Part shown: positions 1-42,230 of the stretch, piece after piece
Position numbering within the stretch: position 1 is the first letter of the stretch
Layout of the letters: each line of letters starts with the position of its first letter
Source of the DNA: a virus
Strand: one strand, 5' to 3'
Virus record (IMG/VR): IMGVR_UViG_3300032278_004256
Coordinates: 1-42,230 of that record
Length of the DNA stretch: 42,230 nt
The notes under the pieces: model-generated
What the model was told of the DNA's origin: nothing
Seen by the model: only the letters and a program-made list of their open reading frames with translations
The model's database searches: none
Program-made: the position numbers and the translations under genes

Positions 1-141
1 TCACCAGAACGCCTCCACGAATGCGGCGACGACCAGGGCGAGCAGGATCCACGCCGAGGCGACGATGCCGGCCAATACGAGCGGCCAGCGGGGCTGGGTC
101 TTCCGCGGTTCGCGGGAATGGGGCAGTTCGGATTTACGCAT
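1..141 (-). CDS. small single-span membrane protein
   Basis: A 46-residue protein with a charged N-terminus (MRKSELPHSREPRKTQPRW) followed by one hydrophobic segment of about 22 residues (residues 20-42), so it is probably an inner-membrane peptide. I chose the ATG at 141 because it overlaps the stop of the upstream gene by 8 bases, as is usual in this leftward operon; longer starts upstream would run through that gene. Function is not recognisable. It is the last gene visible of the early operon at the window edge. Confidence 0.55.
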   Translation of the reverse strand: MRKSELPHSREPRKTQPRWPLVLAGIVASAWILLALVVAAFVEAFW

Positions 142-382
142 GGAGCCTCTCCCGTTTGCGGCAGCAGCCGGAGTCGTGTTCCTTGGGAAGGACGGTGACC
201 ACGCAATCGCCGTCGAGTGCGACACGGTGCCCGCTGGCGAGGCGGACGTAGGGCGCGCCGAAGGCAATCGCGGCACGGATCGCGGGGCAGCTGAGCCGGC
301 GGCGGATCGTCGCCTCGTCGAGCGGAGCGACCCGCTCGGCGTAGCGATCGAGCGCGTGGCGGGTGATGCGCAGCGCGGTCAT
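134..382 (-). CDS. hypothetical phage protein (DUF4258-like flavour)
   Basis: An 82-residue protein beginning MTALRITRHALDRYAERV, a helix pattern (RHALDRYAERV) reminiscent of DUF4258/BrnT-like small proteins, followed by beta-like segments (VRLASGHRVALDGDCVVTVL). The resemblance is weak and no function is claimed. Its ATG overlaps the TGA of the upstream gene by four bases (ATGA at 379-382), which fixes the start and indicates translational coupling within the early leftward operon. Confidence 0.6.
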   Translation of the reverse strand: MTALRITRHALDRYAERVAPLDEATIRRRLSCPAIRAAIAFGAPYVRLASGHRVALDGDCVVTVLPKEHDSGCCRKRERLHA

Positions 383-699
383 TGCGGATCCACCGCGAGC
401 CAGCTGGCATAGGCCTGGTAGGAGCCATGGCAGCTCGGCGGGGTGTGCATGTGCACGAAGGCGACGATCTCGCGCAGGGCGGGGTAGGATTCGTCGTCGG
501 CGCGGGAAACGGCGCCCTGCAGATCGTTGATCAACACCGCGCGCAGGAAGGCGCCGACCGGTTGCCGATCGACCAGGTAGGCGCGCAGGCCCGGGCGCAG
601 GTGTTCGGGCAGGCGCAGCAGCGGTTGCTCGATCTCGCGGGCGAGCGACCGGCGGCGGTCCTCGGCGAACTGGCGATCGAGCGCGTCAGGTGCAGGCAT
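379..699 (-). CDS. conserved-type phage early protein, function unknown
   Basis: A 106-residue protein. The middle (LPEHLRPGLRAYLVDRQPVG, then FLRAVLINDLQGAV and a C-terminal HTPPSCHGSYQAYASWL) follows a pattern I recognise from many small tailed-phage proteins in which an 'LP.H.R.g...Yi..g...G.FL.avL.NDL..a...AD' core ends in 'P..C.Gs......W'. No activity is established for that family to my knowledge. It overlaps both neighbours (14 bases with the upstream gene, 4 with the downstream one), so it belongs to the early operon. Confidence 0.7.
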   Translation of the reverse strand: MPAPDALDRQFAEDRRRSLAREIEQPLLRLPEHLRPGLRAYLVDRQPVGAFLRAVLINDLQGAVSRADDESYPALREIVAFVHMHTPPSCHGSYQAYASWLAVDPQ

Positions 700-844
700 C
701 GGATCCTCCTTTCTCGCGTTTCTCGTGCTGGGCGCGGTTGAAGGCGCGCGCCCGGTCCATGGCCGCGTGGCTGATCGCGGCGGGCTCGCTGCGCTGGCGG
801 GCGTTGATCCCGAGCCAGCGGCGGATGAAGGCGGGCGCGCGCAT
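686..844 (-). CDS. small basic hypothetical protein
   Basis: A 52-residue basic protein (MRAPAFIRRWLGINARQRSE...). The start at 844 is supported by a TGATG junction with the stop of the cytosine methyltransferase gene; the longer reading frame upstream lies inside that gene. No domain recognised. The C-terminal half is rich in Arg, Lys, Glu and Ala and could be helical. It sits between the methyltransferase and the next early gene with overlaps on both sides. Confidence 0.55.
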   Translation of the reverse strand: MRAPAFIRRWLGINARQRSEPAAISHAAMDRARAFNRAQHEKREKGGSDACT

Positions 845-2853
845 CAGGCGGCCTTGCATGCCGGTACCGCCTCGCCGAAATTGGCGTGGCACAGGGCCTC
901 GCTCATCGGCGGACAGACGGCGTTACCGATCTTGGCGATCTGGTGGCTCTTGGGCAGCGGGCCGGTTTTCAGGCTCCCGCGATCGGTGCGATAGGTGCAG
1001 ACCGGATCGAGCACGTAGTCGGGCGGGAAGCCCTGCGCATTGGCGAGCTCGCGCGGGGTGAGCATCCGCATCCCGATGTCGACGAGGACGAAGGTGGCGC
1101 TGTCGATGGTGACGGTGACCACGGCGAAGCGATCGCGGGTGGTGACGGTGCCGATCGGGGCGTCGAGCCCATGCCCGTCCTGCTCGTTCCCGTAATATTT
1201 GACGAGGAAGGCGGCAGTCGTCTCGGCGCGCTCGAGCATGTCGTCGGGCAGCGCGCCACGCTCGATCAGCGTGACGGTAACCGGCTGCTGGGTGCAGCCC
1301 TTGCCGACGATGGTCGACAGCGGCCTGCGCAAGTCGTGGCCGATCAGCCCGGTGTTCGCCTGGTGGACGAAGGCGCTGCAGACTGAGATGGGCGGGGCAC
1401 CGCCGCCGCGCTTGACGAAGCTGTTGGCGGTGACAGTCGGCATCGGCGCGTCCATCGCGCTGCCCACGCTGTTCGGGCGGTACTTGTGCAGGAAGGCGGC
1501 GCAGGCGGCGTGCTTGCCGCCACCGGCGACCACGGTGCCGAGCGGTGCTGCCGGATCGAGGGCGCGCGGCGACTGGCCTGCGCGCTCGCCGTAGCCGGTC
1601 TGGATCAGCGTCGCGCCGATCACGCCGTGATGCTGCCCGCCCGCGTTCACCGTGCCGAGCGGCGCGGCGACGTCCTCGCCGTGGCTGTTGCGGCGCAGCT
1701 TGACGAGGCTCGCGGCGGCGAGCGCGTGCGGATTGCCCTTCGCGGTGACGGTGCCGAGCGGGTCGGTCGCCGGGTATTCGCGCCGCCCGCCGCTGTCGCC
1801 ATGCGCGACCGAGACGAGGGTGGGTGCAACGACGTTCTTGTGCGCGCCGTTCGCCACAACCGTGTGCATCGGCTCGTCGGCTGCAGTCCACGGCTTTTGC
1901 GAGTTTCGCGTCGTGGTGACGAAAGGCGCGAGCGTGGGCGACACCGCTGCCATCTCGCCCCGGTTCGCCCCTGTGACGGTCGGCAGCGGCTCGTCGGGGG
2001 CGTAAACCCGGCCTTCGCCGCCCGCATGGGTCACCGGCACGATGAACGGCTTCGCCGCGTCGACGACGTAGCGCATCACCCCGGCAGCGATCCGCTTGCA
2101 GGTGTTGGGCTTGAGCGGCGTCTTGCGGTCGAAGATCGAGGGACAGGCGATCGACCAGTCGATGCACTCGGCCGCGGTGCGCCAGGGCAGTTTGCGCCCG
2201 GCCTTCACGTCCTCGCTGTCGGGCGCGCCGTGCGTCGGCTCGGGCCAGACGATCGGGTGAACGTCGCGCCGGGCGATCAGGAACAGGCGCTTGCGCGTGG
2301 TGGGCGCGCCGTAATCGCAGGCGCGCAGCTCGCGGTGCTCGACCTTGTAGCCGAGGCGGCGGATGCGGGTGATCCAGAGCTTGAATTCCTCGCCCTTGCG
2401 CTCGGGGATCGGCTTGCCGTCCTTGTCGAGCGGGCCCCAGTGGCGGAACTCCTCGACGTTCTCGAGCATGATGACCTGAGGTGCGCGCTCGGGCCGGGTC
2501 AGCGTGCCGCCCTTCCACGCGCCGAGGCGTTCGATCCAGTGCGGCACGACCCACGCCATGTCGCGGATGTTCTTGTCGCGCGGCTTGCCGCCCTTGGCCT
2601 TCGAGTGGTGCTTGCAGTCCGGGCTGAACCAGGCGAGCAGCACGGGCGCACCGGCGGTCGCGTCGAGCGGATCGACCTTGTAGATCGACTGGCAGTAATG
2701 CTCGGTCTCGGGATGGTTGGCCGAGTGGACCGCGATCGCGGCCTCGTCGTGATTGATCGCGACGTCGACCTTGCGGCCCATCGCCGCCTCGATCCCGGTG
2801 CTGGCACCGCCGCCGCCGGCGAAATTGTCGATCAGGAGGCCGGTGTTTGCCAT
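844..2853 (-). CDS. phage DNA (cytosine-5) methyltransferase with repeat region
   Basis: Predicted C5-cytosine DNA methyltransferase, 669 residues. Visible motifs: SAM-binding DNFAGGGGAS (residues 9-18), a divergent catalytic loop SPDCKHHS with Cys80 where most family members have PPCQ, ENVEEF (131-136), the TRKRLFLIARR block (186-196), GFPPDYVL near 608-615, and IGNAVCPP near 642-649. Between residues about 287 and 583, where the target-recognition region is expected, there are eight degenerate copies of a unit like PLGTVxAGGxHxxxxAxxL. The likely role is protection of phage DNA against host restriction; no cognate endonuclease is seen nearby. The ATG at 2853 overlaps the upstream stop (TGATG); a GTG one codon earlier is an alternative. 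Confidence 0.92.
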   Translation of the reverse strand: MANTGLLIDNFAGGGGASTGIEAAMGRKVDVAINHDEAAIAVHSANHPETEHYCQSIYKVDPLDATAGAPVLLAWFSPDCKHHSKAKGGKPRDKNIRDMAWVVPHWIERLGAWKGGTLTRPERAPQVIMLENVEEFRHWGPLDKDGKPIPERKGEEFKLWITRIRRLGYKVEHRELRACDYGAPTTRKRLFLIARRDVHPIVWPEPTHGAPDSEDVKAGRKLPWRTAAECIDWSIACPSIFDRKTPLKPNTCKRIAAGVMRYVVDAAKPFIVPVTHAGGEGRVYAPDEPLPTVTGANRGEMAAVSPTLAPFVTTTRNSQKPWTAADEPMHTVVANGAHKNVVAPTLVSVAHGDSGGRREYPATDPLGTVTAKGNPHALAAASLVKLRRNSHGEDVAAPLGTVNAGGQHHGVIGATLIQTGYGERAGQSPRALDPAAPLGTVVAGGGKHAACAAFLHKYRPNSVGSAMDAPMPTVTANSFVKRGGGAPPISVCSAFVHQANTGLIGHDLRRPLSTIVGKGCTQQPVTVTLIERGALPDDMLERAETTAAFLVKYYGNEQDGHGLDAPIGTVTTRDRFAVVTVTIDSATFVLVDIGMRMLTPRELANAQGFPPDYVLDPVCTYRTDRGSLKTGPLPKSHQIAKIGNAVCPPMSEALCHANFGEAVPACKAA

Positions 2854-3089
2854 CACCCGATCCCGAGCGCGGCTTTGTAGGTGTCGAGGATGGTTTCCAT
2901 CTCGGCACGATCGTCGGGGCTCATCCTGCGCAGGGCGATGACCTTGCGCATGATCTTGGTGTCGTAGCCGACGGCCTTGGCCTCGGCGTAGACGTCGCGG
3001 ATATCATCGCCGAGGCCCTTCTTCTCTTCCTCGAGGCGTTCGATGCGCTCGATCAGGAGGCGCAGGCGATCGTCGGTTTCTTCGGCCAT
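2853..3089 (-). CDS. gapR: GapR-family DNA-binding protein (DUF2312)
   Basis: A 78-residue protein with the family signature: [18 protein letters not shown] (residues 9-26) followed by [20 protein letters not shown] and KVIALRRM. In Caulobacter, GapR is an essential nucleoid-associated protein that binds overtwisted DNA ahead of replication and transcription; phages of alphaproteobacteria often carry copies. A Shine-Dalgarno AAAGGA lies 8 bases before the ATG. In this early operon it may help phage replication or replace or titrate the host protein (inference). Confidence 0.9.
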
Positions 3090-3103
3090 GGTCGTCGATC
3101 CTT

Positions 3104-3244
3104 TCAGGCGATGGGGGCACCGGCGGCGAGCCAGCGGTCGAATTGGAAGAAGGCGAGGTAGATCGCGGCGATGAGCGCGAGGGTGCCGAGGGCGATCGCC
3201 CAGGCACCCAGGGCATCATGATCGGGGAAGTCGCCGCGGACCAT
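3104..3244 (-). CDS. small membrane protein
   Basis: A 46-residue protein, [20 protein letters not shown]..., with one hydrophobic stretch at about residues 12-33 and a short C-terminal tail ([12 protein letters not shown]). The ATG at 3244 was chosen to leave a small protein in register with operon spacing: it overlaps the end of the upstream gene by 29 bases and lies 14 bases before the gapR ATG region. Function unknown; probably an inner-membrane peptide. Confidence 0.5.
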
Positions 3245-3527
3245 CAGCGCGCTCCGATCGAGGCGGCGGGACCGGCCGGCCGCAGCAATTGCCGGTGCGC
3301 TGGGCAAGGCAGATCATCGCCTCGCCGTCCCAATGCGCGAAGCATTGGCGAGGCGGCTCGGCCTGCCGGGCGGCGCGCGCCGGCAGCGTGACGAGAAGCG
3401 GCGGGCCGAAGCGCAAGGTCGCGATCTCGTTCGCAAGGGCGAGAAGGCGAAGCCGGGCGAACGGCCTTCGCGATCGGGAGGCCCGGAGGCGAATCCGGGC
3501 GGCGATGTGTGGCTGTGAATGTTCCAT
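3216..3527 (-). CDS. hypothetical protein
   Basis: A 103-residue reading frame starting MEHSQPHIAARI and containing ALANEIATLRFGPPLLVTLP and a C-terminal CFAHWDGEAMICLAQ. Third codon positions in the part I counted by hand (3361-3420) are almost all G or C, as expected for a gene here, while one competing frame is clearly less biased. The protein is basic and of unknown function. The alternative minus-strand frame ending at 3244 gives an Arg/Pro/Ala-rich product typical of a shadow, so I prefer this one, with moderate confidence. Confidence 0.45.
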   Translation of the reverse strand: MEHSQPHIAARIRLRASRSRRPFARLRLLALANEIATLRFGPPLLVTLPARAARQAEPPRQCFAHWDGEAMICLAQRTGNCCGRPVPPPRSERADGPRRLPRS

Positions 3528-3575
3528 GTCTGTTCCATGAAACGAGTCGCCCGCTGTAGGAAAATGGTTTGTGCA

Positions 3576-4127
3576 TCAGGCCAGCTCCGGCTCGCCAACC
3601 AGCGTCAGGAGCGGCTCGCGGGCAGAGAGCTCGGAGGCAGCGGCTTCCTTGCGCTCGCAGCTGGTGCAGAGATCCGGATCGTGCGGTGACCAGCTGCAGG
3701 GGCCGCGATCGTCGACGCAGGCATCGTTCCAGCTGCAGGCGCAGCGGCGGCAGACCGGCGGTACCGGCAGGTCGACCAGCGCGACCGCATCGTTGAGCGC
3801 GCGCCGTGGCGAGGCGGGCCCCGCGTAGTGAAGCGCAACGAGCTGCGAATAGACCTGCGCGTCCATCGGGAAGACGTTGGCGAGGAACTCGGCCTGGTCG
3901 GTGGGGAAGGGGAGCTCGTCGTCCTCGGCCTGCGTCATGCGGTAGGCGAGGCGGGAGACCATGCGATCGTCGGCGCGCGTGGCCCGGCCGCGGCCGAGGC
4001 TGGCGCCAAGGGTGGCGAGCGTCGCGGCGGCCTGGCGGATGCCAAGGCCGGCCGCTTCGCGCCGCTTGCGCAGATAGGTACCGGGGGTCATCGGATCGGG
4101 GGCGATCTGTTGGGCAGCGCAGGCCAT
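3576..4127 (-). CDS. XRE-type regulator with C-terminal cysteine cluster
   Basis: A 183-residue protein. Residues about 17-42 (TYLRKRREAAGLGIRQAAAT) look like a helix-turn-helix of the XRE class. The C-terminal part has seven cysteines at 126, 129, 131, 137, 144, 154 and 157 in the order CRRCACSWNDAC ... CSW ... DLCTSC, a pattern known from phage regulators and likely to bind zinc. The start ATG at 4127 has GAAGGA 7 bases upstream; a longer frame upstream lacks such a site. As the second gene of the leftward early unit it may control early or late transcription (inference). Confidence 0.72.
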   Translation of the reverse strand: MACAAQQIAPDPMTPGTYLRKRREAAGLGIRQAAATLATLGASLGRGRATRADDRMVSRLAYRMTQAEDDELPFPTDQAEFLANVFPMDAQVYSQLVALHYAGPASPRRALNDAVALVDLPVPPVCRRCACSWNDACVDDRGPCSWSPHDPDLCTSCERKEAAASELSAREPLLTLVGEPELA

Positions 4128-4196
4128 GGAACATTCCTTCGGGGCAAAGTTCGGGCGCTGCCGGAAGCGGGTCCGACAAGCGCTCGGTGGAATGGG

Positions 4197-4235
4197 ATGG
4201 GCGGGGCGACGGGTACGATCTCGGGCCCCGCCCAT
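4197..4235 (-). terminator. hairpin between two early genes
   Basis: An 11-base perfect inverted repeat, ATGGGCGGGGC at 4197-4207 and its complement at 4225-4235, with a 17-base loop, in the 190-base gap between the CII-like gene and the XRE gene. There is no U-tract, so it may be a partial terminator or an attenuator rather than a classic terminator. Confidence 0.4.
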
Positions 4236-4284
4236 TTGGGAACCCGCAGCCGCGACCGGGCGCGGCGGGCGGGCAGGGGCCGCA

Positions 4285-4302
4285 CGCGTCCGGGGGGACG
4301 CG
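4285..4302 (-). terminator. short GC hairpin after the CII-like gene
   Basis: CGCGTCC at 4285-4291 pairs with GGACGCG at 4296-4302 around a four-base loop, starting 15 bases beyond the stop of the CII-like gene on the minus strand. No U-tract follows. Together with the larger inverted repeat at 4197-4235 it gives two hairpins in one short gap, which fits a termination or antitermination region. Confidence 0.35.
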
Positions 4303-4317
4303 CGGACCCGGTCCGGA

Positions 4318-4818
4318 TCAGGGCGGCGCGCGCTCGTTGGCGGCGGGCTTTGGCGCGTCGGGCCGGTTGGGAGCAGTCAGGAGGCTCAGCACGCGGCCGA
4401 GCTCGGCATAGGCTTCACCGGCTTCGCGCGCGGCGCGATCGCGATCGGCAGGGGTGGCGTCGGGCTGGCAGGCGCGGACGAGTGAGGCATGGGCCTCGCC
4501 GCCTTCGCGTACGACATCGACCACCTTGCGGTGGAGCTCGATGCGGTCGGCGAACTGGGCGAGCTCGGCGAGATCGAGCTTCTGCGCATAGGCATCGAAG
4601 ATCGGGGTGCCGTCGCCGCCCGCGGCGATATAGGCAAGATCGAGCGCGATCGCGGCAGTGACCGGTAGCTCCTCGCGCCGAGCCGGATCGGCATAGGCGC
4701 GCAGCGTACCGGGCCGTTTGCCGGTAATCTCGGCCGCCTCGTCCCAGTCGCGCTCGAACTGGCCGACGACGCGTGTCAGCGCGGCGTGGATCGAGAGGGG
4801 GGCGCGGCGCTTCGTCAT
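4318..4818 (-). CDS. CII-like phage regulatory protein
   Basis: A 166-residue protein. The N-terminal half (LSIHAALTRVVGQFERDWDE, then EITGKRPGTLRAYADPARRE and LPVTAAIALDLAYIAAGGDG) resembles phage CII-type or HTH-containing activators in which a helix-turn-helix checks for 'growth on a plate' near the AYADP segment. The C-terminal part is helical and Ala/Glu/Arg-rich. By position, downstream of the cro-like gene on the same strand, it fits an early activator. A 184-base gap with no convincing gene separates it from the cro-like gene. The identification is by pattern and position only. Confidence 0.55.
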   Translation of the reverse strand: MTKRRAPLSIHAALTRVVGQFERDWDEAAEITGKRPGTLRAYADPARREELPVTAAIALDLAYIAAGGDGTPIFDAYAQKLDLAELAQFADRIELHRKVVDVVREGGEAHASLVRACQPDATPADRDRAAREAGEAYAELGRVLSLLTAPNRPDAPKPAANERAPP

Positions 4819-5002
4819 TGTTCAACACCGCCTTGCGCGCGGCCGCCTGCAAGTACGGCGCTCGCATTCGTCGGGCGCGCACGGCCATGCGCGGACCGAT
4901 CGGCGTGGGCGGCGCACGCCTGTTCTGCTGGAAAGGCGCGCGGCGAATGGCGCAGACGCGCGAAGCGGGCCTCGGCATGATCGGCTGCGATGATGCCGCC
5001 GA

Positions 5003-5299
5003 TCATGCCTGGGCGCTTTCGAGCGAAGCGGAGGACCCGCCGGCGGGAAGAGGCTCGGTCGCCGGCGGGTGCGCGGGCGATTCCTCGCGCGGATAGAGAT
5101 CGGGGCGCAGGTCGTGTCGGGACACCCCGGTGGCTTCCTCGATCGGCAGCACCCTCTCGGCGGGAAGCGGCGTTCCGCGCAGCAGCCAAGCGCTCACGGT
5201 CGATTGTCTCGTTCCGAGGATCCGCGCCAGAGCGCTTTGCGAGCCAGCGATGGCGATCGCATTTTTCAGCGCAGCAAGAGGGGCATTCGAATCAGCCAT
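5003..5299 (-). CDS. Cro/YdaS-like helix-turn-helix protein
   Basis: A 98-residue protein with MADSNAPLAALKNAIAIAGS, then QSALARILGTRQSTVSAWLL as helix-turn-helix (residues about 20-40) and the family-typical ending LPAERVLPIEEATGVSRHDL. This matches YdaS/Cro-like phage regulators, which act as Cro in the lysis-lysogeny switch. It diverges from the CI-like gene across an 85-base region carrying palindromic sites. The predicted -10 lies only 7 bases before the ATG, so the message is probably leaderless. Confidence 0.85.
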   Translation of the reverse strand: MADSNAPLAALKNAIAIAGSQSALARILGTRQSTVSAWLLRGTPLPAERVLPIEEATGVSRHDLRPDLYPREESPAHPPATEPLPAGGSSASLESAQA

Positions 5300-5384
5300 G
5301 CGGCGTGGATAACGCTAATGTGATAGGCGAGTCAATCGCATATGCGTTATATTCCGAATATCGCATGTGCGTTATGCTTCGCAC
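5300..5384. promoter_or_regulatory. divergent cI/cro operator-promoter region
   Basis: Seen directly: three related 10-base palindromic sites, CGCATATGCG (5337-5346), CGCATGTGCG (5362-5371) and CGCACATGCG (5380-5389, running into the cI start codon). The first two are followed by TTAT, and an inverted GCGTTAT lies at 5309-5315. Leftward promoter: TTGACT (complement of 5330-5335), 17 bases, TTATCC (complement of 5307-5312). Rightward -10 candidates: TATATT (5348-5353) and TATGCT (5373-5378), both without a good -35. Inference: these are repressor operators, the inverted copy overlapping the leftward -10. Confidence 0.75.
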
Positions 5385-5771
5385 ATGCGGCTGAGTGAGC
5401 GGATCGAAGAGCGCCTGGAGGCACTGGGGCTGTCTCAAGCCGAGCTCGCGCGTCGTGCCGACATTCCCCAATCGACCGTGAACACGATGATCCGGCGCGG
5501 CAGCCGGTCAAGTCCTCATCTCATCAAGATCGCACAAGCCCTTGGAACGACGCCTGCTTATCTGACTGGGGAGGTCGACGACCCAGAAGCCGAATTCCCC
5601 GAATTCGCGCTATCGGCCATCGAGCGCGAGAACGTGGAAAAGACCCGCCTCCTGACAGAGGAGGACCGCCGCCTGGTCCACCAGCTGATCGAACGACTTG
5701 CCGAATGCGCTGAGGTTAGCCCCGGGCGGCCGGTACGCGATCGTCCGCTCGAACCAAGGCCAGCTGCGTGA
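5385..5771 (+). CDS. CI-like XRE repressor lacking a peptidase domain
   Basis: A 128-residue protein (from ATG 5385; a GTG at 5367 would add six residues). It starts MRLSERIEERLEALGLSQAE, followed by LARRADIPQSTVNTMIRRGS, a clear XRE helix-turn-helix. The rest is a short helical tail; there is no S24/LexA-type self-cleavage domain, unlike lambda CI. No Shine-Dalgarno precedes either start, and the ATG lies inside the third operator palindrome, so a leaderless message is likely. The gene probably maintains lysogeny; how it is inactivated on induction is open. A GTGA overlap links it to the WYL gene. Confidence 0.85.
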   Translation: MRLSERIEERLEALGLSQAELARRADIPQSTVNTMIRRGSRSSPHLIKIAQALGTTPAYLTGEVDDPEAEFPEFALSAIERENVEKTRLLTEEDRRLVHQLIERLAECAEVSPGRPVRDRPLEPRPAA

Positions 5772-6520
5772 GCTCGTTCGAAGATCGCCTGGTTGCCGAG
5801 CTCGGCGAATTCCCGATCCGGCCGGAGGCCCCCGCCGGCCGGCAGGTGAGGGTGGGGGATGAAGCCGAGAACAGCGAACCCGACGAGACCGACGAGAGCG
5901 CCACGACCACCGCCTTTATCGCCTACACAGATGCCCACGGCGAACCGAGCGAACGCGTGATCACCTTCCGCGGGCTCGAGCAGCAAGACGATCGCGTTGT
6001 CTCGATCCTGAGCTGGTGCCACGAACGACAGGCGATCCGACGGTTCCGGATCGACCGGATCGGCGAGATGATCTGCCCCGAGAGCGGCGAGGTACTCGAT
6101 CCGATCGAGCATTGCCTCGCGCTCAAACGCAATGGTGCGCTGAAGATGCGCGATTTCGCGCTGACCCGGGTGATGAACATCGCGACCTTCATGGCGCGCT
6201 GCGACGGCGACTATCACCATCTCGAGCGCGATTATCTCGAAGACATGCTGGGGCGCTATTTCCGCTTCTTCGGTGGCGACGACGCGGCGTTCGAATGCGC
6301 GATGGTCGAAGCGCCGCGGCTCGCGCCCGGGTCGCGCGACTTTATCAGGGCTCTGTACTACCTGCGCACGAGGCCGAACCGGCGCGAGCTCGCGCGCTTC
6401 GTACTCAATGCCTGCGCCGAGACGATGGATGCCGACGGGCATCATCACGATGACGAGATCCGCTGGGGGATCGAGGTGGGCGATATCTTGAAGCGGACGG
6501 CGATGTCGGAAATCAATTAG
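5768..6520 (+). CDS. WYL-domain protein with TerB-like C-terminus
   Basis: A 250-residue protein. Residues about 62-110 (ERVITFRGLEQQDDRVVSIL ... SWCHERQAIRRFRIDRIGEM) match the WYL-like ligand- or nucleic-acid-sensing fold. The C-terminal half (NIATFMARCDGDYHHLERDY, then LEDMLGRYFRFFGG) resembles TerB-like helical domains. WYL proteins often regulate transcription or defence genes. GTG start at 5768 overlaps the repressor stop (GTGA), so it is translated with the repressor and is probably expressed in the lysogen. Likely role: lysogeny-stage regulator or sensor (inference). Confidence 0.75.
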   Translation: MSSFEDRLVAELGEFPIRPEAPAGRQVRVGDEAENSEPDETDESATTTAFIAYTDAHGEPSERVITFRGLEQQDDRVVSILSWCHERQAIRRFRIDRIGEMICPESGEVLDPIEHCLALKRNGALKMRDFALTRVMNIATFMARCDGDYHHLERDYLEDMLGRYFRFFGGDDAAFECAMVEAPRLAPGSRDFIRALYYLRTRPNRRELARFVLNACAETMDADGHHHDDEIRWGIEVGDILKRTAMSEIN

Positions 6521-6554
6521 ATTCACGGAATGTGACGGTTGGGGGAAGCAAATT

Positions 6555-7094
6555 ATGGCGATGATACGGTGCGGGGAATGCGGCAAGGAAGTCTCGGACA
6601 AGGCGGCTAGCTGTCCAAATTGCGGTGCCCCTGTTGATCCCGAGACAGCGATCGCGGCACCTAGCAAGCTTGCATTCGAGGACGGCCACTTCGTTGCCAC
6701 CGGGAGTATGATGGTCGACTTGGCTAAGGCGGCGATCGAGGCCTGTGGATATCGGGTCGACGCGGCGAGCTCCGCCGACCGTACCGCCAGTTTCACAACC
6801 GGCATTAGCTGGGGCTCGTTCTCCGGCGTTTCAGGCACGATCTCGTGGACTGAGGCGAGCCCGTACCGGTTCGTCGTCAGCGGATCGGGCAAGCAGAACG
6901 TGAAGGGTGGCCAGGTGGTCGCGCCGAACCTGTTCGATGAAGCAAATTCCAAGGCGCGAAACGTCGTGAACGAGATGAAGCGCCGGGCGGGCGCACCCGC
7001 GGACCAGGCAGAAGCCGGCGGTTGCCTGGTACTGTTGCTCGGCCTGCCGACCGGCGCGATTCTCGCCGGACAATTCGCATCCGGGCTGGTCTGA
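6555..7094 (+). CDS. zinc-ribbon membrane-anchored protein
   Basis: A 179-residue protein. The N-terminus has a zinc ribbon, CGECGKEVSDKAASCPNCG, with Cys 6, 9, 20 and 23. A soluble middle domain of alpha/beta appearance follows (about residues 40-145), then a C-terminal hydrophobic segment GGCLVLLLGLPTGAILAGQF. A GGGGGAAG ribosome site precedes the ATG. Such proteins are common cargo genes; the specific function is unknown. It stands just before the six-gene overlapping operon, separated by 2 bases from the next start, and could be part of the same transcript. Confidence 0.7.
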   Translation: MAMIRCGECGKEVSDKAASCPNCGAPVDPETAIAAPSKLAFEDGHFVATGSMMVDLAKAAIEACGYRVDAASSADRTASFTTGISWGSFSGVSGTISWTEASPYRFVVSGSGKQNVKGGQVVAPNLFDEANSKARNVVNEMKRRAGAPADQAEAGGCLVLLLGLPTGAILAGQFASGLV

Positions 7095-7096
7095 GC

Positions 7097-7657
7097 GTGC
7101 GCTCGTTGAGGATATCAGGGTGTCTATTGGCCTCAGCCTTCGCCCTGGGCGGGGCGACCCAAGAGCGCGAAGTCTCTTTCCAGGAGTATCACGGAGGCTG
7201 GATGGTGGCGGGCGACCCGGAGCTCGGCAGTTGCCTGGCGACGATGCCCCCGGCCTGGAACAATGCCCGCCTCATGATCGTCGCGGCCGGCGCCGAGAAG
7301 GAATATCGCTTCGCGCTCGCCAACGACGCCTGGCGGTCGCTGGAGGACGGCGATCTAACATTGCAGGCCGCCTTCGTAGATCGGGAGGAAGATGTATCCG
7401 ATGTCTGGTCGCTGAGCACCACGGCGACGTCGGGGTCGAACGGAGGGCCCCGGATCAACTGGACGATCCTGCGGGCGAAAAACGACGGCGCGAATTTCGT
7501 GGATCAGATGCGCACCGGCTATGCCTTATGGTTCCTTGTCGACGAAGTGCCCATCGCAAAATTTAACCTCGACCGATCGGCCGCGGCGCTTGATGCTCTC
7601 GATCGCTGCAGATCCGCGATCCGAGTCGACGAGAATTTCGATCCGTTCGCCCGATGA
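7097..7657 (+). CDS. exported hypothetical protein
   Basis: A 186-residue protein from the GTG at 7097, chosen because it gives a plausible signal peptide (RSLRISGCLLASAFALGGAT) and starts directly after the previous stop; an ATG further upstream would overlap the previous gene for 70 bases. The mature part is beta-rich (FQEYHGGWMVAGDPELGSCL ... WTILRAKNDGANFVDQM), with no recognised family. It is the first gene of a run of six overlapping genes. Likely periplasmic; function unknown. Confidence 0.6.
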   Translation: MRSLRISGCLLASAFALGGATQEREVSFQEYHGGWMVAGDPELGSCLATMPPAWNNARLMIVAAGAEKEYRFALANDAWRSLEDGDLTLQAAFVDREEDVSDVWSLSTTATSGSNGGPRINWTILRAKNDGANFVDQMRTGYALWFLVDEVPIAKFNLDRSAAALDALDRCRSAIRVDENFDPFAR

Positions 7658-7857
7658 AGTTCAAAGGCGATCCTCTTCCGTTTGATCCGGAGGCTCTCTC
7701 TTCCGATCTAAAGGAAAGCGTCATCCGTATGCGGGACGACTGTCAGCGCCTCTCAGCGGAAGCCTTGACGGCAGGCCGGCACGAAGAGGCCGCCGAATAC
7801 CGCAAGCTCGAGGCTAAGGCGCAAAAGATGATCGACGAACACGGATTAGAATCATGA
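7654..7857 (+). CDS. small helical hypothetical protein
   Basis: A 67-residue protein, MKFKGDPLPFDPEALSSDLK..., mostly charged helix (RMRDDCQRLSAEALTAGRHE, EAAEYRKLEAKAQKMIDEHG), possibly TPR-like or coiled coil. No signal or membrane segment. ATGA overlaps with the genes on both sides fix the start and show tight coupling. No function recognised. Confidence 0.6.
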   Translation: MKFKGDPLPFDPEALSSDLKESVIRMRDDCQRLSAEALTAGRHEEAAEYRKLEAKAQKMIDEHGLES

Positions 7858-8372
7858 CGGAACAGGGTACGTCGCAAGAAGAGACCGATCGCGAAGAAGA
7901 GTCGTCCGACCTGGGCGCGGCGACGGATCTCGTGGTGCGGGGTGAGCTGTATCTCCTGCTGAGCTCACTGCGGTCGATCACGCTTACAATGGAACGTGGT
8001 ATGTCGAAGCTTGCGGTCGGCGATGCGGCCGGCGTCGAACGCGAACTCCAAGAAATGCGCCACCAAATCGTGCGATTTAATCGACGCTTGAACCTCTATG
8101 TCGGAGAAGATGGGCCGGAGATCGGCGCCGATCCCACTGCTGCTGTTTCGTCCAACGCAGGTGCGAGCGCACTCGGCCTGCAAGGCTGGAGGGTCGGCCC
8201 GCTTTTGTCCCCCGAAGATGCCAGCAACCCTTATTTTCAGAGCGGGATCAAAGAGTGGTACATGTCGACAGATTCCTTCTATCTCTACGATCCCGTATCT
8301 GGCGCACTCGTGCCGCGCTCAGGATGGTCAGAGCATGGCGAGGACGATGAGCAGGTCGAGGAGCAGCGCTGA
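7854..8372 (+). CDS. hypothetical protein of the accessory operon
   Basis: A 172-residue acidic protein. After an acidic N-terminus there is a helical region (LVVRGELYLLLSSLRSITLT, MERGMSKLAVGDAAGVEREL) that could be a coiled coil. A C-terminal segment has YFQSGIKEWYMSTDSFYLYD and ends in an acidic tail. No known family recognised. The start overlaps the upstream stop by four bases and the TGATG at 8370-8374 links it to the next gene. Probably cytoplasmic. Confidence 0.55.
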   Translation: MTEQGTSQEETDREEESSDLGAATDLVVRGELYLLLSSLRSITLTMERGMSKLAVGDAAGVERELQEMRHQIVRFNRRLNLYVGEDGPEIGADPTAAVSSNAGASALGLQGWRVGPLLSPEDASNPYFQSGIKEWYMSTDSFYLYDPVSGALVPRSGWSEHGEDDEQVEEQR

Positions 8373-8743
8373 TGCTTTGGGTCGACCGGCAAAAGATCGC
8401 CCAGATCGAATCGAACGTCGCGGATGCATTGCGCTCGCAGAATAGAATCGAACCGCGGCTCGAAATCGTCGAGACGCGCTCGACCCAGAACGAGACAAAC
8501 TTAAAGCACACGATCAATGGGAAGGAAGCGTTCGTTATCGCCCTGCAGGTGCTCGGGGGGGCGTCGGTGATTTTGGCTGCGATTGGGATCGCTACGGCCT
8601 TTTGGCTCAACCGAGACGATCCTGCTCCCTCGTCAAAAGAGACGGCAAACACCGAAATTGCAGCGCCAAGTGCGGAAGCTACTCAAACCAGCTTGCCAGA
8701 AGATCCGGATGGCAACACCTCCGAAGTGAAGAACAAACAGTGA
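8372..8743 (+). CDS. single-span membrane protein with coiled-coil N-terminus
   Basis: A 123-residue protein. The N-terminal 50 residues are helical and charged (KIAQIESNVADALRSQNRIE), then comes a hydrophobic segment (AFVIALQVLGGASVILAAIG, to TAFWL, about residues 53-78) and a polar, Thr/Ser/Glu-rich tail. The shape resembles small membrane-anchored scaffold or holin-like accessory proteins, but no function can be assigned. The start overlaps the previous stop (TGATG). Confidence 0.55.
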   Translation: MLWVDRQKIAQIESNVADALRSQNRIEPRLEIVETRSTQNETNLKHTINGKEAFVIALQVLGGASVILAAIGIATAFWLNRDDPAPSSKETANTEIAAPSAEATQTSLPEDPDGNTSEVKNKQ

Positions 8744-8753
8744 GGCGCGACGC

Positions 8754-9293
8754 TTGAGCGGCATCGGCGAGATACTCTTGGGTGCTACACTAGCCGTGAT
8801 CGGCGGGATCATTGCCGCCCGTTTTAATTTCTCGCACGAGCGGAAAGAACGACAGAAGTATCTCGCCAAGGCACTGCTTACCGAAATCGAGATGCTGCAA
8901 AGCGAGGACCGGGAGTCAAACGAAGATTGGGTAGAGCCGTTGCTCGATACCATGGAAGAACATGGCATGGTGCCGAACAAGGACAAGCTGATCAGGATTT
9001 TCGCAATCGACCCTTCCGAGCGTTTCCCGGTTTACTATTCCTCTCTATCTGAGCTCGCGATCCTGCCGATCGAGACGGCGCGTCCCTTGATGCGGTACCA
9101 GGCCCGGCGATCCGGGATAATTCAGAGCGGTCGCCTATTGTTCGAACTCGACTGGAATGCGGATCAGCTCAAGCAATCCGCGACGCGATTGAAGCAGTAC
9201 TACTCGGAAATGATGGCGGAAAAGGAGCTCGCAGTTTCCGCTTTGCGCTCGCTATCCGGTGAGAAAGCGAACCATGAAGGCGCTAAAGAATGA
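8754..9293 (+). CDS. N-terminally anchored membrane protein
   Basis: A 179-residue protein from a TTG at 8754 preceded by GAGG 8 bases upstream. The first 20 residues (MSGIGEILLGATLAVIGGII) form a membrane segment; the remainder is cytosolic and helical (SHERKERQKYLAKALLTEIE). This layout is seen in many small phage and defence-associated proteins of unknown function. Its stop overlaps the nuclease ATG (ATGA), so the two are translationally coupled. Confidence 0.55.
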   Translation: MSGIGEILLGATLAVIGGIIAARFNFSHERKERQKYLAKALLTEIEMLQSEDRESNEDWVEPLLDTMEEHGMVPNKDKLIRIFAIDPSERFPVYYSSLSELAILPIETARPLMRYQARRSGIIQSGRLLFELDWNADQLKQSATRLKQYYSEMMAEKELAVSALRSLSGEKANHEGAKE

Positions 9294-9622
9294 TCGAGGC
9301 GGCTTTCCTTTGCGTCGCAGCGGTGGCGGTGGATGGGGATACGTTGCGGTGTTCGAATATAGCCGATGCCAATGGCCGGGTGAGGCTGGCGCGGATCGAC
9401 GCACCGGAAATGCGCGAGCCGGACGGGTCGGCGGCGAAGGAGGCGCTGGCCGCGCTGATCTCCGGTCGGGAGGTCCGCTGCGAGCATGTCGATGCGACGC
9501 CGCGGACGCCGGGCTTTCAAGACCGCGATCGGTTCGGCCGGGTCGTGGCGCGCTGTTATGTCGATGGGAAGGATCTGGGCGAAGCGATGATCAGTCGCGG
9601 GCATGCGCGGCGATGGGGGTAA
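9290..9622 (+). CDS. secreted thermonuclease-family (SNase-like) protein
   Basis: A 110-residue protein with an N-terminal hydrophobic stretch (MIEAAFLCVAAVAVDGDTLR) acting as a probable signal peptide, though very short, then the SNase fold: VDGDTL, RLARIDAPEM and DRFGRVVARC, with the acidic and arginine residues at the positions expected for the calcium-dependent nuclease active site, and a C-terminal MISRGHARRWG. It would cleave DNA or RNA outside the cytoplasm. As last gene of the overlapping accessory operon it suggests an exported function of the whole operon (inference). Confidence 0.82.
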   Translation: MIEAAFLCVAAVAVDGDTLRCSNIADANGRVRLARIDAPEMREPDGSAAKEALAALISGREVRCEHVDATPRTPGFQDRDRFGRVVARCYVDGKDLGEAMISRGHARRWG

Positions 9623-9641
9623 TTGAAGGGGGGTGGTAGGC

Positions 9642-9659
9642 CAATCGAGATCCCGATTG
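9642..9659. promoter_or_regulatory. dyad upstream of XRE-ImmA/IrrE gene
   Basis: CAATCG at 9642-9647 and CGATTG at 9654-9659 form an inverted repeat with a 6-base spacer, about 50 bases before the XRE-metallopeptidase ATG. XRE proteins normally autoregulate from such dyads, so this is a candidate operator; inferred from position and symmetry only. Confidence 0.35.
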
Positions 9660-9707
9660 ATTCTGATTTCAATTTGTCCTTGACATTCTCTCGGGTAGGA
9701 GGGGCGC

Positions 9708-10904
9708 ATGAATGCGGAAGTTTCGCCTCAACTACCTTATAACAGTGCCATGCTGCGTTGGGCGCGGGAATGGCGTGGGCGCACTCTTGAGGAAGCTGCG
9801 ACTAGGGTGGGCGTTCCGGTCGAACGCCTAGCCGCTTGGGAGGAACAGGATAGCGAGGACCGGCCCACCGTTCGGCAAGCTCGCGAACTAGCAGCCTTCT
9901 ATGATCGAGCATTCCTAGAATTTTTCTACGACGAGCCACCTGAAATCGCAGAGTCCGGCCTCGTCCCCGATTTTCGCGTTGCACATGATGCGCCTGATCC
10001 TCACGAGAATCGCGAGATTCTAGCTGTTCAACACTGGGCCGAGGCCCAAAGACTGAATGCACTCGATCTGTATGAGAGCCTTGGTGACTCGGTTCCAACC
10101 TTCCCCGACGTCCTTCAGGCCACACTGGACCATGATGTCGAGGCCGTAGCTGTCGCTGCCAGAAAGGCGTTCGAATTCCCCATTGAGCAACAGCAAAGGA
10201 TGACTGCGGAGGAGCGCAAACGCCTGCCAGACCTCCTCCGTGAGAGAATGGAGCAAGTCGGCGTTCTCGTACTCAGGAAGAACGAACTGGCCCATTTTGG
10301 CGTGAGCGGGCTTTGTATTGTCTCATTCCCACTCCCCATTATTATGTACGCGGCGGAGGCACCGAGCCGACAAGCCTTCACGCTAATGCACGAATTTGGA
10401 CACGTCATCCTGCGCCAGAGCGCGATTAGCGGGCCGGAATTCAGTAGATCGGCGGCGACATACGGAAGGAAGGTCGAGCGGTGGTGCAATCGCTTCGCCA
10501 GCGCATTTCTCATCCCTAAAGACGCCTTGCTAGAGTTGCGGCCGTTGCCGGCCAACCCGGCATCATCGATAGATGACCCAACCTTGGATGCAGTAGCCAG
10601 AAGTTTCCGGGTGAGCGCTCACGCGATGCTGATACGGCTCGTTCAGCTCGGATATGTCGAGGAGGACTATTATTGGTCAGTGAAGCTTCCGCAGTTTCGC
10701 CGGGAGGAGCAGGAATGGAAGGCGCGGGGCCGTAGCCGATATTGGGCCTCCCGCGTCGTAAACAGCCTTGGGAATCTCTACACCGGCCTGGTCCTCGAGG
10801 CATGGGGAACGGGGCGCATTCAGTTCCATCAAGCAGTAGAATACATGGGGCTGCCCAACCCCTCGCACCTCGGAACAATCAGAGAGGAGTTCGGGGGGGC
10901 TTGA
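9708..10904 (+). CDS. XRE-ImmA/IrrE metallopeptidase fusion
   Basis: A 398-residue protein. Residues about 14-45 form an XRE helix-turn-helix (WAREWRGRTLEEAATRVGVP). The middle and C-terminal region carries the zinc peptidase signature HEFGH (228-232) with the downstream VERWCNRFASAFLIP (256-270) typical of ImmA/IrrE proteins (COG2856). Relatives cleave XRE repressors to induce mobile elements, or act as antitoxin partners. An AGGAGG site ends 5 bases before the ATG. Its TGA overlaps the TTG of the DUF4411 gene. GC content here looks lower than in the structural genes, fitting a separately acquired cassette. Confidence 0.9.
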   Translation: MNAEVSPQLPYNSAMLRWAREWRGRTLEEAATRVGVPVERLAAWEEQDSEDRPTVRQARELAAFYDRAFLEFFYDEPPEIAESGLVPDFRVAHDAPDPHENREILAVQHWAEAQRLNALDLYESLGDSVPTFPDVLQATLDHDVEAVAVAARKAFEFPIEQQQRMTAEERKRLPDLLRERMEQVGVLVLRKNELAHFGVSGLCIVSFPLPIIMYAAEAPSRQAFTLMHEFGHVILRQSAISGPEFSRSAATYGRKVERWCNRFASAFLIPKDALLELRPLPANPASSIDDPTLDAVARSFRVSAHAMLIRLVQLGYVEEDYYWSVKLPQFRREEQEWKARGRSRYWASRVVNSLGNLYTGLVLEAWGTGRIQFHQAVEYMGLPNPSHLGTIREEFGGA

Positions 10905-11410
10905 AACGGTATTGCTTTGATAATTCGGGATTCAGCAATCCGCATGAGACTATGCCGGAGGACATCCCCGTTTACGCCCCGCTGTGGGAGCAAATCAAAG
11001 CTTTCATTCTCAAGGGAGAGATTGCCACAACCTCCGAGATCTATGCCCAGATGTGCAAGATCACCGGTTCTGTCGGGCAGTGCATTAAGGAGAGCAAATC
11101 GTCGCTTATGATGGAGGTAGGTGACGCATCATGGGACTTTGAGGCGTACATTCGTCACTTCAAGAGAATGCAAAGTGATTATCATGCGCACATTTCAGAG
11201 TACTCTCACGGCGGATCAAAGAGGACCGTCGATATTGCCGATCTTACGGTCGTTGCGCTTGGCCGCACAATGGATCTGCCGGTGGTTAGCATGGAGGTGA
11301 CAGCTTTTCCGTCCCCGGATAAAAGGCGGATACCGGATATTTGCTCCCTAGAGGGAGTTCCACATCTTACGTTCAACGACTTTCTCAGAATTGAAAAGAT
11401 TGGCACATGA
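10901..11410 (+). CDS. DUF4411 PIN-like protein
   Basis: A 169-residue protein from a TTG that overlaps the upstream stop (TTGA); the start reads LKRYCFDNSGFSNPHETMPE, with the invariant acidic residue of the PIN-like fold (Asp7). Further conserved-looking blocks are TTSEIYAQMC, WDFEAYIRHFKRMQSDYHAH, ADLTVVALG and RRIPDIC. DUF4411 proteins are usually encoded directly after XRE-COG2856 proteins, as here, and are thought to be the toxin (RNase-like) component of a toxin-antitoxin-like pair. This module could stabilise the prophage or act in defence. Confidence 0.88.
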   Translation: MKRYCFDNSGFSNPHETMPEDIPVYAPLWEQIKAFILKGEIATTSEIYAQMCKITGSVGQCIKESKSSLMMEVGDASWDFEAYIRHFKRMQSDYHAHISEYSHGGSKRTVDIADLTVVALGRTMDLPVVSMEVTAFPSPDKRRIPDICSLEGVPHLTFNDFLRIEKIGT

Positions 11411-11547
11411 AACTCACTCTCGTCCGCGCCAACTGAAAAAGGTTGGTTGAGCGCCGCTTTCCTACTTTGTTCTCGTGCGTTATACGGGGAACCGAAGAGG
11501 CGATCGGGGGTCCCGTGGCCGGGTCGCAGAGCGAGGAAGCGAGACGA

Positions 11548-11979
11548 TTGAAACCCGAGATGAGCAGCTTCCGGCTGCTCGTCCTCGGTTTCGTGCGCGA
11601 TTACTGGACCGATCATGGCGGGTCGCCGAGCTATGGCGAGATCGCCAATGCGCTCGATACCAACCGGATGAGGGTGAAGCGGGCGGTGCTCGCGCTGGTC
11701 GATGACGGCGAATTGCTGCGGACGCCAGGCGCACGTGGTCTTCGCCTGCCCGACCAGCACGAGAATGCGCTCAACCGGCTGCGCGAGCTGGGCTACGCGA
11801 TCGATCCGGAACGCAAGGTGGTGAGCTTTCCCGGGCAGCCCGTTACAAAACCGACCCTGCCGGTGCCGCCGGAGCTCGATTATCCCCGTGATGCAGAGCC
11901 GGACAGTCCCGACGACCGGGACAATATGGGAGACGGGGGTGACAAGCAGGGCGAAGGAACGCGAACGCGCGGCGGCTGA
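11548..11979 (+). CDS. LexA-type winged-helix DNA-binding protein
   Basis: A 143-residue protein. Residues about 9-60 (LLVLGFVRDYWTDHGGSPSY, GEIANALDTNRMRVKRAVLA, LVDDGELLRTPG) follow the N-terminal winged-helix pattern of LexA and related regulators. There is no C-terminal S24 peptidase. I chose the TTG at 11548, with GAGGAA 9 bases upstream; an ATG at 11560 and a GTG at 11515 are alternatives. Between 11411 and 11547 I see no gene. By position it may regulate the late genes that follow. Confidence 0.6.
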   Translation: MKPEMSSFRLLVLGFVRDYWTDHGGSPSYGEIANALDTNRMRVKRAVLALVDDGELLRTPGARGLRLPDQHENALNRLRELGYAIDPERKVVSFPGQPVTKPTLPVPPELDYPRDAEPDSPDDRDNMGDGGDKQGEGTRTRGG

Positions 11980-12562
11980 CCTGCGTCGGCAGCGCAACGA
12001 GGCGTTCGCCCGGCTTCACCCGGAAAAGGCGCGCGAGGAGCGCTCGTTGCGAAAGCGGAGGCGCGCGGCCGAGCGCGATTTCGGGCACAAGCGCAACGGG
12101 ACGATCGAGACGCACCAGCACGCGCGGTCCACGCGGCAGGGATCGCTCGCCCGGATGTTCGAGGCCGGGCAACTCTCGATCGACGAGCTGGCGGCCGCAT
12201 GCGAGATCCAGGCGGTGTACGAGCGGCTCGCGCGCGACGCCTCGGTCGCGACGGCCAGCCTCGAGACGCATGTCGACCAGTCGCGATCGTTCGACGGCAC
12301 CTTCTTCGAGAAGCTGGGGGCGGTGCGGGCCGAGGTCGCCTATGGCCGGTGGCGCCGCTCGCTCGAACGGCCGAGGATGGTCCTGGCGATGATCATCGAC
12401 GACATGAGCGTCACCGCGGCCGGCAAGCGGAACCGGATGAAGACCGCGAAAGCGCGGGGCATCCTGCTCGCAGCCCTCAATGCCTGGTCGGACGAGGTCG
12501 GACGCGCCTGCAAGGAGATCGAGGCGTGCGATCTCGCGGCGATGCAGGCGGGTCTTTTGTAA
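11939..12562 (+). CDS. hypothetical phage protein before the late region
   Basis: A 207-residue basic protein from a GTG at 11939 with GGGAGA just upstream; ATGs 50 bases earlier would lengthen the overlap with the previous gene. It is helical throughout: SRAKERERAAADLRRQRNEA..., then IDELAAACEIQAVYERLARD and VAYGRWRRSLERPRMVLAMI. The family is not recognised with confidence; the position (last gene before the late region) and the basic nature suggest a DNA- or RNA-polymerase-interacting late regulator, which is inference only. Confidence 0.6.
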   Translation: MTSRAKERERAAADLRRQRNEAFARLHPEKAREERSLRKRRRAAERDFGHKRNGTIETHQHARSTRQGSLARMFEAGQLSIDELAAACEIQAVYERLARDASVATASLETHVDQSRSFDGTFFEKLGAVRAEVAYGRWRRSLERPRMVLAMIIDDMSVTAAGKRNRMKTAKARGILLAALNAWSDEVGRACKEIEACDLAAMQAGLL

Positions 12563-12603
12563 ACCGGCTTAATCGTTGGCGGTCACAGGCCGATCGAGGC
12601 GAC

Positions 12604-12756
12604 CTATCGGTCGAGGCGGTCTCGAATATCGTGCAATAGCGAAGAGATGACCCCCGCCTGCCGCACGAGCTTTTCCAGATTGTGCGCTATAAAGAAAAGT
12701 GACATCGCGCCTAAGGCCGCGCTTCCTACAAGCGACCATATCTGCGTATCGGTCAT
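12604..12756 (-). CDS. small membrane protein, divergent from the late operon
   Basis: A 50-residue protein MTDTQIWSLVGSAALGAMSL... with a hydrophobic N-terminal half (residues 6-24) and a charged amphipathic C-terminal half. The start at 12756 is preceded by GGGGGAG with 6 bases spacing, better than the ATG ten codons upstream. It is transcribed away from the late operon across a region with an 18-base palindrome, so it may be controlled together with it. Function unknown. Confidence 0.5.
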   Translation of the reverse strand: MTDTQIWSLVGSAALGAMSLFFIAHNLEKLVRQAGVISSLLHDIRDRLDR

Positions 12757-12807
12757 AAGGCTTACTCCCCCGATTTCCCCCTTCACGACCTCTCGCGGCT
12801 ATCGGTT

Positions 12808-12825
12808 TTTGTAACGCGTTACAAA
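12808..12825. promoter_or_regulatory. 18-bp perfect palindrome (operator candidate)
   Basis: TTTGTAACGCGTTACAAA is a perfect 18-base palindrome in the 216-base gap between the divergent small membrane gene and the late operon. Its core TGTAAC-GC-GTTACA looks like a dimeric regulator site. Flanking promoter elements are not convincing by eye. Confidence 0.6.
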
Positions 12826-12902
12826 TCATACCCTACCGATCCGGCATCGAATCGGCCACAAACGACCCCGCCACAGCTGCGCTTGCAGCCCTGGTTGCAG
12901 TC

Positions 12903-12943
12903 GAAAGCCCGCCGCTCCCGCCCCCCGGAGCGCGCGGGCTTTC
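12903..12943 (+). terminator. strong hairpin in the late-operon leader
   Basis: GAAAGCCCGC (12903-12912) pairs with GCGGGCTTTC (12934-12943), continued inward by CGCTCC (12913-12918) with GGAGCG (12927-12932) around an eight-base loop: 16 pairs with a one-base bulge. It lies 29 bases before the first late-region ATG. It could be a terminator of upstream transcription, an attenuator or an antitermination site; no U-tract beyond TTTC. Confidence 0.5.
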
Positions 12944-12972
12944 CTGCATTATTGCCCCTGCGGGAGAGCTTC

Positions 12973-13194
12973 ATGGCCGGAAACGGAACCGCCGCGCGCG
13001 CCGATCGGCGCGTGCCTGCCACCGTGCGCTCGCGGCTCGAGGATCACCTGCGCCGCGCCAGCGAGCAGCTCGACGACGTCCAGCGCGAAGTGACGCAAGG
13101 CATTCGCGACGTCCGCCATTTCGACGAGCTCGAGGAAAAGTTCGATCGCGCCTGCGCAACCGGGCGCTGCGGCTTCCGGGGAAGCTCGCGGTGA
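12973..13194 (+). CDS. small helical phage protein
   Basis: A 73-residue protein, MAGNGTAARADRRVPATVRS, then RLEDHLRRASEQLDDVQREV..., mostly helix and possibly a coiled coil. GGGAG precedes the ATG at 12973; earlier codons in the same frame lie in the hairpin region. It opens the rightward unit and is coupled by GTGA to the next small gene. Function unknown. Confidence 0.6.
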   Translation: MAGNGTAARADRRVPATVRSRLEDHLRRASEQLDDVQREVTQGIRDVRHFDELEEKFDRACATGRCGFRGSSR

Positions 13195-13358
13195 GGATCG
13201 ATCTCGCCAAGCTGAAGGCCGCGGCCGACGCCGACGACAAGGCACCCGCAACCGTCGATCGCCGCATCCTTGGCCTGCTGGTCGCCGAGATCGAGCACAG
13301 CCGCCAGCGGCTCGCGCATTATGGCGAAGTCTTCGCTGGGCCCGGGAAAGCGCTGTGA
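13191..13358 (+). CDS. 55-residue hypothetical protein
   Basis: A short gene: GTG at 13191 overlaps the previous stop (GTGA) and its own TGA overlaps the next GTG (GTGA at 13355-13358). The product starts MRIDLAKLKAAADADDKAPA and contains RRILGLLVAEIEHSRQRLAH, a helical protein. The double overlap, and the Gly/Ala/Leu-rich codon use matching its neighbours, support it as real. Function unknown. Confidence 0.6.
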   Translation: MRIDLAKLKAAADADDKAPATVDRRILGLLVAEIEHSRQRLAHYGEVFAGPGKAL

Positions 13359-13678
13359 GCGAAAGGGCGCAGATCCGGTCCGGGCTGGTCTCGGCCGTGC
13401 TGGCACTGAGCTCGAATCTCGGCGCGCTGCTCGAGCACGAACAGAAGAACTGGGAAAGTGCGACCTTCGCCGGTGCGAGGCACATTATCACACTCGAATT
13501 CAAGGGAGAGGCAGCCGTCGAAGCAGGCGAGCGCCTGATCGACCGCCTGCCCGAGCACGAATTCGCCCTGTCGGGCTTCCTCGTCGCCGACGCTCAGGTG
13601 CGGCGGGTTCATTTCGGACCGCTGCCCAAACCACGCCTCGAGATCGAGGCCGAACTCCTCCTGCTGGAGCACGACTGA
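13355..13678 (+). CDS. hypothetical phage protein
   Basis: A 107-residue protein: helical N-terminus (SERAQIRSGLVSAVLALSSN) and a beta-rich middle (RHIITLEFKGEAAVEAGERL) ending in LEIEAELLLLEHD. No family recognised. GTG start overlaps the preceding stop and the gene ends one base before the Gam-like ATG, so it is in the same transcript. Confidence 0.55.
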   Translation: MSERAQIRSGLVSAVLALSSNLGALLEHEQKNWESATFAGARHIITLEFKGEAAVEAGERLIDRLPEHEFALSGFLVADAQVRRVHFGPLPKPRLEIEAELLLLEHD

Positions 13679-13679
13679 A

Positions 13680-14198
13680 ATGACCGCCATCCGCCAACCC
13701 CGCTCGATCGCTGCGGCCGAGACGCTCTGCGCGCGCTACGCCGACAATGTCGGCGCGGTCGAGCGCATCGAAGACCAGCGGAACCGCGCGATTGCCGACG
13801 CCAATTCCGCAGCCGATGCAAAGCTCGCGCCGATCCTCGAGGAGCAGGGCAAGATCGAAGCCAAGCTCGCGCCCTGGTGGGAGAGCGCCAAGGACGAACT
13901 GACCGAAGGCAAGCGCAAGTCGATTGAGCTGGGCGGCTGCATCGTCGGCACGCGCGCCGGTCGCACCTCGCTGGACGTGAAGGGCAAGCCGGCCGACGTC
14001 GTCGAGCAGCTGCAGGGCAAGCGCTGGGCGACGAAGCTGCTTCGGGTCAACGTATCGATCGACAAGAAGGCGACGATCGCCGCGCTCGACGGGCCGCGCG
14101 CCGACGAGCTGAAGGCGCTCGGCCTCTCGGTGAAGGTCGCGGACGAGCAATTCCTCGTTCAGCGCGCCGAGCAGGGCGGGACGATCGCCAAGCGCTGA
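13680..14198 (+). CDS. gam: host-nuclease inhibitor, Gam family
   Basis: A 172-residue protein with the Gam signature: N-terminal long helices (ADNVGAVERIEDQRNRAIAD) with a middle LAPWWESAKDELTEGKRKSI and the conserved segment ELGGCIVGTRAGRTSLDVKG. Mu Gam and relatives bind DNA ends and protect them from host exonucleases (RecBCD/Ku-like activity). Next to terminase it would protect linear or concatemeric DNA. No recombination partner (Red beta/exo-like) is seen in the window. Confidence 0.85.
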   Translation: MTAIRQPRSIAAAETLCARYADNVGAVERIEDQRNRAIADANSAADAKLAPILEEQGKIEAKLAPWWESAKDELTEGKRKSIELGGCIVGTRAGRTSLDVKGKPADVVEQLQGKRWATKLLRVNVSIDKKATIAALDGPRADELKALGLSVKVADEQFLVQRAEQGGTIAKR

Positions 14199-14224
14199 TT
14201 TCACGAATTTCCGAGGGGACGACG

Positions 14225-14497
14225 ATGGGCGGATATAACGCGCCGGCAATGCGGATCGCGGGGGCACTGCTCCTTTCGCTGGGCTCGATCGGCTCGATGG
14301 CGCTCGCTCCGGCCATGCATGCCACACTGCCGATGGAGGTCGCCCCGAGTTCGAAGCGGCAGCGGCAGGGCGACGGGTGGAGCGGCAACAAGGATCGACG
14401 CCTGCGATCGCGGGGGCCGCAAGCGCGCCCAAAGCGCAAGACCAACCGGGTTCGCCTCTCGCGTCGTACTCGGCGAAAGCACCGCCGCACCGCGTAA
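14225..14497 (+). CDS. exported, strongly basic small protein
   Basis: A 90-residue protein: hydrophobic N-terminus (MRIAGALLLSLGSIGSMALA, from Met9) that looks like a signal peptide or membrane anchor, followed by a very basic tail (RPKRKTNRVRLSRRTRRKHR). GAGGGGA lies upstream of the ATG. It fills the gap between gam and the terminase small gene with high GC3. Function unknown; a DNA-binding or membrane role cannot be chosen between from sequence. Confidence 0.5.
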   Translation: MGGYNAPAMRIAGALLLSLGSIGSMALAPAMHATLPMEVAPSSKRQRQGDGWSGNKDRRLRSRGPQARPKRKTNRVRLSRRTRRKHRRTA

Positions 14498-14501
14498 TGC
14501 C

Positions 14502-15110
14502 ATGCCCGCCGAGCTGATTTCCAAGGCCGCCTATGCGCGGCACCGCGGTGTCGGCAAGTCGGCGGTCTCGAACTGGGTCAAGGGCGACAAGATCGTCATC
14601 GTCGATGGCAAGGTCGACGTCGCAGCGAGCGACCGGAAACTCGATGCGCTGGTCGACCAGGCTTCGGGACGCGACCCGGCGCCGAAGAACGCGTCGAAGA
14701 GGGTTGGCAAACCCAACACTGGCCGCGCCGGAAAGCCTGCCGAGAACGCGCCGGCCGAAGCGCGCGGATCGGTCGCCAATGACAGCGTGGCCGAGCTCCA
14801 GCAGGAACGGCTCGAGGAGATCCGCGAGCGGCGTTTCGGCAGCGCGCTGAAGAATGCCGCGATCGCCGGCGATCTCGTCCCGCTGTCGGCATACGAGGCC
14901 AAGCTGCAGGCGGTGATCGCGGGTTTCTGCGAGCGGATGCAGTCGGAACTGCGGGCGCAAGCCGAGCCGCTCGCGAACGAGAGCGACAAGCGCAAGGTGC
15001 GTGGGTTGCTCGACGAGACGATCCACCGGGTTCGCAGCGACTTCGCCGAGCGCCTTGCCGGCTCCGCAGATCCCGAGAGCGAAGAGGACGACGAAGAAGA
15101 CGAGACATGA
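14502..15110 (+). CDS. phage terminase small subunit
   Basis: A 202-residue protein beginning MPAELISKAAYARHRGVGKS, then AVSNWVKGDKIVIVDGKVDV, a helix-turn-helix of the Nu1-like type that recognises the packaging site. The middle has helices (AELQQERLEEIRERRFGSAL) and the C-terminus is acidic (SEEDDEEDET), expected to contact the large subunit. The ATG at 14502 follows the previous stop by four bases; longer starts are in the gap. The stop overlaps the large-subunit ATG. Confidence 0.85.
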   Translation: MPAELISKAAYARHRGVGKSAVSNWVKGDKIVIVDGKVDVAASDRKLDALVDQASGRDPAPKNASKRVGKPNTGRAGKPAENAPAEARGSVANDSVAELQQERLEEIRERRFGSALKNAAIAGDLVPLSAYEAKLQAVIAGFCERMQSELRAQAEPLANESDKRKVRGLLDETIHRVRSDFAERLAGSADPESEEDDEEDET

Positions 15111-17194
15111 CCAGCGTCGATGCCACCCGCTTCGGCCCAGAGAGGTTCGGAGATCGGGCGGCGGCGCTGATCGAGGCCAATATCGCGCGGCTCGACCGTG
15201 CGGCGGCCGAAGCGTTCCGCCCCCCGCCGGATCTCTCTGTCTCGCAATGGGCGGCCCAGTACCGGCGGTTCCCCGAAGAAGACGCTTTCCCGGGCCCGTG
15301 GAAGAACGAGACCGCGCCCGAGCTGGTCGAGATCATGGACGCGCTGGATCCGCGCGATCCGTGCGAGGAAGTCTCGATGCCGAAATGCGCCCAGTCGGGC
15401 GGTTCGGCGAGCGCGGAGAACGTGATCGGTTTCGTCGCCGACCTGCACCCGGGACCGATGCTGTTCGTCCAGGCGACGCTGGGCGCTGCGCAGGGCTGGG
15501 CGCAGGAAAAGTTCTGGCCGATGGTCGCGGCGACCAAGCGGCTCGACCCCGATCGGGGAGGCGCGATCCGCCCGCTGGGAGCGAAGGACGGCAGCGGGTC
15601 GAACCAGCGCAAGATCCGCTTCAAGCGCACCGGCTACATGCTGCTGTGCGGATCGAACTCGGCGGCGGACCTGCGACAGCGCACGGTGCGCTACGCGATC
15701 GAGGACGATCTCGACCAGTTCCCGGACGACCTGGATAACCAGGGCTCGCCCGAGAGCATGATCGACGCGCGGCTCAAGGTGTTTCGCAGCCGCGGGCTTT
15801 CGAAGCGGCTCAAGATCTCGACGCCGACGATCAAGGGTGCATCGAAAATCGACGCGGCCTACGAGGCGAGCGACCGGCGGCGGTTCCATTTCAAGTGTTG
15901 CCATTGCGGCAGCCGTTTCCTGCCCGAATGGGAGGACATCACCTGGCCGGACGGGAAGCCGGAAGAAGCGGTGCTCAATGCACCGTGCTGCGGCGCGGAG
16001 ATCCCGCATTTCCGCAAGCCCGAGCTGAAGCTGTCGGATGGCTGGTTGTCCGACGAGATCGAGGGCGACGCCCACGACCGCGTCCTGACAGAGGACGAGT
16101 TCCAGGCCCTGCGGGCGAAGATGGTGCCGAGCGTCAAGCGCGGCTTCCACCTCCCCGGGATCATCTCGACGTTCCAGAGCTGGGCCGACATGGCGCAGGG
16201 GTTCCTCGCCGCGCAGGGCGACGAGACGATGCTCAAGGCGTGGACCAACCTGACGCGGGGCATATCGTTCGAATTGAAGGGCGGGCGCCCTGACCACGAT
16301 CGGCTCGCGAAGATCCGCGAGCAGGACTGGGGCCGCGGCGAAGTACCCGCCGGGGTGGCGGTGACGACGCTGGGCTGCGACGTCCAGGGCGACGGGATCT
16401 ACCTCGAGCTCGTGGGCTGGGGCCCGAACTGGGAGAGCTGGCAGCTCGACGCGCGGTTCCTGCCGGGCGCGACCGATATCGCCGGCGAAGGTGCCTGGTC
16501 CACGCTCGATGCCTATTCGCGCGCCGGGGTGAGTTGGCCGGACGGGCGATCCCGACCGATCGACCAGGAATGCATCGACGCCGGCTACCACACCGAAGCG
16601 TCGCGAGCCTATTGCGAGGGTGGACGGAACAGGCTGCCGGTGTTCGGCCGGGCCGGGTGGAGCCGCCCGGTGCTCGGACGCGGAGAAGCGATCCGGTACG
16701 ACCAGCGCGGAAAGCGCGCGGGCAAGGCCGGGGTCGCCGAAGACGACCGGGCATATCTGGTCGGCACGTTCGGCATCAAACTGAGCTGGTACGGGTTCCT
16801 GCGCGAAAGCGTGAAATGGCACCTCGCCGACGAGGAGACACGCGGCGCGAAGCCCAAGGGACTTATCCATATCGGCCGCGACGTGCCCGAGGACTGGGCC
16901 GAGCAGGTGACCGCCGAATCGATCACCACGAAGAAACGCGGACTGGGGACGGTGCGCGAATGGACGACGCTGCCGGGGCGACAGAACCACTTTCTCGACT
17001 GCCGGGTCTACAACCGGGCTGCGGCGGAGAAGCTGCTGCTCGACCGGCTGAGCGACGACGACTGGGCGCGCTTGCTCGCCGACCGCCACGGTGCGGGCGA
17101 GCCGGACAATGAAACCACGAAGGCGAGCGAGAAAGCCGCGCCGAAGGGCGATGACGGCGACTGGCTCGGCGCGGGAGACGATTATTGGCGATAG
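15107..17194 (+). CDS. terminase large subunit, GpA family
   Basis: A 695-residue packaging ATPase-nuclease of the lambda GpA family. The P-loop region reads PKCAQSGGSAS (residues 92-102): a Lys at the first position (K93) as in the deviant lambda loop, and no Lys at the usual place. The Walker-B-like segment is AIEDDLDQFP (197-206). A Cys cluster, CCHC (264-267) and CC (294-295), follows. The C-terminal part should hold the nuclease. ATG overlaps the small-subunit stop. It cuts concatemers and threads DNA into proheads; a cos-type strategy is likely for this family. Confidence 0.93.
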   Translation: MTSVDATRFGPERFGDRAAALIEANIARLDRAAAEAFRPPPDLSVSQWAAQYRRFPEEDAFPGPWKNETAPELVEIMDALDPRDPCEEVSMPKCAQSGGSASAENVIGFVADLHPGPMLFVQATLGAAQGWAQEKFWPMVAATKRLDPDRGGAIRPLGAKDGSGSNQRKIRFKRTGYMLLCGSNSAADLRQRTVRYAIEDDLDQFPDDLDNQGSPESMIDARLKVFRSRGLSKRLKISTPTIKGASKIDAAYEASDRRRFHFKCCHCGSRFLPEWEDITWPDGKPEEAVLNAPCCGAEIPHFRKPELKLSDGWLSDEIEGDAHDRVLTEDEFQALRAKMVPSVKRGFHLPGIISTFQSWADMAQGFLAAQGDETMLKAWTNLTRGISFELKGGRPDHDRLAKIREQDWGRGEVPAGVAVTTLGCDVQGDGIYLELVGWGPNWESWQLDARFLPGATDIAGEGAWSTLDAYSRAGVSWPDGRSRPIDQECIDAGYHTEASRAYCEGGRNRLPVFGRAGWSRPVLGRGEAIRYDQRGKRAGKAGVAEDDRAYLVGTFGIKLSWYGFLRESVKWHLADEETRGAKPKGLIHIGRDVPEDWAEQVTAESITTKKRGLGTVREWTTLPGRQNHFLDCRVYNRAAAEKLLLDRLSDDDWARLLADRHGAGEPDNETTKASEKAAPKGDDGDWLGAGDDYWR

Positions 17195-17394
17195 ACTACC
17201 AGGCCAAGAAGGACGCGCTCGAGGAAGCGCTCCTGGCGGGCGAGCTCACCGTCGAAAGCGATGGCGATCGGGTGACCTATCGCTCGGTCGCGGAGATGCG
17301 CAGCGCGATCGCCTATTGCGACGATCGAATCGCAGCAGTGCAAAGCGTGAAGCCGAGCGTGAAGACCACGTTCGCAAGCTACGACGCGCGTTGA
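17185..17394 (+). CDS. gpW-like head completion protein
   Basis: A 69-residue protein from a TTG that overlaps the terminase stop by 10 bases. The sequence MAIDYQAKKDALEEALLAGE, then RVTYRSVAEMRSAIAYCDDR, follows the gpW-like pattern (a short alpha/beta protein with a 'V.Y.s..el..ai' core). gpW stabilises packaged heads and gives the attachment point for tail joining. Position between terminase and portal is the canonical one. Confidence 0.75.
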   Translation: MAIDYQAKKDALEEALLAGELTVESDGDRVTYRSVAEMRSAIAYCDDRIAAVQSVKPSVKTTFASYDAR

Positions 17395-17409
17395 GCGAAC
17401 AGCGCTGAT

Positions 17410-18924
17410 ATGGCCGAGACCTCCGTCTTCGACAACCTGATCGCCCGGGTCTCTCCCGAATGGGCGGCTTCGCGCCAAGCGGCGCGCAATCGGCTCGAGG
17501 CGCAGCGCATCATCGGCGACCAGGTGCGCCAGTACGATGCCGCGCAGACCGGGCGCAGGACCAGCGGGTGGAATCGCAGCGCGAGCTCGGCCAATTCGGA
17601 GCTGCAGCGCGGGGGAGCGATGCTCTCGCGCGCCGGGCACGACCTCGTCCGCAACAACAAGTACGCCGCCTCGGGCGTCCGCCAGATGGTCGGGATGATC
17701 TGGGGCGACGGAATCGTGCCGCAGTTCAGCCACGAAGACCGCGCGATCGCGCAAGTGATGCAGGACGAGTGGGATCGCTGGGCCGAAAGCAAGGTCGACG
17801 GCGTCGGCGACTGGTACGGCCACGGCAAGCTGTCCTGCCGCGAGATGATCGTCGGCGGCGAGGGGCTGACGCTGTGGGGCAGCGACGGTCGCGAACCGTT
17901 CAACCAGGTCATGGGCCTCGAGGGTGCGCAGCTCGACCATTCGAAGACGCTCGTGCTGTCGAATGGCGGGCGGATCGTCCAGGGCGTCGAGCAGGAATTC
18001 GGGCACCGGCCGCGGGCTTACTGGATCCTGCCCGACCATCCCAACGAGCTCACCTTCTTCCGCTCGCTGATCAGCAAGCGGATCGCGGCGGCGCGGATCG
18101 ATCACCTGTTCGAGCGCCAGCGCTTCGGCCAGGCGCGCGGCGCGAGCTGGCTCGCTGCAGTGGCGATGACGCTGCAGGACATCAAGGAGATCGAGGACGC
18201 CGCGCGGATGCGCGAGAAGATCCAGGCCTGCCTGGCGCTGATCATCACGCCGAAGGAAGGCACCGAGGCCTCGCCGCTGTCGGAGAGCGAAGCCGACCCT
18301 GTCGGCCGCGGCAACGCGATCGAGCGGCTCAGCCCCGGGATGATCCACAAGGTCAAGGCCGGCGAGAGCGTCCACACGATCGACCCGCAACCGAGCCAGA
18401 CAACGGTCCGCTTCGTCCAGCAGCAGCTGGCAGCGGTCTCGGCCAACATGGCTCCCTATCACCTGATGACCGGCGACGTCAGCCAGGCGAACTATTCGAG
18501 CCTGCGTGCGGCGATGAACGGCGCCTACACCAATGTCGACGACTGGCAGCAGAACGAGGTGATCCCGCTGTTCTGCCGTCCGGCCGTCGAACGCCGCCAA
18601 CGCGTCGCCGCGCTCAAGCACGGCGATCCGCGCCTGCTCGAATGCAAGGCGAATTATGCGCTGCCGAAGCGGCGGATGGTCGACCCGGTCAAGGACCTGG
18701 CGGCCGAGGTGATGGAGATGCGCAGCGGCCTCTCGACGCTCAAGAAGAAGCTCGGCGAGCGCGGCGAGAACGTCGAAGATCACATTCGCGATATCGAGGA
18801 CATGAACCGCCGGCTCGATGCCGCCGGCATCGCGCTCGACAGCGACCCGCGCAAGGTGATGGGCAGCGGTAAGCTGCAGGACCCGGTCGGATACCTGGCC
18901 GGGGCTCCCCGCGACGACAGCTAA
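17410..18924 (+). CDS. portal protein, lambda family
   Basis: A 504-residue portal protein. Features of the family: an N-terminal region rich in Arg/Gln/Ser (residues 20-75), LVRNNKYAASGVRQMVGMIW near 79-98, and the conserved LSPGMIHKVKAGESVHTIDP block (around 310-330), then TVRFVQQQLAAVSANMAPYH. The portal is the dodecameric vertex through which DNA is packed and released. No strong Shine-Dalgarno before the ATG at 17410, 15 bases after the gpW-like stop. Confidence 0.92.
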   Translation: MAETSVFDNLIARVSPEWAASRQAARNRLEAQRIIGDQVRQYDAAQTGRRTSGWNRSASSANSELQRGGAMLSRAGHDLVRNNKYAASGVRQMVGMIWGDGIVPQFSHEDRAIAQVMQDEWDRWAESKVDGVGDWYGHGKLSCREMIVGGEGLTLWGSDGREPFNQVMGLEGAQLDHSKTLVLSNGGRIVQGVEQEFGHRPRAYWILPDHPNELTFFRSLISKRIAAARIDHLFERQRFGQARGASWLAAVAMTLQDIKEIEDAARMREKIQACLALIITPKEGTEASPLSESEADPVGRGNAIERLSPGMIHKVKAGESVHTIDPQPSQTTVRFVQQQLAAVSANMAPYHLMTGDVSQANYSSLRAAMNGAYTNVDDWQQNEVIPLFCRPAVERRQRVAALKHGDPRLLECKANYALPKRRMVDPVKDLAAEVMEMRSGLSTLKKKLGERGENVEDHIRDIEDMNRRLDAAGIALDSDPRKVMGSGKLQDPVGYLAGAPRDDS

Positions 18925-18943
18925 AACCACAGGAGACAGGCTT

Positions 18944-21049
18944 ATGCCTTCCGAAAATACCGCGCCGGCCACGGCGAGAACCCCGGCCGGCAGCGGCGAA
19001 ATCGTGCATCGCCAGGCCGGGATCGCCCCGGGCAGCTATGACAAGGAATCGCGCACGGTCGAAGCCGTGTTTTCGAAGGGCTCGGCGGTGCGCCGCTGGG
19101 GCTATGTCGAGGTGCTCGAGATCAGCGAGAAGGCGATCGACCTGAGCCGCGTCGCGAAGGGGCTCGTCAACCTGCTCGACACGCATAATCGCTGGCAGCT
19201 GGACTCGGTGCTCGGCACGATCAGCGACGTTCGCGTCGAGAACGGTGCGCTGGTCGGCAAGATCAGTTTTGCCGACACCGACGAGGGTCGGAAGATCGAG
19301 GGCATGGTCGCGCGCGGCGAGGTGAAGGGCATCTCGATCGGCTACGCGATCCGCACCTTCGAAACGACAAAGGCCGAGGGCGAGAAGCCCGAGGTCCGCA
19401 AAGCCACGCAGTGGGAGCTGATGGAAGTTTCCCTCGTCCCCGTTCCTGCCGACCCGGAAGCCGGGATCCGATCCGAGCAGGCCATCGAAACCCGGACCGA
19501 AGGCCAGGAAGACGCCGGCAACGGCTCCGAAGCCACCCCCAACGAAAGGACTACCATGAGCACCAAGCCGAATAATGGCGGTGGCGGCACGCCGGCACCC
19601 GAAACCCGCGAGCAGCCGGCGAATACCCCGGCGCCCTCGCAGCCCGGCTCGCAGGTCGAGCAGCGCACCTATGACACTTTCCGCTCGAGCGACGCGATCG
19701 CGTTCGTCGACATGGCGCGTGGCTGGGGCGACGAGATGGCGACCCGCGCGACCGAGCTGGTCGACAAGGTCGACAAGGACGAGATGGGGCCAGACCAGGC
19801 CCGCTCGGCGCTGCTCGCCGATATCGCCAAGAAGCAGCGCGGCGAAACCGAGAAGGACGGCATCCGCTCGACGGCAGCCGCAACGGTCTCGAGCGACGAG
19901 ATGGCCAAGTTCATGCGCGGTGCGGCGAATGCCGTGATGCAGCGCGCGGGCATCACCCACCTCATTCGCGACGCCGCGAAGGTCAAGGGCGACGAGCTCG
20001 ACCTCGATCCCGGCGAATTCCGCGGCATGCGGCTCGTTGACATCGCCGCGATGTGCAACGAGCGCAACGGCGTTACGCCCGCGAGCCGCTCGCCCGAAGA
20101 CATCGTCCGCGCGGCGCTGGGCGGATTCGCGACCCGCGACGTCAACCCGCAGGGCCTGCAGGGCACCGCCGACTTCTCGGTCCTGCTCGGCAATGTCGTG
20201 CGGCAGACGATCCAGGCGGCTTATGCCACCGTGCCCGATACCTGGCGCAAGTTCTGTGCCGTCGGTTCGGTCACCGATTTCCGCCCGCACTATCGCGTCC
20301 GCCTGTCGACCTTCGGTTCGCTGCAGACGGTCAACGAGAGCGGCGAGTTCAAGAACCAGGAGATCCCCGACGGCAGCCGCGAATCGATCTCGGCCCAGAC
20401 CAAGGGCCTGATCGTGGCGCTGACCCGCCAGGCGATCATCAACGACGACCTCTCGGCCTTCTCGACCCTCGCGGTCCAGCTCGGCCGGATCGCCGCCCGC
20501 ACGATCGAGGAAGACGTCTACGCTACGCTCGCGCTCAATGGCGGGCTCGGCCCGGTGATGGCGGACGGCAAGACGCTGTTCCACGCCGACCACGGCAATA
20601 TCGGTGGCGGTGCGGCGCTGAGCGTCGATGCGCTCGATGCCGACGACGCGCAGATGGCGGCGCAGAAGGATCGCGGCGGGAAGGAATATCTCGACCTTTC
20701 GCCCTCGGTCCTGCTCGTCCCGCGCGGCTTGAAGGGTGACGCGATCGTGATCAACGGCGCGGAATACGATCCGAACAAGGCCGGCAAGGACATGGTGCCG
20801 AACAAGGTTCGCGGCCTGTTCGACGACATCGTCGCCAGCCCGCGCCTCTCGGGTACGCGGCGCTACATCTTCGCCGACCCGAACATCGCCCCGGCGCTCG
20901 AGGTGGCGTTCCTCAATGGCGAGCAGGAGCCCTTCATCGACCAGCAGGACGGCTTCCGGGTCGACGGCGTCGAATGGAAGGTGCGCCACGATTACGGCGT
21001 GGGCGCGATCGACTATCCGGGCGCGCTGACCGACGCCGGCGCGGCGTAA
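18944..21049 (+). CDS. prohead protease-major capsid protein fusion
   Basis: A 701-residue fusion. Residues 1-180 form a HK97-type prohead protease: His81 in LLDTHNRWQLDSVLG and Ser131 in GEVKGISIGYAI are the likely catalytic pair, with WELMEVSLVPVPADP the usual end of the domain. A Gly/Pro/Thr-rich linker (about 180-230) leads to a Mu gpT/HK97-like capsid domain with LTRQAIINDDLSAF, ADHGNIGG and FIDQQDGFRVDGVEWKV. AGGAGA precedes the first ATG. An in-frame ATG at 19556 with its own ribosome site lies at the junction, so the capsid portion may also be made alone. Confidence 0.93.
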   Translation: MPSENTAPATARTPAGSGEIVHRQAGIAPGSYDKESRTVEAVFSKGSAVRRWGYVEVLEISEKAIDLSRVAKGLVNLLDTHNRWQLDSVLGTISDVRVENGALVGKISFADTDEGRKIEGMVARGEVKGISIGYAIRTFETTKAEGEKPEVRKATQWELMEVSLVPVPADPEAGIRSEQAIETRTEGQEDAGNGSEATPNERTTMSTKPNNGGGGTPAPETREQPANTPAPSQPGSQVEQRTYDTFRSSDAIAFVDMARGWGDEMATRATELVDKVDKDEMGPDQARSALLADIAKKQRGETEKDGIRSTAAATVSSDEMAKFMRGAANAVMQRAGITHLIRDAAKVKGDELDLDPGEFRGMRLVDIAAMCNERNGVTPASRSPEDIVRAALGGFATRDVNPQGLQGTADFSVLLGNVVRQTIQAAYATVPDTWRKFCAVGSVTDFRPHYRVRLSTFGSLQTVNESGEFKNQEIPDGSRESISAQTKGLIVALTRQAIINDDLSAFSTLAVQLGRIAARTIEEDVYATLALNGGLGPVMADGKTLFHADHGNIGGGAALSVDALDADDAQMAAQKDRGGKEYLDLSPSVLLVPRGLKGDAIVINGAEYDPNKAGKDMVPNKVRGLFDDIVASPRLSGTRRYIFADPNIAPALEVAFLNGEQEPFIDQQDGFRVDGVEWKVRHDYGVGAIDYPGALTDAGAA
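19544..19558 (+). promoter_or_regulatory. internal ribosome site and start inside the fusion gene
   Basis: GAAAGGA at 19544-19550 lies five bases before the in-frame ATG at 19556 (residue 205, MSTKPNNGGG). The spacing is good and the product would be a 497-residue capsid protein without the protease. The layout looks like a former gene boundary. Confidence 0.6.
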
Positions 21050-21081
21050 GCCGCCGGGGGCGATCGTCCCCGACAACCTAA

Positions 21082-21115
21082 AGCACCGGGCGCGCCGTAC
21101 AGCGCGCCCGGTGCT
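21082..21115 (+). terminator. 14-bp perfect hairpin after the capsid gene
   Basis: AGCACCGGGCGCGC (21082-21095) pairs perfectly with 21102-21115 around a six-base loop, 33 bases beyond the capsid stop and 70 bases before the next ATG, in the only large gap within the head genes. It is followed by CTTCG, not a U-run. It may partly terminate or stabilise the abundant capsid message. Confidence 0.6.
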
Positions 21116-21184
21116 CTTCGACAGGCTGCAATCGGGTCGCTGTTCGCGGCTCTTCCGAATTCATCCAGGGAAAGGACCTGATCC

Positions 21185-21520
21185 ATGAAGTTCATCAAGC
21201 CGGGTAACACGGTTACCCTCACCGCGCCCGCCGGCGACGTCGTCGCCGGCACGCTCTACCTGATCGGCAAGCTGCTGGTCCTCGCCAAGACCTCCGCCGC
21301 CGAAGGCGAGCCGTTCGAAGGGGCGACCAACGGCGTCTTCGAGGACGCGCCGAAGGCCACCGGGCAGGCCTGGACCGAGGGCGCCAAGCTCTACTGGGAC
21401 GACGCCAACGACGTCTTCACGACCACGGCGACCGCCAATACCGCGGCCGGGATCGCGCTTTCGGCGCAGGCGTCGGCCGAGGCCACCGGTACGGTGATGC
21501 TCACCGGGGTCGCCGCCTGA
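21185..21520 (+). CDS. DUF2190 capsid decoration-like protein
   Basis: A 111-residue protein MKFIKPGNTVTLTAPAGDVV with GTLYLIGKLLVLAKTSAAEG and a C-terminal AGIALSAQASAEATGTVMLT, matching the DUF2190 family of small beta-rich head proteins thought to decorate capsids. AAAGGA lies 9 bases before the ATG. It is followed by a divergent paralog (21520) in ATGA overlap. Confidence 0.8.
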   Translation: MKFIKPGNTVTLTAPAGDVVAGTLYLIGKLLVLAKTSAAEGEPFEGATNGVFEDAPKATGQAWTEGAKLYWDDANDVFTTTATANTAAGIALSAQASAEATGTVMLTGVAA

Positions 21521-21915
21521 TGAGCGGGAAGAAGACCCCTCCGCAGACCCCGGCGAAGGCCGAAGCGGCGAAGCCCGCTTCGGCCAAGCATTCGCGTTCG
21601 TTCTGCCAGCAGAAGCTGCAGGTGGTCGATTTCACCGCACCGAAGGGCGGCGTCTCCGAAGGCCGGTTCTATCGGATCGGCGGGGTCACCCTGTTCGCTG
21701 CGGTCTCGGCCGACGAAGGACGCCGCTTCCAGGCGGTGACCGCGGGCCTGTTCAACCAGGCTCCGGGCATCGCCGATGGCGGCTTCGGTGAAGGCGAAAC
21801 GGTGGCGTTCGACGCCAAAGCAGGCGCCTTCATTGCCGCCAGCGCCGATCGTCCCGCTGCGGGCTTCGTCGGCGAAGGCGGGACGCGCCTGCACCTCACC
21901 GGCCAGGTCGGCTGA
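21520..21915 (+). CDS. DUF2190-like paralog with Ala/Lys-rich N-terminus
   Basis: A 131-residue protein. Residues about 45-120 (GRFYRIGGVTLFAAVSADEG, then FQAVTAGLFNQAPG and AGAFIAASADRPAAGFV) align by eye with the preceding DUF2190 protein (GTLYLIGKLLVLAKTSAAEG, FEGATNGVFEDAPK), so the two look like a tandem duplication. It has an extra 30-residue N-terminus rich in Lys, Ala and Pro. ATG overlaps the previous stop (TGATGA). Probably a second decoration or head protein. Confidence 0.7.
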   Translation: MSGKKTPPQTPAKAEAAKPASAKHSRSFCQQKLQVVDFTAPKGGVSEGRFYRIGGVTLFAAVSADEGRRFQAVTAGLFNQAPGIADGGFGEGETVAFDAKAGAFIAASADRPAAGFVGEGGTRLHLTGQVG

Positions 21916-21931
21916 CAGGCTGACCTGAGCG

Positions 21932-22234
21932 ATGGGCTGGGCGGATCTGCAGGCGCGGCAGCAGGCCGCGGTCTATGCGGCGCTCGGCCACGATGCGGAC
22001 TGGGTACAGGGCGCGAAAGCCCCCGTCCCGGTCCGCGTCATCGTTCGCGACGAGGACCGCGTGGTCGGCATGACCGTCGAGGACGTGGTGCAGCTGCGGG
22101 TTCGCGAAAGCGATTTCGCCGCGCCGGCAAAGCGTGACACGGTCGAGCTCGAGGACGGGCGGCGTTACGAGGTGATCGGCCGGCCCCTGCTCGACCAGAA
22201 GCGCAACTGGCGCTGCGAGGCAAAGCCGATCTGA
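21932..22234 (+). CDS. head-tail joining protein
   Basis: A 100-residue protein, MGWADLQARQQAAVYAALGH, with VPVRVIVRDEDRVVGMTVED and ending RYEVIGRPLLDQKRNWRCEA. The beta-rich second half and the position fit the gpFII-like joining proteins that connect the completed head to the tail. It is followed immediately by TGATG and the next gene. Confidence 0.7.
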   Translation: MGWADLQARQQAAVYAALGHDADWVQGAKAPVPVRVIVRDEDRVVGMTVEDVVQLRVRESDFAAPAKRDTVELEDGRRYEVIGRPLLDQKRNWRCEAKPI

Positions 22235-22833
22235 TGCGGTCGGGGATCGGTCTCGAGGGGATGGAGGCGGCAAACCGCGCCATCCTCTCTCGCCTTCGCA
22301 AGCGCCAGGCCCGCGCGATCGAGGTGGGGGGTGAGCAGCTGAAGACCGACCTGCGGGCAATGACGTACCGAGCCCTGGGCGATCGCCTTGCGAAGACCTG
22401 GCGGCATAAGAACTACGGGATCAAGAGCGGCCGTGACCCTGCGGCTTTCGTGTGGTCGAAAGCGCCGGACATCATCAAGGGCAATATGCGCGGAGGAACG
22501 ATAGTGCCGGTGGCCGGCAGCCGCTTCCTCGCGATCCCTACCGAGCACGTGCCAAGGCGGATCGGGGGCCGCGGCGCAAAGGCGCAGCTAAGCCCCGAAG
22601 AGGTCGAGGCGCGCTACAACCAGGACTTCATCTTTCGCCCTGGCCGCAAGCCGGGCTCGATCGTCGCGCTGATCGACCTGAACGCGGCACGCGGCGGAAA
22701 ACGGTCGCGATCTCGGCGGCTCGTGCACATGTTCACCTTTACCAAGTCGGTACGCCAGGCACGCACGATCGATCCGGATGCGGCCTTTGCGCGCGCGCGG
22801 CGAACCACCCGGCGACTGCTCGAGGAGGTTTAG
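22234..22833 (+). CDS. DUF6441-like minor tail protein
   Basis: A 199-residue basic protein: MRSGIGLEGMEAANRAILSR, with WRHKNYGIKSGRDPAAFVWS, IIKGNMRGGTIVPVAGSRFL and VHMFTFTKSVRQARTIDPDA. The pattern of a long N-terminal helix plus beta segments and a basic C-terminus follows the phage DUF6441 proteins, found next to joining genes in siphoviruses. The ATG overlaps the stop of the previous gene. Role in tail completion is inferred from position. Confidence 0.7.
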   Translation: MRSGIGLEGMEAANRAILSRLRKRQARAIEVGGEQLKTDLRAMTYRALGDRLAKTWRHKNYGIKSGRDPAAFVWSKAPDIIKGNMRGGTIVPVAGSRFLAIPTEHVPRRIGGRGAKAQLSPEEVEARYNQDFIFRPGRKPGSIVALIDLNAARGGKRSRSRRLVHMFTFTKSVRQARTIDPDAAFARARRTTRRLLEEV

Positions 22834-22836
22834 ACC

Positions 22837-23256
22837 ATGGGTCGTGAAGCCGTTCTCGAGGCGCTCGACGCGCTCATCGCCAGCGCGTTGCCGAGTGCAG
22901 ATCGGCGCGGCTTCGAAGGCGAGCCGGGCAAGCCCGACGTACTTTCGGCGGGCGGCGCGGTGGTGCTGCTGGGCATCGACGGCGGCGAGCCCGAGGTCGA
23001 TCTCAACCCGCCGACCTACAATTTCGAGACCGCCTTCACGCTCGCAGTGCTGGCCGACACGATCGAACTGGCCGGCGCGATGCTGACCGCGATCGGGGCC
23101 GCGATCGGGGCCGACCGTACGCTGGGCGGCACCTGCGACTGGGCCGAGGGCGTTAGCCCGGGGCTCGACGAGGAAACCATGACCGGCACCGACGGACACG
23201 TCGAAGCGCGCTGCCTGGTCACCGCCGCCTATTCCACCACCAATCCGCTCGGCTGA
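22837..23256 (+). CDS. tail terminator-like protein
   Basis: A 139-residue protein with MGREAVLEALDALIASALPS, then GAVVLLGIDGGEPEVDLNPP and TLGGTCDWAEGVSPGLDEET. This shape, and the position directly before the tail tube, fits the tail-terminator (gpU-like) group. AGGAGG lies 9 bases before the ATG. Not proven from sequence. Confidence 0.6.
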   Translation: MGREAVLEALDALIASALPSADRRGFEGEPGKPDVLSAGGAVVLLGIDGGEPEVDLNPPTYNFETAFTLAVLADTIELAGAMLTAIGAAIGADRTLGGTCDWAEGVSPGLDEETMTGTDGHVEARCLVTAAYSTTNPLG

Positions 23257-23294
23257 CCCCGGGCCCCCAGACCAACACTCGAGGAGAACCCATC

Positions 23295-24236
23295 ATGGGC
23301 CGAGCACGCGGCGCCAATGCGAAGGTCGCAGGCGCATTCGAAACCACCTACGGCACGGTGCCCGCTTCGGGTTTTATCCCGCTGCCCTTCGCGCGCGCCT
23401 CGCTGGGACCCGAACAGGGCCTGATCGAGGACGACCTCCTCGGCAACGGGCGCGAGAAATACGATCCGACGCAGGACGTGGTGACCAATGACGGCAATAT
23501 CGTCGTGCCGGTCGACCTGCGCAATTTCGGCCACTGGCTGAAGCTTCTGTTCGGTGCGCCGACCACAACCGGTGCCGATCCCTACACCCACGCTTTCGCC
23601 AGCGGCGCAGCCTCGCTGCCGAGCATGTCGCTCGAGGTACAGCTGCCCGACGTCCCGAGCCACGAGATGAACTACGGGATGCGCGGCAACTCGATGCAGA
23701 TCTCGATGGGGCGCTCGGGCCTGCTCAATGCGACGATCGAACTGGTCGGCAAGGGGGCAGACGATCGCGCGAGCGCAAGCGGTGCCGGGGTACTGGCGAC
23801 CGCACTGGCGCTCGCACGCTTCCGCCAGGCGACCGGCGAGATCACCCGCGAGGGCACCAAGCTTGGCTCGATCGTCTCGGCCGAGCTCAACTACACGAAC
23901 AATCTCGACAAGGTCGAGACGATCCAGCCCGACGGCGAGATCGAGGACGCCGACCCGGCGCAGGCGATGGCGAGCGGTTCGATCACCGCCCGCTACGACA
24001 GCCTGACGCTGCACAACGACGCGACCAACCGTACTCCGGTCTCGCTCACTTTCGGGTGGACGCTGGCGGGCGGCTACTCGCTGATATTCACCGCACCGAG
24101 GGTGTTCCTGCCGCGGGTCAAGACCCCGATCGATGGCCCGAGCGGGATCCAGTCGAGCCACAACTGGATGGCGTCGGGGCAGGACGGCAATTGCCTGACC
24201 GTCGAGCTCATCAACGACGTGGCGAGCTACAGCTGA
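23295..24236 (+). CDS. phage tail tube protein
   Basis: A 313-residue protein. MGRARGANAKVAGAFETTYG, GFIPLPFARASLGPEQGLIE, EKYDPTQDVVTNDGNIVVPV, and VPSHEMNYGMRGNSMQISMG follow the tail-tube pattern of siphoviruses with a C-terminal half of beta strands. It stands directly before the G/GT chaperone genes, as in lambda (V, G, T). GAGGAGA lies 8 bases upstream of the ATG. Confidence 0.85.
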   Translation: MGRARGANAKVAGAFETTYGTVPASGFIPLPFARASLGPEQGLIEDDLLGNGREKYDPTQDVVTNDGNIVVPVDLRNFGHWLKLLFGAPTTTGADPYTHAFASGAASLPSMSLEVQLPDVPSHEMNYGMRGNSMQISMGRSGLLNATIELVGKGADDRASASGAGVLATALALARFRQATGEITREGTKLGSIVSAELNYTNNLDKVETIQPDGEIEDADPAQAMASGSITARYDSLTLHNDATNRTPVSLTFGWTLAGGYSLIFTAPRVFLPRVKTPIDGPSGIQSSHNWMASGQDGNCLTVELINDVASYS

Positions 24237-24763
24237 TGCTGAGGCTGACCGGCACTGCGCCCGTCGAGATCGCGGTGGGCGACGCAAAAGTCACGCTTGC
24301 CGCGCCAAGTCCGCGGATCCTCGCCGCCGGGCGGCAGGCGGTCCGCAAGGCGCTCGACGAGGACGCCGATCTCGAACCGCAGATCGCCACGCTCGCCTTT
24401 TCCGAGGGTGTGCTGGCGGCGGCGATCACCGGGTGGGAAGGAATCGGGACCGCGGCCGGGCGCCAGCTCGAATGCACGAAGGCCAATATCGCGCTGGCAC
24501 TGCAGGACACGCTGTTCTTCGACACGCTCGATCGCGAATACGTGCTCCCGATCTACCAGCGGGAGCGGGAAAAAAACGCATCGGCCGTCTCCTCCGCTGG
24601 CACTTCGGCGGGGGCGACGGCGGGAAAGACTACTGCCGGCTCAGCTGCGGGTACCAAGGCCGTGGCGAAGGCGAAGGCGAAGAAGCCGACGAAGCGTTCG
24701 ACGAAGAGTTCGCCGCGCAGGACTGCGACGAAGAAGAAGACTGCTTCGAAGACGACACTGTAA
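24236..24763 (+). CDS. tail assembly chaperone (G-like), 0 frame
   Basis: A 175-residue protein. The first 114 residues (MLRLTGTAPVEIAVGDAKVT, then IGTAAGRQLECTKANIALAL) form the chaperone part. In the normal frame the remainder is an Ala/Ser/Gly stretch with a Lys/Arg-rich tail (KAKAKKPTKRSTKSSPRRTA). A slippery A AAA AAC at codons 113-114 allows ribosomes to shift -1 and make a 271-residue GT-like product. In lambda the ratio of G to GT controls tail assembly. The start overlaps the tail-tube stop (TGATG). Confidence 0.8.
   Translation: MLRLTGTAPVEIAVGDAKVTLAAPSPRILAAGRQAVRKALDEDADLEPQIATLAFSEGVLAAAITGWEGIGTAAGRQLECTKANIALALQDTLFFDTLDREYVLPIYQREREKNASAVSSAGTSAGATAGKTTAGSAAGTKAVAKAKAKKPTKRSTKSSPRRTATKKKTASKTTL
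24571..24620 (+). promoter_or_regulatory. -1 programmed frameshift signal
   Basis: Slippery heptamer A AAA AAC at 24571-24577, in phase with the 0-frame codons AAA-AAC (Lys113, Asn114). After a 7-base spacer comes a hairpin: 24585-24597 pairs with 24608-24620 (13 positions, 12 paired including one G-U, one mismatch) with a 10-base loop. This is the standard three-part layout of a -1 frameshift site. Efficiency is unknown. Confidence 0.85.
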
Positions 24764-25050
24764 GACGGCGCTGCGATCGCTGCCCCTACCGGATCGAGGC
24801 CCCGCAGTTCCTCGAGGGCGAGCTCGTCTACGATACCGCCCGGATGCTGAGCGGGCAGCTTCGCTTCGTCGCCGGGATGGGCGGCGGCGGGCCCACCGGG
24901 CTCGACATGAATGCCGCGCTCGCCCTGGGCGAGGTCCGCGGCTGCGACATGCAGCTGCTGGCCGACGTGCTGCCCGAACTCGAACGGGTGCTGGTGAGCC
25001 GGCACGCTCGCGACGATGCCGCCGACGACGAAGAGGGAGACGCGCAATGA
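24577..25050 (+). CDS. T part of the frameshifted tail chaperone (-1 frame)
   Basis: Codons read after the shift, starting at 24577, give 157 residues: first an acidic, Cys-containing linker (residues RIGRLLRWHFGGGDGGKDYC ... EADEAFDEEFAAQDCDEEED), then a compact domain (CDRCPYRIEAPQFLEGELVY, FVAGMGGGGPTGLDMNAALA) whose 'GGPTGLD' core I recognise from small phage tail-chaperone-type proteins (DUF7697-like). No convincing independent start exists at its beginning; the ATG at 24433 lies inside the G frame. The fused G-T protein would be 271 residues. Confidence 0.75.
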   Translation, partial: RIGRLLRWHFGGGDGGKDYCRLSCGYQGRGEGEGEEADEAFDEEFAAQDCDEEEDCFEDDTVRRRCDRCPYRIEAPQFLEGELVYDTARMLSGQLRFVAGMGGGGPTGLDMNAALALGEVRGCDMQLLADVLPELERVLVSRHARDDAADDEEGDAQ

Positions 25051-25238
25051 CCGACCTGCGCGCCTGCGGATCGCCGTGGCCGGAGAAGCTTCGCTTCAAG
25101 CCCCATCGGCCCGATCGAACGGTGCGCGACGAGGCGACAGGATTGCAACTGGCGGGCGGTGAAGACCTTGCCCGGCTCGACGCGCTGCTCGGCGCGATCG
25201 AGTGGGAGCTCAACGCGGCTGAAGGAAACGGCGGATGA
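25047..25238 (+). CDS. small hypothetical phage protein
   Basis: A 63-residue protein MTDLRACGSPWPEKLRFKPH, then RTVRDEATGLQLAGGEDLAR and LDALLGAIEWELNAAEGNGG. It is fixed by ATGA overlaps: with the end of the T frame and with the tape measure start. Possibly another chaperone-related protein. Function unknown. Confidence 0.6.
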   Translation: MTDLRACGSPWPEKLRFKPHRPDRTVRDEATGLQLAGGEDLARLDALLGAIEWELNAAEGNGG

Positions 25239-28063
25239 GTCGGGAAAGCGTCACCTACCGCCTCGGCGTCAGCGGGGATCAGGAGATCCGCGCCACGCTT
25301 GCCGCGATCGGCGAGAGCGGCGACAGTTCGGCCAAGCGGATCGCGCGCAGCTTCGAACGCGACATGCGCACCGTCGAGGCCACGGCCGATCGCGCGAAGC
25401 GGCGGTTCGAGCAGCTGCAGGCGCTCGGCGGCAGCGCGGTCCAGCGCCGCATCGCCGAGAGCACCGGGCTCGCGCAGTCCGAATTCGGGAATACCAAGAG
25501 CGCCGAGGCCTCGATGCAGGCGTTCGTGCGGCAGCAGGACGCGCTGGCGCGATCGCGCGAGCGGTTGATCGCGCAGGCCGATCCGCTGTTCGCGGCGCAG
25601 CAGCGCTACAATGCCACGATGGCAGAGGCGATGCGGCTCGATCGCGCCGGCGCGCTCGCCAAGGGCGATCTCGCCAAGGTGCAGGCGCGGGCCAAGGCCG
25701 AGCTCGACGGCGCGAGCAGCACGCTGCGCGGCCATACCTCGGCGATGGCGAACGCGACGAAGAACGCGAACCTGCAGCGGATGGGCTTCCAGCAACTGAG
25801 CTACCAGGTCGCCGACGTCGGTGCGTCCTATGCTTCGGGCATCAACCCGATGATCATCTTCGCGCAGCAGGGCACGCAGGTGGTCCAGTCGGTCGCGCTG
25901 ATGTCGAGCGCCAAGAGCAAGCTGGCGGCCTTCCTGACCGGCCCCTGGGGCCTCGCGGTGATGGGCGGCGTCTCGGTGTTGGGGATCCTCGCGACGTCGT
26001 ACCTTCGGAGCAAGAACGCCGCCGAGGACGCGAAGGATACCCAGTTCGATTTCGCCAAGGCTGTCGACTTCTCTCGCCTGTCGGTCGAAGAAATGTCGGC
26101 CGCGATGGACCAGCTGGTCAAGGATACCGAAGCGGCAATCCGGGTGCAGGGCGATTTCGCGCAGATGCGCCTGGTCAATGCCGAAGCTGCGGCTTCGGCG
26201 ATCGACGTCGATATCGCGGAGAAGCAGAGCGAGATCCGGGACGCACGGCGCAAGCGAAATAGCAGCCTGCTCGGTGGACCCGACTGGATCTGGTACAATA
26301 ACGAGATTGGCAACCTTCAGGCAGATCTGGCCGAACTGCGCAAAAAGCAGAAGCAGGCGCAGGATTCGCTGGTTAATGCGCAGATCGCGACCGCGCAGGC
26401 GCGCGTCGAAGAGGGGCTCGACCCGGTCGCGCAAGCGCGCGGCGAATTCGAGCGCAAGGTCGGCGAGCTCAACCGGCGCTTCGAGCTGAGCCGCGACGAC
26501 CCGATCAGCGCGAGCAATGCCGGCATCTACATCGACCAGGCCGGTTACGAGCGCGAGTTCAAACGGCTCGAGAAGCTCAAGAACAAGGCGATCGAGGACG
26601 CGCGCGAGATCGAGCGCGAGCGGCGCAAGACCGAGCGGGACAGCCCGGTCACGACCGCCGAGGTCGAGAAGATCCTCACCTCCGCCTTCCCCGGGATCCG
26701 GATCACGAGCCGCGGTCGCGACCCGAATTCGGCGCTCGGCAAGGCGAACCCGGGATCCTATCACAATGTCGGCCAGGCGCTCGATTTCGCGCGCATACCG
26801 GGGCTGACGATCGGGATGGTCGAGGACGTCCTCCGCGCGGCCGGGATCGAGGTCAAGGAAGCACTCGACGAATATGCCAACCCGTCGAAGAACGCGACCG
26901 GTGGGCATTTCCATGTCGCCTTCGGCGAGAAGCGCCTCGAGGGCGCAGCGCTGGTCGAACAGATCCTCGCCGAAGAGAAGCGGCTCGCCGAGGAACGCGA
27001 AACCAACGTCAAGACCCTGCGCACGCTGATGGAGCAGGGCGACCCGCTCCTCGTCATCGCGAACAAGCTCAAGGACGAACTGGCCGAGATCGATCGTCTT
27101 GCCGGCCTGACGCCGGCACAGGGCGGGATCGGGTCGGAGCAGGCCGGGATCCTGCGGGACCAGGCGCGGCAGCGCGCGCGCAAGGCCGAGCTCGAGACCA
27201 AAACCGCCGCGATCGGCCCGCAGCTCGATTACGCAACCAAGTATCTCGACGAGGCGGACGAGAAGGACGCCGATTACGCCAAGCGGCTCGGGGCGGCGAA
27301 GGCCGACCAGGCCGAGGCGATTGCTTTCCTCGAGCTCGAGGCCAAGCTGGTCGGCGCTACCGTGCAGGAACGCGCCGCGGCGATCGAGCAGTTCGAATAC
27401 ATGGCCGACCTCCGGCGGCAGGGGCTCGACCTCTCCGACGAGGAAGTGCGCAAGCTGATCGAGGGCAATGCCGAATGGTTCCGGCGACGCGGGCTGATCG
27501 ACGACGCCAACGAGACGCTCGAGCGGCAGCGTGAGATCGGCGAACGGGTGATCGACACGCTGCTCGATCCATCAGGTTGGGACGACTGGGGCGAGATGGG
27601 CAAGCGCGTGATCAACATGCTGATCCAGGAGCTGATGCTGCTGGCGGTGATCAACCCGCTCAAGAACTCACTGTTCGGAACCGACTACGCCACGATCGGC
27701 GACGGCGGGATTTTCGGTTTTCTCGGCGGGATCTTCGGCGGCGGCAAGGCCGGCGGTTCCGAATACACGCAAGGCGGCTTCTTCGAGGTCGGCGAATTCG
27801 GCAAGGAGCTTGTCCGCCTGCCGCGCGGATCGCAGGTGGTGAACGCCAACCGGACCCGCGCGATGGAGCGCCCGGGCGGCATGCGGCCGGTGATGCATTT
27901 CGACCTGCGCGGTGCGCTGATGACCGAGGATATCCTGCGCCAGATGCAGGCGATGGCCGACCGGGCGGCCGAGGATGGCGCGATGCGCGGAGCTTCGCGC
28001 GGGGTCGAGCAGATGATCGATCTCAACAAGCGCACCTTCGGCGGCGCGCTGGCGCCGGTCTGA
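25235..28063 (+). CDS. tape measure protein with embedded M15-like peptidase
   Basis: A 942-residue tape measure protein. The N-terminal third is helical with SYQVADVGASYASGINPMII, FAQQGTQVVQSVAL and hydrophobic helices (WGLAVMGGVSVLGILATSYL) typical of lambda-like tail length proteins. Residues about 470-570 contain SYHNVGQALDF (508-518) and GHFHVAFG (557-564), the H...D and HxH zinc ligands of M15-type peptidases, so the protein probably also cuts peptidoglycan during DNA injection. The remainder is coiled coil with a C-terminal Gly-rich region (GGIFGGGKAGGSEYT). ATG overlaps the previous stop. Confidence 0.88.
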   Translation: MSRESVTYRLGVSGDQEIRATLAAIGESGDSSAKRIARSFERDMRTVEATADRAKRRFEQLQALGGSAVQRRIAESTGLAQSEFGNTKSAEASMQAFVRQQDALARSRERLIAQADPLFAAQQRYNATMAEAMRLDRAGALAKGDLAKVQARAKAELDGASSTLRGHTSAMANATKNANLQRMGFQQLSYQVADVGASYASGINPMIIFAQQGTQVVQSVALMSSAKSKLAAFLTGPWGLAVMGGVSVLGILATSYLRSKNAAEDAKDTQFDFAKAVDFSRLSVEEMSAAMDQLVKDTEAAIRVQGDFAQMRLVNAEAAASAIDVDIAEKQSEIRDARRKRNSSLLGGPDWIWYNNEIGNLQADLAELRKKQKQAQDSLVNAQIATAQARVEEGLDPVAQARGEFERKVGELNRRFELSRDDPISASNAGIYIDQAGYEREFKRLEKLKNKAIEDAREIERERRKTERDSPVTTAEVEKILTSAFPGIRITSRGRDPNSALGKANPGSYHNVGQALDFARIPGLTIGMVEDVLRAAGIEVKEALDEYANPSKNATGGHFHVAFGEKRLEGAALVEQILAEEKRLAEERETNVKTLRTLMEQGDPLLVIANKLKDELAEIDRLAGLTPAQGGIGSEQAGILRDQARQRARKAELETKTAAIGPQLDYATKYLDEADEKDADYAKRLGAAKADQAEAIAFLELEAKLVGATVQERAAAIEQFEYMADLRRQGLDLSDEEVRKLIEGNAEWFRRRGLIDDANETLERQREIGERVIDTLLDPSGWDDWGEMGKRVINMLIQELMLLAVINPLKNSLFGTDYATIGDGGIFGFLGGIFGGGKAGGSEYTQGGFFEVGEFGKELVRLPRGSQVVNANRTRAMERPGGMRPVMHFDLRGALMTEDILRQMQAMADRAAEDGAMRGASRGVEQMIDLNKRTFGGALAPV

Positions 28064-28081
28064 TCGAGGGAGATTGACCGG

Positions 28082-28780
28082 ATGGGTCTGGTGCTGGCGA
28101 TGCCCGAGCGCGGAATCGCGACGCAGGAATTCGAGATCGAGGACGCCGATGCGATCGCGCCCGAACGCGGCGGACGTCTCGGCGGCGTGTCGCTGGGCGA
28201 GCCGCTGTGGCGCGCGCGGTGGACGCTGAGCCGCAATCTGACCCGCGACGCGTCGGACGAATGGCGGGCCTTCATTTCGCGCTGTAGGGGGTCCAAGCGG
28301 CCGTTCGTGGCGCACGATCGCGACCGCCTCTACCCGCGGGCCTATCCGCAGGGTTTTGCGCGGATGACGACCAGCGCCGGCCTGCCGTTCACCGGCGCGG
28401 CCGCGAGCTGGAGCCAGGCGATCGACGCAGACGACAACGCGCTGCTCACGCTGACAGGTCTGCCGGCCGGGCTGAAGCTCGGCCGCGGCGACGGGATCGG
28501 GTTCCGGTGGGACGCCGCCGGATCGCCCTCCGGGACGCACGATCGCCTCGCAATGGTGCGCGTGGTCGAACCGACCGAATGCGACGCGGCCGGATCGGTG
28601 ACCGCAATGGTCGAAATGCCGGTGCCGGTGCGGGTCGTGCCGGCGGGTGCCGAGGCGCATCTCGATCGACCCGGGTGTCTCGTGCGCCTGGTGCCGGGCG
28701 AGGCCAGCCTCGGGGCGCTCGATCGCCGCCAGAAGATCGCCGGCGGGACGATTTCGGCACTGCAGGACCTGCGGCCATGA
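28082..28780 (+). CDS. distal/minor tail protein
   Basis: A 232-residue protein beginning MGLVLAMPERGIATQEFEIE, with GEPLWRARWTLSRNLTRDAS and FISRCRGSKRPFVAHDRDRL, and a beta-rich C-terminal half. The position directly after the tape measure and before the tip genes is that of distal tail or baseplate-wedge proteins. No named family is claimed. GAGGGAGA precedes the ATG. Its TGA overlaps a 14-codon reading frame. Confidence 0.6.
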   Translation: MGLVLAMPERGIATQEFEIEDADAIAPERGGRLGGVSLGEPLWRARWTLSRNLTRDASDEWRAFISRCRGSKRPFVAHDRDRLYPRAYPQGFARMTTSAGLPFTGAAASWSQAIDADDNALLTLTGLPAGLKLGRGDGIGFRWDAAGSPSGTHDRLAMVRVVEPTECDAAGSVTAMVEMPVPVRVVPAGAEAHLDRPGCLVRLVPGEASLGALDRRQKIAGGTISALQDLRP

Positions 28781-28821
28781 CCCATAGCCGCCACCCCCAG
28801 CAACACGAGCGCACGACATGA
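28777..28821 (+). CDS. 14-codon micro-ORF linking two tail genes
   Basis: ATG at 28777 overlaps the previous stop (ATGA) and its TGA overlaps the next ATG (ATGA at 28818-28821). The peptide would be MTHSRHPQQHERTT. It may only keep ribosomes moving across the gap (translational coupling) rather than code for a functional peptide. Confidence 0.4.
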   Translation: MTHSRHPQQHERTT

Positions 28822-29459
28822 AGAGCCTGGCAGCCGCGGCTATGGCGGCGATCGAGGACGGCAGCGCGCGGGTGGGCGGCGCGGTCGAGATCCTGTGCGA
28901 TCCGCCGGTGCGAGCCTGGTCCGGCTACGGACCGCTGGAGATCGAGGGCGAAACCTATGACGGGCTCGGCGATCGCGATGTCGGGATCGCCGGCGGTGCG
29001 GCAATCGGCGGGATCGCACAGAATACCACGCTTTCGCTATCGGGTATCGAGCCGGAAGTACTTGCCCTGCTCGAGGCTGCCGCGCTGCGACGCGCCCCGG
29101 TCACCGTCCGTTCACTGATCTTCGACAGTAGCGGGACCGAGTTCCTCGACCACTTCGTCCATCGCCGCGGCCGGGTCGACCGGGTCATCGTCCGCGAGAC
29201 GAGCGGCGGGACGGCGACGATCACTCTCGAGGTCGAAAGCCCCGGGCGCGGCCTCGGACGGAACACCGGGCGGCTGCGCTCGGATGCCGACCAGCGGTTG
29301 ATCGACCCCAATGACGGCTTCTTCAAGAATGTCAGCTTCGCCGGTGAAAAGACGCTCTACTGGGGCGGCCGGCGTCCGACGCGGGCGGGCGAGGCGACCG
29401 GTGGATCCGCCTCGCTCACGCGGGGAATCGCGCGATCGCTCGCACGGAAGATGAACTGA
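28818..29459 (+). CDS. tail/baseplate-associated protein
   Basis: A 213-residue protein MKSLAAAAMAAIEDGSARVG, then VEILCDPPVRAWSGYGPLEI, SLSGIEPEVLALLEAAALRR and a segment LRSDADQRLIDPNDGFFKNV with ERTLYWGG-like ending (KTLYWGGRRP). The latter resembles the 'dadQ...D.gf..v...YWG' signature I recall from phage tip or baseplate proteins. It overlaps the 14-codon frame and the next gene (TGATG). Confidence 0.6.
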   Translation: MKSLAAAAMAAIEDGSARVGGAVEILCDPPVRAWSGYGPLEIEGETYDGLGDRDVGIAGGAAIGGIAQNTTLSLSGIEPEVLALLEAAALRRAPVTVRSLIFDSSGTEFLDHFVHRRGRVDRVIVRETSGGTATITLEVESPGRGLGRNTGRLRSDADQRLIDPNDGFFKNVSFAGEKTLYWGGRRPTRAGEATGGSASLTRGIARSLARKMN

Positions 29460-29908
29460 TGGCGGTTTCACTGGAACGCGACCGGGTCGCGTTGTGCGCC
29501 TATCTCGATCGCAAGCTGCGCGAGCCGCACGATTTCGACGGGAATTGCTGCGCCCGCTTCCTGCTGGGAGCGATCAAGGCCCAGTTCGGCCGGGCGCCAC
29601 GATTGCCGGTGCGCTGGCGAACCGAAGGCGGGGCACGGCGCGCGATCGCGCGGCTCGGCGGCTTCGAGCACGCGGTCGATACCATCTTCACCGAGATCCC
29701 GCTGGGCGGCGCCCAGATGGGGGACATTGCCGGCGTGATCGACCCGGTACGCGGCTTCCACGTGCTCCTGGTCGAGGGACCGACCCTCTGCTGCCCTGGC
29801 GAACGGCGTCTCGAGCGCATTCCGCGCAGCGCAATGGTGCGGGCGTGGAGCGCTGCTCCACCTTGGAGAGCGATCGAGGCTTCGCATTTGCGGGGGCGCC
29901 ATGAGTAA
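29459..29908 (+). CDS. DUF6950-like protein before the tail tip
   Basis: A 149-residue protein with REPHDFDGNCCARFLLGAIK, then GFEHAVDTIFTEIPLGGAQM and GDIAGVIDPVRGFHVLLVEG. The pattern (a Cys-containing N-terminal motif, then a 'GD...' turn) is that of DUF6950 proteins, found between tail genes and the tip protein; some relatives are NlpC/P60-like. The catalytic triad is not clear here. The ATG overlaps the previous stop. Confidence 0.65.
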   Translation: MAVSLERDRVALCAYLDRKLREPHDFDGNCCARFLLGAIKAQFGRAPRLPVRWRTEGGARRAIARLGGFEHAVDTIFTEIPLGGAQMGDIAGVIDPVRGFHVLLVEGPTLCCPGERRLERIPRSAMVRAWSAAPPWRAIEASHLRGRHE

Positions 29909-32189
29909 GCTGGTCAAGGTCGCGGCAGGGGTCGGGCTGGTCGCGCTGGGTGCCCTCTCGGGTGGCGTGCTGTTCCTGCCCGGTACCGCGCTTGCTTTCA
30001 CGATCGGATCGAGCGCGCTGATCGCGACCGGTCTTTCGATCATCGCCTCGACCCTTCTCGGCCCTAAGGGGGTCGGACGCGAGGAACGCCAGGCGAGCGA
30101 GACCTCGCTGCAGCTGGGCGAGGTGCCGCGCCAGGCGGGGTTCGGTCGCTTCGCCACAGCCGGAAGCCTCAACGACGCGTTCAATTTCGGCGGCAAGTAC
30201 GGGACCGACTGGGAAGTGCTGTCGATCGCGCTGGTCGACCACGAATGCGAGAGCCTCGAGGGTTTCTACGTCAACGACGATTATGTCGCCTTCGCCGGCG
30301 ACGGTCCGGTGGCCGGCTATAACGGCCAGCTCGAGGTCTATTTTCGCGACGGCTCGGCCGGGCAGACGCTGCCGGCGATCCTCACCACGAACGGCCCGGG
30401 CTGGACCGCGAGCGATGTCGGCACCGGGATCACCCATGTCACGGTCGCCTACAAGGCCGACGATCCGGAAGCCGAGAACCCGGTCTGGACCGCCGGCCGC
30501 CCGCGCTTCCTGTGGGTCCTGAAGGGCAAGAAGTGCTATATCTCGGCGAAGGACGGGACGGTGGCAGGCGGGAGCGGGACACACCGGATCGACGATCCGG
30601 CGACGTGGGAATGGACCGACAACCCGATCGACTGCCGCTACAATTTCCAGCGCGGGATCTACGCCGGCGACGACATGACCGCGCCCGACCAGCTGCTGAT
30701 CGGCCGCGGCCTGTCCGCGATCGAGGCACCGCCCGAAAACGCGATCGCGCACGCGGCGCTGTGCGACGAGCAGGTCGCGCTCAAGGCTGGCGGCAGCGAG
30801 AAGCGCTACACCTTCGACGGGATGATCGGCGCCGACGAGGACTTCCTCACCGTGGAAGGGCATTTCGCCGACAGCACGGCCGGCATTATCCGCCAGCCCG
30901 ATGGCGGGATCGAGGTCGAGCCGGGCGGGCCGAAGGCGGTCGTCGCCGAGATCACCGACCATGACATCCTCAACCTGGCCGAAGTCGAGCTCGAACTGTT
31001 CCGGGGCGAGGCCGATCGTGAATGGCTGAATACGGTCGTCCCGCGCTATGTCGCGCCCGAGCAGAAATGGTCGATGCACGGCGCGCCGATCCGGCGGGTC
31101 TATGCGGACGTGATCGAGGATGGCGGGCCGCGGAGCGAGACGCTCGAGCTCAAGCACGTCTCGCGCGGGACGCAGGCGCAGCGTGTGGGCGAGATCCGGC
31201 GCAAGCTCGGCCGACTGCTGGCGACGGGTTCGCTGTCGCTGGGACCGCGCTTCGTCGAGCTCGAGGAGGGCGACTGGATCGGATGGACCAGCGACCGCCA
31301 TTTCGGCGGCGCGCGGCGGGTCTTCCGCATCGAGAGCTATGCGCGCGATGCCAAGTGGCACGTGCGGATCCAGCTGCGCGAGATCGCGGCGGCGGCCTAC
31401 GGGTTTACCGCCGCGTCCGATGAAGAGGACGACCAGGCGGTTGCCAACCAGCAGGCGGCGCCGGGCGCGATAGAGGCACCCGGCAGCGCGGCATGGTCCG
31501 TCACGGCCGGCAAGATCGACGGGCTGCGCGGGGTGCAACCGGCGCTGGTGATCGGCGGCGCCCGCGACAACGATCGCGCCAACGCGATCCGGCTTGAGGT
31601 GCGCAAGGTCGGCGAGACGGACTGGCGGCTTGCTGGGGACTATTCGTCGAAGGCGACCGACATCACCATCCCCGGCGTGGCCGACGGGACCGGGCACGAG
31701 GTCGCGGTGAGCTATGTCGTCGACGGAGAGGTCGGGGCAAGGCGCGTGCTGCCGCCGGTCACCACCGGCGACGTCGCGCCGGCCGCCTACGCGAGCGTCA
31801 TGATTTCGACCAGTTACGTCACCGATGCAGATCCGGCCGACGGGCTGGTGCAGGCGACAGATACCTCGATCTCGATCGAGAGCCACACCCGGACCTATGC
31901 CGATTTCGAAGTCGCCGTGACCGGCGGCACGCTGAATACGCTGGATGACGGCTCGACCGCGATCCCGGCCGACACGCTTTGCCATATCTATTACGACGAC
32001 GAGGACCGGCTCGGCGGGGCGGTGGCACTGAAGGCGACGACCAGCAGTCAGACCGCCGTGCTCAAGCAGAGCACGCCCTTCCGGCACTACGTCGCGTCGA
32101 TTCGCACGGACGTGATCGGCGGCAGCGGAACCAGCTCGGGCGGCAGCGCGCCCCCGGGCTGGGACCCCAGTGATTACAACGAACCCTGA
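29901..32189 (+). CDS. tail tip (J-like) hub protein
   Basis: A 762-residue protein. Residues about 5-55 are hydrophobic (MSKLVKVAAGVGLVALGALS ... GSSALIATGLSIIASTLLG), followed by a folded domain (QAGFGRFATAGSLNDAFNFG, GTDWEVLSIALVDHECESLE), then beta-rich modules and, in the C-terminal third, fibronectin-like repeats (IDGLRGVQPALVIGGARDND, VAVSYVVDGEVGARRVLPPV). This is the shape of the tail tip attachment protein J. It carries the fibre and contacts the host surface. The ATG overlaps the previous stop by 8 bases. Confidence 0.82.
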   Translation: MSKLVKVAAGVGLVALGALSGGVLFLPGTALAFTIGSSALIATGLSIIASTLLGPKGVGREERQASETSLQLGEVPRQAGFGRFATAGSLNDAFNFGGKYGTDWEVLSIALVDHECESLEGFYVNDDYVAFAGDGPVAGYNGQLEVYFRDGSAGQTLPAILTTNGPGWTASDVGTGITHVTVAYKADDPEAENPVWTAGRPRFLWVLKGKKCYISAKDGTVAGGSGTHRIDDPATWEWTDNPIDCRYNFQRGIYAGDDMTAPDQLLIGRGLSAIEAPPENAIAHAALCDEQVALKAGGSEKRYTFDGMIGADEDFLTVEGHFADSTAGIIRQPDGGIEVEPGGPKAVVAEITDHDILNLAEVELELFRGEADREWLNTVVPRYVAPEQKWSMHGAPIRRVYADVIEDGGPRSETLELKHVSRGTQAQRVGEIRRKLGRLLATGSLSLGPRFVELEEGDWIGWTSDRHFGGARRVFRIESYARDAKWHVRIQLREIAAAAYGFTAASDEEDDQAVANQQAAPGAIEAPGSAAWSVTAGKIDGLRGVQPALVIGGARDNDRANAIRLEVRKVGETDWRLAGDYSSKATDITIPGVADGTGHEVAVSYVVDGEVGARRVLPPVTTGDVAPAAYASVMISTSYVTDADPADGLVQATDTSISIESHTRTYADFEVAVTGGTLNTLDDGSTAIPADTLCHIYYDDEDRLGGAVALKATTSSQTAVLKQSTPFRHYVASIRTDVIGGSGTSSGGSAPPGWDPSDYNEP

Positions 32190-32205
32190 CGGGAGCCCTC
32201 ACGGC

Positions 32206-34461
32206 ATGAAAAAGACACTCCTCCACGCTCGCGAGAGCGTGGTGTTCGACCATGTCCTCACGCTGCGTGATGCGAACGGAGACCCGATCGATATCACCGG
32301 GTGGACCTTTGCACTGGACCTGCAGCGCGCGGCCGGGGCAACCGACATTGCCCTGGCAATGGGCGCGACTGCGGGAGCGGAAGGGTTCACCGTAATCGAC
32401 GGGCCCGCCGGCGAGCTGCAGATGGTCGTGACGCAAGCGAGCCTGGCGGCCGTCGACGACACGACCGGTGAATTCACGCTGTTCGGCGACCTGCTCGGCA
32501 CGCCGCCGGGCCTTGCAGAGATGTTTGTCACCGACATCCGGCTCACGGTGACCACCGCGGGCAAGGATTACGCCGGCGCCAGCTACGAAGTCGCCCTCGG
32601 CGCGGTAAACGCCACCGCGCTGGCCGCGATCGCAGCCGAAGCAGACCGGGCCGAGGCGGCGAAGACCGCGCTCGAGGCGGAATTCGAACGGTTCTCCGCG
32701 GTCTCCTCGGTGGCGGCGATCAACGCCCGGCCCGAGCTGCTCTATCTGCGGGCGGTCAAGCTGGTCGATCCGACCAAGCGGCTCGGGGTGCAATATCTCG
32801 GGCGCACGGCGGCGGGGACGCTGCTCGCGCGATGCGTCGATCTCGACACCGCGGCGGTCTATTTCGTCGGCGCGTATAACTCGAACCCCGACCCGACCAC
32901 GCATCCGCAGATGGGCGGCGGCTCGGGCGTCCACTGGATCGATCTCTACGATGGCCCGTCGTCGGTCATGGGACAGGTATTGCTGCAAGTCGACGGCGGA
33001 GGAACGACGTGGGGAAGCGGCGTCGCATTCACTCCCGCGGACACGCCGATCGCGGTCGGGCCGCAGGGCTTCTCACCGACCGAGCGCGCCTCGATCAAGG
33101 ATCTCGCGAAGGAACAGGACAAAACGACCAACGCGCTCGTCTCCACCGTGACCGATCCTTACCTTCTCGCGCTGATCGACGATATCCGGGTCGAGGGCGG
33201 TGTCCCCGGGCGGACCTATGTCCTGCAGGACCAGGCCGACACCAGCGGCACCGATCGCCGGCTCGGCTTCTTCCTTTACGACCCGGTGCGCGGCGCGATC
33301 GTCGCCCGGAACACGATCATCCGCACCGGCGACTGGTCGGCCGATATTCCCGAGACGATCGTTATCTCGGGCGCGAACACGGGATCGGTGCGCGGCGATG
33401 TCGAATATGTCGGCCTGAAGGTCGTGATCTCCCTCAAGGAAGGTCGCGCCGACGTGGTCGAATGGAACCGGCCGTACACGGGGGCGACCGACCCGGCGGT
33501 GGCTGGAATCGACCCGTCGCGGGTGATGGACGTCGAGGAGATCGAGCGCCGCACGCTGACCGGCGACGCGGTTCGCAAGGTCTTCAAGACCTTCGGCCCG
33601 GGCGGCGATTTCGCCACGTGCGACGAAGCGGTCGAAAGCCTGCTCGACTATTACGATAGTGTTGCCAAGGACGATTACCAGCGCGCGTGGGAGCCGCTCT
33701 CGCGCAGCTGCACTGTATCGAACCAGGTGCACCTGAAGGCGATGCCCGGCTACGACGATTCGGCGGCAGGAACGCCCGGCTATGCCGATGCGAGCTCGGC
33801 CTCCTACGATCCGCCGATCCCGGCCGGGACCATCACCGCCCAGAACCCGAGCGGGATCAAGCGCGGCATTCCGATGTGGCCGGGCCTGACGATCGAGTTC
33901 CTGGCGGACTCGGTCTTCACCGCGAAGTCGGGCTACCTGTTCGACATGAACCTCGGCGGGCGGCTGATCGTGCCGAGCGGCGCGGTGCTCGCCACGCTCG
34001 ATCCCGCGAATGCCGTGATCCATCAGGACGCGGCCAATGCCCTCTCCAAGAACAGCGCGGCCAATGCGAGCGATCCTGCGGCGGGGCAGCAGCACTTCCG
34101 CATCATCGGTTCGGTCACGGGCGGCGGAACCCTGCGCGCGGCGACAGCGCCGTGGAACGCGGGGACCTCCGACGGTCAGCGCATCGTGTTCGACGGGCCG
34201 ATCTTCGAAGTGACCGGCAGCGGGCCGAACATGACCAGCCACGACAGCCCGAACGCCGTCAATCCGGGACGCTACGAATTCCATAATTGCACGGCCAAGG
34301 GCGGCACCGGCGCGTTCCAGTTCCAGACCACCAACCCGGTCGGGCCGCGACACGGCATCCTCGTGAGCAATTGCGATGTCGCGACGGTCACCGGCAGCGC
34401 GGCCTTCGTGCGGATCGGCAAGCAGCCGGGCGTCGCCTATTCGACGGAGATGGAGCCGTGA
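32206..34461 (+). CDS. tail fibre / receptor-binding protein
   Basis: A 751-residue protein. I chose ATG 32206 (MKKTLLHARESVVFDHVLTL) with GGGAG ten bases upstream, over the GTG at 32170 that overlaps the tip gene. The first 120 residues form a beta-domain (PIDITGWTFALDLQRAAGAT) as in fibre-adaptor domains; a coiled stretch (AEADRAEAAKTALEAEFERF) follows. The C-terminal part opens with VFKTFGPGGDFATCDEAVES, the usual start of a pectin-lyase-like beta-helix. Depolymerase activity is possible but not shown. Confidence 0.75.
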   Translation: MKKTLLHARESVVFDHVLTLRDANGDPIDITGWTFALDLQRAAGATDIALAMGATAGAEGFTVIDGPAGELQMVVTQASLAAVDDTTGEFTLFGDLLGTPPGLAEMFVTDIRLTVTTAGKDYAGASYEVALGAVNATALAAIAAEADRAEAAKTALEAEFERFSAVSSVAAINARPELLYLRAVKLVDPTKRLGVQYLGRTAAGTLLARCVDLDTAAVYFVGAYNSNPDPTTHPQMGGGSGVHWIDLYDGPSSVMGQVLLQVDGGGTTWGSGVAFTPADTPIAVGPQGFSPTERASIKDLAKEQDKTTNALVSTVTDPYLLALIDDIRVEGGVPGRTYVLQDQADTSGTDRRLGFFLYDPVRGAIVARNTIIRTGDWSADIPETIVISGANTGSVRGDVEYVGLKVVISLKEGRADVVEWNRPYTGATDPAVAGIDPSRVMDVEEIERRTLTGDAVRKVFKTFGPGGDFATCDEAVESLLDYYDSVAKDDYQRAWEPLSRSCTVSNQVHLKAMPGYDDSAAGTPGYADASSASYDPPIPAGTITAQNPSGIKRGIPMWPGLTIEFLADSVFTAKSGYLFDMNLGGRLIVPSGAVLATLDPANAVIHQDAANALSKNSAANASDPAAGQQHFRIIGSVTGGGTLRAATAPWNAGTSDGQRIVFDGPIFEVTGSGPNMTSHDSPNAVNPGRYEFHNCTAKGGTGAFQFQTTNPVGPRHGILVSNCDVATVTGSAAFVRIGKQPGVAYSTEMEP

Positions 34462-34775
34462 TGACCGACGAGGCGAACGAAGCGGCCGCGCGCCGCATCG
34501 CAAAGCAGCTGTTCGACATCTGGGAAGCCAAGCAGGCCGAAAAGCAGCAAAAGGTGCCCGGGTCGTGGCCGGCATGGATCGCGATGGTCCTCTCGGCCGC
34601 GGCGCTCATCTGGGCCGGCGGCGGTCACCAGTGGCAGATCACCGACAATACGCGCCGGATCGAGGCGGTCGAGGACCGCCAGGCGAAGCAGGCGGCCGGC
34701 AACGAGGAAGTGCTGCAGCGGCTCGCCTCGATCGAGGCGAAGCTGGACCTGATTACCGAGGAGCGAAACCGATGA
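34461..34775 (+). CDS. holin-like membrane protein with coiled coil
   Basis: A 104-residue protein with one hydrophobic segment (WPAWIAMVLSAAALIWAGGG, about residues 34-53) followed by a charged coiled coil (TDNTRRIEAVEDRQAKQAAG, EEVLQRLASIEAKLDLI). It is coupled (TGATG) to the fibre gene and by ATGA to the next membrane gene. In phages such pairs of small membrane proteins act as holin or antiholin; role inferred from position. Confidence 0.6.
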   Translation: MTDEANEAAARRIAKQLFDIWEAKQAEKQQKVPGSWPAWIAMVLSAAALIWAGGGHQWQITDNTRRIEAVEDRQAKQAAGNEEVLQRLASIEAKLDLITEERNR

Positions 34776-35071
34776 TCGAGTGGATCAAAAGCCGCCTCGT
34801 GCCCGAGGCGCGCGATATCTGGCGCCAGTGGTCGACCTGGCTGGTCACCGCGGCGCTGGCGATCGAGGGCGCGACCGCGTTCTTCGACGCCGGGCAGCTG
34901 CTCTGGGTGCTCAACCTCGCGCCGAAGCAGCTCGAGGCGGCGTTGCCCGGCAGCGCGCTGCTGACGGTGAAGATCGGCCTGCTAGTGCTCGCGATCATCG
35001 CCAAGCTGTTTCGCCAGAAGGGGCTCGAGCGTCGACGCGCGGCCGCGGCGAAGGAGCGAAACGATGTCTGA
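34772..35071 (+). CDS. phage holin
   Basis: A 99-residue protein with two likely membrane segments: WLVTAALAIEGATAFFDAGQ (about 24-44) and LLTVKIGLLVLAIIAKLFRQ (about 65-84). A charged, basic C-terminus follows (ERRRAAAAKERNDV). This is the usual holin form; it would form pores or release the endolysin. The start overlaps the previous stop and its stop overlaps the endolysin gene by 8 bases. Confidence 0.75.
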   Translation: MIEWIKSRLVPEARDIWRQWSTWLVTAALAIEGATAFFDAGQLLWVLNLAPKQLEAALPGSALLTVKIGLLVLAIIAKLFRQKGLERRRAAAAKERNDV

Positions 35072-35693
35072 GCCGCAGGGAAAGATGCCGGCCGGCAAGA
35101 AAGGCGGGATCGCCGCGGCGATCACGCTGATCATCGGCGCCGTGTTCGCCGTGGAGGGCGGATATGTCGATCATCCGAACGATCCGGGCGGTGCGACCAA
35201 TCACGGGGTGACCGAGCGCGTGGCGCGCCAGCACGGCTACCAGGGCGATATGCGCGAGCTGAAGCGGCGCTGCGCGGTGGGCGGCGAGATCTGCGCCGAG
35301 AGCATCTACCTGAAGGATTATATCGAGCGGCCGGGCTTCCTGCCGCTGGTCGAGATCGACCCGGTCGTCGCCGAGGAGGTGATCGACACCGCGGTGAACA
35401 TGGGCCCCGCGCGGCCGAGCCGATATTTCCAGCGCGCGGTCAACGCGGTCTGCAATACGCGGCTCGACGTCGACGGCCGGATCGGCCCGCTGACGGTGAA
35501 GGCCTGGCGTGACTGCCGCCGCAATCTCGGCCCGCGCGCTTGCCGCGCGATGCTCGCCCGGCTCGATGCCCAGCAGGAGGCCGAGTACGATCGCCTGGTG
35601 CGGGTGAACCCGCGCCTGCGCGTCTTTCGCCGGGGCTGGCAGAACCACCGGATCGGCAATGTCGATCCGGCGCGGTGTGGGAGGGGAGCGTGA
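35064..35693 (+). CDS. SAR-type muramidase (glycoside hydrolase 108)
   Basis: A 209-residue endolysin. After a basic N-terminus, residues 14-30 (GIAAAITLIIGAVFAV) form a hydrophobic segment placed directly before the catalytic Glu31 of EGGYVDHPNDPGGATNHGVT, the GH108 signature. The C-terminal half has RLDVDGRIGPLTVKAWRDCR, resembling the peptidoglycan-binding region of this family. The hydrophobic N-terminus suggests a signal-anchor-release endolysin, secreted by Sec and activated by leaving the membrane. AAGGAG is 7 bases before the ATG. Confidence 0.88.
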   Translation: MSEPQGKMPAGKKGGIAAAITLIIGAVFAVEGGYVDHPNDPGGATNHGVTERVARQHGYQGDMRELKRRCAVGGEICAESIYLKDYIERPGFLPLVEIDPVVAEEVIDTAVNMGPARPSRYFQRAVNAVCNTRLDVDGRIGPLTVKAWRDCRRNLGPRACRAMLARLDAQQEAEYDRLVRVNPRLRVFRRGWQNHRIGNVDPARCGRGA

Positions 35694-35695
35694 CC

Positions 35696-36349
35696 ATGCC
35701 GGGCTGGGCCAGCGCCAAGCTGGCGGTGAGCGGCTTGCGCGCGGCGCTGTTCGGCCTGGTGCTGTTCGCCGCGATCGCGGCGGCCGTCGTGCAGACCGTG
35801 CGTCTCGAGGGGCTGCATGTCTGGCCGATCTCGATCACCGGGTGGATCAAGACGGCGGGCGAGTTCGAAGGCCAGCGCGACGCCGAGCGTAGCGCACACC
35901 GGAAGACCAAGGACGATTATCGCGCGGCGCAGGCCGAGGCGGCACGGCGCGAAGCCGCGCGGCTCGAGCACGTCCGCGCCCAGCAGGAGGACATCACCGA
36001 TGCGATCGAACACGATTACCGCGCTCGCCTTGCCGATCTTGGCGCTCGCGCTGAGCGGCTGCGGCAAGAGCTACGAGCCCGAGCCGAGCCTGCCGGTGCG
36101 GGCCGAGGTGTCGAAGGCGCCGCCCTTCGCGACGCCGCCGGCGGAGCTGGTGAAGCGGCCGGAGATCATCGACTTCCTGCCGCCCGAGAGCGAACCGGAG
36201 CGTTTGAACGAACCGAAGAAGAGCAGCTCGAGCGCGACATCATCGCCACCCGACAGGCGCTCCAGCTTGACGCGCTGATCAGCTGGGTGATCGAGCAATC
36301 GGCTATCGATCCGAACGCGGAAGTCGACGAAACTGGCGCAGAGCGCTAG
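35696..36349 (+). CDS. i-spanin (Rz-like)
   Basis: A 217-residue protein: short cytosolic N-terminus, one membrane segment (LRAALFGLVLFAAIAAAVVQ, about residues 13-35), and a long periplasmic helical domain (FEGQRDAERSAHRKTKDDYR, AAQAEAARREAARLEHVRAQ). This is the inner-membrane spanin subunit acting after holin and endolysin. ATG 35696 follows a strong AGGGGAG seven bases upstream; a GTG at 35690 overlaps the endolysin stop. The Rz1 gene is wholly nested in another frame. Confidence 0.82.
   Translation: MPGWASAKLAVSGLRAALFGLVLFAAIAAAVVQTVRLEGLHVWPISITGWIKTAGEFEGQRDAERSAHRKTKDDYRAAQAEAARREAARLEHVRAQQEDITDAIEHDYRARLADLGARAERLRQELRARAEPAGAGRGVEGAALRDAAGGAGEAAGDHRLPAARERTGAFERTEEEQLERDIIATRQALQLDALISWVIEQSAIDPNAEVDETGAER
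36000..36278 (+). CDS. o-spanin lipoprotein (Rz1-like), nested in Rz
   Basis: A 92-residue lipoprotein in the +1 frame of the i-spanin gene. MRSNTITALALPILALALSG ends in the lipobox LALSGC (Cys21), so the mature lipoprotein is about 72 residues and Pro-rich (PPFATPPAELVKRP, DFLPPESEPE). AGGAGG lies 9 bases before the ATG. Outer-membrane partner of Rz; together they would fuse the membranes at lysis. Confidence 0.85.
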   Translation: MRSNTITALALPILALALSGCGKSYEPEPSLPVRAEVSKAPPFATPPAELVKRPEIIDFLPPESEPERLNEPKKSSSSATSSPPDRRSSLTR

Positions 36350-36407
36350 ATGAAAGGGCGGCGCGGCGGCCTTTGAGCCAGCGGTCGGGTGAAACTACCG
36401 ACCCGCG

Positions 36408-36491
36408 TCACCTCATCGATCCCAGCATCAGCCAGGCCCAGAAGGCGAGGAGCGCCAGCAGGACGGCTGCCGCGGCGAGGCGGTGCTTCAT
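36408..36491 (-). CDS. 27-residue membrane peptide
   Basis: MKHRLAAAAVLLALLAFWAW and then LMLGSMR: a basic N-terminus and one hydrophobic span. Its ATG overlaps the stop of the upstream minus-strand gene by four bases (ATGA), which supports it despite the length. Function unknown. Confidence 0.5.
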   Translation of the reverse strand: MKHRLAAAAVLLALLAFWAWLMLGSMR

Positions 36492-36748
36492 GCGTCCTCC
36501 GGGCGCCAGGCGATGATATCGCCGGACTGCGCCCTGTTGCCGAACCATCGCCAGCAACTGCCGCCATCGAACAGATCCCAGTGCTCGGCCGTTTGGTAGC
36601 CGGCGCGGATCCGCGTGCCGTTGCGCAGCAACAGCGCTGGCATATCGGTCAGCGAGACGGGGATTTCGCCGCCATCGTGGCGGATCCATCCTGCCTCGAG
36701 CTCGGCGTCGTCGGGTAGCAGGCGAGGGCGGGTCGATCGGCGCGGCAT
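36488..36748 (-). CDS. hypothetical phage protein
   Basis: An 86-residue protein MPRRSTRPRLLPDDAELEAG, then EIPVSLTDMPALLLRNGTRI, ending SGDIIAWRPEDA. The final 'W.W...GDIIAWR' pattern recurs in small phage proteins of unknown function. On the minus strand, converging on the lysis genes. Two direct repeats lie just upstream of its start. Confidence 0.6.
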   Translation of the reverse strand: MPRRSTRPRLLPDDAELEAGWIRHDGGEIPVSLTDMPALLLRNGTRIRAGYQTAEHWDLFDGGSCWRWFGNRAQSGDIIAWRPEDA

Positions 36749-36763
36749 GGTTGTGTCCCAAGT

Positions 36764-36785
36764 GGGGGTATCGGCGGGGGTATCG
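36764..36785. repeat. tandem GGGGGTATCG repeat upstream of a minus-strand gene
   Basis: GGGGGTATCG occurs at 36764-36773 and again at 36776-36785 (12-base period), between 15 and 37 bases upstream of the minus-strand start at 36748. Possible binding site. Confidence 0.5.
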
Positions 36786-36835
36786 CCGATCCGGCCGGTT
36801 GTCGAATATTGCGGCTTTCTGCGGGTTTCAGCGGT

Positions 36836-36866
36836 GACCCGCGCGGAGGGATTATCCGCGCGGGTC
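36836..36866 (-). terminator. 12-bp perfect hairpin
   Basis: GACCCGCGCGGA (36836-36847) pairs perfectly with TCCGCGCGGGTC (36855-36866), seven-base loop, just downstream of the minus-strand gene ending at 36897. Likely terminator of the minus-strand unit; no U-run. The surrounding gap (36749-36896) holds no gene. Confidence 0.6.
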
Positions 36867-36896
36867 GGACCGGAAATATAACGAACGCGTGCTTGG

Positions 36897-37091
36897 TCAG
36901 CGGCGGTCGGCCGCCATTTCAGCGACGCTGTCGCTCAGATTGTCGAGCGAATCGGCAATCCTGGCAAGCGAATGGCTGACCAGCATCATCGAATATGCAG
37001 AGACATCCTCGGCCGAGATACTGTCGCCGGGTTTTCCTTCAAGCTCGGGGACGAATTTCCCCTCATTCAATACCATCACAAACTTAGCCAT
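36897..37091 (-). CDS. small hypothetical protein
   Basis: A 64-residue protein MAKFVMVLNEGKFVPELEGK, then PGDSISAEDVSAYSMMLVSH and SLARIADSLDNLSDSVAEMA. The ATG at 37091 is preceded by GGAGG with six bases spacing. The C-terminal half looks helical. No family recognised; between the spanin and integrase regions such genes are often lysogeny-stage cargo. Confidence 0.55.
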   Translation of the reverse strand: MAKFVMVLNEGKFVPELEGKPGDSISAEDVSAYSMMLVSHSLARIADSLDNLSDSVAEMAADRR

Positions 37092-37117
37092 CGCATGCCT
37101 CCAATGTCTGTTACCGC

Positions 37118-37546
37118 TCAATCTCCGTCACGCTTTTTACCGAGGTTCGCGCCGGCTCCTGAACCGATGATCGTTCCCGTCGGATCATAGCCCGCGTTCG
37201 CTCCGATCGACACGCCACCAGGCACGATGCAATTCCCGTTCCCGTCGTCGAAATTCACTATAGTGTTACGGGATCCCAGTTTCATGTTCTTCGGAACCCG
37301 GCCTACGACCGTGTTATCGTCGCCGCCTTCGTCGCTTTCAGTCTTGTCGCTCACTTTTGCTCGCTCCTTTAAAAGCAATAGCAATACGAAGCCGAAGGCT
37401 CCGATCGCAATTGCGCTCCAACCGCTCCACAATAGATAGTCGAAGTAGACCGCGTCGGTGTCAGTTTGCGCAGCGCCTATGAGCGCTGCGATTCCTCCGC
37501 CCAAGACGACGCTGCTCAGCGTCCCAGTAATGGTTCGTCTGTCCAT
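37118..37546 (-). CDS. membrane protein with acidic and Gly-rich tail
   Basis: A 142-residue protein with two hydrophobic segments (LSSVVLGGGIAALIGAAQT; WSAIAIGAFGFVLLLLLKE) separated by a short loop, then a soluble tail with KLGSRNTIVNFDDGNGNCIV and PGGVSIGANAGYDPTGTIIG, a short beta-strand pattern. A single Cys is present. GC and base use look lower than in the structural genes. Possibly a superinfection-exclusion type protein; this is a guess from location and topology only. Confidence 0.5.
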   Translation of the reverse strand: MDRRTITGTLSSVVLGGGIAALIGAAQTDTDAVYFDYLLWSGWSAIAIGAFGFVLLLLLKERAKVSDKTESDEGGDDNTVVGRVPKNMKLGSRNTIVNFDDGNGNCIVPGGVSIGANAGYDPTGTIIGSGAGANLGKKRDGD

Positions 37547-37610
37547 CGCTTGATAGTATCAGGAGGGAGCCGATCGGGAAAGATCGGTGGTCAGAGCGCA
37601 GACTAATTCC

Positions 37611-37633
37611 GGCGGGTCCTTCTCGGGCCCGCC
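37611..37633. terminator. hairpin in the gap before integrase 1
   Basis: GGCGGGTCC (37611-37619) pairs with GGGCCCGCC (37625-37633) with one G-U pair and a five-base loop. A smaller dyad CCGATC/GATCGG is at 37570-37587. The 210-base gap contains no gene. Confidence 0.45.
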
Positions 37634-37667
37634 CCGCTATTGCGGTGGGGCTGGGGGCGAGGTTTCC

Positions 37668-37704
37668 GTTCACGCACCCGGTTCACGATTGTGAACTCGT
37701 GAAC
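37668..37704. repeat. GTTCAC repeat cluster near integrase 1
   Basis: GTTCACG at 37668-37674, GTTCACGA at 37681-37688, TGAAC at 37692-37696 and CGTGAAC at 37698-37704: direct and inverted copies of one short motif within 37 bases, 53 bases before the integrase ATG. Candidate integrase arm-type or operator site; no attachment core was recognised. Confidence 0.5.
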
Positions 37705-37756
37705 TCTTTCGGTCCGCCCAGGCCGACTTAATCCATCACGTTCAGTGGAGAATTCC

Positions 37757-38944
37757 ATGCTTACGAACGCCGCGGCGCGCGCCGCCGGTGCGCGAGATCG
37801 CGCGTACAAGCTGACCGACCAAGGCGGGATGCACCTGCTCGTCCGGCCGACCGGATCGAAGAGCTGGCAGCTGAAGTATCGTTGGCACGGTCGCGAGAAG
37901 CTGCTGACGATCGGGCAGTTCCCCGAGGTGAATGTCGCACGCGCGAGGATCCTGCAGGCCGAGGCCAAGGATGCGCTCGAGCGCGGTGTCGATCCTTCGA
38001 ACGCGCCCGCTGCAGCCGACACGTTCGAGCGGCTCGCGCGCGCCTGGCACCGGCACCAGCGCGGGGCCTGGTCGCAAGCGCATGCCGGCGACGTCCTCGC
38101 CAGCCTCGAGCGCGACGTCTTTCCGTCGATCGGTGAGCGCGAGGTCGACGCGATCCAGCCGCGCGAGCTGCTCGAGCTCGTGCGTGCGGTCGAGGACCGG
38201 GGCTGTCTCGAGACGGCCGGTCGGCTGCGGCAGCGTCTCTCCGCGATCTTCGGCTTCGGGATCGCCGAAGGGCTCTGCCAATCCGATCCCGCCGCGCAGC
38301 TCGGCCGCGCGATGACGAGGGGGAAGCTATCGACACCGCACCCCGCGTTGACCGATATCGAAGAATGCCGCGCGCTGCTGAAGGCATGCGAGGCGAGTTC
38401 GGCCGCGGCAGGGACGGTCGCCGCCTCGCGCTTCCTCGCATTGACGGCGGTGCGACTCGATGCAGTGCGCGGCATGCGCTGGCGCGAAGTCGATCTCGAG
38501 GCGAGGATCTGGACCGTACCGGCCGCGCGGATGAAACTCTCGCGCGCGAAGAAGGGCGACGATCGGTTCGATCACGTCGTACCTCTGAGCGAGGCGGCGC
38601 TGTTCGTCCTTCGCGGCGCGCGGTCGTCGATCACGGATGAACGGCAAGCGGCGTTGTCTCTCGTGTTTCCCGGCCGCGTGATCGACAAGCCGATCGGTGC
38701 CGGCGCGATCCGCGATCTCTATGTCCGGCTCGGCTATGCCGGCCGGCACGTCCCGCACGGCTGGCGCTCGAGCTTTTCGACCATCCTCAACGAGACCCTG
38801 GGCGAGGGGTGGCGACACGATATCGACCGCGCGCTGGCGCATGCCGGGATGGGCAAGGTCGAGGCGGCGTACAATCGCTCGCAGCTGCTCGATCGCCGCC
38901 GCAAGCTCTTCGACCGCTGGGGCGAACTGCTGAGCAACACATAA
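37757..38944 (+). CDS. int: tyrosine integrase 1 (DUF4102-type)
   Basis: A 395-residue site-specific recombinase. It starts MLTNAAARAAGARDRAYKLT and has the DUF4102 arm-binding domain (DQGGMHLLVRPTGSKSWQLK, YRWHGREKLLTIGQFPEVNV). The catalytic domain shows LTAVRLDAVRGMRWREV, HGWRSSFSTIL (HxxR, near residue 334) and the active Tyr in EAAYNRSQ (near 371). It catalyses prophage insertion and excision. ATG 37757 has GGAG seven bases upstream; a GTG at 37745 is possible. Confidence 0.93.
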   Translation: MLTNAAARAAGARDRAYKLTDQGGMHLLVRPTGSKSWQLKYRWHGREKLLTIGQFPEVNVARARILQAEAKDALERGVDPSNAPAAADTFERLARAWHRHQRGAWSQAHAGDVLASLERDVFPSIGEREVDAIQPRELLELVRAVEDRGCLETAGRLRQRLSAIFGFGIAEGLCQSDPAAQLGRAMTRGKLSTPHPALTDIEECRALLKACEASSAAAGTVAASRFLALTAVRLDAVRGMRWREVDLEARIWTVPAARMKLSRAKKGDDRFDHVVPLSEAALFVLRGARSSITDERQAALSLVFPGRVIDKPIGAGAIRDLYVRLGYAGRHVPHGWRSSFSTILNETLGEGWRHDIDRALAHAGMGKVEAAYNRSQLLDRRRKLFDRWGELLSNT

Positions 38945-38960
38945 AGGTTTCTTTATATCG

Positions 38961-38983
38961 CCCGCTTCCGCGTCGGGAGCGGG
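38961..38983 (+). terminator. hairpin downstream of integrase 1
   Basis: CCCGCTTCC (38961-38969) pairs with GGGAGCGGG (38975-38983), nine pairs with one G-U, five-base loop, starting 17 bases after the integrase stop. A smaller dyad CCTGG/CCAGG lies at 38989-39004. No gene is seen in 38945-39098. Confidence 0.5.
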
Positions 38984-39098
38984 GGTTACCTGGCTGCAAC
39001 CAGGCAAACCGACGGGCCGGACCCGCCACGACACAGCTGGCCGACTGGCCGCCCCGCACCCGCGCATACGGGCGGGGTCTTTGGAGCCTATTGAAATC

Positions 39099-39926
39099 AT
39101 GGAGTCAATCCGAGCAAACAAGCCCGTTTCCCCCGCCGCCGGCTATATCGGCGGAAAACGCAATCTCTCTCGCCGCCTGTGCTCGATCATCGATGCGCTG
39201 CCGCACGATGGTTATGCCGAGCCCTTCGTCGGGATGGGCGGGATCTTCCTGCGGCGGACGCGCCAGGCGAAGGTCGAGGTGATCAACGATATCTCCGGCG
39301 ACGTCGTCACGTTCTTCCGCGTCCTGCAGGAGCATTATCCCTATTTCATCGACATGCTGCGCTGGCGTGTGGCGAGCCGGAACGAGTTCGAGCGGCTGAA
39401 GGCGATGGATCCCGAGCAGCTGACCGACCTCCAGCGTGCGGCCCGATTCCTTTACCTGCAGCGCCTCGCATTCGGCGGAAAGGTCGCCGGCCGCAATTAC
39501 GGTGTCTCCCGAACCACCGGTGCGAGGTTCAACGTCTCGAAACTGGAACCGATGCTCGCCGATATCCACGAGCGGCTCGCCGGCGTCACGATCGGGCAGC
39601 TGCCGTTCGACCAGCTGATCACCCGCTACGATCGCGCCGGGATGCTGTTCTATCTCGACCCGCCCTACTTCGGTTGCGAGGATGACTATGGGCCCGGGGT
39701 GTTCGATCGGGCGGACTTCGAACGCCTCGCCGACCAGCTCGGCCGGGCGCGCGGCGACTTCATTCTCTCGATCAACGACACGCCCGAGATCCGCGCGATC
39801 TTCTCGGGCTTCAACCGGATCCCGGTGAAGGTCACCTATACGATCGCGAATAATGACGGGACGAAGGCTGGCGAGCTGATCATCAGCAATCTCGACCTGG
39901 ACGGCGCGACCGCGCTGGCCGAGTGA
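39099..39926 (+). CDS. dam: DNA adenine methylase (D12 class)
   Basis: A 275-residue N6-adenine methyltransferase. SPAAGYIGGKRNLSRRLCSI near the start is the usual substrate end of motif X, AEPFVGMGGIFLRR carries the FxGxGG SAM loop, and YLDPPYFG near residue 186 is the catalytic DPPY. ATG 39099 is chosen; a TTG at 39081 would add six residues, and GGAG is 12 bases from the ATG. It has no cognate endonuclease here; it may block host restriction. Confidence 0.92.
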   Translation: MESIRANKPVSPAAGYIGGKRNLSRRLCSIIDALPHDGYAEPFVGMGGIFLRRTRQAKVEVINDISGDVVTFFRVLQEHYPYFIDMLRWRVASRNEFERLKAMDPEQLTDLQRAARFLYLQRLAFGGKVAGRNYGVSRTTGARFNVSKLEPMLADIHERLAGVTIGQLPFDQLITRYDRAGMLFYLDPPYFGCEDDYGPGVFDRADFERLADQLGRARGDFILSINDTPEIRAIFSGFNRIPVKVTYTIANNDGTKAGELIISNLDLDGATALAE

Positions 39927-39971
39927 CGCCGGTGGCTGGCACGATCCTTGCCCCTCGGCCCCCGCCGAGCC

Positions 39972-39989
39972 GGGCGGCGCAAGCCGCCC
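39972..39989 (+). terminator. GCAA-loop hairpin after the methylase
   Basis: GGGCGGC (39972-39978), GCAA loop, GCCGCCC (39983-39989): seven perfect pairs with a GNRA-type loop 45 bases after the methylase stop. Probably the terminator for the plus-strand unit, without a U-run. Confidence 0.5.
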
Positions 39990-40066
39990 CTGCGCCGAGG
40001 TCCGATCTCGGTGCTTTGGGCTAGTTTGTGGGGTGGGGGTGCGTCCGGGGGATCCCAGAATAGCGC

Positions 40067-40090
40067 GTGAGGGCGCCTATGCGCCCTCAC
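40067..40090 (-). terminator. hairpin at the end of the Rep-like gene
   Basis: GTGAGGGCGC (40067-40076) pairs perfectly with GCGCCCTCAC (40081-40090) around a four-base loop, immediately beyond the stop at 40091 on the minus strand. Likely terminator shared by the convergent units. Confidence 0.6.
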
Positions 40091-40945
40091 TCATTCTATG
40101 GATCTATCAGATCCCCCGGTTACATCGCTCCTGCCGGATTCGCGGTGCTGCGCTTCGCGCTCGTCGACGAGTTTCCCGATGCTCGCGAGAATGTCACCGA
40201 GGATCTTGTCCGCGCCCCAGTCGCCGGTCTGGCGGCCCTGCTCGGCACAGGTGAGGCGGGAGAACATGCGCTCGCTTTCCGCAACCAGCTCGCGTCGGCG
40301 ATCTTCCTCGCAGGCCGGGACAGGGCCCGGTCCGACCAGGCGCTTGAGCCAGTCCTGGAACTCGCGCGGGACCAGGAGCGCGTAAGCGTTGCTGGCCTGC
40401 TCGATCGTTGGCCCACCGGGCTCGGGGTTGTCCTTGGGCTTCGAGCGGCGGATCCAGCGCAGGAAGCCTGCTGCCCGCAAGCGGCCGAGGGCCTCGTGCA
40501 CGGCCGAATAGGCGCGGCCGATCTCGTCGGCAATCGTGCGGATCGCAGGCTCGAGTTTGCCGGTGGCATAGTCGACGACCGAATAGAGATATTCGAGGAC
40601 GGCGATCCCGACTTCACCGAGGACGCCGTTGCGGGCCCCGGGATCGCTTTCCCTGCGCTTCGCCCTTGTCTCCAGCTCGAGCCGCTTGGCGGCCTTCAGG
40701 AGCGCGGCAGTCCAGCGCTTGCCGCCGCGGGGCGTCCCGCCATTGATCGGCTTCCACACGCGGCCCTGTTCGATCGTCCCGACATAGTAGCTGTTGCGCC
40801 AGACCGGTTCGCCGGTGCGCGGGCTATCGCCGCGGCGAAACTCGGCACGGCGCTTCCGCGACAGCCGGGCGAGGCCCATGCCATCGAGGACGTTGCCCAT
40901 TGCCTTCGCGGCCTGCGGATCCTGGCGGTGCGAGATGACGGTCAT
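40091..40945 (-). CDS. Rep-like winged-helix protein
   Basis: A 284-residue basic protein starting MTVISHRQDPQAAKAMGNVL. It contains KLEPAIRTIADEIGRAYSAV and HEALGRLRAAGFLRWIRRSK, a winged-helix DNA-binding segment of the type found in plasmid- or ICE-type replication or regulatory proteins. The C-terminus is polar. The gene is 20 bases from the integrase 2 stop on the same strand. A replication or maintenance role for the second element is plausible; not proven. Confidence 0.6.
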   Translation of the reverse strand: MTVISHRQDPQAAKAMGNVLDGMGLARLSRKRRAEFRRGDSPRTGEPVWRNSYYVGTIEQGRVWKPINGGTPRGGKRWTAALLKAAKRLELETRAKRRESDPGARNGVLGEVGIAVLEYLYSVVDYATGKLEPAIRTIADEIGRAYSAVHEALGRLRAAGFLRWIRRSKPKDNPEPGGPTIEQASNAYALLVPREFQDWLKRLVGPGPVPACEEDRRRELVAESERMFSRLTCAEQGRQTGDWGADKILGDILASIGKLVDEREAQHRESGRSDVTGGSDRSIE

Positions 40946-40964
40946 GCCGCACCTCGCGTGGTCG

Positions 40965-42230
40965 CTAGTTGCGCGGCCCCTCGAGCAGCTGCTCCGGTGG
41001 CATCAGCCCCGGCGTGAGCAAGTCCGCCCATTCCTGCGCGATCAGGCGTCTCCGCGCCATATACGCAGCGCGATTGTAATGCGCCTCCACGCCTTCCGGC
41101 TTGTGGCCGAGCATCAGGTCGATCACCGCGCGATCGCCCGGGCGGTCGAGATCCGCCGCCCGCTCGTTCATGATCGTCGAGAAGCTCGATCGCCAGCCAT
41201 GCGGGACATGCCGACCGCCGAAGAGCGGAGACCGGCGGTACGCCGTGCTCAGCGCATTCTCGCTGACCGGCTTGTGCGCGAACTGGATCGACGAGAACAG
41301 GTAGGGGCGGCCGTCGCAGTTCGCGATCGCGACCTTCACCAGCTCGACAGTTTGACGGGCGAGCGGGATCTGGAAGGCGAAGTTCTCCTGCTCGGCTTCC
41401 GCGCGCTCGAGCTTCATCTTCTCGGCCGGGATGATCCAGCGTGGATCCTCGCCGTCGAGATCGAAGAACTCGCTCGCCTGCGCAAACCGCACCGGGCCCG
41501 GCCTTGCGGCCGTCAGCGCGAGCAGGCGCGAAGCCAGCTTCGTCTCCGGCCAGTGCCGCTCCTGCTCGAACGCCTGCAGCGCCGATCGGCATTCGGGCAG
41601 CGTGATCAGCGCGCGGTACTTGCGCTTCGGAACCGGCATCAGGATCGCGGTGAGAGGTGCGGCCGGATCCATCGTGGCGATCTCGTCCACGATCGCCAGC
41701 TGCCAGATGCGCGAAAGGCGCATCAGCATGCGATGCGCCTGGTCCACGGCTCCGCGATCCTGCATCGCGTCGATGATGGGGCGGATGTCCGCGGTGGCGA
41801 CTTCCGCGATCGGGCGGTCGCCGATCACTGGAAAGACCTCGCGCTCGAGCGCGTTCTTCACGTCCTCCGCATGCCGCGGCTTCCAGCCGTGCGACTGCAG
41901 CGAGTGCCAGCGCAGCGCTGCCTGTTTCACGGTGGTCGGGCCGGTATACGTACCGGCGCGCTTTGCCCGGGCGACCTGCGACTTCCTCGCCGGATCCACG
42001 CCCTGCTCGAGCTGGCGACGTGCCTCGTCGCGCGCTTCCCTGGCATCCTTCAGCGACAGCGAAGGAAAGCGGCCGTGCGTCAGCTGCTTCTCCTTCCCGC
42101 CGAATCGATATTTCTGTCGCCAGCTCTTGGTGCCGGATGGCAATACGAGCAGGAACAGTCCGCCGGTGTCGTGCAGCTTGTAGGCTTTCGCCTTCGGTTC
42201 GGCCGCCTTGATCTCCGTAACGGTCAGCAT
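40965..42230 (-). CDS. tyrosine integrase 2 (DUF4102-type)
   Basis: A 421-residue integrase whose start codon is the last bases of the window. N-terminus MLTVTEIKAAEPKAKAYKLH with DTGGLFLLVLPSGTKSWRQK and YRFGGKEKQLTHGRFPSLSL is the DUF4102 domain. The catalytic part has LTAARPGPVRFAQAS, HGWRSSFSTIMNERAADLDR (HxxR) and EAHYNRAA with the catalytic Tyr. It is the same family as integrase 1 (HVPHGWRSSFSTI shared) but clearly divergent. It converges on the methylase and may belong to a neighbouring integrative element or to a nested prophage. Confidence 0.92.
   Translation of the reverse strand: MLTVTEIKAAEPKAKAYKLHDTGGLFLLVLPSGTKSWRQKYRFGGKEKQLTHGRFPSLSLKDAREARDEARRQLEQGVDPARKSQVARAKRAGTYTGPTTVKQAALRWHSLQSHGWKPRHAEDVKNALEREVFPVIGDRPIAEVATADIRPIIDAMQDRGAVDQAHRMLMRLSRIWQLAIVDEIATMDPAAPLTAILMPVPKRKYRALITLPECRSALQAFEQERHWPETKLASRLLALTAARPGPVRFAQASEFFDLDGEDPRWIIPAEKMKLERAEAEQENFAFQIPLARQTVELVKVAIANCDGRPYLFSSIQFAHKPVSENALSTAYRRSPLFGGRHVPHGWRSSFSTIMNERAADLDRPGDRAVIDLMLGHKPEGVEAHYNRAAYMARRRLIAQEWADLLTPGLMPPEQLLEGPRN

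Follow-up and report, generated by a model that had tools for sequence, protein, structure and literature searches.

In phage lambda, the proteins G and GT are found at a ratio of about 30:1, where G binds the tape measure protein and T binds the tail tube subunit (PMC5009743). The frameshift in the tail chaperone genes is conserved in dsDNA phages, according to the statement in PMC5009743 that cites Xu, Hendrix and Duda 2004, and the paper describing the Rhodobacter phage RcKemmy (PMC8601537) also refers to a frameshift as usual in tail chaperone genes. In the deposited genome of RcKemmy (MW677517, RcC cluster), gene 16 is given as a joined tail assembly chaperone CDS.

The tail gene locus and the G protein

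The window discussed here is the complete stretch of 42,230 nucleotides of the IMG/VR record IMGVR_UViG_3300032278_004256. It belongs to a tailed phage that is kin to prophages of Sphingomonas and allied genera. The order of the genes is tail terminator, tail tube, G, T frame and tape measure. The major tail tube protein (23295..24236, + strand; Pfam Phage_tube_2, E 5e-51) is encoded directly 5' of G, and the ATG start codon of G at 24236 overlaps the TGA of the tail tube gene. The tape measure protein (25235..28063, + strand) is encoded downstream, as identified by matches with TMP_2 of Pfam at E 2e-10 and with several tape measure PHROGs. A 63-aa ORF (25047-25238), without a Pfam or PHROG match, is located between T and the tape measure gene and overlaps each of them by ATGA.

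G (24236..24763, + strand) is the zero-frame product of 175 aa, and it is identified as a tail assembly chaperone by its ORF, by its predicted model and by its match with phrog_313, 'Tail assembly chaperone' (E 8e-7), which is also matched by 23 of the 35 aligned members. The model of G is confident (pLDDT 94.5) and it matches predicted phage tail chaperones, the best match in BFVD being a tail assembly chaperone (E 3.7e-5, probability 1.00). The HK97 chaperone (PDB entry: 2ob9) is the second-ranked match of this model, with an rmsd of 4.5 over 91 residues, a sequence identity of 13% and a Z of 4.7, which is weak by the yardstick of the tool. No credible match is obtained when solved structures are searched by sequence with the G and T profiles, and there is no match in NCBIfam. 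An initial sequence-only reading of this DNA had placed a frameshift element at the location where lambda-like phages shift, and this is in agreement with Phage_tube_2 upstream, TMP_2 downstream and the phrog_313 match of G.

The slip site and the switch of the coding constraint

The slippery heptamer A_AAA_AAC is found at 24571..24577 (+ strand), inside a run of seven A (24570-24576). Across this site, the zero frame reads GAA AAA AAC (codons starting at 24569, 24572 and 24575), such that the phase fits tandem slippage by -1, as had been read from the sequence. From the slip site onward, the -1 frame has no stop codon until 25048-25050, and the zero frame, coding for G, stops at 24761-24763. 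AAAAAAC is the sole copy in the window when both strands are searched; because 0.80 copies are expected by chance per window in dinucleotide shuffles, the lone heptamer is not significant, and it is the comparison with relatives that decides.

This comparison concerns 86 sequences, being the window and 85 relatives (five prophage loci, with Sphingomonas, Pseudolabrys and Ruegeria as hosts, one faecal phage locus and 79 viral contigs), which share phylogeny and are not independent samples. Relatives among the viral contigs were not found by a single-sequence search, whereas an alignment search did recover relatives. The viral contigs were seeded with the peptide pattern [RA]L[AL]xW[HE][FW]GG, which gave 590 matches, of which 513 were confirmed; the best 80 of these 513 were retained and 79 were usable. 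The pattern is located five codons 3' of the slip site, and therefore the contig set is not selected on the slip nucleotides. At the homologous position, all 86 sequences have a canonical heptamer: A_AAA_AAC in 82, G_GGA_AAC in three and A_AAA_AAG in one of them. Exchanges of this sort, from one canonical heptamer to another, are expected under selection for slippage.

GT could also be generated by transcriptional slippage, where RNA polymerase inserts one A in the A-run and ordinary translation then gives GT, as would be compatible with the seven-A run of the window and of most relatives. However, there are only six A in L002, L020 and L058, and just three A in the GGGAAAC of L012, L039, L045 and RcKemmy; moreover, an RNA hairpin, for which polymerase slippage has no need, is conserved downstream at a near-fixed distance. 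These features make transcriptional slippage very improbable when compared with a ribosomal shift.

The substitution patterns in pairs of close relatives concern the coding constraint on both sides of the site. On the 5' side, the third positions of the G frame take 4743 of 6712 substitutions, and on the 3' side the third positions of the T frame take 3555 of 6697 substitutions. At the slip site, the coding constraint of the G frame gives way to that of the -1 frame. The T sequence is also conserved from its first residues, as visualized by the pattern KKR..LA.WHFGGG....YC in the alignment. The beginning of the T frame at the slip site, as suggested by the sequence-only reading, is in agreement with this onset of conservation.

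Independent translation of T, by re-initiation or coupling from a start codon within G and without a frameshift, would use GTG 24433 or ATG 24472, which are the only T-frame start candidates 5' of the slip site in the window. Neither is preceded by a Shine-Dalgarno-like sequence, which agrees with the earlier view that the T frame has no convincing start of its own. In addition, 30 of the 50 non-redundant sequences have no ATG, GTG or TTG in the stretch that runs from the upstream T-frame stop to the conserved LxxWHFGG, and in L002 this upstream stop is only 9 nt 5' of the slip site. Also considering that the conservation of the -1 frame starts at the slip site, the probability of such an independent start is close to nil. 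A Shine-Dalgarno-like stimulator upstream of the slip site was also considered; the window has GGGAG 5' of the site, but this region is not conserved in the relatives, and this candidate was rejected.

The predicted stem-loop and the choice of the slip codon

The programmed -1 frameshift at A_AAA_AAC would be assisted by a stem-loop; a stimulatory RNA structure 3' of the slip site is frequent, though not general, in frameshifts of the lambda G/GT type. In the predicted fold, a spacer of 6 nt (24578..24583, + strand) is followed by a probable stimulatory stem-loop (24584..24621, + strand), with arms 24584-24599 and 24606-24621, forming 15 pairs (24584-24589/24616-24621 and 24591-24599/24606-24614) and one U/C mismatch. 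The folding energy of 24578-24640 is -32.7 kcal/mol (z -2.76 versus dinucleotide shuffles), and one of 200 shuffles is as stable. The sequence-only reading described a 7-base spacer and a hairpin of 13 positions with 12 pairs; these parts are present (24585-24597 with 24608-24620), but the predicted optimum is slightly longer, and the spacer was counted as 7 nt because the outermost pair had been left out.

In 49 of the 50 non-redundant sequences, the natural hairpin exceeds the T-frame synonymous recodings in stability (median z -2.3). This count is not a formal probability, because the sequences are related and because the recodings do not keep the G tail where one is present. In these recodings, the T-frame protein is held and the codons are redrawn. 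The excess of stability is seen in all 14 non-redundant sequences in which G ends right after the slip site; these have no G tail, and therefore there is nothing from G to constrain the hairpin sequence, whereas in the other 36 sequences the G tail is not preserved by the recodings. The hairpin is constrained beyond T-frame coding, and its predicted stimulatory role is probable. Covariation in a fixed register was tested as further support and is weak: the pairs changed on both sides number three, versus 2.5 in shuffles, and a stem slid by two columns scores higher than the predicted register, because the pairing register shifts among the relatives. The alignment with related phages, proposed earlier for examining the slip site and the stem, shows the former as canonical throughout, but the covariation of the latter is only weak in fixed columns.

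In 26 of the 86 sequences, the G stop codon is at most three codons from the slip site, showing that a long G tail is dispensable; the downstream conservation in these short-G sequences is there for T and the hairpin only. An example of such a sequence is L028 (2504-2520), and likewise L031, L042 and L050, ending for instance as AAC GCC TGA.

Another in-phase heptamer, G_GGA_AAG, overlooked in the sequence-only reading, is found in the window at 24622-24628, immediately 3' of the stem. G_GGA_AAG is the slip heptamer of lambda, but a shift at, or additionally at, this in-phase site has a negligible probability, as it is missing from every aligned relative and its use would lose the conserved KKR..LxxWHFGGG segment.

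The second slip codon is AAC, rather than AAG, in nearly all relatives. E. coli has only one tRNA-Lys, and its constructs with A_AAA_AAC are much less shift-prone than those with A_AAA_AAG (PMC5009743); for this reason the efficiency of the shift may be modest. Among the hosts of the five prophages, four have tRNA-Lys(CUU) in their genome, and the fifth has UUU only, by a strict pattern. Together with the single A_AAA_AAG among the 86 sequences, this is the basis for a tentative and rather doubtful suggestion that the slip site of this lineage is tuned to hosts that have a dedicated tRNA-Lys(CUU), AAG being avoided in favor of AAC with a strong hairpin as compensation; the relation is a correlation over five genomes of related hosts.

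The T domain and the comparison with known systems

The T frame (24571..25050, + strand, with its stop codon at 25048-25050) is the -1 frame ORF that would code for the C-terminal part of GT. It starts with KKRIGRLLRWHFGGG, has a Cys motif and matches the DUF7697 profile (PF24752) with 49.3 bits, at a curated cut-off of 27. This profile is matched by all 35 aligned T members, and DUF1799 is matched too in three relatives. The conserved cysteines (24634-24783) form the pattern YCxx(x)C ... CxxCP, in which residues 22, 68 and 71 are invariant in the 35 sequences, and this motif, being near the start of T, suggests a metal-binding knuckle. The T model is of moderate confidence (pLDDT 81.6), without a convincing match in the PDB by Foldseek, and DUF7697 was not found by name in the literature searched. 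The T sequence of the window has an acidic, low-complexity insertion of about 36 residues (24661-24771), which is not present in any of the 34 aligned relatives, and the same DNA in the zero frame codes for the Lys/Arg-rich tail of G. A selected charge contrast between this basic tail and the acidic T was considered and rejected: 16 of the 35 sequences are above the T-frame synonymous recodings (median z -0.05). The G tail and its counterparts in these recodings are similarly basic, and the basic tail is thus a by-product of acidic T codons read one base on.

Taken together, the gene order, the homology of G, the canonical heptamers in 86 of the 86 sequences, the switch of the codon positions, the hairpin constraint and the joined CDS of RcKemmy all point to a programmed -1 frameshift. 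Almost certainly, the slip site and hairpin serve to yield GT in addition to G. That a -1 frameshift element joins the G and T frames, as first proposed from the sequence, is upheld by the phase, the open frame, the heptamers, the frame switch and the hairpin constraint. Most ribosomes would finish G at the stop codon ending at 24763. A minority would be held up by the stem-loop (24584-24621) while AAA occupies the P site and AAC the A site, and these would slip one base back on A_AAA_AAC and read the -1 frame to 25050. The resulting GT would have 271 aa, with the zero-frame residues Glu-Lys-Asn joined to Arg-Ile-Gly-Arg of the -1 frame. If the roles are as in lambda, the tape measure protein would be bound by G and by the G portion of GT, and tail-tube subunits would be recruited by the T portion. 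We infer the occurrence of the shift, the production of GT, the GT:G ratio or efficiency and the role of T from these comparisons. The domain of unknown function DUF7697 would thereby gain a role, as the T part by which frameshifting extends a tail chaperone.

The tail genes of the window are best annotated as G and GT. In the Nostoc phage Nsp-JY21 (L089:1627-1860), the second chaperone CDS is annotated from an internal start, well inside T, although the T frame of this phage can be read starting at the A-rich slip site near 1500. Automated T calls from internal starts, as in Nsp-JY21, drop the first conserved part.

The signal is real but ordinary, being a well-known phage device conserved in dozens of relatives. 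When compared with genes 15/16 of RcKemmy, the gene order is the same and the T domain is homologous (48% over 77 aa, with a related query); the slip site of RcKemmy differs, being G_GGA_AAC, and a hairpin is present. The window shares with the lambda G/GT system the placement after the tail tube gene and before the tape measure gene, the two overlapping frames and, as here predicted, the -1 shift and the fusion protein GT. It differs from lambda in having A_AAA_AAC instead of G_GGA_AAG as the heptamer, in its strong, conserved hairpin and in having DUF7697 as the T domain. Judged by its sequence, the system of the window is a programmed -1 frameshift of the lambda G/GT type, which is a known kind.
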